DNA from: a virus
Length of the DNA: 44,855 nucleotides
Reading direction: 5' to 3' (one strand)
Virus record (IMG/VR): IMGVR_UViG_3300026455_000020
Coordinates: 1 to 44,855 of that record
Shown: piece after piece, positions 1-44,855 of the stretch
Layout: every line of letters begins with the position of its first letter
Position numbering within the stretch: position 1 is the first letter of the stretch
Notes under the pieces: model-generated
What the model saw: the letters and a program-made list of their open reading frames with translations, nothing else
Databases searched by the model: none
What the model was told of the DNA's origin: nothing
Position numbers and translations under genes: made by a program

Positions 1-761
1 TGTGTGGCAATATATGAATAACCACCATATGTTACCACATCGCCTTCTTGGTAGACTGTAGAAGAACTCCAAGAATCTTCAAATTGAAGACCTTCAACAA
101 ATACTCCCCACTTAGTATCATCAAAAGTTGTGCTGGAAGTGTGTTGTGTTGTACAGATCCAAGTGTTGGCGCCGTACTTAACGATATCATTAATTTTGTA
201 GCGTACAGAAGAATTCCATACACCTAGATATTCTAAGCCACTGTTGAATACAGTCCACTTACTTTGGTCTGCTTCGAGACCTAATGATGCTGTGGCAGCA
301 GATGTGTGTGCTGTATTACAAATATATGTAATACCGCCATACGAAACAAAGTCATATACGCGGTAACGAGTCGAGGTTGCCCACTCGCCTGTCCAGTAAA
401 ACGATTCTGCAAATGCTTCCCACTTGCTTTGATCTGCTTCTAAGCCCAGTGTTGTGGTTGCCGCAGATGTATGAGAAGTTAAACAAATATAAACTAAGCC
501 GCCGTACTTAACTTGGTCGCCTTTATTATAATAAGTAGAAACGTCCCAGTCGCCCTGCCAACTAGTACCGTCACTGACTAGATTCCATTTTGGTGGATTT
601 GCGTCACTATCAGTGACAAATAAACTTGCTGAAGTATGATTTATAACACAAATATAACTCTTACCACCGATGTTGACTACGTCGTCAACTACGTAAGAAG
701 TACTTGGTGTCCAATCACCTTTCCAAACAAATTTAATTCTACCTAATCTAAATTCTGCCAT
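1..761 (-). CDS. Tail/adhesion protein with CBM5/12-like repeats, N-terminal part (runs off window)
   Basis: The 3' end of the gene lies beyond the window; about 253 codons from the ATG are visible. The start is the ATG at 761, with an AGAGGA ribosome site just upstream. The protein opens with the same anchor (MAEF, then GR, then WKG-W) as the large protein at 3317-8821. It then carries at least four repeats of about 60 residues with the pattern W-x(5)-Y-x2-GD-x-V-x-YGG-x2-Y-x-C-x3-HTS. This aromatic pattern resembles CBM5/12 chitin/polysaccharide-binding modules, so glycan binding on the host surface is inferred. It is read from its own late promoter, after the propeller protein. The frame is continuous and the repeats are clear; the function is inferred. 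Confidence 0.8.
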   Translation of the reverse strand, partial: MAEFRLGRIKFVWKGDWTPSTSYVVDDVVNIGGKSYICVINHTSASLFVTDSDANPPKWNLVSDGTSWQGDWDVSTYYNKGDQVKYGGLVYICLTSHTSAATTTLGLEADQSKWEAFAESFYWTGEWATSTRYRVYDFVSYGGITYICNTAHTSAATASLGLEADQSKWTVFNSGLEYLGVWNSSVRYKINDIVKYGANTWICTTQHTSSTTFDDTKWGVFVEGLQFEDSWSSSTVYQEGDVVTYGGYSYIAT

Positions 762-781
762 TTTATATCATCCTCTGATAG

Positions 782-789
782 TATTTATC
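782..789 (-). promoter_or_regulatory. Predicted T4-type late promoter (GATAAATA)
   Basis: The minus strand reads GATAAATAC, matching T4 TATAAATA at seven of eight positions. It ends 21 bases before the ATG at 761, and the AGAGGA ribosome site lies between them. The inferred leader is about 15 bases. Confidence 0.6.
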
Positions 790-809
790 TAAACCCAAAA
801 AATGGGATT

Positions 810-3320
810 TTATATTGCTCCTGGGCGGTTCCATGTGTTAACAAAGTAAGAATACGCCATACCGTCACCGTCCCACCCGCCAAATTGTCCGTCAACTGTT
901 ACCTTTGTTGGCATATTAACCACTGCGCCTGTTAAGCCTTCCGGAATAGTGCTGGCAATTCTGTCTGCGCCACCTACTAAAACTGTACCAGCAATCAACT
1001 GTCCAGTAAATGTATTAGCACCACCTTGACTCAAACGTCCAGTTAAGTATGCCTTAATTGCTCTCTGTGTTGGAATAATATTATTACTGTTAGCAATAAA
1101 TGTTTCGTCTGTGCTAAACTGTCTAATAACCACACTTGATCCACCAACTGCAATACCGCCCAGTGATAGTGTTTCTAGACCTGTTAGTCCGAATTGTGTA
1201 GCACTTAAAGTAACAATACCAGTTGCTTGTTCAACACCAAACAAATCACCAACTTTAAAGTTACCGTCTTGGTCAGTACTAGTATAGAACACACGACCAA
1301 AGTTAACTTCAACTGCCTGATCCTGTGGAGCAAGAACTGTATCTTCTGGTAGGTTAGGATAGTTACTTTGAATAGCGTTTCCGTAGCCCACATTTAAGAA
1401 ATCGTGTCCTGTTAATCTTGCCTGGCTGTATTTTGTTCTAATAATAATATTTGCTTCGTGTGCTGGACTTAATTCCACGGTCATATCTGGAGAAATTTCA
1501 ATATTTGCTTCAATATTTGGTGCTGTTGTTCCATACACAGGGGTAGCATTTGTTACTTTATAAATTTTACTGTTTCCTGAAATAACCAAGTTATCACCAG
1601 GAGCAGGTAGTTTAGATAAATTCTTAACTATTAATGTTAATCCGGTTTGGAATGTATCAGCATAGCCACTGCCATTAATTGTAATAATTGTAGAGTTAGT
1701 ATTATAATCTTGTCCTCTGTTTACAAAAGTTGGATTTCCTAGTGTACCGTTGCTAATTCTTAATGAAGTAGTTGCAGACACAGTAACGTTTGGATCTCTA
1801 AAAGTTAATAATGGAGTACTGGTATAACCTGACCCTGGCTCCCATAAACTAATAGATGTAATAGTTCCTGAAGTAATAACTGCACGACCTTTAGTTCTGC
1901 AACCTGTTTCAATAATACTACCAACAGTTTGAGCCGCCACTGTAACAAATTTTCCTTGGTCGTTGTTTGTGCCTACAAACGCAAATTTAATAGCACCATA
2001 TCCGTCATCCGATACTGTGCGTTCTGTCCATGCGTAGCCGTCTTCTGATGTATATGCAACTCCAGCAGTGCTAGATAGAGCTAAAAATACACCCTGACCA
2101 TATTCAATTTTGTTTACACCTGAGATAGTATATGGAGATTGTGTCCATGTTATACCATCTCTACTGTAAGCAGGTTTAGCACTACTGCTAGAAACTGCAA
2201 CAAACAAGCCATTACCATAAGCAACGTCGCTCCATGTTGTAGAGCTAGGTAATGTTGCTGATGACCAACTTGTTCCGTTTGAACTGTAAGATGCAGTAGT
2301 ACTTACTGTTGAACTAGCAGTTCCTGAAACAGTAAATGATGTAATAGCGCCGCCAATAGCCGCTACGCCTGTTACAGTAATTGTAATATCGTTTGCTGTG
2401 GTTGCTCCGCCAACTGCTGTACCTAAAACACTAACTATACTAGATGTTGTATAACTAGAACCACCACTATTAACTGTTACTGTATAGCCACTGCTTCTAG
2501 CGGTTACATTAAATGTTGCCCCAGATCCACCGCCTGAAGTAGTAGACGATGTAACACCTGTATAGGTAGTTCCATCGGATACTGCAACAAATTTTCCGTT
2601 ACCAAACGTTAGTCCAGTCCAACTTCTTGCAACTAGTCCTGTACCGCTAGACCATGTACCGCCATAGTTTGAACTGTATGCAGAGCTAGTAGTTTCAGCG
2701 GCTATAGCGACAAATTTTCCGTTGCCGTACGCAACTTTACTCCAAGTAGTCAACGAAGGCAATGTAGTTGTTCTCCAACCTTCTCCGTTGTTAATAGAAT
2801 ATAGTGCAACTGAACCTGGATCTCCAAGGGCGCCACCGCTGGAAATTACAACCCAGCGATTGTTACCGTAGGCAATATCTGTCCAAGTTTTTGGACTTGG
2901 CAAAGGTATTGCGTCCCAGGTTGCGCCACCGTCTGTCGATTTTCCAGCAATAGCATTACCACTTGGTAGAGCAATAAATGTGCCATCGCCATAGGCTAAT
3001 CCTATCCAACTAGTGCCCGGAGCCAATGTATTAGTTGTCGATGCTGTTTGTGTCAAACTAGGAGCAGATATTGTAACTCTTGGTTCAACATAGTAAACGG
3101 TTGAATTATCTAATAACGCTTCTATAGTAGTTCCTGGATTCATATGATCCCAACCTACTGCCGCAATGTTCATAGATCCGGTATCTGTTTTTAATGTACT
3201 TGCAGTGCCGCCAGGTGTACCGCTGACTGTAAATGTTGAAGTACTATCGATCGTCTTGACATAATATGTTGTTCCAGCAGATACATCTCCAAACAAATTA
3301 GTCGAATATGTACCGTTCAT
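810..3320 (-). CDS. Tail protein with BNR/Asp-box-like beta-propeller
   Basis: 836 residues if read from the ATG at 3320. Residues 1-50 are the second half of a repeat (FGD-x3-GTTYYV-x12-FTVSGTPGG) that belongs to the C-terminal repeats of the upstream protein. Residues 103-465 hold about six blades of the type W-x3-AYGNG-x-FVAV then YS-x-DG-x-TW, like Asp-box/BNR propellers. One blade is interrupted by a cassette at residues 253-345. Residues 476-560 form a Gly/Pro-rich module (PGSGYTS, NPTF-NRG). Residues 671-770 hold a terminal module (FGRVFYTS-DQDGNF-VGDLF, then NSNNIIPTQRAIKAYL) that is also partly present in the two fibre proteins at 9569 and 13922. The start has no ribosome site and overlaps the upstream stop as ATGA, so it is coupled to, or once fused with, that gene. 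Receptor or glycan binding is inferred. Confidence 0.75.
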   Translation of the reverse strand: MNGTYSTNLFGDVSAGTTYYVKTIDSTSTFTVSGTPGGTASTLKTDTGSMNIAAVGWDHMNPGTTIEALLDNSTVYYVEPRVTISAPSLTQTASTTNTLAPGTSWIGLAYGDGTFIALPSGNAIAGKSTDGGATWDAIPLPSPKTWTDIAYGNNRWVVISSGGALGDPGSVALYSINNGEGWRTTTLPSLTTWSKVAYGNGKFVAIAAETTSSAYSSNYGGTWSSGTGLVARSWTGLTFGNGKFVAVSDGTTYTGVTSSTTSGGGSGATFNVTARSSGYTVTVNSGGSSYTTSSIVSVLGTAVGGATTANDITITVTGVAAIGGAITSFTVSGTASSTVSTTASYSSNGTSWSSATLPSSTTWSDVAYGNGLFVAVSSSSAKPAYSRDGITWTQSPYTISGVNKIEYGQGVFLALSSTAGVAYTSEDGYAWTERTVSDDGYGAIKFAFVGTNNDQGKFVTVAAQTVGSIIETGCRTKGRAVITSGTITSISLWEPGSGYTSTPLLTFRDPNVTVSATTSLRISNGTLGNPTFVNRGQDYNTNSTIITINGSGYADTFQTGLTLIVKNLSKLPAPGDNLVISGNSKIYKVTNATPVYGTTAPNIEANIEISPDMTVELSPAHEANIIIRTKYSQARLTGHDFLNVGYGNAIQSNYPNLPEDTVLAPQDQAVEVNFGRVFYTSTDQDGNFKVGDLFGVEQATGIVTLSATQFGLTGLETLSLGGIAVGGSSVVIRQFSTDETFIANSNNIIPTQRAIKAYLTGRLSQGGANTFTGQLIAGTVLVGGADRIASTIPEGLTGAVVNMPTKVTVDGQFGGWDGDGMAYSYFVNTWNRPGAI
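2286..2564 (-). repeat. Inserted ~90-residue cassette, copy 2 (inside a propeller blade)
   Basis: Residues about 253-345 of the propeller protein. The pattern is YT-x-V, G-x-G-x2-ATF, GY-x3-VN-x-GGS-x-Y, GG-x4-ND, then TVSG. It interrupts a blade between FVAVSDGT and ASYSSNGTSW. A diverged copy lies at 5072-5332. The borders are accurate to a few residues. Confidence 0.65.
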
Positions 3321-4204
3321 CGAACCGTAACAATGGTTAGTGTCGATTTTGCATTTGTAGTTGTTCCTGTCATCGATCCTGATGCTGTAGACAATGTAAA
3401 TGCTGCCGCTGTTGTTTTACCCAATACTTCTCCGGTAGCAGTTGAAAGGTTTAGCGCACTACCTCCAGGAGAAGAACTAATTGTAAATGTTGTTGCATCA
3501 TTAACGGCTAGAATATAATATGTTGTTTCGTTGACAATACCGCCAAATGTATTTCCTGTAAACTTAATTGGATTGTTTGCAACAAATCCTGCTGTTGAGT
3601 CAACAGTAATTAAGTTTGTTAAAGTTTCTGTTTCTGTTACAGTTACAGAAATAACTGTATCTGTAACTGTAAATGTTGAAGAGTTAACAATCTTATTAAC
3701 ATAATACTTTGTTCCAGCAACAATTCCTCCAAACACAACGCCTGTAAATTCTATTGGATTTAATGGCACTAGCGATGCTGTTGAAGATGTTGTAATGTAA
3801 TTTGTAGCCGCAGTAGTTGCTGTGGCAGTTATACTTACTAATGTTGTCGATATTGTAAATTTGGATGCTGAAATAACATCATTAACATAATATGTTGTAC
3901 CTACTGCAATGTCTCCTATTGAGGTTCCAGTAAACTGAACAGGCATGTTAATTTTCATATCATTAGTTTGACCTAATACATAACTGTTATAACCTGGGAA
4001 CGACATAGTCATTGCACCTGTGTCAGAATTTAACAGCCATGCTGTTCCAAAAGGTTCAGTACTGATAGTTATTGTCGTACCATCGATAATTTCTTTAATG
4101 TAATAAGTGTAAGAGTCGGTAACGCCGCCAAAAACTGCGCCGCCAAACTTAACTTGCATATTAACACTTAATTTTGCAGTACTAGCCAACGTTAACGTAT
4201 TAGT
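3171..4204 (-). repeat. Tandem FTG-x-FGGI-GTxYYV repeats spanning two reading frames
   Basis: About five repeats of 55-65 residues, each with NPI-x-FTG, FGGI, GT-x-YYV and a FTIS strand. They cover residues 1540-1800 of the protein at 3317-8821, and the last repeat continues in the first 50 residues of the protein ending at 810. Single diverged copies also occur earlier, near residues 835-880 of the large protein. These look like short beta-sandwich or stalk elements of tail proteins. Confidence 0.7.
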
Positions 4205-7200
4205 TGATCCGCCAATTGTTTCAACAACGTTGACGAAATCAACAGAAGTATTAGTTACAGTGGTACTGTAATATGTAGGAATAAATTGTACTGGTTGATT
4301 CAAATACAATGTATCTGTGGTATAGTCTCCGTCTAAAGTAAGTATTCCTGTACTGTTATTTGTAGAAATAATGTTCAACGGTTCAAAAGATTCTTTAAGA
4401 ATCTGTGCTACTTTAGTGCCCTCGTCATATGACGAAATATATCCGTATTGTCCTGCTCCTGTTCCGCTGTTAAGGAACACTCTCATACCAATGTAGTTAC
4501 TTGCAGTTTTTGTATCTGATCCTGCTAAAGTAATAGTTTCTTCGTCTCCTGCTTGAGCATTATTAGATGACACTAAGTAATTTCTTCCGCCAACTGCACT
4601 ACCTGTATCTGTAATACGTGCCTGGAATACTGCGTTGGATCTAATTTCGTCTCCAATTAAGCGAGCATTAGTACCTGCACCTACTATAGAATAATTTGCA
4701 TAGGCAGTATATTGATCATTCTCTGTCTCAAGGTAGAACGTAGGATCAGAATTAATCTGAACTTGTGCTCCGTAGAAGCGTGTATTTCCGCTTAGACCTG
4801 CTCGACCTCTTGGATAAATTCTAAATTGAAGATTATTATTCAATCCAACATTGTCGTACACAGTCATCCATATTCTATACCAACCTTCAGTTAACTCTAG
4901 TTTACCGTATGAAACTGGAACTGCGCCGCCAGATGCTGTAGATACTGCAAGACCTTTAGTGCTAAATGTAAATTCTAAATAAGAATATACTGTTGATGAA
5001 CCACTGTATATTGCGGCGATGTCAAATGTTGCAGATGATCCTTGTTTTGCGTAGATGCTAAATGTGTAATTTAAATCGCTGTTTGTTGGAACAACTCCTG
5101 AAACAGTGGCGGATAAAATAGAACTTCCCGATAGAGTTGCTACAGTTAAGAAGCAATCATTTGTTCCGTCTTCGCCGCCCAACGAGCTACCTGGAATTCT
5201 TAATTCGTTACCAGTAACGTAGCCGCTACCTCCAGCATTGACTACTGCTGAGTAACCTGTAGCACCCACAGTAATATCGAATGTAGCACTATTACCTGAA
5301 CCAGTCACATTAACTGTTTCTACTGCTGTGTAAACTTTACCAGGAGGTAATACAGAAATATTTTGATAGATATAACTTGAATCGCTACCAGATGTTGCAC
5401 CTGTCAGTGTCCATGCATCTGATTGTCCAAATGGAGATGTTGTATTCTTCTGAATAGTAACATTACCGTCTGTAGTCCATGGACTAGTTGAAAATTTATT
5501 ACTGTATTGTAATAAGTTTGTTGTGTCTGCAACGTAGTTAGAGCCAGCATTACTAAATTGTATTGCTAATAATTCAGCATTAGTACCAAATGCACTTTGT
5601 ACACTGGCCTGTACTTGGCTAGATCTGTTGTCAATTTTTCCTGAGATAGGAACTTCTGTATTATCGTAACCTTCAGCAATAACACCATATGTACCATATG
5701 AGCTGTTACCGTTGGTAGCACGGATTCTACCGCCGTCTTCGGCAAAATATCCAGCATAATTGTAGTAACCGAATACTGACACGCACTCAGTTAATGAATT
5801 AGAACCAGTACACCATACACCAATACCATCACTGATGATTTGTGTAAAGTCATTACAAGTTATTGAACGATTGCCGCCGTTGTGTAGTGTTCCATCGATT
5901 TTTAATCCGGTGCAACCGACACCAAAGTTGGTAACGTTTTGAATGTAAGGGCTTCGACGAATAATCCAAGTTCTAGTATCGTCAGGACCATTACCTGGAT
6001 CTAGACTTACATAGGCACCACCCGTTGGTCTGCGTGTGCCAAAGCCGTTTGGACTTGTTAAAGATCCTGCTAGACCTGTTAATGTCATGTTACGAATGCC
6101 TGTAGCATTACGTACATAGAACATATCTTTCAAACAGTCTCCAGCATACACTGTCATAAATCCTGTGCCAGTTGTTAGTGCAACTACTGAACCTCCTACT
6201 GTTTCTGAAATAGTAATTTGACTGCCTACTATTTCTTTAACATAATATGTTTGTCCTAGAGTAACTCCACCAAAATCATCATTTGTTGTTGCCGCAGAAA
6301 ATTGAATAGGCATATTAACTGTGACATTTTTAATAGATCTCAGTGTAAATCTATTAGTTGAGCTACTTGAGCTAGAAGTTGATGTATAAACAGTTACTTT
6401 AGGTTGTACCACAGTTCCACGAAGTTCGTCACCGATTAGAGCAGTATTATCTGCAACTATGATCGGTAGTTCTTCAGAATATGTTCCTGTTTTAATCATG
6501 ATAGAAGTTGTCTGACCTTGATTAATTAAAGGAACATTTTCTGTGCTGGCATTTTGTATTGCATCGATTACAATGTTCATCAGGCTGGTAATTTCAAGAT
6601 ACGCACCAGACTCTAAAGTTAATCCATTGTTGATATACTGTTGTACTGTCGGGTCTGCTATTACTTCCCAATTTTGATTTCCAACGGTTTCTGGATTGTT
6701 ATCGATATTGCCATCAATTAAACTCTTATAAAATATTTCGTTCCAATAGACAATGTCGTTAGTGACATAAGTTTCTGTAGCGTCCCAAACAATATTTTCA
6801 ACTTGATAGTTAACATCTGGGTTAGAGTTTTGATAGACATAACCAATCAAAACTAATAGTCGTTCAAGTGCGGCAACAATATATGGCTGTGCCGCATCTG
6901 TTTCTGTGTTAAAGAAAGTAGTAGTGCTACCTTCAGCAAAGAATGCCTTAGTAGCAATTACTGTTCTACTATTACTAGCTCTAGTAATGTCATAAGAAAG
7001 TGCGTCAATAATTAATTCTGCATCTCGTCTAGTCGAGTATTCTTGGAATTCCGATGTTGGGCTAAATGGAGAATTACTATTTGCTTTTTGATATAGCATC
7101 CACTGATACATTTCTTCAACTAAGAAATCTTTGTTCTCAGTTAATAATGTATTGGCATTCTGGAAATAAAATCCGTTCTCAACTTGTTGACAAGCATACG

Positions 7201-8821
7201 CAATAGTTTTCCAAGGTTTATCCCATGTCTGACCGTGATCTGCATCGTCTACACCGTCGTTAGATACGTAGTACAGATCTGGAATAACAAACATTTTTTT
7301 CCAGTTTGGTTGTCCGTTAGAAATGTGGAAGTGATAATCTTCTGTATCTCCGGCAGCACCGCCTTGTGGAATAATTGGAACAGCAACAGTTGATGTTCCG
7401 TCAAATGTAACAATGTCGCCTTGAGTATTACCTGCGTTTTCTTTTGCATGAACTACATATACTACCCAGAATGCGTTAGCAACATCTAGGTCAGGTCTAA
7501 AGAACGAACTAGATGTATGATTTCTAATACAACGATATGTGCAGTTTTCCCAGATTACTAAGTCGCCGATAATATAATTTGTGGTGTTAGTCCAGAAATT
7601 AGTCCATCTAACTGATGGAACAACCAACTTCCATTTAAGATAATTGACACCTACAAAGTCAATATTGTCCCCATTGGTCAATGAACCGTTAGGAACTTCG
7701 CTGATAATCAATGTTGTACTGTCATTTACAGATACCACAGTCTGGCCTTGCGTAAATGATGGGTTAACTAAAACCATGCCCTTTGTAATGCCAGCCGTTG
7801 AAACTACTTTTAAAGTTGTTCCAGAACTTCCTGTGTCCACATAAGAACCAGTTACTGCATAACTTGTTGGATCTTGGCCTGCGCTATCTATCACGGCTGT
7901 GAATAATTGTCCGCCTCTGCGTACAACATCACCGACTCTATATTGAGCACCCGAACTCCACTCGTTCATCATTCTATAACCTTGGGTTATTAGTTCCCAA
8001 GCAGATGACGAGTCTTCAGCATTAACTGAAGGAATGATATTTAAGTTATTGTTGATTAAACTTACGTAAGTGTAACCGCCATAGATAACAATGTCGCCTT
8101 TTTGATACAATGCTGAACTGGTCCAGCCATTTTCAAATTGTGTACCTGGTAGCCAAACATTAAATGTAGTTGTATCAAATGTAGTAGTAGAAGTATGTCC
8201 TTCTGTACAAATATAAACATCTGCTCCTAGTTTAACAAGGTCGTTTAATTTATATCTTGTCGATGCAGTCCAAGCACCTTTGTATTCGATACCATTGTTT
8301 ACTACTTCCCATTTGTAGTTGTCTGCTTCGCGGCCGTCTGTAATATTGTCAGCAGATGTATGATCTTCAACGCAACGATAAACTATACCGCCATATTTTA
8401 CAATATCTCCAAAACCATAGACAGTAGAAATAGCCCAAGCAGTATTCCAGTTATCGAACTGTGCGTATGTGTCCCATTTGGTTAGGTCAATGGTTGTTAA
8501 TCCACTGGTATGTGCCTCGGTACAAATATAAACAACACCACCAAATCTAATGATATTGCCGATTGAATAAAATGTGCTCGGTGTCCATTCTTCTCTCCAT
8601 GCTCGACCATCAATCATTAGTTCCCAGCGAGGAGTGCTTGCGCCACCGCCTGTTACATAATATAAGTCGTCGTAGAAATTACTAGAGGATGTGTGCGGCT
8701 CTTTACATACGTAAGTTTTACCTTCGTATTGAGATACAGCGTCTCTGTTGTAGAACACGCCATCGTTCCATTGTCCTTTCCAGGTATATCTTAATCTACC
8801 AATTTTAAATTCTGCCGCCAT
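3317..8821 (-). CDS. Giant modular tail/adhesion protein (CBM5/12 repeats, beta-helix, jelly-roll, beta repeats)
   Basis: 1834 residues. The N-terminus (MAAEF-x-IGRLRYTWKG) matches that of the protein at 1-761 and is a likely virion anchor. Eight CBM5/12-like repeats follow, seven at residues 14-445 and one near 675-720. Residues 520-790 contain a YYVSNDG start of a pectate-lyase-like beta-helix, interrupted by a helical insert at about 545-665 that includes a RRDAELIIDALSYDI segment. The helix resumes at 890-1080. Residues 1100-1365 form a jelly-roll carbohydrate-binding-like domain (NLLQYSN, YTFSIYAKQG, GWYRIWMT, FYGAQVQ) broken by a cassette at 1164-1250. The C-terminus is FTG/YYV repeats that stop abruptly at TGA. 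A late promoter is not obvious; a GGAT ribosome site lies 7 bases before the ATG. A long receptor-binding or tail-decorating protein is inferred. Confidence 0.8.
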   Translation of the reverse strand: MAAEFKIGRLRYTWKGQWNDGVFYNRDAVSQYEGKTYVCKEPHTSSSNFYDDLYYVTGGGASTPRWELMIDGRAWREEWTPSTFYSIGNIIRFGGVVYICTEAHTSGLTTIDLTKWDTYAQFDNWNTAWAISTVYGFGDIVKYGGIVYRCVEDHTSADNITDGREADNYKWEVVNNGIEYKGAWTASTRYKLNDLVKLGADVYICTEGHTSTTTFDTTTFNVWLPGTQFENGWTSSALYQKGDIVIYGGYTYVSLINNNLNIIPSVNAEDSSSAWELITQGYRMMNEWSSGAQYRVGDVVRRGGQLFTAVIDSAGQDPTSYAVTGSYVDTGSSGTTLKVVSTAGITKGMVLVNPSFTQGQTVVSVNDSTTLIISEVPNGSLTNGDNIDFVGVNYLKWKLVVPSVRWTNFWTNTTNYIIGDLVIWENCTYRCIRNHTSSSFFRPDLDVANAFWVVYVVHAKENAGNTQGDIVTFDGTSTVAVPIIPQGGAAGDTEDYHFHISNGQPNWKKMFVIPDLYYVSNDGVDDADHGQTWDKPWKTIAYACQQVENGFYFQNANTLLTENKDFLVEEMYQWMLYQKANSNSPFSPTSEFQEYSTRRDAELIIDALSYDITRASNSRTVIATKAFFAEGSTTTFFNTETDAAQPYIVAALERLLVLIGYVYQNSNPDVNYQVENIVWDATETYVTNDIVYWNEIFYKSLIDGNIDNNPETVGNQNWEVIADPTVQQYINNGLTLESGAYLEITSLMNIVIDAIQNASTENVPLINQGQTTSIMIKTGTYSEELPIIVADNTALIGDELRGTVVQPKVTVYTSTSSSSSSTNRFTLRSIKNVTVNMPIQFSAATTNDDFGGVTLGQTYYVKEIVGSQITISETVGGSVVALTTGTGFMTVYAGDCLKDMFYVRNATGIRNMTLTGLAGSLTSPNGFGTRRPTGGAYVSLDPGNGPDDTRTWIIRRSPYIQNVTNFGVGCTGLKIDGTLHNGGNRSITCNDFTQIISDGIGVWCTGSNSLTECVSVFGYYNYAGYFAEDGGRIRATNGNSSYGTYGVIAEGYDNTEVPISGKIDNRSSQVQASVQSAFGTNAELLAIQFSNAGSNYVADTTNLLQYSNKFSTSPWTTDGNVTIQKNTTSPFGQSDAWTLTGATSGSDSSYIYQNISVLPPGKVYTAVETVNVTGSGNSATFDITVGATGYSAVVNAGGSGYVTGNELRIPGSSLGGEDGTNDCFLTVATLSGSSILSATVSGVVPTNSDLNYTFSIYAKQGSSATFDIAAIYSGSSTVYSYLEFTFSTKGLAVSTASGGAVPVSYGKLELTEGWYRIWMTVYDNVGLNNNLQFRIYPRGRAGLSGNTRFYGAQVQINSDPTFYLETENDQYTAYANYSIVGAGTNARLIGDEIRSNAVFQARITDTGSAVGGRNYLVSSNNAQAGDEETITLAGSDTKTASNYIGMRVFLNSGTGAGQYGYISSYDEGTKVAQILKESFEPLNIISTNNSTGILTLDGDYTTDTLYLNQPVQFIPTYYSTTVTNTSVDFVNVVETIGGSTNTLTLASTAKLSVNMQVKFGGAVFGGVTDSYTYYIKEIIDGTTITISTEPFGTAWLLNSDTGAMTMSFPGYNSYVLGQTNDMKINMPVQFTGTSIGDIAVGTTYYVNDVISASKFTISTTLVSITATATTAATNYITTSSTASLVPLNPIEFTGVVFGGIVAGTKYYVNKIVNSSTFTVTDTVISVTVTETETLTNLITVDSTAGFVANNPIKFTGNTFGGIVNETTYYILAVNDATTFTISSSPGGSALNLSTATGEVLGKTTAAAFTLSTASGSMTGTTTNAKSTLTIVTVR
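5072..5332 (-). repeat. Inserted ~90-residue cassette, copy 1 (inside the jelly-roll domain)
   Basis: Residues about 1164-1250 of the giant tail protein. The same pattern as copy 2: YT-x-V, G-x-G-x2-ATF, GY-x3-VN-x-GGSGY, GG-x4-ND, TVSG. It separates PPGK from YTFSIYAK, which are adjacent strands in the usual form of this domain. Confidence 0.65.
7487..8782 (-). repeat. Seven CBM5/12-like repeats
   Basis: Each unit begins at a Trp (near residues 15, 80, 129, 184, 233, 288 and 409). It continues Y-x2-GD-x-V-x-x-GG-x2-Y-x-C and mostly ends HTS. Spacing is 45-65 residues, with a beta insertion at residues 318-395 that widens the last interval. The cysteine is conserved in most units and replaced in units five and six. 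Confidence 0.7.
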
Positions 8822-8858
8822 TTTTAATCCTTAAATTATCATTAAACTCATGTACTTA

Positions 8859-9224
8859 TCACACTATAGAATCGACTGGATAAACATATTCTTTGTTTAG
8901 ACGTACAACAAATTCGCCGTTGTCGTTGATATAGTAAAACATACTTCTGCTGTCCCATCTATACTGATCCCACTCTAAATTTGAGTAAGGACGACTATGG
9001 TCGAGTTCTAATCTACCTTCAAAGAAATCAACACCGTATTGAAAATCCGTAAAGTCGTTTTCTGTTAAACCTGGATTGTTGATAGTAATATCGTCTTCAT
9101 CTTTTAAACCGTCAACTTTAATAAAATAAAGCATTCCGTTGTCATCTCTTCTTAGCCCGTAGAAAAAACGTATGCTAAGGTCACCTGCTAGGTCTGATGG
9201 TTGTGTTCCAATATAGTATGTCAT
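8859..9224 (-). CDS. Small virion-associated protein, unknown function
   Basis: 121 residues. It is acidic and rich in aromatic residues (FFYGLRRDDNG, YYINDNGEFVVR, KEYVYPVDSIV), with no signal peptide or membrane segment. It lies in the late structural operon between a small beta-rich protein (11 bases away) and the giant tail protein, so a minor tail or adaptor role is inferred. I recall small proteins of this kind in marine T4-like phages but know no function. The start ATG has an AAGGAATAG ribosome-site region upstream. Confidence 0.7.
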   Translation of the reverse strand: MTYYIGTQPSDLAGDLSIRFFYGLRRDDNGMLYFIKVDGLKDEDDITINNPGLTENDFTDFQYGVDFFEGRLELDHSRPYSNLEWDQYRWDSRSMFYYINDNGEFVVRLNKEYVYPVDSIV

Positions 9225-9234
9225 TATCTATTCC

Positions 9235-9564
9235 TTATGATATTTCAACATAACTCATGATGCAGTCTAATGCCGCTTCTTGGCTAGCAGAAATATGAAT
9301 TGCGTTATTTGGTGCTAAAATTAATTTTTCGCCACCGTTAACAACACGTAAACTTGAATTTGGTGCTATAATAATATCTTTAATAAAATAACCTACAGTA
9401 CTAGCATCGTCTGTAACGGTAATACTGGCTAAAATATTACTGCCTGTTAAATTTGCCAGACTTAAACCAATGACTGTACCTCTGGTACTTGGTCCAAATT
9501 CTAAAACTTGTATAGGAGTTGTTCCTATTTCGTTAACTACTTTGTTCTTAAAAAAGTTTGCCAT
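9235..9564 (-). CDS. Small beta-rich virion protein
   Basis: 109 residues with alternating hydrophobic strands and no charged clusters. The pattern is GTTPIQVLEF, then RGTVIGLSLAN, then SITVTDD, then YFIKDIIIAPNSSL. It resembles the overall plan of the small protein at 18109-18444 (an initial strand, a central 'pleasing N-linked' strand pair, an APNSSL/IPAGETF turn), so both may be related small beta-sandwich proteins of the tail. It lies 4 bases downstream of the first fibre gene and is probably co-translated with it. No family can be named with certainty. Confidence 0.65.
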   Translation of the reverse strand: MANFFKNKVVNEIGTTPIQVLEFGPSTRGTVIGLSLANLTGSNILASITVTDDASTVGYFIKDIIIAPNSSLRVVNGGEKLILAPNNAIHISASQEAALDCIMSYVEIS

Positions 9565-9568
9565 GTTC

Positions 9569-12500
9569 TTATCCTAATATCAGTGCGTAGGTGATTGCAA
9601 TATCTTCAGCAGTGGCCGCATTAATACCACCACCAGCACCTGCGGCAGAGTCCCAAGTAGTTCCATTAAAAATTTCTAACTGTTTTAGTTCTGAGTTGTA
9701 ACGTGTCATACCGACTACAGCGTATGCTGGACGTTCTGAGCTAATACCTGTTGGAACTACGAAACCATTTGTACCTGCAATTTTAAAATATCCAGTTCCG
9801 GACTGAGTAATTGTTGTTATTGCTCCAGAAACTGTGTTTGTTATAGTATTATCTTTAATAGCAAAGTTGGCCAGTTTGATACTGCCTGTACCTGTGGCAT
9901 TAAAAATAATGTCTGTGTTTGTTGTACTGCTAATTGTATTGCCGTCAATAATAATGTTGTCAACTTCAACACGTGGCACTTGTAATCTAGCACTGGTTAA
10001 ATCTGCTGTTACAACATTATTGTTGTAAAATCTAATAGTATCATCATTTGCGCCAGGTGTTAGTTCTGCTGTGATACGTGTTGTATCATCCAAGTCGCCG
10101 ACACCACTTAGTTTAATCCAGTTAACTCCGTCATAGCCTTCATAACGACCCATCTGGCTATTGAAACGAATCATACCAGACTGTGCTGTTGGACGCTCTG
10201 CTGTGTTACCCACAGGAATTATTAAACTTTGATTTGAATTAATGCTTACTAGTTTATTAGTTCCTGGTTGGATTACAATGTCGCTGGCAGAATTACTGCT
10301 GATAACGTTTGCGTTAACATTAAATTCTTCTAGAACAATGTAGCCTGTGCCATTAGCACGTAGTTCTAAATTACTGTTGGATACTGTTGTGGCAATGTAA
10401 TTGTCTTTGACAATTATGTCACCTGTATAAAATTCTTCTGCTGTAACTCTGTTACTGGCCAATGCGTTTGTTGAACTGACGTTTCCGCTGACAGTTAAAT
10501 TCTGTCCCAATGAAACGTTGTTATATGGCATTGTAATAATGCCTGTACCGGCTGCGCTTAATTCTAAATTACTGTTAGAAAGTGTTGTTTTAATTGTGTT
10601 GCCAGCAATTTTAATATTTTGAAATTGTGCATCGCTGCCAACTGTTAATGTGCCCGAAACGCTGTAGTTACCAGTCTGTGTTACGTTACCAGTTTGAATA
10701 ATATTACCAGTGTAGGTAACTGTTCCGGTAATATTTGTATTACCTAATGTAGATGTTCCTAGTACTGTTAGGTCGTTGTTAATTAAAACATTGTCACTAG
10801 GTACATAAATTCTTCCTGTGCCGTTAGCACGTAATTCTAAGTCAGCATTTGAGTCAACGGTTTTAATTACATTGCCGTCGATATTAATACTGTCAACGTG
10901 TAAATTACCAGTGTATAAATTTGCCCACTGTAGTCCGTTAGTTCCTAGTGTATAAGTTTCTGTTACGCCTGGAGTGATATTGCTGGTAATACCGGCAACA
11001 ATGCTAATAGTGTCAGTGGGCTGATCACCTAGTGTAATATTTCCGCCAACTGTTACGTTACCAGTAACATCTAAATTACCAGTAATGTTTACATTATTTT
11101 GTAGATTAATTTCATCGTTGGCACTTAGAACGTTAACTACACCGGTAGTGCTTTCAATAGTGTTGCCACTGATTTTAATATTACCAGTGCTAACTTCTGT
11201 ACCATCAATATAAGTTGTGTTTACGCCATCAGTAAATGTTACACCAGTTAAAGAACTAATGTTAAAACTTGTTGTGGTAAATTCTACTGTACCAGAGGCC
11301 TGGTTAACATAAAATAAGTCGCCAACTCTAAAGTCACCTTTATGGTCGACGCTGGAATAATAAATCTTTGCACCGTTTAGTTCAACAACTTCGTTAGCCT
11401 GTACTACATACGTTACATCATTATCTGTTCTGTGTAGTACACCAATATAGGCTAAGTTCTGTCCAATTAAGTAAGCAACAACACCTAGTCCGTCGCCATA
11501 GATACCATAGTTACCATAAACTGCGGCAGATCCAATACTACGAACTTCTGCACCAAAGTCTGAATAATCAACTAGACTAAATGCTGTGGCTGTGCCTCCT
11601 GCATTAGTTCTAATGTCCTGTGGCAATAGAACATCGTCTACAAAAACTGTAGAAGTATCTGCGCCGTCAAAGTGCGCTAACAATACGCTGTAAGAATCGT
11701 TTGGTAGTGCAGAAGAAGGAGCAGTAAACGAACTAGTGTGTCTAGCAGTTCCTTTGCTCACTCGGACATCGTCTACATATCCAACAAAATTTGCAGATCC
11801 GCTACCATCAGAACCTATTCTAAATGAACCATTATTGCCTACATCTCCTGCAACAGTATCAGTTGTTCCTAATAAAGTTCCGTTGACAAATGCTCTGATA
11901 GTTGAACCACTTCGTGTAAATGCGATGTGTGTCCATGTGTTAATAGATATTGTGCCGCCAAAAGTAACAGTACTGCTTCCGTAAAAGTTTCCTTTTAGTG
12001 TACCGTTTTCAATCATTGTGGTGTATCTGTCGGCTGCTTCACCACCGATGGTAAACAATGAAAATGTGCCAGTTACGTTTGTTGGATAGAACCAACCTTC
12101 TAATGCGAAATCTGCATCGAATACAAAGTCAGTTAAACTGTTTACAGTTACATAATCGCCTGTACCGTCTAGATACAGACTAGCAGTTCCAAATTTTTTC
12201 TGTGCTGTTTTAAGTTGTGCATCTCCATTGGCTGTAATAGTTTTACCGCCACGTTCTGACTGTGTTTCTAATCCTGTAACTTTACCTGTTAGATAAATTT
12301 TACCGTCTGTACCAACTTCGTCGATTGTACCTGAGCCTAGAACAGTAACTCCGTCTGTGTCATAGTAACTTAGTGTGTTGCCCACAGCAAATGTACCGGA
12401 GTTGCCAGTAACTCTAACTTCTGTTCTACCCTGTCCAGCAAATCCTTCGCTACTGCTGTACAAATACATACCTTTATCAGCAAAGTATGTAAACGAGTTT

Positions 12501-13783
12501 AACCATTCAATTCTTGCACCGTTTGTAGCAATTAATGTTTCAGCCGCTGGTGTGATAAATGTCACTGCGTGGAATAACATGGCCGCTTCAATGCTGTTTG
12601 CATTGACAATGCTACCGTCTAAGAATGCACCGTGACCTGCATCACCTGCGGCATATCCGCGAGGGTCATCTGCTGTGGCTGTACCCAGTCTTACACTACT
12701 ACCAAAGGTTAAAACTGTAATATTTTTTACATAAGGACTGCGTGTACTAACAGTCATACCTGGAGCAAATGTAAATGCGTGTCCAGTGTTGCCAATTGGC
12801 TCGTGCTCAAAACCTGTAATTGTAAAGTCTTGAATGGTAGTTTCGCCATTCATCTTGAAACAGTCTTGTTGACGTGTTGCCGCTGTAGGACGAATTGTTA
12901 CAGAACGCAGGTTAGCACCAACAATCGCAACGCCCTGTGGTACTGTTAGTGGAAAAATTTCTTCGTAATCGCCAGGGTACACATAAACAGTATCGCCTGT
13001 AGTTGCTTGGCTAAGAGCATGTTTGATTGTTAAGAACGGATCGTTTTGGTGTGTGCCGCTGTAACTGTCACTGCCGTTTACAGCAACGTACCAAATGTTC
13101 CCCTGACGTAGGTTTAAGTTAATGTTATCTACAACTAAATCACCAGTATCGATTACATCAGCAAATAAGTTGTTAGTCCATACGTCTGCCCAACGTTTGC
13201 CACTTTCACCTAATGTGTAAGTATCGTCTTGATCTGGAACAATGTTGCTGGCTACATCTGCGGCAAAAGTAATATTATCTGTATTGGCATCACCTAATGT
13301 AATATTGCCGTCTGCTGTGATATTTCCAGTAGCATGAATATTTCCGTAAACATTAGTGTCGGCAAATACTTCTACTGTGCCTGTGCCATTTGGACGTAGT
13401 TCAAGATTGGTGTTTGTGCTGTTTGTGCTGATAACATTGTTTTCTATGTCAATGTCGTCAACACGTAATTTTGCTTGATATACTACTGGACTTGCACCGC
13501 TAGGTAGCAAGGATAATACATCTTGTGTTGTGGAAATTGTTGTAGCAGAAATGCTAATGTCTGCAATTTCTGCTAGAGTATCTACTAGTAAGTTAGTAGT
13601 TCTAGTTGTACCATTTACGTGTAAAGTATGTGTAGGGTCGTTAGTCTTTATACCAACTCTGTGGTTGGCGGAGTCTGGATCAGTAACTTTTAAGTAAACA
13701 AGGTCAGTCTCAAAGGCTAAATCCACACCCTGGCGTAGAAGGTTGGCCTTTAAGAGCGGACCGGAAATTCGACCAACGGCCAT
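9569..13783 (-). CDS. Long tail-fibre-like protein: beta-helix with inserted LamG domain
   Basis: 1404 residues. It starts MAVGRISG-x2-LKANLLRQGVDLAFETDL, an anchor shared with the next upstream gene. A pectate-lyase-like beta-helix runs from about residue 228 (WYVAVNGSDSYSG) to 445. A laminin-G/concanavalin-type domain occupies about 515-715, with LEGWFYPTN, WTHIAFTRSG, FVNGTLLG and GYVDDVRVSKG. The beta-helix family sequence then resumes at FGAEVRSIGSA. After VELNGAKIYYSS and DFRVGDLF come many GN-x-T/LELRANGTG repeats to the C-terminus, with two IP-x-G-x-T-x2-RP/EGYDG-x-NW motifs. The ATG follows an AGGAGTG ribosome site and a structured leader. Host attachment is inferred; without a chaperone or catalytic motif I see no enzyme. 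Confidence 0.8.
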   Translation of the reverse strand: MAVGRISGPLLKANLLRQGVDLAFETDLVYLKVTDPDSANHRVGIKTNDPTHTLHVNGTTRTTNLLVDTLAEIADISISATTISTTQDVLSLLPSGASPVVYQAKLRVDDIDIENNVISTNSTNTNLELRPNGTGTVEVFADTNVYGNIHATGNITADGNITLGDANTDNITFAADVASNIVPDQDDTYTLGESGKRWADVWTNNLFADVIDTGDLVVDNINLNLRQGNIWYVAVNGSDSYSGTHQNDPFLTIKHALSQATTGDTVYVYPGDYEEIFPLTVPQGVAIVGANLRSVTIRPTAATRQQDCFKMNGETTIQDFTITGFEHEPIGNTGHAFTFAPGMTVSTRSPYVKNITVLTFGSSVRLGTATADDPRGYAAGDAGHGAFLDGSIVNANSIEAAMLFHAVTFITPAAETLIATNGARIEWLNSFTYFADKGMYLYSSSEGFAGQGRTEVRVTGNSGTFAVGNTLSYYDTDGVTVLGSGTIDEVGTDGKIYLTGKVTGLETQSERGGKTITANGDAQLKTAQKKFGTASLYLDGTGDYVTVNSLTDFVFDADFALEGWFYPTNVTGTFSLFTIGGEAADRYTTMIENGTLKGNFYGSSTVTFGGTISINTWTHIAFTRSGSTIRAFVNGTLLGTTDTVAGDVGNNGSFRIGSDGSGSANFVGYVDDVRVSKGTARHTSSFTAPSSALPNDSYSVLLAHFDGADTSTVFVDDVLLPQDIRTNAGGTATAFSLVDYSDFGAEVRSIGSAAVYGNYGIYGDGLGVVAYLIGQNLAYIGVLHRTDNDVTYVVQANEVVELNGAKIYYSSVDHKGDFRVGDLFYVNQASGTVEFTTTSFNISSLTGVTFTDGVNTTYIDGTEVSTGNIKISGNTIESTTGVVNVLSANDEINLQNNVNITGNLDVTGNVTVGGNITLGDQPTDTISIVAGITSNITPGVTETYTLGTNGLQWANLYTGNLHVDSINIDGNVIKTVDSNADLELRANGTGRIYVPSDNVLINNDLTVLGTSTLGNTNITGTVTYTGNIIQTGNVTQTGNYSVSGTLTVGSDAQFQNIKIAGNTIKTTLSNSNLELSAAGTGIITMPYNNVSLGQNLTVSGNVSSTNALASNRVTAEEFYTGDIIVKDNYIATTVSNSNLELRANGTGYIVLEEFNVNANVISSNSASDIVIQPGTNKLVSINSNQSLIIPVGNTAERPTAQSGMIRFNSQMGRYEGYDGVNWIKLSGVGDLDDTTRITAELTPGANDDTIRFYNNNVVTADLTSARLQVPRVEVDNIIIDGNTISSTTNTDIIFNATGTGSIKLANFAIKDNTITNTVSGAITTITQSGTGYFKIAGTNGFVVPTGISSERPAYAVVGMTRYNSELKQLEIFNGTTWDSAAGAGGGINAATAEDIAITYALILG
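11557..12427 (-). other. LamG-containing insertion relative to the tandem paralogue
   Basis: About 290 residues (roughly 453-743) are present here, where the neighbouring paralogue has only about 20, between its FTYFA-x4-LY segment and the shared AEVRSIGSA. The insert has a short beta region followed by a complete LamG-like domain. The length difference between the two proteins, about 265 residues, is mostly explained by this insert. Confidence 0.7.
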
Positions 13784-13902
13784 ATATCACTCCTGATAAC
13801 CCCGTGTTTCACGGTTAACCAAGTTCTCATCCCTTGCGGGCTCTTTGCTGGTTTACCACAGTTTAATCATACAAGAAATTGGTCGTTCCTTGTAATCAGT
13901 AG
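13784..13902 (-). promoter_or_regulatory. Structured 5' leader of the LamG fibre gene
   Basis: About 120 bases separate the late promoter from the ATG, far longer than most leaders here. Just before the ribosome site lies a hairpin with stem CCGTG, loop AAA, stem CACGG, flanked by AACC/GGTT. Other short inverted repeats occur further upstream. There is no U-tract, so it is not a typical terminator. Confidence 0.45.
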
Positions 13903-13910
13903 TATTTAGC
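13903..13910 (-). promoter_or_regulatory. Predicted late promoter (GCTAAATA)
   Basis: The minus strand reads GGCTAAATAC, identical over ten bases to the predicted late promoter at 20013-20020. It lies just downstream of the stop codon of the preceding fibre gene. Confidence 0.55.
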
Positions 13911-13921
13911 CGTTTGTATTT

Positions 13922-16900
13922 TTAACCTAGTATTAGGTTCCAAAGATAGGAAATGTCTTCCATATATTGTTGCGTAACAGTTTCGCCCTCACCGCCAGCA
14001 TTACCCCATTTTGTACCAGTCCACACTTCAACAACACTTTCTTCAATGTTGTATCTAGTTTCACCGACTTCTGGGGATGAAGGTTGTTCTGCTGTAGTTC
14101 CGTAGGGAATTACTAGACCATTAGTTCCAGTAAATTTAATATATCCTAGCCCTGTAGATCCAAGTGTTATTGCAGAATTTAACTCGTTTCTAATATCAGA
14201 TCCATCTGGGGTAATATTTTCAATTCTATTAAGTCCGGTTCCATTGGGTGCAAATGTTAGATCATTGTTAGTTGTAGTAACTGTGTTAACATCAAATAAT
14301 GTATTGTCTACTAGTAATCCGTTAGTACGTAATCTTGTGGAAGTAATATCCATTGTTAGGATATTATCTGCTTTAAAGTTTATTTCTTCACTAGAACCAG
14401 CAGTTACAGATGTTTGTCTATCTGCTGAATATACTCCGCCAAATGCCGCGCCATAGCCTTCAAAAATTCCAGTTGTGGTATTAAATCTAACATCACCTTG
14501 TTGGAATGTTGGGCGATTTGCCGTGGTACCTTTTGGAACTATTAATGCCGCAGTAGTATCAAATTTTAAATTTTTACCAGTGTTGGGCTGTAGTACAATG
14601 TCATCTGCATTAGAAACAGTACTTCCAGTAAATTTTGTAGTTTCTAAAAATACTCCGCCTGCAGAGTTTCCTCTTAATTCTAAATTTGAGTTACTGGTAG
14701 TTGTAGAAATGTAGTTGTCTTTGATTAAGATATCTGCATTATAAAATTCTTCAGCAGTATATCTATTGCTGGCTGTGATATTTGTTGTGTAATAATCACC
14801 AGAAATGCTAAGACTTCGTGTAATGCTAACATTATCTACTGGAATTTGTATAATGCCGGAAGCGTGTGCGCTTAGTTCTAAATCACTGTTTGAATCACTG
14901 GTGAAAATTCTATTATTAACTATCTGAACATTGTCAAAATATGCGCTAGATCCTACAGTTAATGTTCCGCTAATGTCTAAAAATCCTGTGTTAGATTTAT
15001 CACCAGCGAGTACTACTGCACCGGTATGATTTAAAGTTCCTATAACATTTACAGATTTTACAGTAGTTAATCCGCTGACAGTAAGATTTTGGTCGAACGC
15101 CGCATAATCTTTTAAGTTTACGATTCCTGCAGAATTAGCACGTAGTTCTAAGTCACTGTTTGACACAGTAGTTTCTATTACATTTCCTCTAATTCTAATA
15201 TCGTTAATATTTGCTTCTGATGTATAAGTATCTCGCCATACTTTTGTACTTGAACCTAAGTTGTAGGTTTCTGTTACATCTGGTTCAAAATTTTGATTTA
15301 ATGTTTGTTTGAATGTTACGGTATCTACTGTTTGATTACCTAAAATTAATTGTCCACCTAGACTAAAATCTCCGGTGATATCTAAATTCTTAGCAACATT
15401 AACATCTAAAGTTAGGTTAGTTTCTCCGCTGGCTGATAAAATGTTTACTTCGCCAAATAAAGATTCAATTGTATTTCCTGCTATTTTTAAATTGCCTGTA
15501 TTAACAAAATCTTTTGTAATTGTTGTTACGTCTGCGCCCGTGGTAATAGTCAAACCAGTTGCACCTGTTGATGCTAATCCGCTGGCGTCAAAACTAACTG
15601 TACCATTTTCAAAATCGACATAAAATTGATCGCCTACACGGAATGTACCTTTGTGATCCTGACTTTGATAGTAAACTCTACCGCTGTTTAATTCTACTGT
15701 TTCGTTAGTTTGTACAACTAGTGTGTCATCATTAGTAGCATCTTTGCCTGTACCTATATAGGCAAAGTTGTGCTGAATTAGATACATTAATGTATCTGCA
15801 CCGTCTGCTACTGCTCCATAATTTCCGTAAACGTTTGCTGAACCAATACTACGAACTTCTGCACCATAGGCCAGTGTGCTACCATCTTCAGTTAATCTAC
15901 CTGTGCCTTGTATAGCATATAGAGCTCTATTAGCAAAATATGTAAATGAATTTAACCATTCAACACGCACACCGTTGGTCATTGTCAATGCATCTACACC
16001 AGGTGTGATAAATGTCACAGCATGGAACAACATACTTGCTTCTTTAGTTAAGTAGTTTGTTTCACTACCGTCTACTAGGGCACCTTTACCCGCATCGCCA
16101 CTGGCAAAACCTCTTGGATCATCGGCTGTAGTTGTTGTACCTTGTGTTATAACTGATACATTTTGAATGTAAGGACTGCGACTAGTTACCTGCGCATTTG
16201 GAGCAAAACGGAAAGCATAACCTTTGTCGTTAATACTGTCATAGTAAAAGTCTTTGATTGTTAAGTTATTAACTGTGGTTTCACCATTTAAATGAAATAC
16301 GTCTTCGCTTTGACTGGCTGTGTCTGGAACAATGGTAACGCTTCTTAATTCTAATCCACTTACAGCAACACCTGCCGGAACAACTAATGGTAATAGTTCT
16401 GCATAAGTTCCTGGATATATTTTAATTGTGTCACCGGCAGTGGCCACGCTTAATGCTTTTTCAATAGTAGCATACGGTGCGTTTTCGTGATTACCTTGAT
16501 TTAAGTTATCGCCATTTTCAGCAACAAACCATGTTTTGCCCGGACGAAGAGCATAGTTAACTCCACTAGGAGTTGATAAACTGCTAGTAGTTACTTGTTG
16601 CCCGTTGACTAGATTTGTGTACAGGCCGTTCCATCTATTAGATGATGATGTTCCTAAACTATAAAATGCATCTGTATCTGGAACAATGTTACTGGCTATG
16701 TCTGCATTAAAATCTACAGCATCGTTTTGATCTGAACCAAATGTAATCGTGCCGTCTAAGGTAATATCGCCGGTAGAGTGTAAATTACCAGTAATATTAA
16801 ACTCGTTGTAAACTTCTAACGTGCCTGATCCGTTTGGTCTAATTTCTAAGTTAGTATTAGATGAACTTGCTGTCAAGGCGGCATCGCCCAAATCGATAAC

Positions 16901-17341
16901 ATCATCAAATGTTGTTGTAGATGCTAGTCCTAAGTCTAAGAAGAAATCCTGTCCGCCGCTGGCTGGACCACCGTCTAATTGATCTAATAAAATACTGCTA
17001 GTAGTGGCAATAATATTATTGTTAATAAAAATATCGTCTGTAGATATAGCAGATGCAACTACACGATTAACTGCGGTAATGTTTAACGATCCTAATGCTG
17101 TAGTAATTCTAGAGAAATCTACAGTAATATCGTTATTAGTAAAATTTGTTGATAGTGTATTGGTACTGCGTGTTGTACCTAATACTTCTAATTCTGTGTT
17201 GGGAGAATTAGTTTTAATGCCCAAGCGGCTAGTGCCAACATCGAAGTATATTAAATCGGTTTCAAAGGAAAGATCAACACCGTCTCGCAACAGGTTGTCT
17301 TTAAGCATTCCACCGGAAATTCGGCCAATATCTACAGGCAT
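13922..17341 (-). CDS. Long tail-fibre-like protein: beta-helix fibre paralogue without LamG
   Basis: 1139 residues from the ATG at 17341 (MPVDIGRISGG). A longer in-frame start at 17356 would need TTG and would swallow the GGAG ribosome site; the paralogue also begins at this point. The order of parts matches the 9569-13783 protein: anchor, GSGTLEVYNEFNITGN repeats, a beta-helix beginning WFVAENGDNLNQG, MLFHAVTFITPG, EWLNSFTYFA, AEVRSIGSANVYGNYG, VELNSGRVYYQSQDHKGTFRVGDQF, then LELRANS repeats and two IP-x-G-x-TA motifs. The two genes are an old tandem duplication. It is read from a late promoter embedded in a 17-base palindrome. A tail-fibre role is inferred. Confidence 0.8.
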   Translation of the reverse strand: MPVDIGRISGGMLKDNLLRDGVDLSFETDLIYFDVGTSRLGIKTNSPNTELEVLGTTRSTNTLSTNFTNNDITVDFSRITTALGSLNITAVNRVVASAISTDDIFINNNIIATTSSILLDQLDGGPASGGQDFFLDLGLASTTTFDDVIDLGDAALTASSSNTNLEIRPNGSGTLEVYNEFNITGNLHSTGDITLDGTITFGSDQNDAVDFNADIASNIVPDTDAFYSLGTSSSNRWNGLYTNLVNGQQVTTSSLSTPSGVNYALRPGKTWFVAENGDNLNQGNHENAPYATIEKALSVATAGDTIKIYPGTYAELLPLVVPAGVAVSGLELRSVTIVPDTASQSEDVFHLNGETTVNNLTIKDFYYDSINDKGYAFRFAPNAQVTSRSPYIQNVSVITQGTTTTADDPRGFASGDAGKGALVDGSETNYLTKEASMLFHAVTFITPGVDALTMTNGVRVEWLNSFTYFANRALYAIQGTGRLTEDGSTLAYGAEVRSIGSANVYGNYGAVADGADTLMYLIQHNFAYIGTGKDATNDDTLVVQTNETVELNSGRVYYQSQDHKGTFRVGDQFYVDFENGTVSFDASGLASTGATGLTITTGADVTTITKDFVNTGNLKIAGNTIESLFGEVNILSASGETNLTLDVNVAKNLDITGDFSLGGQLILGNQTVDTVTFKQTLNQNFEPDVTETYNLGSSTKVWRDTYTSEANINDIRIRGNVIETTVSNSDLELRANSAGIVNLKDYAAFDQNLTVSGLTTVKSVNVIGTLNHTGAVVLAGDKSNTGFLDISGTLTVGSSAYFDNVQIVNNRIFTSDSNSDLELSAHASGIIQIPVDNVSITRSLSISGDYYTTNITASNRYTAEEFYNADILIKDNYISTTTSNSNLELRGNSAGGVFLETTKFTGSTVSNADDIVLQPNTGKNLKFDTTAALIVPKGTTANRPTFQQGDVRFNTTTGIFEGYGAAFGGVYSADRQTSVTAGSSEEINFKADNILTMDITSTRLRTNGLLVDNTLFDVNTVTTTNNDLTFAPNGTGLNRIENITPDGSDIRNELNSAITLGSTGLGYIKFTGTNGLVIPYGTTAEQPSSPEVGETRYNIEESVVEVWTGTKWGNAGGEGETVTQQYMEDISYLWNLILG

Positions 17342-17352
17342 GTGATTAGTCT

Positions 17353-17369
17353 CCAATAATATTTATTGG
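17353..17369 (-). promoter_or_regulatory. Late promoter inside a perfect palindrome
   Basis: The arms CCAATAA and TTATTGG flank TAT. On the minus strand the core reads AATAAATA (17360-17367), 19 bases before the ATG at 17341. The GGAG ribosome site overlaps its edge. Confidence 0.55.
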
Positions 17370-17395
17370 ATCCTGAATTATTAAAAGTGTTGAGA

Positions 17396-18109
17396 TTAAC
17401 GGTCGAAGCCGTGAATGACAGTGACTGGTTTACCGTAAGGAACAGCACTTGTGAACTCTACAAAACGTCCAACTCTTGTTACAGTAACGCTAACAGTTCC
17501 AGATCCGCTAGCATTTGTGTTTAGTGTTAAACTTACGCCAGGACTTACACCTGTTACAGTCCCAGAAACACCAGATCCAGATACAGTTGCACCGATCATA
17601 CTGTCAGTGGCTTCTGAAGTAATTAATGTTGGGTTTCCGTCTGTCTTTGCTACAGAAATAGTACTTGCGGGCGCATCTACTAGTGTGTAGTTTGTTGTAG
17701 AAATTTGATAAACGTTTTCAATTAATACGAATAAGTTCTGTGGGTTTGTTAGTTCTGGATATGGATAATCAGCATACCCCGAATCCAACGGGCCAAAATA
17801 AACTTCGGCAGCGTCACCGTTACCTAGATTTTGTTGTGTAATTAGTGCTGGTTCTTTAAATCTAAATTTGCGCCATGCCGCTGGAGTTCCTTGACGTCCT
17901 TCAAATTCTTGGTCCGTTGTGTTATAACGAATATGTCCTTCGACTGGACTAGTTACTGTGCCAGATTCGCCAGGACGACTAGTAGTAGGTCCGTTGGGAA
18001 TTAACAATACGTTTTCAGTATCTAACTTAACTTCGTCTGTAATTTCAACCGCAATACGATTGTCTTTTACATTACGACTGTTTAATTGATTACGTTTTAA
18101 AAACTTCAT
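17396..18109 (-). CDS. Virion structural protein with IP-x-G-x-T/RP motif
   Basis: 237 residues from the ATG at 18109 (MKFLKRNQLNSRNVKDN), which overlaps the upstream stop as TAATG and so suggests coupled translation. The reading frame continues upstream, but that part overlaps the preceding gene. Residues about 35-85 carry the motif LLIPNGPTTSRPG, IRYNTTDQEFEG and W-x-KF, which recurs twice in each fibre protein. The middle (ENVYQIS, NYTLVDA) is followed by a Gly/Ser/Thr-rich beta segment (SGSGVSGTVTG). The C-terminus reads AVPYGKPVTVIHGFDR. A small tail or neck decoration protein is likely; the precise role is unknown. Confidence 0.7.
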   Translation of the reverse strand: MKFLKRNQLNSRNVKDNRIAVEITDEVKLDTENVLLIPNGPTTSRPGESGTVTSPVEGHIRYNTTDQEFEGRQGTPAAWRKFRFKEPALITQQNLGNGDAAEVYFGPLDSGYADYPYPELTNPQNLFVLIENVYQISTTNYTLVDAPASTISVAKTDGNPTLITSEATDSMIGATVSGSGVSGTVTGVSPGVSLTLNTNASGSGTVSVTVTRVGRFVEFTSAVPYGKPVTVIHGFDR

Positions 18110-18444
18110 TAACTTACTCTCATTGAAGTTAGAGATACACTTAGTCGTGTATTTGCATCTGCTGTTGCCCAAATTCTTTCTTCTGAACCTAGTACAATTT
18201 TTTCTGTATCAAATGTAAATGTTTCACCTGCTGGTATTGTTAAGTTATGAATAACTTTAGTAGTGTTAGCAATAGTAGCCGGTAAAGGTGCTAATAACCA
18301 AAGATTTAAAACAACATCCGATGTTGAATAATTGCAAAACATCATGCAGGTCACAGCATATTCTCTGTCATCAGAACCAACAGTGCCAGGGGCAGTATAA
18401 ATTGCACTGCCTAGTGTAGTTACTAAATTGCTTGTGATTGCCAT
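18109..18444 (-). CDS. Small beta-rich virion protein
   Basis: 111 residues. Predicted strands include AIYTAPG, YAVTCMMFCNYS, VVLNLWLLAP, KVIHNLTIPAGETFTFD and KIVLGSEERIWATAD. The IPAG-x-T/L-x-EKIVLG-x2-ERIWA plan is one I recall from small phage virion proteins of aquatic T4-like phages. It sits 9 bases downstream of the 338-residue structural protein and overlaps the next gene by one base, so the three form one translational unit. Unknown function, probably virion. Confidence 0.65.
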   Translation of the reverse strand: MAITSNLVTTLGSAIYTAPGTVGSDDREYAVTCMMFCNYSTSDVVLNLWLLAPLPATIANTTKVIHNLTIPAGETFTFDTEKIVLGSEERIWATADANTRLSVSLTSMRVS

Positions 18445-18453
18445 GTTCTATCC

Positions 18454-19470
18454 TTAAAATATCATACTGTAAACGATTGCTTTACGTTTACTTATTAATT
18501 CATCTTGCTTGTTCTCTGAGTTTACAAAGAACAATCCTGTGCCACCTTGGGCTTCATTCTTAGCATAAAGTTTTACACCATCGGCTACGCTTCCTGGATC
18601 TTCTGTTTGTAGGTATAATTTAAAATGGTCATCGACACCTACGCAACCTGTACCGTCACTGCGTAAAACTAAATCTTCGTTACTTAATCTACTTTCAATA
18701 GTAGCATTATAAAACTTTAAATTCTGTACTTCAAATCTGTCTACAAACCAAGCGGCATTAATTACATTATCTAAAGTTAATGTTAAATTACTTGGGCCAC
18801 CATCTGCTTCAAAGTCACTAATTTCCAAATAAGAATCATACAATACTGTTACGCCGCCAATCTTAGCACTATCTTGTAATTTGTAAGGCGGATTTAATGT
18901 AAAGTAACTACCTACATAATCTGTAACTGCTTGAATGTTAGGAATAATATCTGGATCAATCGGAGGAAGGCCAGGTGCTGTATAATCTAAAACTTGTTCT
19001 TCATAGTTTACTGTGCCAGTAACGTTAACTACAGCCGTTCCTGTTCCTAACAAGTTTAAATTATATCCAGCAGTAGTAATGGAATTAGTCTGTATTCCAA
19101 TTAAATCATCAGTTTCATTTTTAGCAACAAACAGTCCGCTACGTGTTGTACCAGATTGTGTATCTAACCAGTTTTTTGATTCATCAAAAACTAAAAAAAC
19201 ATCAGGTCTTGATCCGCGAGATATTTGAATACCCGCTTCTCCTAGTCCTGTTGGACTAATACCTGCGCCGCTTTCGCCTCTGTTTAATAGAATAATTTTA
19301 TCTTCTATTTCAACGTTGACTGTTTGTATGGATGTTGTATTACCTAATACAGTTAAATCACCGGTGACAAGAACCGTACCAATTTGATCACCAGTATTCA
19401 GCGTAATTGTTCCGCCAGAATTAACTGATATCTTATAATCGGTGTCTTGTACTTTAACTATTCTTGCCAT
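18454..19470 (-). CDS. Virion structural protein, fibre-like
   Basis: 338 residues. The N-terminus (MARIVKVQDTDYKISVNSGG) leads into a run of short beta repeats (GTVLVTGDLTVLGNTTSIQTVNV, here given in part) and an IEDKIILLNRGESG segment. These are typical of the N-terminal part of phage fibre proteins that begin with GDL-x-V-x-GN stalk elements. The middle names no domain. The C-terminus has LSNEDLVLRSDGTG, the same ELRANGTG-type repeat as the long fibres, and ends KRKAIVYSMIF. It follows a strong hairpin after the previous gene; AAGGAT is the ribosome site. Confidence 0.7.
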   Translation of the reverse strand: MARIVKVQDTDYKISVNSGGTITLNTGDQIGTVLVTGDLTVLGNTTSIQTVNVEIEDKIILLNRGESGAGISPTGLGEAGIQISRGSRPDVFLVFDESKNWLDTQSGTTRSGLFVAKNETDDLIGIQTNSITTAGYNLNLLGTGTAVVNVTGTVNYEEQVLDYTAPGLPPIDPDIIPNIQAVTDYVGSYFTLNPPYKLQDSAKIGGVTVLYDSYLEISDFEADGGPSNLTLTLDNVINAAWFVDRFEVQNLKFYNATIESRLSNEDLVLRSDGTGCVGVDDHFKLYLQTEDPGSVADGVKLYAKNEAQGGTGLFFVNSENKQDELISKRKAIVYSMIF

Positions 19471-19482
19471 GTGTAATCCTTA

Positions 19483-19504
19483 ATAAGGGACCTAAGTCCC
19501 TTAT
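19483..19504 (-). terminator. Strong hairpin after the 140-residue protein gene
   Basis: A nine-base-pair stem, ATAAGGGAC with GTCCCTTAT, and a four-base loop, starting two bases after the stop codon. There is no U-tract of useful length, so it may attenuate or process the transcript rather than end it. Confidence 0.5.
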
Positions 19505-19505
19505 A

Positions 19506-19928
19506 TTAAACTGCAATCAATACTAATACGTCTGCTGACGAATCGTTATCTAAATACCACTTGTACTTGTTACCGCTAAAGTCATAAGCAAGGCGCTTAG
19601 TTAATTTAGCAATAGCAGTAGTACCAGGAGTTTGACCAGTTGTAGAACCTAAAATACGAATTTCACCATTGGCTGCTGGTGTTCCAGAAACTAGTTTACC
19701 AACTTTTAAGTTAGTACCTGTAATAGAACTGATGCTTTCTGCTTCAGTAAATGCATCATCGGATGTTTTTAAAACAACGTATGTGCTCTTGCCACGTTGT
19801 TTAACAATTTGATAGTCACTGGCTAATGAACCGCCGAAGTAACCTTGAACTAAAATACCTGCTTGTGATGTAGTAAATGAACGAGTAACTTTAGTACCGT
19901 ATACATCTTTCTTTAATGGACGTCCCAT
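19506..19928 (-). CDS. Small virion protein following the major capsid gene
   Basis: 140 residues. It starts MGRPLKKDVYGTKV and has a likely beta-rich body (YQIVKQRGKSTYVVLKTSDD, ITGTNLKVGKLVSG) ending LDNDSSADVLVLIAV. Many aquatic T4-like phages have a MGRPL-x-K protein close to gp23, and a capsid decoration or neck role has been supposed, but I cannot show it here. The gene has its own late promoter and an 85-base leader with two hairpins, and follows the terminator after gp23, so it may be made in different amounts from the capsid protein. AAGGAG is the ribosome site. Confidence 0.7.
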   Translation of the reverse strand: MGRPLKKDVYGTKVTRSFTTSQAGILVQGYFGGSLASDYQIVKQRGKSTYVVLKTSDDAFTEAESISSITGTNLKVGKLVSGTPAANGEIRILGSTTGQTPGTTAIAKLTKRLAYDFSGNKYKWYLDNDSSADVLVLIAV

Positions 19929-19961
19929 TTGTTTTCTCCTTATGTTGACGTTTTAGGTCTA

Positions 19962-19996
19962 CGCAGAGGGATTCTGCATAAGTTCGCTAATGCGAA
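19962..19996 (-). promoter_or_regulatory. Two hairpins in the leader of the 140-residue protein gene
   Basis: GCAGA/TCTGC with a five-base loop (19963-19977) and TTCGC/GCGAA with a four-base loop (19983-19996). They lie between the late promoter at 20013 and the ribosome site at about 19935. Confidence 0.4.
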
Positions 19997-20012
19997 TATA
20001 ATTTAGACATTG

Positions 20013-20020
20013 TATTTAGC
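20013..20020 (-). promoter_or_regulatory. Predicted late promoter (GCTAAATA)
   Basis: The minus strand reads GGCTAAATACAATG directly after the gp23 terminator, so it restarts transcription for 19506-19928 and the genes beyond. Confidence 0.6.
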
Positions 20021-20029
20021 CACAAAAGA

Positions 20030-20053
20030 AAAAGGACTCCGAAGAGTCCTTTT
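20030..20053 (-). terminator. Rho-independent terminator after gp23
   Basis: A ten-base-pair stem AAAAGGACTC/GAGTCCTTTT capped, on the minus strand, by a TTCG tetraloop and followed by TCTTTT. A second hairpin (ACACTT/AAGTGT, 20060-20074) stands between it and the gp23 stop codon. Confidence 0.85.
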
Positions 20054-20077
20054 CTTGTTACACTTGTTAAGTGTTGA

Positions 20078-21253
20078 TTACTGGAATGTAGCGTTAGAGA
20101 TACTAACTGTACCTAAGTAATCAGCCGCGTTACCAAGAGATGATGCTGTGTTGTTCAACTCAACATATCCATAACGAGTCATGAAAGACACGACTGGTTC
20201 GAATGATGTTGGGTCTAATACAACGCCAGAGCTCATCAATGGAACGTATGGGCAGTAGAAAGCGGCTGCGTCAGATTCGCTAGAACCTTTGTAACCAACT
20301 AATACTGATGCGCTGTCAGATGCGTATGTGTTAACATAGATCTTCATAGCATTGTTCAATGTACCAACAAACTTAGTGTTTGTAGGTGCTTCGAAAGTAC
20401 CTTCTGTTGTTCTTGCGAACGCAGAAGTTGTTGCACTTTGAAGGATTGTTAATGCGTATGGGCTAACAACGGCCCAGTTACCAGCACCACGACGTGTACG
20501 TTGTGCGATAACGTTAGCGGCACGGTTGATTAGAACTGCCAAAGCGGCGTGTTCGTCACCAACGAATGTTGCTGTACCAGATACTGTTGCCTGGTCAAAT
20601 GCTTGGTTGTTACCGTTAGATGTTGCAAGAGTTGCTAGGGAACCTAGAACTTCTTGGTCGATTTCAGCAGTGATTTCTTGAGCAAGAGCAGCCATGATTT
20701 CTGCTTCGATGTCAATACCTTGTTGGGCTTGTGCATCTTGAGCAGCCTCGAATGTCCAACGTGCAGACAATTTACGAGTCTTGGCTTCAACTGTTTGCTT
20801 CAAGATTTGGATGCTCATACGCTTACCAGCAACACCTTCTAATGCGGCAGTTGCGGCGGCTGTAGTAGCAGATCCGTTATTTGCAGAATAACCTTCTGCA
20901 ATCTTGAATGGGCTTAGAGCCTCTTCACCAGCGGTAGCACCATATGTACCACTTAGTGTATCGCTGTAGCGAACACGTAGAGTATGGATTTGACCAACTG
21001 GACCAGTCATTGGTTGTACACCAACTAATTCGTTGGCAATAACTGTTGGCATAACACGACGGATCACTGGAAGGATCACGCGGTTAAGGGTTGCGACGTT
21101 ACCGGCAGAAGTAGCACCAGTTGACGCAGATTCTGAAAGATACTTACGAGTATTCTCTAAAGTAACTCCCATTACGCTACGCTTGGTACCTTGAAGGCCT
21201 TCTAATAGTGCCTCTTTAGTTTCTTGCCAGCGGCTTTCTAGTAGTTCTGACAT
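20078..21253 (-). CDS. 23: Major capsid protein gp23
   Basis: 391 residues. It contains the T4 gp23 hallmark VIRRVMPTVIANELVGVQPMTGP-type segment (given in part) at about residues 63-85, followed by GQIHTLRVRY. It also has KRMSIQILKQTVEAKTRKLSARWTFEAAQD around 140-170, the usual helix region. The C-terminal part carries the P-domain-like strands (KIYVNTYASD, VLVGYKG, AAFYCPYVPLMSSGVVLDP). T4 gp23 is 521 residues, so this is a compact version with little room for the insertion domain. The N-terminal 60 or so residues would be removed by gp21 during prohead maturation. It lies directly downstream of gp22, with AAGGAG before the ATG, and is followed by a strong terminator. Confidence 0.95.
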   Translation of the reverse strand: MSELLESRWQETKEALLEGLQGTKRSVMGVTLENTRKYLSESASTGATSAGNVATLNRVILPVIRRVMPTVIANELVGVQPMTGPVGQIHTLRVRYSDTLSGTYGATAGEEALSPFKIAEGYSANNGSATTAAATAALEGVAGKRMSIQILKQTVEAKTRKLSARWTFEAAQDAQAQQGIDIEAEIMAALAQEITAEIDQEVLGSLATLATSNGNNQAFDQATVSGTATFVGDEHAALAVLINRAANVIAQRTRRGAGNWAVVSPYALTILQSATTSAFARTTEGTFEAPTNTKFVGTLNNAMKIYVNTYASDSASVLVGYKGSSESDAAAFYCPYVPLMSSGVVLDPTSFEPVVSFMTRYGYVELNNTASSLGNAADYLGTVSISNATFQ

Positions 21254-21264
21254 TTAAATTCTCC

Positions 21265-22356
21265 TTATTTTAATCCAGCAAGGCGACGGATGTCAATTAC
21301 ATCGGCCTGGCTATTAGCACTACTAATGCTATGGGTTTCTTTGTTGCCTGTGATTTCTTTTGCCTCTACAAGAGCCTTCTTCTTCTCCGGTGTGCTACCA
21401 CTCAATACTGCTGGTAAGTACTTGTCGAAACTAGTACGTAGTTTTGCAGTTTGCACACTTTCTAGTAACTCGCTCATGATGTCTTTTTGGTCCTTGTTTA
21501 GAGGATTTAGAAGTTCACTCATTACTTCTTTACGTTCAGCGGCTTCTTGTGCGCGAGCAACTTCTTGCTCTTTGCTTTCTACCAACTGTTGCTTTTCAGA
21601 AATAATGCTCTGTGCTTCTGCGAGTTTTTGTTCTTTTTCTGCGATTACTTTGAGTAACTTGCTTGTCTCTGATTTCTCGTTCAACAAACTAGATTGATAC
21701 TCAGTTGTAAATGCTTCAAAAATCTTACGTCCAAAGTCGTTTTGACGAGCTTGGTCGATATCTTCTTTAAGTTGAGTAATCTCTTTCTCAAGACCTTGTT
21801 TTACAACAGATTCAACTAATTCTGCTGAAGTCTTTACAAACTTGCTCTTAAGTTGAGCAAATTGTTCTTTTGCTTCTTTAACAAGTTTAACTTTGGTTTC
21901 TGCCAAGTCTTTCTTGTCATCATAGAAGTCTGCAATTTCCTTAGCCAATGCTTCGACTACAAACTGCTCTAACTTACTAAAATTCTCAGCCATTACTTTC
22001 TGATCTTCGTGAAGTTCAGAAATTTCTCTAGCAAGAGAAGTCAATACAAACTCGTTAAGTTTACTTGAGTGTTCGCGAATAGCAACAGCATACTTGGCTT
22101 TCGCCTCTGCTAGTTGTGCGCGATCTTCTGTAAACTCTTGGATTTCGACAGATAAACGATCTTCAATCATGTTATTGATTGCGTCGACCATTACTTGTTT
22201 GTCATGTTCGTATTTTTGCGCGAATTCTTCGCGTAGTTGTTGAGTAGCCTGTTCGCGGTTTTCAGCGATTCTGGCGTTCCAAGCAGACTCGATGTCTGCT
22301 TTGATTTCTTCGGAAATCACGTTGTTTTCAAATAATGATTTAAGTGCATCCAACAT
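21265..22356 (-). CDS. 22: Prohead core scaffolding protein gp22
   Basis: 363 residues, highly charged (E/K/Q-rich) and almost entirely helical or coiled-coil, from about residue 15 to 285. It begins MLDALKSLFENNVISEEIK and ends with a short flexible tail (ADVIDIRRLAGLK). It lies between the prohead protease and the major capsid gene, the T4 order 21-22-23. By family knowledge it forms the inner core on which gp23 assembles and is then degraded by gp21. T4 gp22 is 269 residues, so this one is longer, mostly through extra heptads. The ATG has a ribosome site GGGAG. Confidence 0.9.
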   Translation of the reverse strand: MLDALKSLFENNVISEEIKADIESAWNARIAENREQATQQLREEFAQKYEHDKQVMVDAINNMIEDRLSVEIQEFTEDRAQLAEAKAKYAVAIREHSSKLNEFVLTSLAREISELHEDQKVMAENFSKLEQFVVEALAKEIADFYDDKKDLAETKVKLVKEAKEQFAQLKSKFVKTSAELVESVVKQGLEKEITQLKEDIDQARQNDFGRKIFEAFTTEYQSSLLNEKSETSKLLKVIAEKEQKLAEAQSIISEKQQLVESKEQEVARAQEAAERKEVMSELLNPLNKDQKDIMSELLESVQTAKLRTSFDKYLPAVLSGSTPEKKKALVEAKEITGNKETHSISSANSQADVIDIRRLAGLK

Positions 22357-22371
22357 TGTGATTCTCCCTTG

Positions 22372-23004
22372 TTATTGGAGTCCGCCTATTATTTTTAATA
22401 GGCTTTCTTTTAAGTATTGCTGTGCCTTTGCGTCGCCTTGTACTTCTTGTGCTATTCTTAGTGCCTTATATCCGCCCTTACTATTCATGAGATGCTCATA
22501 AATGGGCGTTGGATACGCACCCGGGGCTGATGGTTGAGCTACTACATCAACTGTAATAATCTCGAAATCTGACACTTCACCGGATCCGTCTTCTTTGACG
22601 TTTCCGGATCCGCGCGAACTAACTCCTAACTTAACACCACTTTCCAACATAGTTTTCACTAATTGTCCCATTGGGGTTGGAAGAATCTTAAGTTTACCGT
22701 AACCATTTGGGCCATCCATCCACATTTCTGTAATCATATGGCTTACACGGTCTAGGTTAATTTTTAAGTCGTCTGGATGATCTACTTCGCCAAGAACTGA
22801 ATATCCACCAGTGATCTGGTCGTTTAGTGTTTTGACAGCCCTGCCGATTTCGCTCACAGGATACACACGCTGATTTGCGTTACGAATGCCGCCCTGGATA
22901 CAAATACCCTTCATATAAAGGTTTTTGCCTCCGTCGCCATCCGACTCCACAACCATTCGGGCTTGGTCGAATGTTAGGTTCTCACGTAAGTAGAAATTAC
23001 TCAT
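22372..23004 (-). CDS. 21: Prohead maturation protease gp21
   Basis: 210 residues. The herpesvirus-like serine protease fold of the gp21 family is indicated by GEVDHP (His76), GVSSRGSG (Ser129/Ser130) and the downstream DFEIITVDVVAQPSAP, which contains the likely third residue. The enzyme cleaves the prohead core and the N-terminus of gp23 in the maturing capsid. It is located between the acidic core protein and gp22 in the usual T4 order. The ribosome site lies in GGGTCTA; a better site is not visible. Length is close to that of T4 gp21 (212). Confidence 0.93.
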   Translation of the reverse strand: MSNFYLRENLTFDQARMVVESDGDGGKNLYMKGICIQGGIRNANQRVYPVSEIGRAVKTLNDQITGGYSVLGEVDHPDDLKINLDRVSHMITEMWMDGPNGYGKLKILPTPMGQLVKTMLESGVKLGVSSRGSGNVKEDGSGEVSDFEIITVDVVAQPSAPGAYPTPIYEHLMNSKGGYKALRIAQEVQGDAKAQQYLKESLLKIIGGLQ

Positions 23005-23020
23005 CTAGATTAGACCCTAA

Positions 23021-23803
23021 TTAACCTTTGCTACCAATGATACTCTTGGTATCAGCGCCGCTTTCGCCTGCGCCTTTCTTCTCTGCGCCATGACCTTTGC
23101 TTTGAGCATTAAGTTTTGTCGCATTTTTTGAACCAGGCACATTAACGTTACCTGAATTCAAATCCTTTGTTGATGGATTTGCTAAACCACCTTGTGTACC
23201 ACCTTTGTTGCTTTCGCCGCCTTTAGCGATATTAGCAACTGTGCCACCCATATCGTTCTTACCGGCTACGATTGACTTAGTGTTAGCACCGTTGTCACCG
23301 TGCTTTGGAGCACTTACTTTTTCTACGTATTCTACAACGTAGTCTTCTTTAGTTTCTTCTTCTTCGCCGCCTTCTTCGCCTTCAGGTGCTTCTGGACCTT
23401 CTTCTGATCCACCTGCTGGGAATTCGTCGCCGCCTTCTTCACCTTTGTCACCACCCATCATTTGTTCAAATTCTGCGGTTAGTGCATCGATAATGTCTTG
23501 TTTCATTAGGTCTAGGTCGCCTACAGTTGCTGGCTCTTCATCACCACCTTCGCCACCGTCCATGTCATCTTCTGGTTCATCGGCATCGATATCGCTTAGT
23601 AAATCGGCTGCTGGCTCGTCTTGAGCTTCTAAACCAAATGCTTCTTCTGCTGGTTGATCAAATTGTAGATCATCGTCCAACAAGTTTTCGTAAATTTCGC
23701 GAGATTTTGCTACCACTAGTTCGTGGAACAATTCTTCGGCTTTTTGTTTGTCTTCATTAATTAGATATTCAAGCATCTGCTCGAACTTTGCGCGATCAGT
23801 CAT
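23021..23803 (-). CDS. Acidic prohead core-like protein (gp67/gp68 position)
   Basis: 260 residues. The N-terminal 45 residues form a helical domain (FEQMLEYLINEDKQKAEELFHELVV and SREIYENLL, given in part). A long Glu/Asp/Gly-rich stretch follows at about 50-155. The tail is Gly/Asn/Lys-rich and contains TKSI twice (TKSIVAGK, TKSIIGSKG). The position immediately before the gp21 protease and the acidity fit a small internal core protein such as T4 gp67 or gp68, which the protease digests. I cannot decide between the two. It begins a late unit after a terminator and late promoter; GGAG is the ribosome site. Confidence 0.75.
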   Translation of the reverse strand: MTDRAKFEQMLEYLINEDKQKAEELFHELVVAKSREIYENLLDDDLQFDQPAEEAFGLEAQDEPAADLLSDIDADEPEDDMDGGEGGDEEPATVGDLDLMKQDIIDALTAEFEQMMGGDKGEEGGDEFPAGGSEEGPEAPEGEEGGEEEETKEDYVVEYVEKVSAPKHGDNGANTKSIVAGKNDMGGTVANIAKGGESNKGGTQGGLANPSTKDLNSGNVNVPGSKNATKLNAQSKGHGAEKKGAGESGADTKSIIGSKG

Positions 23804-23855
23804 TTATGTTCTCCTATATATGTGATGGGGTTATTCACCCGCAAGGCTGTCGATG

Positions 23856-23863
23856 TATTTACT
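23856..23863 (-). promoter_or_regulatory. Predicted late promoter (AGTAAATA)
   Basis: The minus strand reads AGTAAATAC, 53 bases before the ATG at 23803 and directly after the terminator at 23872-23894. It starts the core protein-21-22-23 unit. Confidence 0.55.
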
Positions 23864-23871
23864 ATGTATAT

Positions 23872-23894
23872 AAAAAAACCGGTGCAAACCGGTT
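23872..23894 (-). terminator. Rho-independent terminator after the glycosyltransferase-like gene
   Basis: A seven-base-pair stem AACCGGT/ACCGGTT with a TTGC loop, followed on the minus strand by a run of U. It separates the portal unit from the capsid unit. Confidence 0.85.
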
Positions 23895-23908
23895 CAAAAT
23901 ACGAAATT

Positions 23909-24484
23909 TTAATAAAATATCACAGACTTAAACTCATCATAAGTCATTGTACTATAATTTTTGTATTTCTGCCACCCGAACTCTAATGCACCAGGTTCAG
24001 TAATTCTAATGTATTTAGTATCAGTAAATTCTTTAATAACAGATTCGGTTTGACGTTGCCAGTTACCATGAAATGTAGCAGGTTCTGTACTGCGTCTGTA
24101 GTTAGGAGTATCCGAGTAAACGTTGTTTAGTTTATCGTTGATTCCTTTATAGTCAAAGCCTAGAATATAGATTGTATCGTAGCCGTGTGTACTGGCCAGC
24201 CATAGTGCTGTAGGCCCACTACTCCAGCCTTTTGACGGGTTAAAAAAGTTTAAATCGTAGATATTTTTAAGTTTTGTATTGACGTTAGTCCATACTGGGA
24301 TACGCCTGTGTACTGCTTTATCTGTGATTTCCAATACCATTTTGGCATCTACTGCCACTAGATAATCTGGGTCACAGTCCCTGTACAATGCGTTACAGCC
24401 GTATAATTTGCCAAGAGCTTTTAGTCTGTTAGGTTCAATGGCCATACGGCTACGACCATTGCCTAACACAAAGGCGTGATTCAT
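23909..24484 (-). CDS. Glycosyltransferase-like (DUF115/GT42-type Rossmann) protein
   Basis: 191 residues. It starts HAFVLGNGRSRM, a GNG-x-S loop like those of GT42 sialyltransferases and DUF115 proteins, at about residues 3-12. A second motif SSGPTALWLAS-x2-GYDTIYILGFDY lies at about 88-112 and is typical of the same group, where it forms the second half of the nucleotide-binding fold. YGCNALYRD and PDYLVAVD lie between them. It is shorter than most members, with no membrane segment. It stands inside the head module, between the portal unit and the core protein, and ends at a terminator. The ATG has no clear ribosome site. Sugar-nucleotide binding is inferred from motifs; the acceptor is unknown. 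Confidence 0.6.
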   Translation of the reverse strand: MNHAFVLGNGRSRMAIEPNRLKALGKLYGCNALYRDCDPDYLVAVDAKMVLEITDKAVHRRIPVWTNVNTKLKNIYDLNFFNPSKGWSSGPTALWLASTHGYDTIYILGFDYKGINDKLNNVYSDTPNYRRSTEPATFHGNWQRQTESVIKEFTDTKYIRITEPGALEFGWQKYKNYSTMTYDEFKSVIFY

Positions 24485-24495
24485 GTATTAATTTA

Positions 24496-24735
24496 TCAAG
24501 CGGCTGGTGGAGGTGCCGCGTACATTCGAGCGATAAATTCTAGCTCTGCTTGAGTTTCTTTGACGTGTTGGTCGGATGCTCTACGTAACTCGTTGATTTG
24601 ACCAAGAGTTAAACGAGTCTTGCGTGTGTCTTCTAAACCATTAAGGACATCAGTATCACGTTTAGCCATGTACTTGTCGTCCTGCTCTAGTTCAGCAGTT
24701 TCACGATTAAAATAAAATAGTTCGCGTAGGATCAT
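24496..24735 (-). CDS. Small conserved protein downstream of the portal
   Basis: 79 residues. It begins MILRELFYFNRETAELEQDD and has a helical middle (TRKTRLTLGQINELRRASDQH, given in part) and a Pro/Ala tail. I recall similar proteins after gp20 in aquatic T4-like phages, where a core or structural role (the gp67 position) is supposed but not shown. The start lies 8 bases from the portal stop, within the same transcript. Confidence 0.7.
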   Translation of the reverse strand: MILRELFYFNRETAELEQDDKYMAKRDTDVLNGLEDTRKTRLTLGQINELRRASDQHVKETQAELEFIARMYAAPPPAA

Positions 24736-24743
24736 ATTATTAT

Positions 24744-26453
24744 TTATGCTGGTGGAGCGGCTGGCGCGGGAGCGGCACCTGGTGCTGGCGCACCGCCTTC
24801 TGCTCCTGCTTCAGGTGCCATACCTTCGGGTGCTGGTGTTTCTCCTGCCATAGCACTAGCATCTGCGGCAATGCCCGTTGGGCTTACACCTGCTGTACGC
24901 AATTCTCCTGCGGCATCCATTGCGTTAGACTTGGCCATACCGCTTTCTTCTTTCCACAGACGTTCGTTTTCTGCTAAGTCTTCGTCTGTCATACCTAAGA
25001 AACGTTTTAGTGCAAACCGTTTAGCAATAAATGGCAATGCTACTACCTGTGCAAAAGTACTGATACGTTGATTGTCTAACTCTGCTTGACGATATGCGGC
25101 AAAGTTTTGTGGACTTTGGAAACGAATATCAAACAAACTAAAGTCAATGTTTACACCTTTGTTATACAAGAATAATTTAAATTCTGTATCAAATGTACTG
25201 ATCATTAACGTTTGTAAACGCTCGCAATATTTGTTAAAACGTAGTTCTTGAATGTATGCTGTACCTACACGTCCATCATTAAATGCCGCTTGACTGTCAT
25301 CTGCGCCTGTAGGCAAGTAACTGCTAGGAATACGTAGAGCTCGCATTAACTTGTTAGTAAAATACTTTAAGTCGTCGATTTCGCCCAGGTTAGTACCGCC
25401 CGGTAGCGTTTCAACTTTACTTCCACGACCTTCTGCTGTCTGTGGAAAGAAGTAGTCTTCATTGATAGACAACGGATTGTAAGCACTATCAATAGCACTG
25501 CCACCGCCTGTACTACTAGGAATACGTCTTTGATGAATCTCATTTTTAACTCTTTCAACAAAGCTCATGGCCAAGTGACTAGGCATATTGCCTACGTCAA
25601 TGTAGAAAATTCTACGCTCTGGAGCACGTTGAATACGATAGATAATAATAGCATCTTCCAGTAATTCTTTCTGTTTGTAAACTTTAAAAACAGATTCTAA
25701 CAGCGAATTACCAAAAGGATAATTGTTGTCTAAGCCTTCACTTAGACTAAGATGTACAACGTGTTTAGCATCAATAGCAAATTCATTTTGACTTTTGCTA
25801 AAACGTGTTCCTGACTGCTGAGGATATGATCCTGTCATACCGCGAGCACCGCTGCCGCCTTGTGTATAAGCGGCACCACCAGGCTGTTGATTTTGTGTAT
25901 TAGGATTAATCTGTGTTACAACTAAATCCTGTAAATTAATGTTTAAGTCGCGGATAACGTATTGTTCTGGCTTCTTGCCTTCGCTTTCGTTAACAATAAT
26001 CTTTACAACTTTACCCGGATCAACGTAATACCATTTTTGTGTTTCTGGATCGCGTACAAAGAATCCGTCGCCGTATTTGAACAAGTTACGTGCAATACGG
26101 AACATACGTGTATCAAGTTTTTGTAACTTAGTCCACTGTTGTAGGTATTCCTTTAAAATTTTAATTTCAGAATTTGTAGCACGATTTCTAAATTGTAATG
26201 TAAACGGTGTACCGTTTTCTTTATTTTTCTGTGTGCAAAACTCTGCTAGAATGTCCAATGCGGCATTAACTTCGCTGTCCCAATCCATGGTGTCGTACTG
26301 CATATAACGCTCAACACGATTTGGACTACCAGTGTAAACATCTGGAAGATAGGAACTATAGTTGGATCGTGCAGGACCAGGCTTTCCGCCTGCGCCGGAT
26401 ATCGGGCTAACGTTGCCTGTTGTTACTGGAGAGAAATGTCTTTTCCAACTCAT
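24744..26453 (-). CDS. 20: Portal vertex protein gp20
   Basis: 569 residues. Family segments include RYMQYDTMDWDSEVNAALDILAEF (in part) at about 50-72, YRIQRAPERRIFYIDVGNMP at about 278-298, YFFPQTAEGRGSKVETLPGG-x-NLGEI around 340-365 and LRIPSSYLP near 380. Twelve copies form the portal ring through which DNA enters the head, and gp20 starts prohead assembly. Two parts differ from the compact family core: a Gln/Gly/Ser-rich loop at about 185-225 and an Ala/Pro/Gly-rich tail from about 505 on. The ATG has AGGAA upstream. It directly follows the tape-measure candidate rather than the tail-tube gene found before gp20 in T4. Confidence 0.93.
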   Translation of the reverse strand: MSWKRHFSPVTTGNVSPISGAGGKPGPARSNYSSYLPDVYTGSPNRVERYMQYDTMDWDSEVNAALDILAEFCTQKNKENGTPFTLQFRNRATNSEIKILKEYLQQWTKLQKLDTRMFRIARNLFKYGDGFFVRDPETQKWYYVDPGKVVKIIVNESEGKKPEQYVIRDLNINLQDLVVTQINPNTQNQQPGGAAYTQGGSGARGMTGSYPQQSGTRFSKSQNEFAIDAKHVVHLSLSEGLDNNYPFGNSLLESVFKVYKQKELLEDAIIIYRIQRAPERRIFYIDVGNMPSHLAMSFVERVKNEIHQRRIPSSTGGGSAIDSAYNPLSINEDYFFPQTAEGRGSKVETLPGGTNLGEIDDLKYFTNKLMRALRIPSSYLPTGADDSQAAFNDGRVGTAYIQELRFNKYCERLQTLMISTFDTEFKLFLYNKGVNIDFSLFDIRFQSPQNFAAYRQAELDNQRISTFAQVVALPFIAKRFALKRFLGMTDEDLAENERLWKEESGMAKSNAMDAAGELRTAGVSPTGIAADASAMAGETPAPEGMAPEAGAEGGAPAPGAAPAPAAPPA

Positions 26454-26465
26454 TATTAATTCCTA

Positions 26466-28835
26466 TTATGCACTATTATTTGAAGTTTGTCTAGTGTATT
26501 TGGCTGTCTTGCTCAAATAATCCACAGCGTCTGATTGATGTGAGACTAATTGACTCATATTCATATTTAACTGATTTAACAGGTCTACCATCTCTTTGCT
26601 GGACGCATCGGATACTTTTACGTTTCCAGGTGCTCCTTCTTTTTGCTCAGACTTCATAGAGCTCTTGATGGTTTCGCTTAATTTATTAATGTTATTATTC
26701 AGTTGATCTAAATTAGTGTTATTCAAATCTTTAAATGCACTAGTTGTTGTAGTAATTTCTTCTCTAAGATTTTTTAATTTAATAACACCTGCATCGATAC
26801 TTGAACCCACTGCCTCTGGGAACATTAATTTTGAATAATCTACATCCTTTAATGCCGTTTTAAGTGCATTAACTTCTTGATTTAACTTTGCTACAGGTTC
26901 GGCAGCATTTGTCTCTGGAGGTTTTGGTGCATTTGCTTTTGGTATTTCTGCACCAGGTACTGTATTTTTAGTATTTTCCGTTTGTGCATTAGCGGCCGCA
27001 TTTGTTTTTGTCTTTAAAAAGTCTGGAGTTAGAAAATCAACAACTTCATCTTTATAAATGATTAATCCTGCTGTTGTTGCTATTGCCCAGGCCCATGGAT
27101 TCTTTATAGTGGAAACAATTTTTTCTAGTTTTCCGGCTTTTGCAACATCTTCTGCGGCTTCTGCGGCTGCTCCTGGCTTAACTGGTTCTCCTTTAGGAGT
27201 TTTAGGTTCACCACCTTTAGGTTCACCGCCACCTTTTTTCATTTCTTCATATTTTTTATAATCCATGCCAGCGGCTTTTGCACCAGCATAACCTATTGCA
27301 GTACCTACACCAGCCTTAATAAGAGCATCTGCAATCTCTTTACCTAGTGCGGCTCCAAACAATACTGGAATTCTTGCGGCTGGATCTAACTTAGCAAATT
27401 TTTCAGCGGCTGCTTCTGCACCACTTGCCGCCGATTTTAATCCAGTTGCGGTTAAATCTAGTACGCCACTTTCAATAAATGACTTCTTAAATGAATTTTG
27501 TACATTAGTTAATGTCTGATCTAAACCTGCTACTGCTCTTGTTGGGTCTGTCTTAGATGCAGCCAGACGTTTTTCTTGTTCTTCCTTGGCCATTGCGGCT
27601 GCTTTTTGCGAGTCGCCCATGCCTTGTAATACTGCTTTACCTAACATTGGAGTCATTTGACCCATAGTTGCCATTGCGGCGGCTGTTCTTCTTTCGCCTT
27701 CGCTGATATTTTCGCTGGCTTTGGCGGCTTTACTAAATCCAGCGTTCATATCGTCGACAGCAGACTTAGATCCGTTAAAAATTTCTCGGCCCATTTTACT
27801 AGCATCAACGCCTGCACTTTGCATTGTCAATGCAAATTGTCTTGCTTCAGCAGTTACAGCAACACCACCGCCAGCAATAATATCTTTAAAGCCTGCGGCC
27901 ATTTTACCAGTTGGATCTAGTTGTTCTAACTGTTTAATTTTAGCATTAACTGCCGCCTGTTGGTCTGCATCTAATTTGCCTAATGCTAATTTCATTCTAG
28001 CATCACGTTGAGATGATTTATTGGCTTCATCTATCTGTTGTCTAGATAATCCTGTTGCCTTTGATAGTCTGTCTAGTTCTTCGTTATATTTTTCTTGACC
28101 TGCAACAATTTCATCAGTGCTCATCTTTGACAAGCGACCGTTGCGTTGTTGTTGTTCCATGTAACTAGCATTATATGTTGCTAGTTCATCCATACTAAAT
28201 CCAAGCGCGGCAAATTTTTGACCGCTCTGTGCCATAAACTTGCCTTGTGTTTCAGCAAACTTAGTAGCACCAGCAGTGGCAGATCCAAACGCCATAGCCA
28301 GCGATTGGCTGTTTTCTTTTACAGTTTTTCCAAAAATTTCTAAAGGAAGTCTTGCTTCACCTGCTGATAGTTGTGCTTGTAACAATGAATCACCTAAGTC
28401 AATACCAGATCCACTTAGTGTTCTAAAAATTTGTATTTGATCTTCTAATGTTCCGCCAAATTGCTGAACTACATCGCTAACGCCCTTGATGTTTGCGCCG
28501 GGCATTTGTGCCAGTACACCAGAAAAATCTTTAATTGTAGGAGTAGTATTTGAAAATGTTTTAGCAAATGAGTCTGCACCAAGAGATACAGCATCTCCTG
28601 CTAGTTTCATTCGTGCCTTATATTCTTTTTCAGTTTCAGCACCTTTTCGCATTTGCTCAGCCCGAGCATCATTGTCTCCTGCGCCACCGCCACCGCCGGG
28701 CGTGGCACCAGGTTTTCCGCCTGCAGGTATTCCGCTTTTATTAATTGCCGCAAGTATCTGTCTAAGAGTCGAGTCTTCGGCAGCGTTTTCTACAATAACT
28801 GTTCCTACTCCAGGAACTATGGCTTTTACTGACAT
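26466..28835 (-). CDS. Tape-measure-like protein (gp29-type role)
   Basis: 789 residues. The sequence is Ala/Lys/Gly-rich and almost all helical, with weakly hydrophobic stretches near residues 475-515 (VLFGAALGKEIADALIKAG) and 580-600 (NPWAWAIATTAGLIIYKD), as expected for tape-measure proteins that cross the cell envelope. A Gly-rich linker lies at 37-55 and a Pro/Lys linker near 540. The C-terminal 180 residues are heptad-like. It is divergent from the gp26/gp51 genes. By family knowledge tape-measure length sets tail length. T4 gp29 is 590 residues, so a longer tail is suggested if this is its counterpart. No sequence motif is unique to gp29, so the call rests on composition and place. Confidence 0.65.
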   Translation of the reverse strand: MSVKAIVPGVGTVIVENAAEDSTLRQILAAINKSGIPAGGKPGATPGGGGGAGDNDARAEQMRKGAETEKEYKARMKLAGDAVSLGADSFAKTFSNTTPTIKDFSGVLAQMPGANIKGVSDVVQQFGGTLEDQIQIFRTLSGSGIDLGDSLLQAQLSAGEARLPLEIFGKTVKENSQSLAMAFGSATAGATKFAETQGKFMAQSGQKFAALGFSMDELATYNASYMEQQQRNGRLSKMSTDEIVAGQEKYNEELDRLSKATGLSRQQIDEANKSSQRDARMKLALGKLDADQQAAVNAKIKQLEQLDPTGKMAAGFKDIIAGGGVAVTAEARQFALTMQSAGVDASKMGREIFNGSKSAVDDMNAGFSKAAKASENISEGERRTAAAMATMGQMTPMLGKAVLQGMGDSQKAAAMAKEEQEKRLAASKTDPTRAVAGLDQTLTNVQNSFKKSFIESGVLDLTATGLKSAASGAEAAAEKFAKLDPAARIPVLFGAALGKEIADALIKAGVGTAIGYAGAKAAGMDYKKYEEMKKGGGEPKGGEPKTPKGEPVKPGAAAEAAEDVAKAGKLEKIVSTIKNPWAWAIATTAGLIIYKDEVVDFLTPDFLKTKTNAAANAQTENTKNTVPGAEIPKANAPKPPETNAAEPVAKLNQEVNALKTALKDVDYSKLMFPEAVGSSIDAGVIKLKNLREEITTTTSAFKDLNNTNLDQLNNNINKLSETIKSSMKSEQKEGAPGNVKVSDASSKEMVDLLNQLNMNMSQLVSHQSDAVDYLSKTAKYTRQTSNNSA

Positions 28836-28859
28836 AATTTTTCCGTCAAAAACTGCGTA

Positions 28860-28867
28860 TATAAATA
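28860..28867 (+). promoter_or_regulatory. Late promoter with exact T4 consensus (TATAAATA)
   Basis: An exact TATAAATA, followed by TAATGACAC, 42 bases before the ATG of the gp26 gene. GGAG at 28895 is its ribosome site. Confidence 0.75.
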
Positions 28868-28886
28868 TAATGACACAGCAGTATAT

Positions 28887-28894
28887 TATTTAGT
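28887..28894 (-). promoter_or_regulatory. Predicted late promoter of the tape-measure gene (ACTAAATA)
   Basis: The minus strand reads ACTAAATAAT, 52 bases before the ATG at 28835. It points left while the plus-strand promoter at 28860 points right, so the two fire toward each other. Confidence 0.45.
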
Positions 28895-28908
28895 TGGAGT
28901 AAAAACAC

Positions 28909-29775
28909 ATGGAAAATCAAGTAGCAGTACCGCAAAACCCGTTGAAGAAGTACTTTAGACAACCGAAGCTCTATGTTCGTTTGCCTAGTTCTGGTAATTT
29001 TTATCCACCAGGCACGTTAGAACCTACACAAAATATGGAGTTTCCAGTTTATGCTATGACTGCTAGAGATGAAATTTCTATTAAAACACCAGACGCATTG
29101 TTAAATGGTCAAAGTACTGTTGATGTTATTCAAAGTTGTATGCCTAATATTAAAAATGCCTGGGCAATTCCTAGTATTGATATTGATGCTATATTAATTG
29201 CTATTCGTATTGCAACATATGGCGAACAAATTGATGTAGATATTGCTATTCCAAACATATCAGAAACAAAAACGTATACTACTGACCTACGATTAGCGTT
29301 AGATAAACTGTTAGATGCTACATTTGATCCAGAAGTTCGAATTAATGATGAATTAACTGCATTTTTACGTCCATTATCCTATGAAGAATTTACTAAAAGT
29401 TCTTTAAAAAGTTTAGAAGAACAACGAATTTTTACTATTGTTAACAGTCAAGAACTAACAGAAGAACAAAAGATTGCTCAATTTAATAAGAGTTTTAAAG
29501 CATTAACTGAAATTACCATGAGATCAGTGGCCAATGGATTAGTCAAAGTTGTTACGCCTGAAGGCGAAGTAAGTGATCCAGCATTTATTAAAGAGTTTAT
29601 CGATAATGCTGACAAAGAATTTTATACTAAAATCATCGATCACTTGGAAAAACAACGCATTAAGTTTCAAATGCCGTCGTTTAAAATTCAAACTACAGCA
29701 GAAGAGCAAGCTCAAGGTGCTCCTGCTGAATTTGAAACTCCTATAGGACTAGACGCTTCAAATTTTTTCGCGTAA
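28909..29775 (+). CDS. 26: Baseplate hub protein gp26 (T4_baseplate family)
   Basis: 288 residues. The T4 gp26 family pattern is plain: YVRLPSSGNFYPPG at about 22-36, VYAMTARDEISIKTPDALLNG at about 46-67 (given in part) and VIQSCMP. In T4 gp26 takes part in assembly of the central baseplate hub. The stop at 29773-29775 is preceded by A AAT TTT TTC, a -1 slippery site that would carry ribosomes into gp51. The gene stands beside the tape-measure candidate, as do the frameshifted tail-assembly chaperone genes of lambda. It has an exact late promoter and a GGAG ribosome site. Confidence 0.9.
   Translation: MENQVAVPQNPLKKYFRQPKLYVRLPSSGNFYPPGTLEPTQNMEFPVYAMTARDEISIKTPDALLNGQSTVDVIQSCMPNIKNAWAIPSIDIDAILIAIRIATYGEQIDVDIAIPNISETKTYTTDLRLALDKLLDATFDPEVRINDELTAFLRPLSYEEFTKSSLKSLEEQRIFTIVNSQELTEEQKIAQFNKSFKALTEITMRSVANGLVKVVTPEGEVSDPAFIKEFIDNADKEFYTKIIDHLEKQRIKFQMPSFKIQTTAEEQAQGAPAEFETPIGLDASNFFA
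29760..29766 (+). promoter_or_regulatory. -1 ribosomal frameshift site (A AAT TTT)
   Basis: The heptamer AAATTTT is in the X-XXY-YYZ phase of the gp26 frame (tca aat ttt ttc gcg taa), three codons before the stop. Slipping back one base places both tRNAs on AAA and TTT. A possible hairpin CTCTT/AAGAG lies downstream at about 29778-29810. Confidence 0.75.
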
Positions 29776-29999
29776 AGCTCTTCAGCCTAACACTCGAAGA
29801 CGCACTAAGAGTAGTTGAGGGGCTAGATAAAGAAGCAAAGTCCATAAGAACCGAATTGTTTAAATTGTGCTGGTATATGAGAGGTAGCATCACCATAGAT
29901 GACGCATTTGCATTATCCTATGAAGATCGTGAAATCATATCGAATATTATCAAAGAGAATTTAGAAACTACTAAGAAATCAGGATTACCCTTTTTCTAA
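29766..29999 (+). CDS. 51: gp51-like baseplate hub assembly protein, made as gp26-gp51 -1 frameshift extension
   Basis: 77 residues read in the -1 frame from the slippery site: FRVKLFSLTLEDALRVVEGL at the start, then WYMRGSITIDDAFALSYEDR, then a TTKKSGLPFF end. The MRG-x-I-x-I-DDA and ETTKKSGLPF patterns are those of T4-like gp51, a catalyst of hub assembly. A stop codon in this frame lies shortly upstream (about 29729). Between it and the conserved part there is no ATG or GTG; the first TTG is well inside the domain. Expression as a 363-residue gp26-gp51 fusion is therefore inferred, analogous to lambda gpG-T. The domain is too short to appear as a free-standing gene. Confidence 0.8.
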   Translation, partial: FRVKLFSLTLEDALRVVEGLDKEAKSIRTELFKLCWYMRGSITIDDAFALSYEDREIISNIIKENLETTKKSGLPFF

Positions 30000-30442
30000 T
30001 ACTTCAAGATTCACTGCGTTCATCTGTTCATCGCTTCGCTCGAACTATTTGTTTTATTTTAATTATAGAGCATTATTAAGTGCGAAGCACTTTAGCATTA
30101 TCCAGATTGTTCAGTCACACTTCGCCCGCACAGGGCAAAGTTAAAAACATTATCCGAGTTGCACAATGTCACACAGCGTTAGAGCATTACAGTGGCGGTT
30201 GTCCGGTACCACGAGCTCCGTCTTATCACAACGGCGGTAAACAAATATACGCTATCATACTTGCTTACGTGAGGTTTTTCTCCTCTCCTTGAGCCTTTTC
30301 TTCTTAAAACAGCAAAACCGCGGCAATTTGCGATCCTCGTCCTGTTAAGGATAGTTGCTGAGTACTCTTAACGGCAAGAGAATTCCGTCCCTGCGACCCG
30401 AGGTCCAGGTATAGAGCGCACGAATTTAGCCTGCGCTAGCCA
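30000..30442. ncRNA. Candidate structured RNA in the convergent gap after gp51
   Basis: 443 bases with no credible gene on either strand. Two 60-base lines (30181-30240 and 30361-30420) each count 33 G/C, well above the AT-rich flanks. Stems include AAGTGC/GCACTT (30078-30092), GCCC/GGGC near 30125, GTGG-CGG/CCG-CCAC (30192-30212), CTGTTAAG/CTTAACGG (30342-30374) and GCGCA/TGCGC (30416-30436). TAGAGCATTA occurs twice (30066, 30180) and an imperfect CATTATCC...TCACAC repeat twice (30096, 30148). No known RNA family is recognised, and the strand is uncertain: on the minus strand a late-promoter-like GGCTAAATTC lies at 30422-30431. Confidence 0.45.
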
Positions 30443-30886
30443 TTAACCGTTTGATTTTGCCTGTGCTTGTTCTAATAAACGCTGTCTTAGTATATTTGAT
30501 CCGCCTACTCTAACATTAATAATACCGTTATAGTAGTCGTCAGTTTCTAAAACCCTACGTTCGAACTGCTCTCTTGCCTCTAGATAAGACATTTCTGCCT
30601 TGGATTTGCAAAAATAAAGTATTTCTCTTGTGAATTTTTCTGGACCTAGTGCGTGGACGTCTGCTTGTAATCTCTCAGATGAGCCCCAATATTCGCGCCA
30701 ATCGCTTTCTACTGTGCTACGTCTTTTGAGTTTTTTGCCTTTGAGTGGTGGTTTTGTACGCTTAAACTGTGCTAGTTTTTTGCCTATATATTTCTGTCCA
30801 GATTGGTTGTTAGTGATGAGATAAACAAAGCCTATAACGCCTTCGGGTATTTCTTCAACTAATACATTTTGATAGTGCCACGACAT
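30443..30886 (-). CDS. GIY-YIG endonuclease (SegE-like)
   Basis: 147 residues from the ATG at 30886 (MSWHYQNVLVEEIP); an ATG two codons upstream is also possible and neither has a strong ribosome site. The nuclease core has GFVYLI and YIGKK, the two halves of the GIY-YIG motif, at about residues 19-37. YWGSS, FTREIL and YLEAREQFER follow, which supply the usual Arg and Glu, and YYN lies near the end. Relatives of T4 SegE with this layout are common in T4-like phages, where some are free-standing homing nucleases and others are fixed phage genes. It shares a transcript direction with gp46/gp47 and borders the candidate RNA region. Confidence 0.8.
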   Translation of the reverse strand: MSWHYQNVLVEEIPEGVIGFVYLITNNQSGQKYIGKKLAQFKRTKPPLKGKKLKRRSTVESDWREYWGSSERLQADVHALGPEKFTREILYFCKSKAEMSYLEAREQFERRVLETDDYYNGIINVRVGGSNILRQRLLEQAQAKSNG

Positions 30887-30901
30887 GCACATATATACCA
30901 G

Positions 30902-31129
30902 TTACTCTGAATCATCTTGTGTCGTTTTGGCCTTTTTGTTTAATCGCCGCTGTGCCTGTATTTCCATTCGCCTTTTTGTGCATAAATCGCGTATGTCTCG
31001 CAGATATTCGCGAGCCTGTTGACTGGATGCAAAGTATCCATAACGTTCAAATCGTTCGTTCCAGCGTGAATATTCGATAAACGCTTTAACTAACTGGTCG
31101 TGAGTGTCGTCTTTGATGTCGTCAGTCAT
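30902..31129 (-). CDS. Small conserved protein downstream of gp46
   Basis: 75 residues, highly charged and helical (LVKAFIEYSRWNERFERYG at about 13-31, then ARE-x-LRDIRDLCTKRRMEI). It overlaps the end of gp46 by 8 bases and so is probably translationally coupled. I recall a small protein of this type beside gp46 in aquatic T4-like phages, of unknown function. Binding to gp46/gp47 is only a guess from the linkage. Confidence 0.7.
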   Translation of the reverse strand: MTDDIKDDTHDQLVKAFIEYSRWNERFERYGYFASSQQAREYLRDIRDLCTKRRMEIQAQRRLNKKAKTTQDDSE

Positions 31130-32903
31130 AAACTTCTATGTCGTTAGCATAACTTGTGAACCCGTTTTCTTTTATTACCTTGAGCACGTTGTTCACTCGA
31201 CCCACTAATTCATCCCTATGAGAAATTAGATAGATGTTCTTATTACGTTCTCTGCCCATTTTCTTCAAAACACCCAGAGAGTTTTCAACGCCATTGGCGT
31301 CCATACCGCTATCGATAAGTTCATCTATGAATAAGAGATTAATGTTCTGGTATAATGATTCCCAGACATCGCGGAACGCCCACGACAATCCTAAGATTAA
31401 GCGATTCCTTTCTCCTCGTGACAGGTTATCAAAATCTAAGTCCTGCCCGAGTTGGGTTATTTCTACCGTTAGGTCATTTTGGAATACAACGGTGTGAGGT
31501 AGACCCACCTTATCAAGGTAATAAGTCAGACGGTTATTCAAGTAAGCAAGATTTTGATCTATAATCTTCTTACGAATAAACGAATCTTTTGAAGTTAACA
31601 GTTTTAATAAAAACTCTTGATGCTCTTTCATTAGATTTAAACTGTTAACAGAGTCCCACGCTACTTCTTGAAGTGCAGTATTCTCTAATTCAGTAATCTG
31701 CTCTTGGTAAGTATCGCGTTCTTCTTGTTTATTTTTTAATTGTACAGCAAGGCTATCTAAATTAGACCTATGATTATAGGCTTCGTTTAGTGTGTCATAG
31801 AAAGTCTGTGGACGACCGTTGATGTCTCCAATAGACTCAAGTTCCTTTATAATCAACTCGAGATCTCCCGCTACCTTGGACAAGTATGTATCTGCATCAG
31901 CGAGATTTTTCTCTGCCGCTTTAATCATTTCTTCATGTTTATGATCGTGCAGTTCTTGTTCACACGCAGGACAAGTCTTGTGTTCTAGTCGTTCTACTTC
32001 TTTCTGATACTTTCGTACAGTTTTATCAGCCTGCATCACAGCAGTTTCTAAGGTAGCCTTTTCTTTGTTAAGACTTTTAATTCTAGCCGCTTGTTCGTCA
32101 TATACTTTTAACTTTTCATGCTGTGCAATTTCTGCATCAATATCCACGCCAGCCAGCTCATCTATGGCTTTTTGTATTTTACTAATGTCTGCATCTTTAC
32201 TACGTTGCCAAGCCGCTTGTTTTAATTTTAAACTGTCGATGCTTTCTTGAATTTTATCATTGCTTTTCTTTACAGCATCAATTCTAGCACTTTCCTGTGT
32301 AATTTCTTCTTTAGTAATACGTACTTGCTCTTTGAGAGTTTCTGCTTTTTCACTTAAAAGTGTAATACCTAGTAATTGTTCAATAATTACACGCTGGTCG
32401 TTGGCCCGCATACTAAGAAATGGCTCAGTATAAGTGTTCAATGCAACAATGTGCTTGAACATATCATGACTCATGCCTAGTAATTCATCAATATCTTTCT
32501 GTGTTTCTCGACTATCGCCTTGACCTTCGTCATCTACATCTGCATTTTCTTGTTCTTGCTCGTCGACATAGAATTTTAATATGTTAGGTTTGCGCCCACG
32601 TTCGATTCTGTATAAACGTCCGTCTTTTTCAAACTCAACAGTAACTAACATATTCTTAGAATTAATCTTGTTAATAAGATTATCCTTCTTAATGTTAGTC
32701 AACGCCTGTCCGTAAAGCCCATAACTTAGTGCATTTACGATAGTGGTCTTACCCGTGCCGTTTCGAGAGCCGGAATCGTCACCTCCTTGGTCCAAGTTCT
32801 CGCCTAAGACGAGGGTAAGTTGTTCTTTACCAAAATCTACTGCCTGTGTAGCATTACCTACACTCATGAAATTTTTAACTGTTAAGTCTTTTATTCTAAT
32901 CAT
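31122..32903 (-). CDS. 46: Recombination endonuclease subunit gp46 (Rad50/SbcC family)
   Basis: 593 residues. The P-loop SRNGTGKTT lies at about 46-54, coiled-coil arms run through 185-310 and 320-440, and CPAC at 311-314 is the zinc hook. The signature LSRGERNRL is at about 494-502 and the Walker B LLFIDEL at about 523-529. With gp47 it forms the Mre11/Rad50-like complex that resects double-strand ends for recombination-dependent replication. It overlaps gp47 by 4 bases (ATGA), so synthesis is coupled. Compared with T4 gp46 (560 residues) it has a small acidic insertion near 115-135 (VDEQEQEN and DDEGQGD). Confidence 0.95.
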   Translation of the reverse strand: MIRIKDLTVKNFMSVGNATQAVDFGKEQLTLVLGENLDQGGDDSGSRNGTGKTTIVNALSYGLYGQALTNIKKDNLINKINSKNMLVTVEFEKDGRLYRIERGRKPNILKFYVDEQEQENADVDDEGQGDSRETQKDIDELLGMSHDMFKHIVALNTYTEPFLSMRANDQRVIIEQLLGITLLSEKAETLKEQVRITKEEITQESARIDAVKKSNDKIQESIDSLKLKQAAWQRSKDADISKIQKAIDELAGVDIDAEIAQHEKLKVYDEQAARIKSLNKEKATLETAVMQADKTVRKYQKEVERLEHKTCPACEQELHDHKHEEMIKAAEKNLADADTYLSKVAGDLELIIKELESIGDINGRPQTFYDTLNEAYNHRSNLDSLAVQLKNKQEERDTYQEQITELENTALQEVAWDSVNSLNLMKEHQEFLLKLLTSKDSFIRKKIIDQNLAYLNNRLTYYLDKVGLPHTVVFQNDLTVEITQLGQDLDFDNLSRGERNRLILGLSWAFRDVWESLYQNINLLFIDELIDSGMDANGVENSLGVLKKMGRERNKNIYLISHRDELVGRVNNVLKVIKENGFTSYANDIEVYD

Positions 32904-33904
32904 AGGTTATTATAAATCGCGAGTAATACTTTAGGATCGTATGTGTCGCTTTGTATGCTGGCAATTTGATTACTAACAATTTGATCTACACTTTCAAACT
33001 GTTGGACATCAAGGTTAGTGTTAATTTCTACGTCTTTCTTCTCAGGAATTAATGTAAGTTCTCTGATATTTTCCTGAGCCATAAATGTTTCTTTAATAAA
33101 ACTGGCTTCTTCGAAACTAATATCAATATCAATACCTACACGTAGATATGTTTTAGGAAGAATTAGTGTTTCGGATTCGTCAATAAGTTGACTCAGTTTT
33201 ACAGTCTTAAACTTAGGAGCATCGTTCCAAACTTTATACACAGGCTTCTTTCCGTGTTCTAAAATCATCATGCCTCTGTCGTCGTCCCAAGCATCTGCAT
33301 AGTTGTGCGGAAACGCATTACCAATGTAAACAATATTTTCTTTTGCTTGGCGTTTATGAAAGTGCCCGCTGAATACATATTCAGGGTTCTTAAAGTTGCT
33401 GGCCTGTAACTCACCGTGGTCCGGCATCTGCACCATTGCGTTCATCATAAACAACGGAAGTTCAAAGTGTCCAAACACATAACGACTTTTTAACTTTTCC
33501 ATCTTTTTCCACTCATCGCCTACTAACCAAGGAACTAGTGTAACATCATCTATGGTAGTAATTTCGCTGATAACAGTTACTCCTGGAATATGTCTGCCCC
33601 AGTCAACTGAGTGTACATCACGCTTATCCTTATAGTATAAGTCGTGATTGCCTGGAAAGAAGTAAAACTGATCAAATGCCTTGCCCAGTTTTTCTAAACA
33701 GCGGATTGAACTGTGCATAGTCAACATATTAAGACTGTTTCGATTGTGATGCCAATCGCCTAGGAAGATGCCAGTATCACATCCTTCCTTTTTAGCCTCA
33801 GCAATAAACCAATCTACGAATTCTTCGCAGTCCTGATTATGTGTACTAGAGTTCGATTTTAATCCAAAGTGTATGTCTGTAAAACACGCAACTTTTTTAA
33901 ACAT
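32900..33904 (-). CDS. 47: Recombination endonuclease subunit gp47 (Mre11/SbcD family)
   Basis: 334 residues. All metallophosphoesterase motifs are visible: TDIHFG (Asp10, His12), LGDWHHN (Asp50), GNHDLY (Asn86, His87), FGHFE (His146) and SGHFHKR (His181, His183). It provides the Mn-dependent nuclease activity of the gp46/gp47 complex. Length is close to that of T4 gp47 (339). A sigma70 promoter with consensus hexamers lies just upstream and overlaps the end of gp55, and AAGGAT precedes the ATG. Confidence 0.95.
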   Translation of the reverse strand: MFKKVACFTDIHFGLKSNSSTHNQDCEEFVDWFIAEAKKEGCDTGIFLGDWHHNRNSLNMLTMHSSIRCLEKLGKAFDQFYFFPGNHDLYYKDKRDVHSVDWGRHIPGVTVISEITTIDDVTLVPWLVGDEWKKMEKLKSRYVFGHFELPLFMMNAMVQMPDHGELQASNFKNPEYVFSGHFHKRQAKENIVYIGNAFPHNYADAWDDDRGMMILEHGKKPVYKVWNDAPKFKTVKLSQLIDESETLILPKTYLRVGIDIDISFEEASFIKETFMAQENIRELTLIPEKKDVEINTNLDVQQFESVDQIVSNQIASIQSDTYDPKVLLAIYNNL

Positions 33905-33921
33905 TATAATCCTTTTTGGTT

Positions 33922-33951
33922 ATTATAGCAAAAATACAACAGCCGTGTCAA
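33922..33951 (-). promoter_or_regulatory. Predicted sigma70 promoter for gp47-gp46
   Basis: On the minus strand TTGACA and TATAAT, both perfect, are 18 bases apart. The -35 overlaps the gp55 stop codon. It would allow early or middle expression of 47, 46 and the small genes beyond without gp55. Confidence 0.75.
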
Positions 33952-34778
33952 TCTTCTGCGGCCGGTGTATTCTCTCGTTTCATTGCGTTATCGTATTCTT
34001 GATTAATCATACGGGTGTAACTTGGGTTCATACCATTTTCTTGCAAGATATCGTCTCGGATGTTTTGCATTTTCTTTTCGATATTAATGACACGGACAAA
34101 CGAATTCGTGACTGCCGCGGTAAAATATGCGAAAGGGTTATCACTTTTGCTTTCATCAAATTGTAATCCTATTTGTGTAAGTTGAAGGATTGCTTGACCC
34201 TTCATTTCGTCATTGTAAGTATAACCTCTAACGTTACCTCTGGTAGCATATCGTTCGCAGAGTTTGATATACATACGGGCTAGTGTGTCTGTAATTTGAC
34301 CATGATCTTTACTGAACTTGCCCTTAATCATTCCGCCCTTCCAGTGGCTTTTACCTACACATATTAGTTCGTCATTGTCGTCAAATTTCCAGTGCTGGAA
34401 CGCTGGAAAATTTACTTTCTCTCTATGATCCGCCTGACTTTTTGGTGTACGTTTACGCCCAGGTTCTAGCGGAATGTGATCGTAAGTCATAATTCTAAAA
34501 ACTAAATCAGTTTTTTCAATTTTCTTATAATCTACTTCAAACTCGGCTACTTTAACTTTGGGGTTTACGGCTTTAGCCGCTTCAAATGCTTGTTGTTGCT
34601 GTCGTTTAGCCTTAACTCTTTTGGCTTCTGCGATGGTTCTAATGTTAATTTTTTCTAAACTTGGTAGTATTAAGTCGTATTGATGGTACTCTGGCTTAAC
34701 AAAACTACAGTAAGAGTTCTTACTTTTGTGTATCTCGGATAACAAATCTTTGTTATTCAGGTAGTTAACTTTTTTCAT
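33948..34778 (-). CDS. 55: Late-transcription sigma factor gp55
   Basis: 276 residues. The C-terminal half contains the T4-like gp55 core: LARMYIKLCERYATRGN-x-RGYTYNDEM, then QIGLQFDESKSDNPFAYFTAAVTNSF (given in part), and RNIRDD-like KMQNIRDDILQENGMNPSYTRM. These correspond to sigma region 2. The N-terminal half (VNYLNNKDLLSEIHKSKNSY) adds about 90 residues that T4 gp55 (185) lacks but which I recall in aquatic relatives. gp55 directs host RNA polymerase to the TATAAATA late promoters seen here. A TTGACT-N17-TATAAT promoter and AGGAG ribosome site precede the ATG. Confidence 0.9.
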   Translation of the reverse strand: MKKVNYLNNKDLLSEIHKSKNSYCSFVKPEYHQYDLILPSLEKINIRTIAEAKRVKAKRQQQQAFEAAKAVNPKVKVAEFEVDYKKIEKTDLVFRIMTYDHIPLEPGRKRTPKSQADHREKVNFPAFQHWKFDDNDELICVGKSHWKGGMIKGKFSKDHGQITDTLARMYIKLCERYATRGNVRGYTYNDEMKGQAILQLTQIGLQFDESKSDNPFAYFTAAVTNSFVRVINIEKKMQNIRDDILQENGMNPSYTRMINQEYDNAMKRENTPAAED

Positions 34779-34802
34779 TATAATTATGACTCCTCACTAT
34801 AA

Positions 34803-34831
34803 ATTATAAACTATGCACTTAATAAAGTCAA
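34803..34831 (-). promoter_or_regulatory. Predicted sigma70 promoter for gp55
   Basis: On the minus strand TTGACT (five of six) and TATAAT (perfect) are 17 bases apart. The -35 box shares its bases with the late promoter of the opposite strand at 34830-34837. Confidence 0.75.
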
Positions 34832-34837
34832 TAAATA
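34830..34837 (+). promoter_or_regulatory. Predicted late promoter of the baseplate operon (AATAAATA)
   Basis: AATAAATA, seven of eight to the T4 consensus, 23 bases before the ATG at 34860. AAGGA at 34845 is the ribosome site. Confidence 0.65.
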
Positions 34838-34859
34838 TGTTTAACAAGGATAACCAAAA

Positions 34860-35747
34860 ATGCCATTAGACTTAAACAATTTTGTTAGCGGTGCTAGATC
34901 TATTGCTGGCTCTGTAGCCGGTACATTGGGTACTATCGGGAATACGGTAAACACATTAAAAACGGAAGGGTTTGGCGCGGCATTACGTAGCGTTAATTTA
35001 CTCCCGGGCGGAGAAACAGGCGCAAAAAGTAATCCAGCATCTGCAATTTTTAGTTCATCTGCAAGTAGAGATTGGAGAGTGCGTTTAAGCCTCCCAACTA
35101 ACCCAGCATATAAATCTAGTTCTATTATGCGTCCGTTGATAGAAACCAATGGTATGGTGTTTCCTTTTACGCCCTCAATACAGATGCAACATACGGCAAA
35201 CTACCAGCCAATGACACCTGTACACAATAATTATCCTTTCTTGTCTTATGAAAACAGCAAAGTTGATGCAATGACAATTACAGGACAGTTTTTCTGCGAA
35301 GATGCTGTGGAAGCCGCATACTGGATTGCCGCAGTACATTATCTAAAATCAGTAACAAAGATGGCATTCGGTTCTGACACAAATGCAGGAGCACCTCCTC
35401 CAGTATTAAAACTTAACGGATACGGAGATTATGTATTCAAAGATGTGCCTGTGGTAGTTACAAACTTTTCAATAGAATTACCTAATGATTGTGATTATAT
35501 TTCTACAGGACTATCTGCCGGCGCACCTAGTGCAGGTGTAGTATCAAAGGCAGCATCTTTAGTTGGAATTAACATTCCAGGATCCAGCGTAGGACAAGGT
35601 GTCGCGTGGGCACCAGTTAAAAGTACAATTACAGTTACAGTACAGCCATTGTACAGTAGAGAACAAGTTAGAAACTTTAGCCTTGATAAGTTTATCAAAG
35701 GAGACTATGTACTTGGTTCAGGTAACAATAAATCAGGATTCATTTAA
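34860..35747 (+). CDS. Baseplate/tail-tube junction protein (gp48/gp54-like)
   Basis: 295 residues. After a Gly/Ala/Thr-rich N-terminal segment of about 55 residues, the body has strands like those of gp48-type proteins at the top of the baseplate: FTPSIQMQHTANYQPMTPVHNN, then ENSKVDAMTITGQFFCEDAVEAAYWIAAVHYLKSVTKMAFG (both in part), PPPVLKLNGYGDYVFKDVPVVVTNFS and ITVTVQPLYSREQVRNFSLDKF. I recall such proteins as gp48-like in aquatic T4-like phages, but gp54 has the same fold. It is the first gene of the baseplate operon and overlaps gp53 as TAATG. Confidence 0.7.
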   Translation: MPLDLNNFVSGARSIAGSVAGTLGTIGNTVNTLKTEGFGAALRSVNLLPGGETGAKSNPASAIFSSSASRDWRVRLSLPTNPAYKSSSIMRPLIETNGMVFPFTPSIQMQHTANYQPMTPVHNNYPFLSYENSKVDAMTITGQFFCEDAVEAAYWIAAVHYLKSVTKMAFGSDTNAGAPPPVLKLNGYGDYVFKDVPVVVTNFSIELPNDCDYISTGLSAGAPSAGVVSKAASLVGINIPGSSVGQGVAWAPVKSTITVTVQPLYSREQVRNFSLDKFIKGDYVLGSGNNKSGFI

Positions 35748-36046
35748 TGGTAACGTATAACAATAAAAGCCCGTGGTTTAAAACACAAGAACTTCCAGGA
35801 TTTCTTGCACCTATCAATGTGCGCCCAGTTAGTGCAGAGCCAGACGATTGGGTTTATACAATTGAACCGCAGTACAATCACAGACCTGATTTATTAGCAT
35901 ATGACTTGTATGGCTCTACTAAATTATGGTGGGTGTTCATGCAACGTAATATGGACACTATAAAAGATCCAATTTTTGATTTTAGATCTGGAGTAAAAAT
36001 TTACATTCCTAAAAAATCTAGTTTATTCGATGTGTTAGGATTATAA
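35747..36046 (+). CDS. 53: Baseplate wedge protein gp53
   Basis: 99 residues. The family core is visible at about 35-90: VYTIEPQYNHRPDLLAYDLYG (in part), LWWVFMQRN, DPIFDFRSG, KIYIPKKS. In the T4 baseplate gp53 clamps the wedges together around the hub. This is a short version: T4 gp53 is 196 residues. Translation is coupled to the upstream gene by a TAATG overlap; the next ATG follows within two bases of its stop. Confidence 0.85.
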   Translation: MVTYNNKSPWFKTQELPGFLAPINVRPVSAEPDDWVYTIEPQYNHRPDLLAYDLYGSTKLWWVFMQRNMDTIKDPIFDFRSGVKIYIPKKSSLFDVLGL

Positions 36047-36047
36047 T

Positions 36048-38483
36048 ATGCCTTTAACAGACAGTATCGGTATTAAACGAAATGTACTGGAAAAATTTTC
36101 TTCCTATAACAGCATTTTTACAATTAGTGCTTTAACTAGTGAACAAATAAATTTTCCAGAATCATCTACAAGTTATAAAAATAATCAACTAGGACAGATT
36201 ATTTTACGTAGCGGTGCAGGCAGACCCGACAACAGAGTTATGACTGCATATACTTCAGCGGCAAACCCAACAGGAAAATACGACTTTTATATTGACAACA
36301 TTGAAATAGGTAGTTTAATAACCTACGATAAAAGAACTAAAGGAACAAACTCTACAAATATAAGTTTTGAAATATTTGAACCTTATAGTTTAGGAATGTT
36401 TTTACAGACATTACAATTAGCCGCCGCCGCACAATCGGATCAAGGTATGATGGTTAACTATACAGAAATGCCTTTTTTGTTAACCATAGAATTTATTGGC
36501 TATGACAGCGCAGGAAATATTATTCCTGTAGACGACGTTTTAAATCGACACATTCCTTTTACTTGGGGACAGATAGAAATGGATATTTCTGCCTCTGGTT
36601 GTCGATATAAATGCACAGCCATTCCTTACAACGAATCTGCACTGTCAGACGAAGTAAACACATTAAAATCAGATATAAAAATCAGCGGCACAACAGTTCA
36701 GGAAATATTACAGTCGGGTACTAATAGTCTGCAAAGATGGGCCAATGAGCGTACAAAAGAAATGGCCAAACAAGGAAGTGAAACAGGCAAAGAAGAATAT
36801 GTTCCAGACGAAATTGTTATAATCTTTCCTAAAGACGGCGCACAGATATCATCTACAGAAATTCAAGATGATGCTGGACAATCAGCAACAGTTAATCCAT
36901 CGTCGGAATCAAAAGATAAAAAAGTTCAAGAAAAATTAACATTAAACAAAAGTAGTAACTCTGTGGGCGGCACAGCAGGATCTGTAAAAATGCTCGTGCA
37001 GAATTCAGAATCTTTAAACGATATAGGTAAATCAAAAATGGGATTTGACCTAGACACTGGCGGAGACAGTCAATTAAAACCTAAAGATCAAATACAAAAA
37101 GACCCAGACAAGCCTAACTCTAGAAAAGACAACGTCTACGATCCTAAGGATAAAGTTTTTAAATTTGGCCAAGGCACAACAATAGTTAATGCTATTACAG
37201 AAGTATTGTTGATGAGCGAATTTTGTAAAACAAACACAACGGCGCCTTCAGACAAAATGGGATTTAAAAAATGGTTTAGAATTGAAACACAGGTATTCAA
37301 TTTAAAGCCACAGCCTGGAAACAATAACAGGGCAAAGATTCCTAAACTTTATGTTTTTAAAATTGTTGAATATCTTGTACACGAGCACAGATTTAAACCT
37401 CCAGGCGCACAGCCACAGGGTTACGATGAATTAAAAAAGAATGCAGTTAAAGAATACAATTACATTTACACTGGCAAAAACGTAGATATTCTTACTTTTA
37501 ATATTCAATTAAAAGCAGGATTGTTTACAACGGCTTATGCAGATAAAAACGCACTATCCGGCGCGGTGTACCCGCAAATTAATGGCCAAGGCGTAGGTTC
37601 CGCAGGACAACCGACCAACGACGAAGCAAACAAAAATGCTGTTGAAAAAGGTGCTCCAGTTGTTCCTGTAGGCGAAACATTTAGAAGATATAAAAATGCT
37701 GGTGGCGGTCCAAACGATGACTATCGTAGTTTAGTTGCTAAAAACTTTTACGAAGCATTACTAAACAGTCAAGCAGATTTAATGACAGCAGACATAGAAA
37801 TACTAGGAGACCCTTACTATATTGCCGATAGTGGTATGGGAAATTTCAGTGACATTCCTGCAAACTTTAATGAAACATCCAGTGGCGCAATGAATTATCA
37901 AAGTGGCGAAGTCGATGTTATCGTTAATTTTAGAACACCATCGGATTATAATTCTATCACCGGAAACATGGACTTTATGTCTGGTGTTCAAAATGCAGGA
38001 TTTAGTGGGTTGTATAATGTTCAAGAAGTTACAAACGTCTTTAAAGGCGGAAAATTTACACAAACATTAAAAGCAATACGCAGACCAATACAAGAACCAG
38101 TTAAAGAAGCACCGGCTGAAACTAAACAAGATGTTAAAAAACAAGAAGTTCCTGTAGCAGAACAAGCAACAAACAAACCTGAACCTCCAAAACAACAAAC
38201 GTTTGCACAGGCATTTGCATCTGCAAGAAAGAGTGCAGGAAATAGCGGCGGCAGATTTACTTGGACAGATCCTAAGACAGGTAATACTGGAGTTTATCAT
38301 ACTGGATATAAAGGTGAAAATGTATTACCGCCTAACACAGACGAAGGTAAATCATTAACACAACGTCCAGGAGAAACTGCTAAGAAGTCAATCGATTCTG
38401 TTTCTAAAGGATCGAGAGAAAGTCAAGTTGAATACACTAATACAGGAATACCAATTCCAGGAAGACCAAGAGGCGGCGCATAA
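36048..38483 (+). CDS. Large baseplate hub-region protein (possible gp27 counterpart)
   Basis: 811 residues. It has an N-terminal virion-like domain (FYIDNIEIGSLITYDKR, ISFEIFEPYSLGMFLQTL) to about residue 215, a Lys/Ser/Asp-rich linker at 235-370, a second folded region from about 370 to 670 (SGYNITG-like PSDYNSITGNMDFMSG, then FKGGKFTQTLKAIRRP) and a Pro/Gln/Lys-rich tail containing FAQAFASARKS and GGRFTWTD. The strand FKGGKFTQTLKAIRR resembles the end of phage hub domains. Immediate neighbour of the gp5 spike, with a TAATG overlap, so a hub role like that of gp27 is inferred. No direct match to gp27 is claimed. Confidence 0.6.
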   Translation: MPLTDSIGIKRNVLEKFSSYNSIFTISALTSEQINFPESSTSYKNNQLGQIILRSGAGRPDNRVMTAYTSAANPTGKYDFYIDNIEIGSLITYDKRTKGTNSTNISFEIFEPYSLGMFLQTLQLAAAAQSDQGMMVNYTEMPFLLTIEFIGYDSAGNIIPVDDVLNRHIPFTWGQIEMDISASGCRYKCTAIPYNESALSDEVNTLKSDIKISGTTVQEILQSGTNSLQRWANERTKEMAKQGSETGKEEYVPDEIVIIFPKDGAQISSTEIQDDAGQSATVNPSSESKDKKVQEKLTLNKSSNSVGGTAGSVKMLVQNSESLNDIGKSKMGFDLDTGGDSQLKPKDQIQKDPDKPNSRKDNVYDPKDKVFKFGQGTTIVNAITEVLLMSEFCKTNTTAPSDKMGFKKWFRIETQVFNLKPQPGNNNRAKIPKLYVFKIVEYLVHEHRFKPPGAQPQGYDELKKNAVKEYNYIYTGKNVDILTFNIQLKAGLFTTAYADKNALSGAVYPQINGQGVGSAGQPTNDEANKNAVEKGAPVVPVGETFRRYKNAGGGPNDDYRSLVAKNFYEALLNSQADLMTADIEILGDPYYIADSGMGNFSDIPANFNETSSGAMNYQSGEVDVIVNFRTPSDYNSITGNMDFMSGVQNAGFSGLYNVQEVTNVFKGGKFTQTLKAIRRPIQEPVKEAPAETKQDVKKQEVPVAEQATNKPEPPKQQTFAQAFASARKSAGNSGGRFTWTDPKTGNTGVYHTGYKGENVLPPNTDEGKSLTQRPGETAKKSIDSVSKGSRESQVEYTNTGIPIPGRPRGGA

Positions 38484-39877
38484 TGTCTAATGAAAATAAT
38501 AGAAGTAATGAAGTAAGCGGTGGAAGAGTTGATCCAGGCCCTCACTTGGCAAGAGTAGTTAGAAATGAAGATAACAAATATATGGGCACACTCCATGTAC
38601 AGTTATTGCGTGATGTTGGTAATATACCAAACAGTGAAGGTAGCACATATCCTGTACAGTATCTAAGTCCATTTTATGGTGTTACTAGTTTAGAGCATGT
38701 GGGAAAAAATAATACCTATGACGACACACAAAAAAGTTACGGTATGTGGATGGTGCCGCCAACTGAAGGAGGAATAGTTGTTGTTATTTTTATTGAAGGC
38801 GATACTAGCAAAGGTTTCTGGCTAGGCTGTGTTCAGGATGAATACATGAATTTTATGATTCCTGGAATTGCCGCAACGGAATTGAATACAAAAATTCCTC
38901 CAGCAAAAGAACCTGTAGCAGAATACAATAAAAAACTTAATACAGGAAATCAACCTGATGCTACACAAATTAAAAAACCTGTACATCCGTTTACAGGAGT
39001 ATTAAGCACACAAGGTTTACTAACAGATGAAATTAGAGGCATAACAACTAGCTCTGCTCGCAGAGAAAGCCCAAGTAATGTATTTGGTATTAGTACCCCA
39101 GGGCCTGTAGATAGATTATCTGGACAGGCACGCGGTACAGTTGGAACAAAAGAAAATCCTGTTAAAGGAGCCTTTGTTAGTCGTTTAGGCGGCACAACTT
39201 TAGTAATGGATGACGGCGATGAAAATTATCTACGAACAGGACATGCTTCAGAAACTGCTTCTAATTATGTGTCTGTAGATGACAAAGGCGGCAGCAAAGA
39301 TATACCTCACAATGAATTATTTCGTATTAGGACAAGAACTGGACATCAGATTCTTTTACACAATAGTGAAGATTTAATTTACATAGGTAATGCTCGAGGT
39401 ACTACTTGGATCGAATTGACTAGCAACGGAAAGATAGATATTTTTGCCGAAGACAGCATTAGTATCCATACTAAAAACGACCTAAATATTACAGCAGACA
39501 GAGATATTAATATGAAAGCCGGTAGAAATATAAATTTAATTGCCGGAGAAAAAATGCACACGGAAACGGGTGCAGACTGGTTAGTGTCTGTAGGTGCAGA
39601 CAGCAAATTAACAGTTAGCGGACAGAGCAATATCAGTGCCGGCGGCAACCATGTTGAAACAGCCAGCCAAATTCATATGAACGGCCCTGCGGCATCGACC
39701 TGCGGATCGGCTAGTGCGCCCAAGCGAATTCCACAGCACGAACCGTGGTCAGGACATGAAAATTTAAATCCAGCAGGCCATACTCCTGCTAAAACAGACT
39801 CTAGTTCTAGTGCAAGTGTAACAGATGGAACACAGTCTAAAATCGTTGATACCTTCAAAAAGATATCAAAAAAATAA
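38483..39877 (+). CDS. 5: Baseplate spike protein gp5, lysozyme-less
   Basis: 464 residues. The N-terminal part has an OB-like fold (ARVVRNEDNKYMGTLHVQLL, then WMVPPTEGGIVVVIFIEGD and FWLGCVQDEY) at about 23-115. The C-terminal part is a beta-helix needle (IDIFAEDSISIHTKNDLNIT, INMKAGRNINLIAGEK) at about 300-390, as in gp5 and VgrG. Between them lie about 160 residues without the lysozyme motif of T4 gp5. The end (RIPQHEPW-x-GHENLNP, then a Ser/Thr-rich tail) is unlike T4. It makes the central membrane-piercing spike. It is coupled to the upstream gene by TAATG. Confidence 0.88.
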   Translation: MSNENNRSNEVSGGRVDPGPHLARVVRNEDNKYMGTLHVQLLRDVGNIPNSEGSTYPVQYLSPFYGVTSLEHVGKNNTYDDTQKSYGMWMVPPTEGGIVVVIFIEGDTSKGFWLGCVQDEYMNFMIPGIAATELNTKIPPAKEPVAEYNKKLNTGNQPDATQIKKPVHPFTGVLSTQGLLTDEIRGITTSSARRESPSNVFGISTPGPVDRLSGQARGTVGTKENPVKGAFVSRLGGTTLVMDDGDENYLRTGHASETASNYVSVDDKGGSKDIPHNELFRIRTRTGHQILLHNSEDLIYIGNARGTTWIELTSNGKIDIFAEDSISIHTKNDLNITADRDINMKAGRNINLIAGEKMHTETGADWLVSVGADSKLTVSGQSNISAGGNHVETASQIHMNGPAASTCGSASAPKRIPQHEPWSGHENLNPAGHTPAKTDSSSSASVTDGTQSKIVDTFKKISKK

Positions 39878-39894
39878 GAAATAAATATTAAACT

Positions 39895-40338
39895 ATGGCA
39901 ACTTATAACTCAGTCTCAGGTAGAAGTGTAATCCCTCAAAACGGAATACCAGATGCCGTTCCAACGGGCCGAGCGTACCGCGGACTAAGCACAATTAGCA
40001 ACCCAACAGGTAGTTTTACACTATATGATTTAAGTCTAATCAAGCAGGATATTGTGAATCATCTACATATTAGACAGGGTGAAAAATTAGAAAATCCTGA
40101 GTTTGGTTGTATTATTTGGGACCTTTTATTCGATCCTTTAACAGAAGAATTAAAAGATATTATTGCAGAAAACGTTACACAGATAATGAACTACGACCCT
40201 AGAGTTAAAGTAGATAGCCTTATAGTAAGCCAATATGAAAGCGGCATTCAAGTAGAATGTAACTTAACTTATTTGCCTTATAATATTTCTGAACAACTAC
40301 GCTTCAGATTTGACGAAGAAAATAACATCCTCAGTTAA
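39895..40338 (+). CDS. 25: Baseplate wedge protein gp25
   Basis: 147 residues. The gp25/LysM-associated wedge pattern appears as LIKQDIVNHLHIRQGEKLENPEFGCIIWDLLFDP (in part) at about 50-83 and LTYLPYNISEQLRFRF near the end. The usual EPR motif of the family reads DPR here (YDPRVKVD, about residue 101). It joins the wedge to the sheath-initiating end of the baseplate. 147 residues is close to the T4 length (132), with an N-terminal extension of about 40. No clear ribosome site precedes the ATG. Confidence 0.88.
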   Translation: MATYNSVSGRSVIPQNGIPDAVPTGRAYRGLSTISNPTGSFTLYDLSLIKQDIVNHLHIRQGEKLENPEFGCIIWDLLFDPLTEELKDIIAENVTQIMNYDPRVKVDSLIVSQYESGIQVECNLTYLPYNISEQLRFRFDEENNILS

Positions 40339-40361
40339 TAATCTACCCACTTTTTAGACTT

Positions 40362-40369
40362 GATAAATA
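40362..40369 (+). promoter_or_regulatory. Predicted late promoter of gp6 (GATAAATA)
   Basis: GATAAATA, ending 19 bases before the ATG at 40388, with GAGGG as the ribosome site between. Confidence 0.6.
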
Positions 40370-40387
40370 TAATATCGAGGGCTGATT

Positions 40388-43300
40388 ATGGCAAGTGTAG
40401 ATAGACAAAATAAACTAATAGCGGCAGAAGACTGGAAACGAGTATACCAGAGCTTTAAAAACGCAGACTTTAAATCGTACGACTTTGACAACCTTCGTCG
40501 TACTATGATCACGTATCTACGTGAAAATTATCCAGAAGATTTTAACGATTATATTGAGTCAAGTGAATACTTGGCCCTTATTGACCTTATTGCTTTCTTG
40601 GGACAAAACCTAGCATTTAGATTTGATTTAAACGCTCGTGATAACTTCCTTGAACTAGCAGAACGTCGTGAAAGTGTGCTACGTCTAGCACGTTTACTAT
40701 CCTACAACCCTAAGCGCAATCAGCCAGCCAACGGACTTTTAAAGTTCACTTCTATATCTACAACAGAATCTGTTATTGACAGCAACGGCAGAGATTTATC
40801 CAATCAGACTATTGTATGGAATGACAGTGCTAACAGCAATTGGTACGAGCAGTTTATTAAAGTAATCAATGCTTCGTTGCCAGAAACCAGCCAATTTGGA
40901 AAACCAACAGACAGCGCAACAATTAGTGGTGTTCCTTGCGAACAATATCGATTCAACGCATCAAATACTGAAGTGCCTATCTACGGATTTAGCAAAAATA
41001 TTGATGGTAGAAATATTGATTTCGAAGTAGTATCTACATCATTTTCTGGAGCAAACTTTATCTATGAAGAACCTCCGTTTCCAACAAACAGTCTAGCATT
41101 CTTATACAGAGATGATGGCGGCGGTCCTCCTAGTAGTAACACAGGTTTCTTTGTACATTTCCGTCAAGGTACATTACAAGAAAGTACATTTACAATTGAA
41201 CGACCAAGCACTAGTGAAACATTAGACATTGACAGTCCTAACGTAAACAACACAGACGTGTGGTTATACGGACTTGACAGTATTGGTTTTGAATCCACAC
41301 TATGGACTAAAGTTGATTCTGTTGAAGGCAACAACATCATTTACAATAGTCTTTCTAAGAATATTAGAGATGTTTACTCTGTGCTTACACGTTCATTGGA
41401 TCGTATTAGATTAATCTTTTCTGATGGAACTTTTGGAAATTTACCACAAGGTAATTTTAAAGTTTATTACAGAACAAGTAATGGACAGTCTTATTCTATT
41501 AATCCAGCAGATATTAAAAACGTTACCATTGATATTCCTTACATCAGTCGCTCAGGAAAGAAGGAAGTTGTAACCGTTGCATTAGGATTAAAATATACAG
41601 TTACTAATGCGACTATTGCAGAAACATCTGACGAAATTAAAAACAATGCTCCTGCAACTTATTATACACAGAGTCGAATGATCACCGGTGAAGATTATAA
41701 TATTCTTCCACTAAGTGTTAATCAAGAAGTTGTTAAAATTAAATCTGTTAACAGAGTTAGCAGTGGTATTAGCCGTTATTTTGACCTAAAAGATTCTACA
41801 GGAAAATACAGCACGACTAATTTGTTTGGTACAGATGGAGTTATCTATAAAGAACCGATAGTAGATATTTTTACCTTTAGCGTAAGCACACGTTCTGATA
41901 TCGAAAATGTAGTATTAAATCAAATAGAGCCTATACTTGCTCTTAGAAAAACTATTGATTTTTATCTTGACAGATATCCAACAGTTACACTAGCACCTAA
42001 TTATAGTGCATTTTATCAAAAGACTAATGCAGTTAATTTGTCTACAGGTTATGTAGGCGACATTGAAAATGCAGCCACAAAGAAGTTAGGATCTTTTACC
42101 AGTTCTAATTTGAGATACTTAATTCCAGGTGCCCTTGCAAAATTTATTCCACCGACAGGAAAAGTATTTGATGCAGATAATAATATTATAGATGCAACAG
42201 CGGCAGATGAAAATTCAAAAACATACATTTGGAGCAAAGTAATTAATGTTATTTCTGATGGTACTGCTTCAAATACAGGACAATTAACTGACGGAACCGG
42301 ACCGGTTATCCTTAACGATGTTATTGCTACCGGATCATACATAGATTCTATATTACCTAAATTTGTAACAGGTTTAGAATCTAGCGTAATTACCAGAATG
42401 GTTGATTTAATATTTGCTAATAAAGAATTTGGTTTACGTTACGATGCTAATCTTACTACATGGAAAATTGTTACAGACACCAACGTCGATAAGAAAAACG
42501 ATTTTAGTTTAGGTAAAGCAGGAGATGTAAGTAACCAACAATTAGACGCCAGTTGGATTATTTTATTTGAAACTAACGGTGAAACTTATACTGTTACAAG
42601 TCGCGGCACTCGCTACGTTTTTGAAAGCGAAAAAGAAATTAGATTTTTCTTTGATAGTTCAGACAAAGTATACGACACTAGTACAGGAAAAATTGTTAGA
42701 GACAAAATTTCTGTATTAGGAATCAACCCAGAACCAGATGCCACAACACCGATTAATCAAGATGTTAATTGGGAAATTGTTGACGAATATAAAGGATCTG
42801 ACGGCTACATCGATAGTAAAAAGATTTCAATTAGTTTTTACGATCAGGACGAAGACGGTGTAGTTGACAACCCAGAAATTTTTGATGTTATTGTTGCACC
42901 AGATGTTAACCCAGAACAAAAATTTATTTTTCAAAAGAGCAGAGTTAGTATCGATGGTATAACAGATTACTATTATATTAAGAATGAAAATAATCTAATT
43001 AAAATTTTTACGACACAGGGTGTAGTAGACAGCAATCTGTTAGACAACCAACAATTAATCTATATTATGGATGAAAACGTTGTTAAAGTTTTCTATAAAG
43101 AAAGTGTAAGTTTTGTAATCACTACAGAGTACAGAGCATTTGTGGGCAGAGACATGTTAAAATTCCAATACGTACACGCCGCAGATGAAAGTGCAAGAAT
43201 AGATCCGGCAGCAACAAATATTATTGATGTATTCATGTTAACAAAAAACTATGACACGCAATATCGCTTGTGGCTAAACGGTGACATAACAACCAAGCCA

Positions 43301-43819
43301 CTGCCTCCAAGCAGTGATGCACTATTCATTAATTTTGGTGCAGAGTTAGGAAAAATTAAAGCAATTAGCGACGAAGTAATCTATCATCCTGTAAAATATA
43401 AAAATTTATTTGGATCTAAAGCAGATATTAGTCTACAGGCAACATTTAAAGTTGTTAAAAATAGTTCATTAGTAGTCAGCGACAATGATATTAAGACTGG
43501 AGTTGTTAGCGCAATTAAGGAATTCTTTTCTATAGATAACTGGGACTTTGGAGATACATTCTACTTTGGAGAATTAGCAACCTATATCATGAACAGAATG
43601 AGTCCAAGAATTGCAAATATTGTTTTAGTTCCTAAAAATCAAAACTTGTCATTTGGCAGTCTTTATGAAATTAAAGCAAATCCGGATGAAATATTTGCCA
43701 GTTCTGTGTCTGTAGATAATGTTGAAATTATTTCAGAAATTACAGCGGCAAGATTAAACACAACAGGAGTTGTGCTAACATCTAGCACCACTTCAGCAAA
43801 CGGCATAGTAAGTAACTAA
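40388..43819 (+). CDS. 6: Baseplate wedge protein gp6
   Basis: 1143 residues. The N-terminal family segment is clear: YDFDNLRRTMITYLRENYPEDFNDYIESSEYLALIDLIAFLGQNLAFRFDLNARDNFLELAERRESVLRLARLL is seen at about 31-103 (cited here only by its key parts FNDYIESSEY, FLGQNLAFR and NFLELAERRESV). gp6 forms the in-plane ring of the baseplate wedge. T4 gp6 is 660 residues, so this one carries about 480 more, mainly in the middle, which reads as beta-rich with a poorly recognisable domain at about 450-850. An MSPRIANIVLVPKN segment near residue 1075 lies close to the end. It has a GAGGG ribosome site and its own late promoter. Confidence 0.88.
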   Translation: MASVDRQNKLIAAEDWKRVYQSFKNADFKSYDFDNLRRTMITYLRENYPEDFNDYIESSEYLALIDLIAFLGQNLAFRFDLNARDNFLELAERRESVLRLARLLSYNPKRNQPANGLLKFTSISTTESVIDSNGRDLSNQTIVWNDSANSNWYEQFIKVINASLPETSQFGKPTDSATISGVPCEQYRFNASNTEVPIYGFSKNIDGRNIDFEVVSTSFSGANFIYEEPPFPTNSLAFLYRDDGGGPPSSNTGFFVHFRQGTLQESTFTIERPSTSETLDIDSPNVNNTDVWLYGLDSIGFESTLWTKVDSVEGNNIIYNSLSKNIRDVYSVLTRSLDRIRLIFSDGTFGNLPQGNFKVYYRTSNGQSYSINPADIKNVTIDIPYISRSGKKEVVTVALGLKYTVTNATIAETSDEIKNNAPATYYTQSRMITGEDYNILPLSVNQEVVKIKSVNRVSSGISRYFDLKDSTGKYSTTNLFGTDGVIYKEPIVDIFTFSVSTRSDIENVVLNQIEPILALRKTIDFYLDRYPTVTLAPNYSAFYQKTNAVNLSTGYVGDIENAATKKLGSFTSSNLRYLIPGALAKFIPPTGKVFDADNNIIDATAADENSKTYIWSKVINVISDGTASNTGQLTDGTGPVILNDVIATGSYIDSILPKFVTGLESSVITRMVDLIFANKEFGLRYDANLTTWKIVTDTNVDKKNDFSLGKAGDVSNQQLDASWIILFETNGETYTVTSRGTRYVFESEKEIRFFFDSSDKVYDTSTGKIVRDKISVLGINPEPDATTPINQDVNWEIVDEYKGSDGYIDSKKISISFYDQDEDGVVDNPEIFDVIVAPDVNPEQKFIFQKSRVSIDGITDYYYIKNENNLIKIFTTQGVVDSNLLDNQQLIYIMDENVVKVFYKESVSFVITTEYRAFVGRDMLKFQYVHAADESARIDPAATNIIDVFMLTKNYDTQYRLWLNGDITTKPLPPSSDALFINFGAELGKIKAISDEVIYHPVKYKNLFGSKADISLQATFKVVKNSSLVVSDNDIKTGVVSAIKEFFSIDNWDFGDTFYFGELATYIMNRMSPRIANIVLVPKNQNLSFGSLYEIKANPDEIFASSVSVDNVEIISEITAARLNTTGVVLTSSTTSANGIVSN

Positions 43820-43829
43820 AGGACAGTAA

Positions 43830-44855
43830 ATGGCATTTACTAAAGATCAAAAAGAACCAAGTCTGCCAATCGGTACAGATACAACTAGAAGCGCGGTTAA
43901 TTTTTTACCTAGATATTTTAGAACTAGTACCAATCAGAAATTTTTAAACGGAACATTAGATCAGTTAATTTCTGTTGGCAATGTTGATAAAATTAATGCG
44001 TATATTGGTAGAAAAAATAGCAAAGCCTATGTGCCTTCGGACAACTATGTTGATGAAATATCTGTAGAACGTTCTGCCTACCAACTTGAGCCAGCAATTA
44101 TTGTCAAAGATAGTTTAGAGAATGTAACATTCTTCAGTGATTATAACGACTATATCAACCAACTTGTATATTTTAATTCTTCTGCGGTAGACCATAGCAA
44201 GATTAACAGTCAAGAGTTTTATAGTTGGAATCCTAATATAGATTGGGACAAATTTGTTAACTATAGAGAATATTACTGGCTACCAAAAGGTCCGCAGTCT
44301 ATTGCAGTTAAAGGACAATCTCGTAGTATTATTAGCACATATACTGTGACTACTGTCAGCGATGTTGACAATATTGCCTATGTTTTCAGTCCAGACGGAT
44401 TAACTCGCAACCCAAGTCTAAAATTGTATAGAGGTCAAACTTATAAGTTTGATATTAATTGTCCAGGTAATGCAATCGCATTTAAGACAATCAGAGATAT
44501 GGCCGATTCTTATATCTACACTGATGGGGTTATCAGCGATACTCCTTATGTAGAAGTGGGAACTATTACTTTTACAGTTCCAGACGATGCACCAGATTTA
44601 TTATATTACGTTAGTGCTAACAATATTAATACATCTGGATTCTTTAAAATTTATGATATTGCCGAGAATACATTTATCGATGTCGAAAAAGAAATACTAG
44701 GAAAGAAAACATATAATATTGACGGTACAACAGAGTTGTCCAACGGTATGAAAGTTTATTTTATAGGTAATGTTACTCCGGCGAAGTATGCTACAGACAA
44801 CTGGTATGTTGAAGGTGTAGGTGATAAAATTAGATTAATTGCAGAGTTTGATTTA
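43830..44855 (+). CDS. 7: Baseplate wedge protein gp7-like, N-terminal part (runs off window)
   Basis: 342 codons are seen from the ATG at 43830, 10 bases after the gp6 stop, with AAAGGA as ribosome site; the rest lies outside. The N-terminal part contains VNFLPRYFRTSTNQKFLNGTL (in part) at about 23-42, then LDQLISVG, INAYIGRK, YVDEISVERSAYQLEP, and a YYWLPKGP segment. I recall this start from large gp7-type wedge proteins of aquatic T4-like phages, and the place after gp6 agrees with the T4 order 6-7-8. The identity with gp7 rests on those two points. Confidence 0.75.
   Translation, partial: MAFTKDQKEPSLPIGTDTTRSAVNFLPRYFRTSTNQKFLNGTLDQLISVGNVDKINAYIGRKNSKAYVPSDNYVDEISVERSAYQLEPAIIVKDSLENVTFFSDYNDYINQLVYFNSSAVDHSKINSQEFYSWNPNIDWDKFVNYREYYWLPKGPQSIAVKGQSRSIISTYTVTTVSDVDNIAYVFSPDGLTRNPSLKLYRGQTYKFDINCPGNAIAFKTIRDMADSYIYTDGVISDTPYVEVGTITFTVPDDAPDLLYYVSANNINTSGFFKIYDIAENTFIDVEKEILGKKTYNIDGTTELSNGMKVYFIGNVTPAKYATDNWYVEGVGDKIRLIAEFDL

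Follow-up and report, generated by a model that had tools for sequence, protein, structure and literature searches.

A conserved slippery heptamer at the end of gp26 predicts a frameshifted tail-assembly chaperone in a jumbo phage clade of the T4 superfamily

Introduction

How does a T4-like phage produce a gp51-like domain that overlaps the end of gp26 in another reading frame and has no evident start codon of its own? The question is raised by the IMG/VR virus record IMGVR_UViG_3300026455_000020, whose full 44,855 nucleotides were analysed as one stretch (hereafter the window). A preliminary description of this DNA had proposed that gp51 is made only by -1 frameshifting from gp26 and that the two proteins act as a tail-assembly chaperone pair with a fused product, leaving open whether such an arrangement had been described before.

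Vladimirov, Gautam and Davidson (Virology 2022, 566:9-15) reportedly found frameshifting to be conserved in several T4-like groups, with T4 itself using genes 26 and 51. The frameshift is thus not new: PMC10885494 refers to Vladimirov, Gautam and Davidson 2022 for T4-like phages in which one chaperone gene is short and another is fused, and PMC12846349 cites the same work for -1 sites of the poly-T type in the TAC-N genes of T4-like phages. Because these citing papers credit the 2022 study, the core idea must be regarded as already published. What is added here is the clade to which the window belongs, the exact signal and the conservation of that signal; the 2022 paper may itself cover the clade, the SD-like element and the stem. 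Other sources list T4 gp26 and gp51 as hub assembly chaperones (PMC3004832), describe G-T frameshifting as widely conserved 'except T4' (PMC5009743), and report cyanophage gp51 as short by about 200 residues and Aeh1 as being without gp51, the accessible text making no mention of a frameshift (PMC3037559).

Materials and methods

Relatives were gathered by gp26 similarity alone. The resulting census of 178 genes comprised the window, 80 window-clade contigs (the best 80 of 126), 80 cyanophage-type contigs (the best 80 of at least 594), two KVP40-type contigs, nine annotated jumbo phages and six T4-like references. Removal of near-duplicates at 90% nucleotide identity left 147 representatives, among them 58 of the window clade (the window and 57 relatives, drawn from the best 80 of 126) and 72 of the cyanophage type (71 in some analyses, drawn from the best 80 of at least 594); four of the 147 have a truncated -1 ORF. 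Contig L004, of the same group as L003, was left out of the census, and the gp26 start of L065 was reset to the longest open frame.

The T4-type gp26 genes (T4, nine contigs and Aeromonas UP87) were handled apart from the census. Ten T4-type contigs were available, nine of them with a complete gp26 (L131 is the one without), and L137 was excluded from the gp51 alignment, its gp26 being counted in the T4-type set. Three wide phage searches (686, 859 and 1225 records) served the choice of further phages, whose junctions stand outside the counts. Folding z scores were computed in 45-nt sliding windows.

Results

The gp26 gene of the window ends in a slippery heptamer

The gp26-family gene, a TAC-N-like short form, lies at 28909-29775 on the plus strand and encodes 288 aa ending in NFFA. 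Its product matches T4_baseplate in Pfam (PF12322, E 4.4e-8) and the 'baseplate hub' family PHROG 150 (E 3.5e-11), and with a score of 96.3% in hhalign against four cyanophage-type gp26 sequences the short form is a member of the gp26 family. Within the 44,855-base record, possibly only a fragment of the genome, PHROG 150 is found in a single place, gp26 itself. Identity to gp26 among the 59 phage records matched is at most 35.7%, and by sequence comparison the window is a member of a distant jumbo clade.

The final codons of the gene read tca aat ttt ttc gcg taa, exactly as had been described. The preliminary description had taken A_AAT_TTT at 29760-29766 as the slippery heptamer; this heptamer is present on the plus strand and may be an extra site, but the conserved one is the overlapping T_TTT_TTC at 29763-29769 (plus strand, zero-frame codons AAT TTT TTC), one codon ahead of the zero-frame stop TAA at 29773-29775. 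As the main slippery site A_AAT_TTT is ruled out, being found in only 20 of the 147 representatives, all of them within the 58 of the window clade.

Two of the 27 genes tested in the window (31 ORFs minus four overlapping opposite-strand ORFs) have any X_XXY_YYZ heptamer in their last 12 codons, gp26 being one of the two. One further in-frame T_TTT_TTC exists among these genes; it lies in the gene at 8859-9224, at codon 20.

The heptamer is conserved among relatives

The comparison of gp26-gp51 junctions across relatives, suggested at the outset as a check on the frameshift, gave a uniform result: all 178 genes of the census have T_TTT_TT[CT] in frame near the gp26 end, no more than 11 codons ahead of the stop, and it recurs at none of the 45,963 codon positions that these genes have elsewhere. 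The predicted slippery site at the end of gp26 is, on sequence grounds, more than a product of chance. Among the 147 representatives it is TTTTTTC in 145 and TTTTTTT in 2, and the zero-frame stop lies exactly one codon past it in 130. The residue preceding the heptamer varies (S 61, N 34, D 18, T 18, A 9, H 5, Y 1, R 1), and its codon ends in T in all 147, where codon usage predicts 89.4. Of five named phages checked besides the census, Cronobacter S13, pf16, Melnitz-3 and Astolliot carry the site as well, and the T4-type phage Aeromonas UP87 does not. The predicted signal is conserved in cyanophage-type, Pelagibacter, Rhizobiales, Vibrio and Aeromonas phages and in jumbo phages of the RaK2/121Q/Atu_ph07 type.

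The -1 frame continues beyond the gp26 stop

In the window, the -1 frame is open at 29736-29996 and reads ...FFRVKLFSLTLEDALRVVEGLDKEAKSIRTELFKLCWYMRGSITIDDAFALSYEDREIISNIIKENLETTKKSGLPFF. It is preceded by a stop at 29733-29735 and runs on past gp26 through the motifs MRGSITIDDA and TTKKSGLPF, both as the preliminary description had it, with 76 codons following the slippage point (29769-29996). The extension, a TAC-C-like domain, thus occupies 29769-29999 on the plus strand including its stop TAA at 29997-29999, and the predicted fusion would measure 287 + 76 = 363 aa. The absence of a start before the conserved part also proved correct: ahead of the middle of the window's extension there is no ATG, GTG or TTG, the first candidates being TTG at 29856 and then ATG at 29877 inside YMRG, so that internal initiation would cost about half of the conserved domain.

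The extension is conserved as a protein. FFR, W37, MRG, N66 and P76 show no variation across the 43 window-clade products aligned (window included), and the -1 ORF counts 78 codons from FF in all 56 untruncated window-clade relatives. G follows the heptamer in all 58 window-clade sequences and in 69 of 71 of the cyanophage type, which makes the next -1 codon CGN (Arg), and from just past the heptamer onward positional entropy matches the codon positions of the -1 frame. Translation of the -1 frame through the junction appears to be the best reading of these patterns.

Candidate stimulatory elements around the heptamer

A predicted RNA stem-loop, a candidate stimulator, begins 6 nt past the window's heptamer (29776-29824, plus strand) and has an 11-bp outer stem (29776-29786 paired with 29814-29824). 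Its stability of -18.0 kcal/mol (z -1.93, with 6 of 200 shuffles as stable) is only modestly significant; in the window's own folding profile the junction, with z -1.6 at +12, is not the lowest point, and there are other stretches with values as low or lower, such as z -2.8 at +120. Averaged over relatives, the folding z minimum just 3′ of the heptamer is -3.63 at +3 in the cyanophage type (82% below -2), -1.25 at +12 in window-clade relatives and -1.22 at +3 in the nine jumbo references. Covariation in the window-clade stem is not above controls, since an equal score is obtained with the stem slid by -1 and is reached by 43 of 500 shuffles; the set, 20 sequences out of the 58, is moreover biased, because it was picked after the folds had been viewed.

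The cyanophage-type stem comprises 10 bp and likewise starts 6 nt past the heptamer, with 92.6% of cells paired in 47 of the 71 sequences (the upper part, L139-L193, when ranked by similarity to the query) and 79.3% over all 71. In the 47-sequence subset covariation is 0.148 versus 0.059 in shuffles and at most 0.037 when the stem is slid; column 21/35 is occupied by UA in 20, AU in 11 and GC in 11 sequences, and this single pair supplies 23 of the 24 two-sided changes. For the 71 mixed cyanophage-type sequences RNAalifold returned no consensus pairs, which we think is due to shifted stems among the subclades, and the named stem was therefore counted directly.

Upstream of the heptamer, an SD-like stretch peaks at about 16 nt in 92% of the 72 cyanophage-type genes (12% in other upstream stretches) and is found in 8 of 8 reference and KVP40-type genes (18% in other upstream stretches). 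The corresponding count in the window clade is 0 of 58. In 64 of the 72 cyanophage-type genes the end of a GAGG lies exactly 10 nt ahead of the heptamer, and GAG at the SD-like site (64/72) compares with 502 of 1713 Glu codons elsewhere (binomial 6e-26, a value that ignores relatedness).

Start codons and alternative readings of the junction

We considered whether the C-terminal domain could instead be a separate small protein, produced by translational coupling or by reinitiation at the gp26 stop. The records of P-SSM2, KVP40 and 121Q annotate a distinct small gene at the junction, and 70 of the 72 cyanophage-type representatives have a -1 frame ATG within 24 nt of the slippery codon. Near the junction, the window and 19 of its 57 clade relatives are without any start codon; in 32 relatives the only candidate is a TTG or GTG, and the other 6 offer an ATG. 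Aeh1 and HTVC008M also lack a start codon near the junction. Against independent initiation, conservation in the -1 frame already covers the FFR stretch, which lies ahead of the start codons, and the GAGG that ends 10 nt before the heptamer is, by SD spacing rules, too far from the ATG to serve it. Independent initiation would also leave the heptamer unexplained, and among the window-clade loci (the best 80 of 126) there is none that lacks the slippery site and relies on a gp51 start of its own. We therefore consider it improbable that the domain is made solely as a separate protein. Since 70 of 72 cyanophage-type representatives do have an ATG, a separate start is possible there, and in those phages frameshifting and a separate start could both operate.

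The frame might also be changed by RNA polymerase slipping on the T run rather than by the ribosome, in keeping with the conservation of a homopolymer. Of the 147 representatives, 145 have a run of exactly 6 T and 2 a run of 7 T, which is short for bacterial polymerase slippage, and its phase, the cyanophage-type SD-like element and the 3′ stem fit ribosomal slippage, making a transcriptional origin very improbable.

Finally, that the heptamer reflects a mere Phe-Phe constraint under AT-rich codon use, with the -1 ORF a relic, may draw on TTT being the common Phe codon (78%) and on the 6 of 9 T4-type gp26 genes (T4 likewise) that keep Phe-Phe as TTC TTT, without the slippery order, but it has next to no chance of being correct when TTT TTC occupies 145 of 147 junctions versus 2 of the 86 other Phe-Phe pairs of the same genes (45 TTC TTT, 35 TTT TTT, none after T, and 4 TTC TTC; heptamer 0/86) and the -1 ORF keeps its constant length with protein-like conservation. 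Programmed ribosomal slippage is the reading that we carry forward.

T4 gp51 and the domain encoded in the -1 frame

T4 gp26 (208 aa) and gp51 (249 aa) are encoded on opposite strands. BLASTP (E 2e-6) shows them to be paralogues, PF12322 is matched end to end by each, and the end of PHROG 150 is reached by gp51 only, not by gp26. This paralogy, together with the extension particular to gp51, suggests that T4 carries the short and the long form as two genes. In P-SSM2, S-PM2, HTVC008M, phiM12 and Aeh1, PHROG 150 covers gp26 to about 235, with the rest in the overlapping -1 frame. PHROG 634 places the gp51 domain in the overlapping frame in KVP40 and likewise in PhiW-14; a search with this family did not find the domain in RaK2 or at the Atu_ph07 junction. 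The -1 domain of the cyanophage type (31 sequences, one of them KVP40-type) aligns to positions 200-246 of T4-type gp51 (92.7%, E 4e-7). As judged from these alignments, T4 gp51 is a gp26-like protein joined to the domain that cyanophages encode in the -1 frame, and looks like the same long form encoded in a single frame. The slippery site is found in none of the nine complete T4-type gp26 genes and is absent from T4 and from gp26 of UP87.

The -1 domain of the window had been called gp51-like, an assignment favoured by position, role and a chain of relatives; a direct sequence match was not found in the window clade. The window-clade domain matches that of the nine annotated jumbo references at 99.5%. 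Both the window-clade and the jumbo domains match cyanophage-type gp51 weakly (5-6%), yet in register, and against T4-type gp51 hhalign gives the window-clade domain 4.8%, in the wrong region. The window's own domain has no match to PHROG 634 at E<=10, and a profile of window-clade gp26 set against T4-type gp51 gave no match (0.3%). PF12322 is matched by both window gp26 and T4 gp51. A Pfam scan of the 31 cyanophage-type -1 domains returned only weak unrelated matches. In comparisons with solved structures, the gp26 model gave nothing useful (best E 0.54), and the T4-type gp51 model reached a best Z of 4.9 with unrelated folds and no known chaperone, a result that excludes nothing. The name gp51 for the window-clade -1 domain thus rests on position and role.

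Several further observations concern these families. A gp51 domain in the -1 frame is present but unannotated in Aeh1 (NC_005260, about 118,830-119,010, minus strand) and just past gp26 in Cronobacter S13 (KC954775). In the IMG/VR contig L137 (about 1483-2255) a T4-type gp51 is split into two frames, by sequencing error or by a real change. Among viral predicted structures, the gp26 model matched gp26-like proteins and uncharacterised proteins of about 500 aa from other jumbo phages (e.g. Erwinia Special G, Ralstonia RSF1 and RP12), which may be distant gp26-type chaperones.

Neighbouring genes

Divergent from gp26, a 789-aa ORF on the minus strand (26466-28835) had been put forward as the tape-measure candidate. 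In RaK2 the gene in this position carries an annotation of similarity to a tail tape measure protein, which makes this plausible, but a family search with the 789-aa neighbour gave no informative match and its identity is unproved.

On the other side, the gap after the -1 ORF contains a strong match to the Rfam family RF01718, Polynucleobacter-1 RNA (30307-30441, minus strand, 119.3 bits, E 3e-27). Of 20 related loci scanned, 10 have RF01718 too (L019, L020, L021, L022, L024, L036, L039, L041, L068 and L085); by these matches, the jumbo phage lineage of the window carries this structured RNA. The adjoining ORF at 30443-30892 (minus strand) matches PHROG 447 'NAD synthetase' as well as several homing endonuclease families, and the former label may be wrong.

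Discussion

Taken together, the locus would encode a tail-assembly chaperone in two forms by -1 programmed frameshifting, a reading to which we give a probability of roughly 90%. The proposal of a frameshifted chaperone pair is supported by the conserved signal and by the paralogy of T4 gp26 and gp51; we infer the slippage itself, its efficiency and the chaperone role.

Most ribosomes would stop at the TAA at 29773 and release the 288-aa short form, gp26. A minority pausing at T_TTT_TTC, probably aided by the downstream stem, would slip into the -1 frame as two tRNA-Phe shift together, from TTT to TTT in the P site and from TTC to TTT in the A site, and would yield the fusion of about 363 aa with its 76-residue C-terminal domain. 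On the model of lambda gpG/gpGT, the tape measure protein would be coated by many copies of the short form and few of the long, tail-tube subunits would be brought in by the extra domain, and both forms would depart before the tail is completed. In T4 the two forms would come from separate genes, 26 and 51.

We also think it likely, as a joint reading, that frameshifting is ancestral in the T4 superfamily, from cyanophages to jumbo phages of the RaK2/Atu_ph07 type, that T4 and its close kin are derived through duplication and loss of the site, and that the signal comes in two types. The first would combine an SD-like element, the heptamer and a stem in cyanophage-type and T4-like relatives; the second, in the jumbo clade of the window, would consist of the heptamer without an SD-like element and possibly with a stem.

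If correct, these readings would amend the annotation of the T4-like records examined, where gp26 is entered as a 'baseplate hub' subunit and gp51 as a separate 'hub assembly catalyst' or, as in Aeh1, not at all. In line with the 2022 paper, they would also account for cyanophage gp51 seeming to lack its first 200 residues (PMC3037559) and for T4 as an apparent exception to G/GT frameshifting (PMC5009743). The signal architecture and its SD-less variant offer concrete, testable recoding elements.

Among known systems, the E. coli dnaX signal consists of an SD-like element, 10 nt, the heptamer A_AAA_AAG, a short spacer and a stem-loop. Its layout is shared by the cyanophage-type relatives, but their heptamer is U_UUU_UUC, and the window clade differs in being without the SD-like element. 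The slippery site of lambda gpG/gpGT is G_GGA_AAG, unlike the heptamer of the window. In lambda, too, the short chaperone gene has a -1 frameshift close to its end, which adds a C-terminal extension (PMC5009743), but no sequence or fold match to the window locus was found and the gp26 family is separate. The TAC locus of Vandenendeviridae and Andersonviridae likewise has a conserved poly-T -1 frameshift at the 3′ end of TAC-N, with the motif GTTTTT and in phage families other than that of the window (PMC12846349). The T4-like TAC-N/TAC-NC genes, as the citing papers describe them, share with the window locus the poly-T -1 signal and a long form made as a fusion, while some of these phages carry separate short and fused genes instead.
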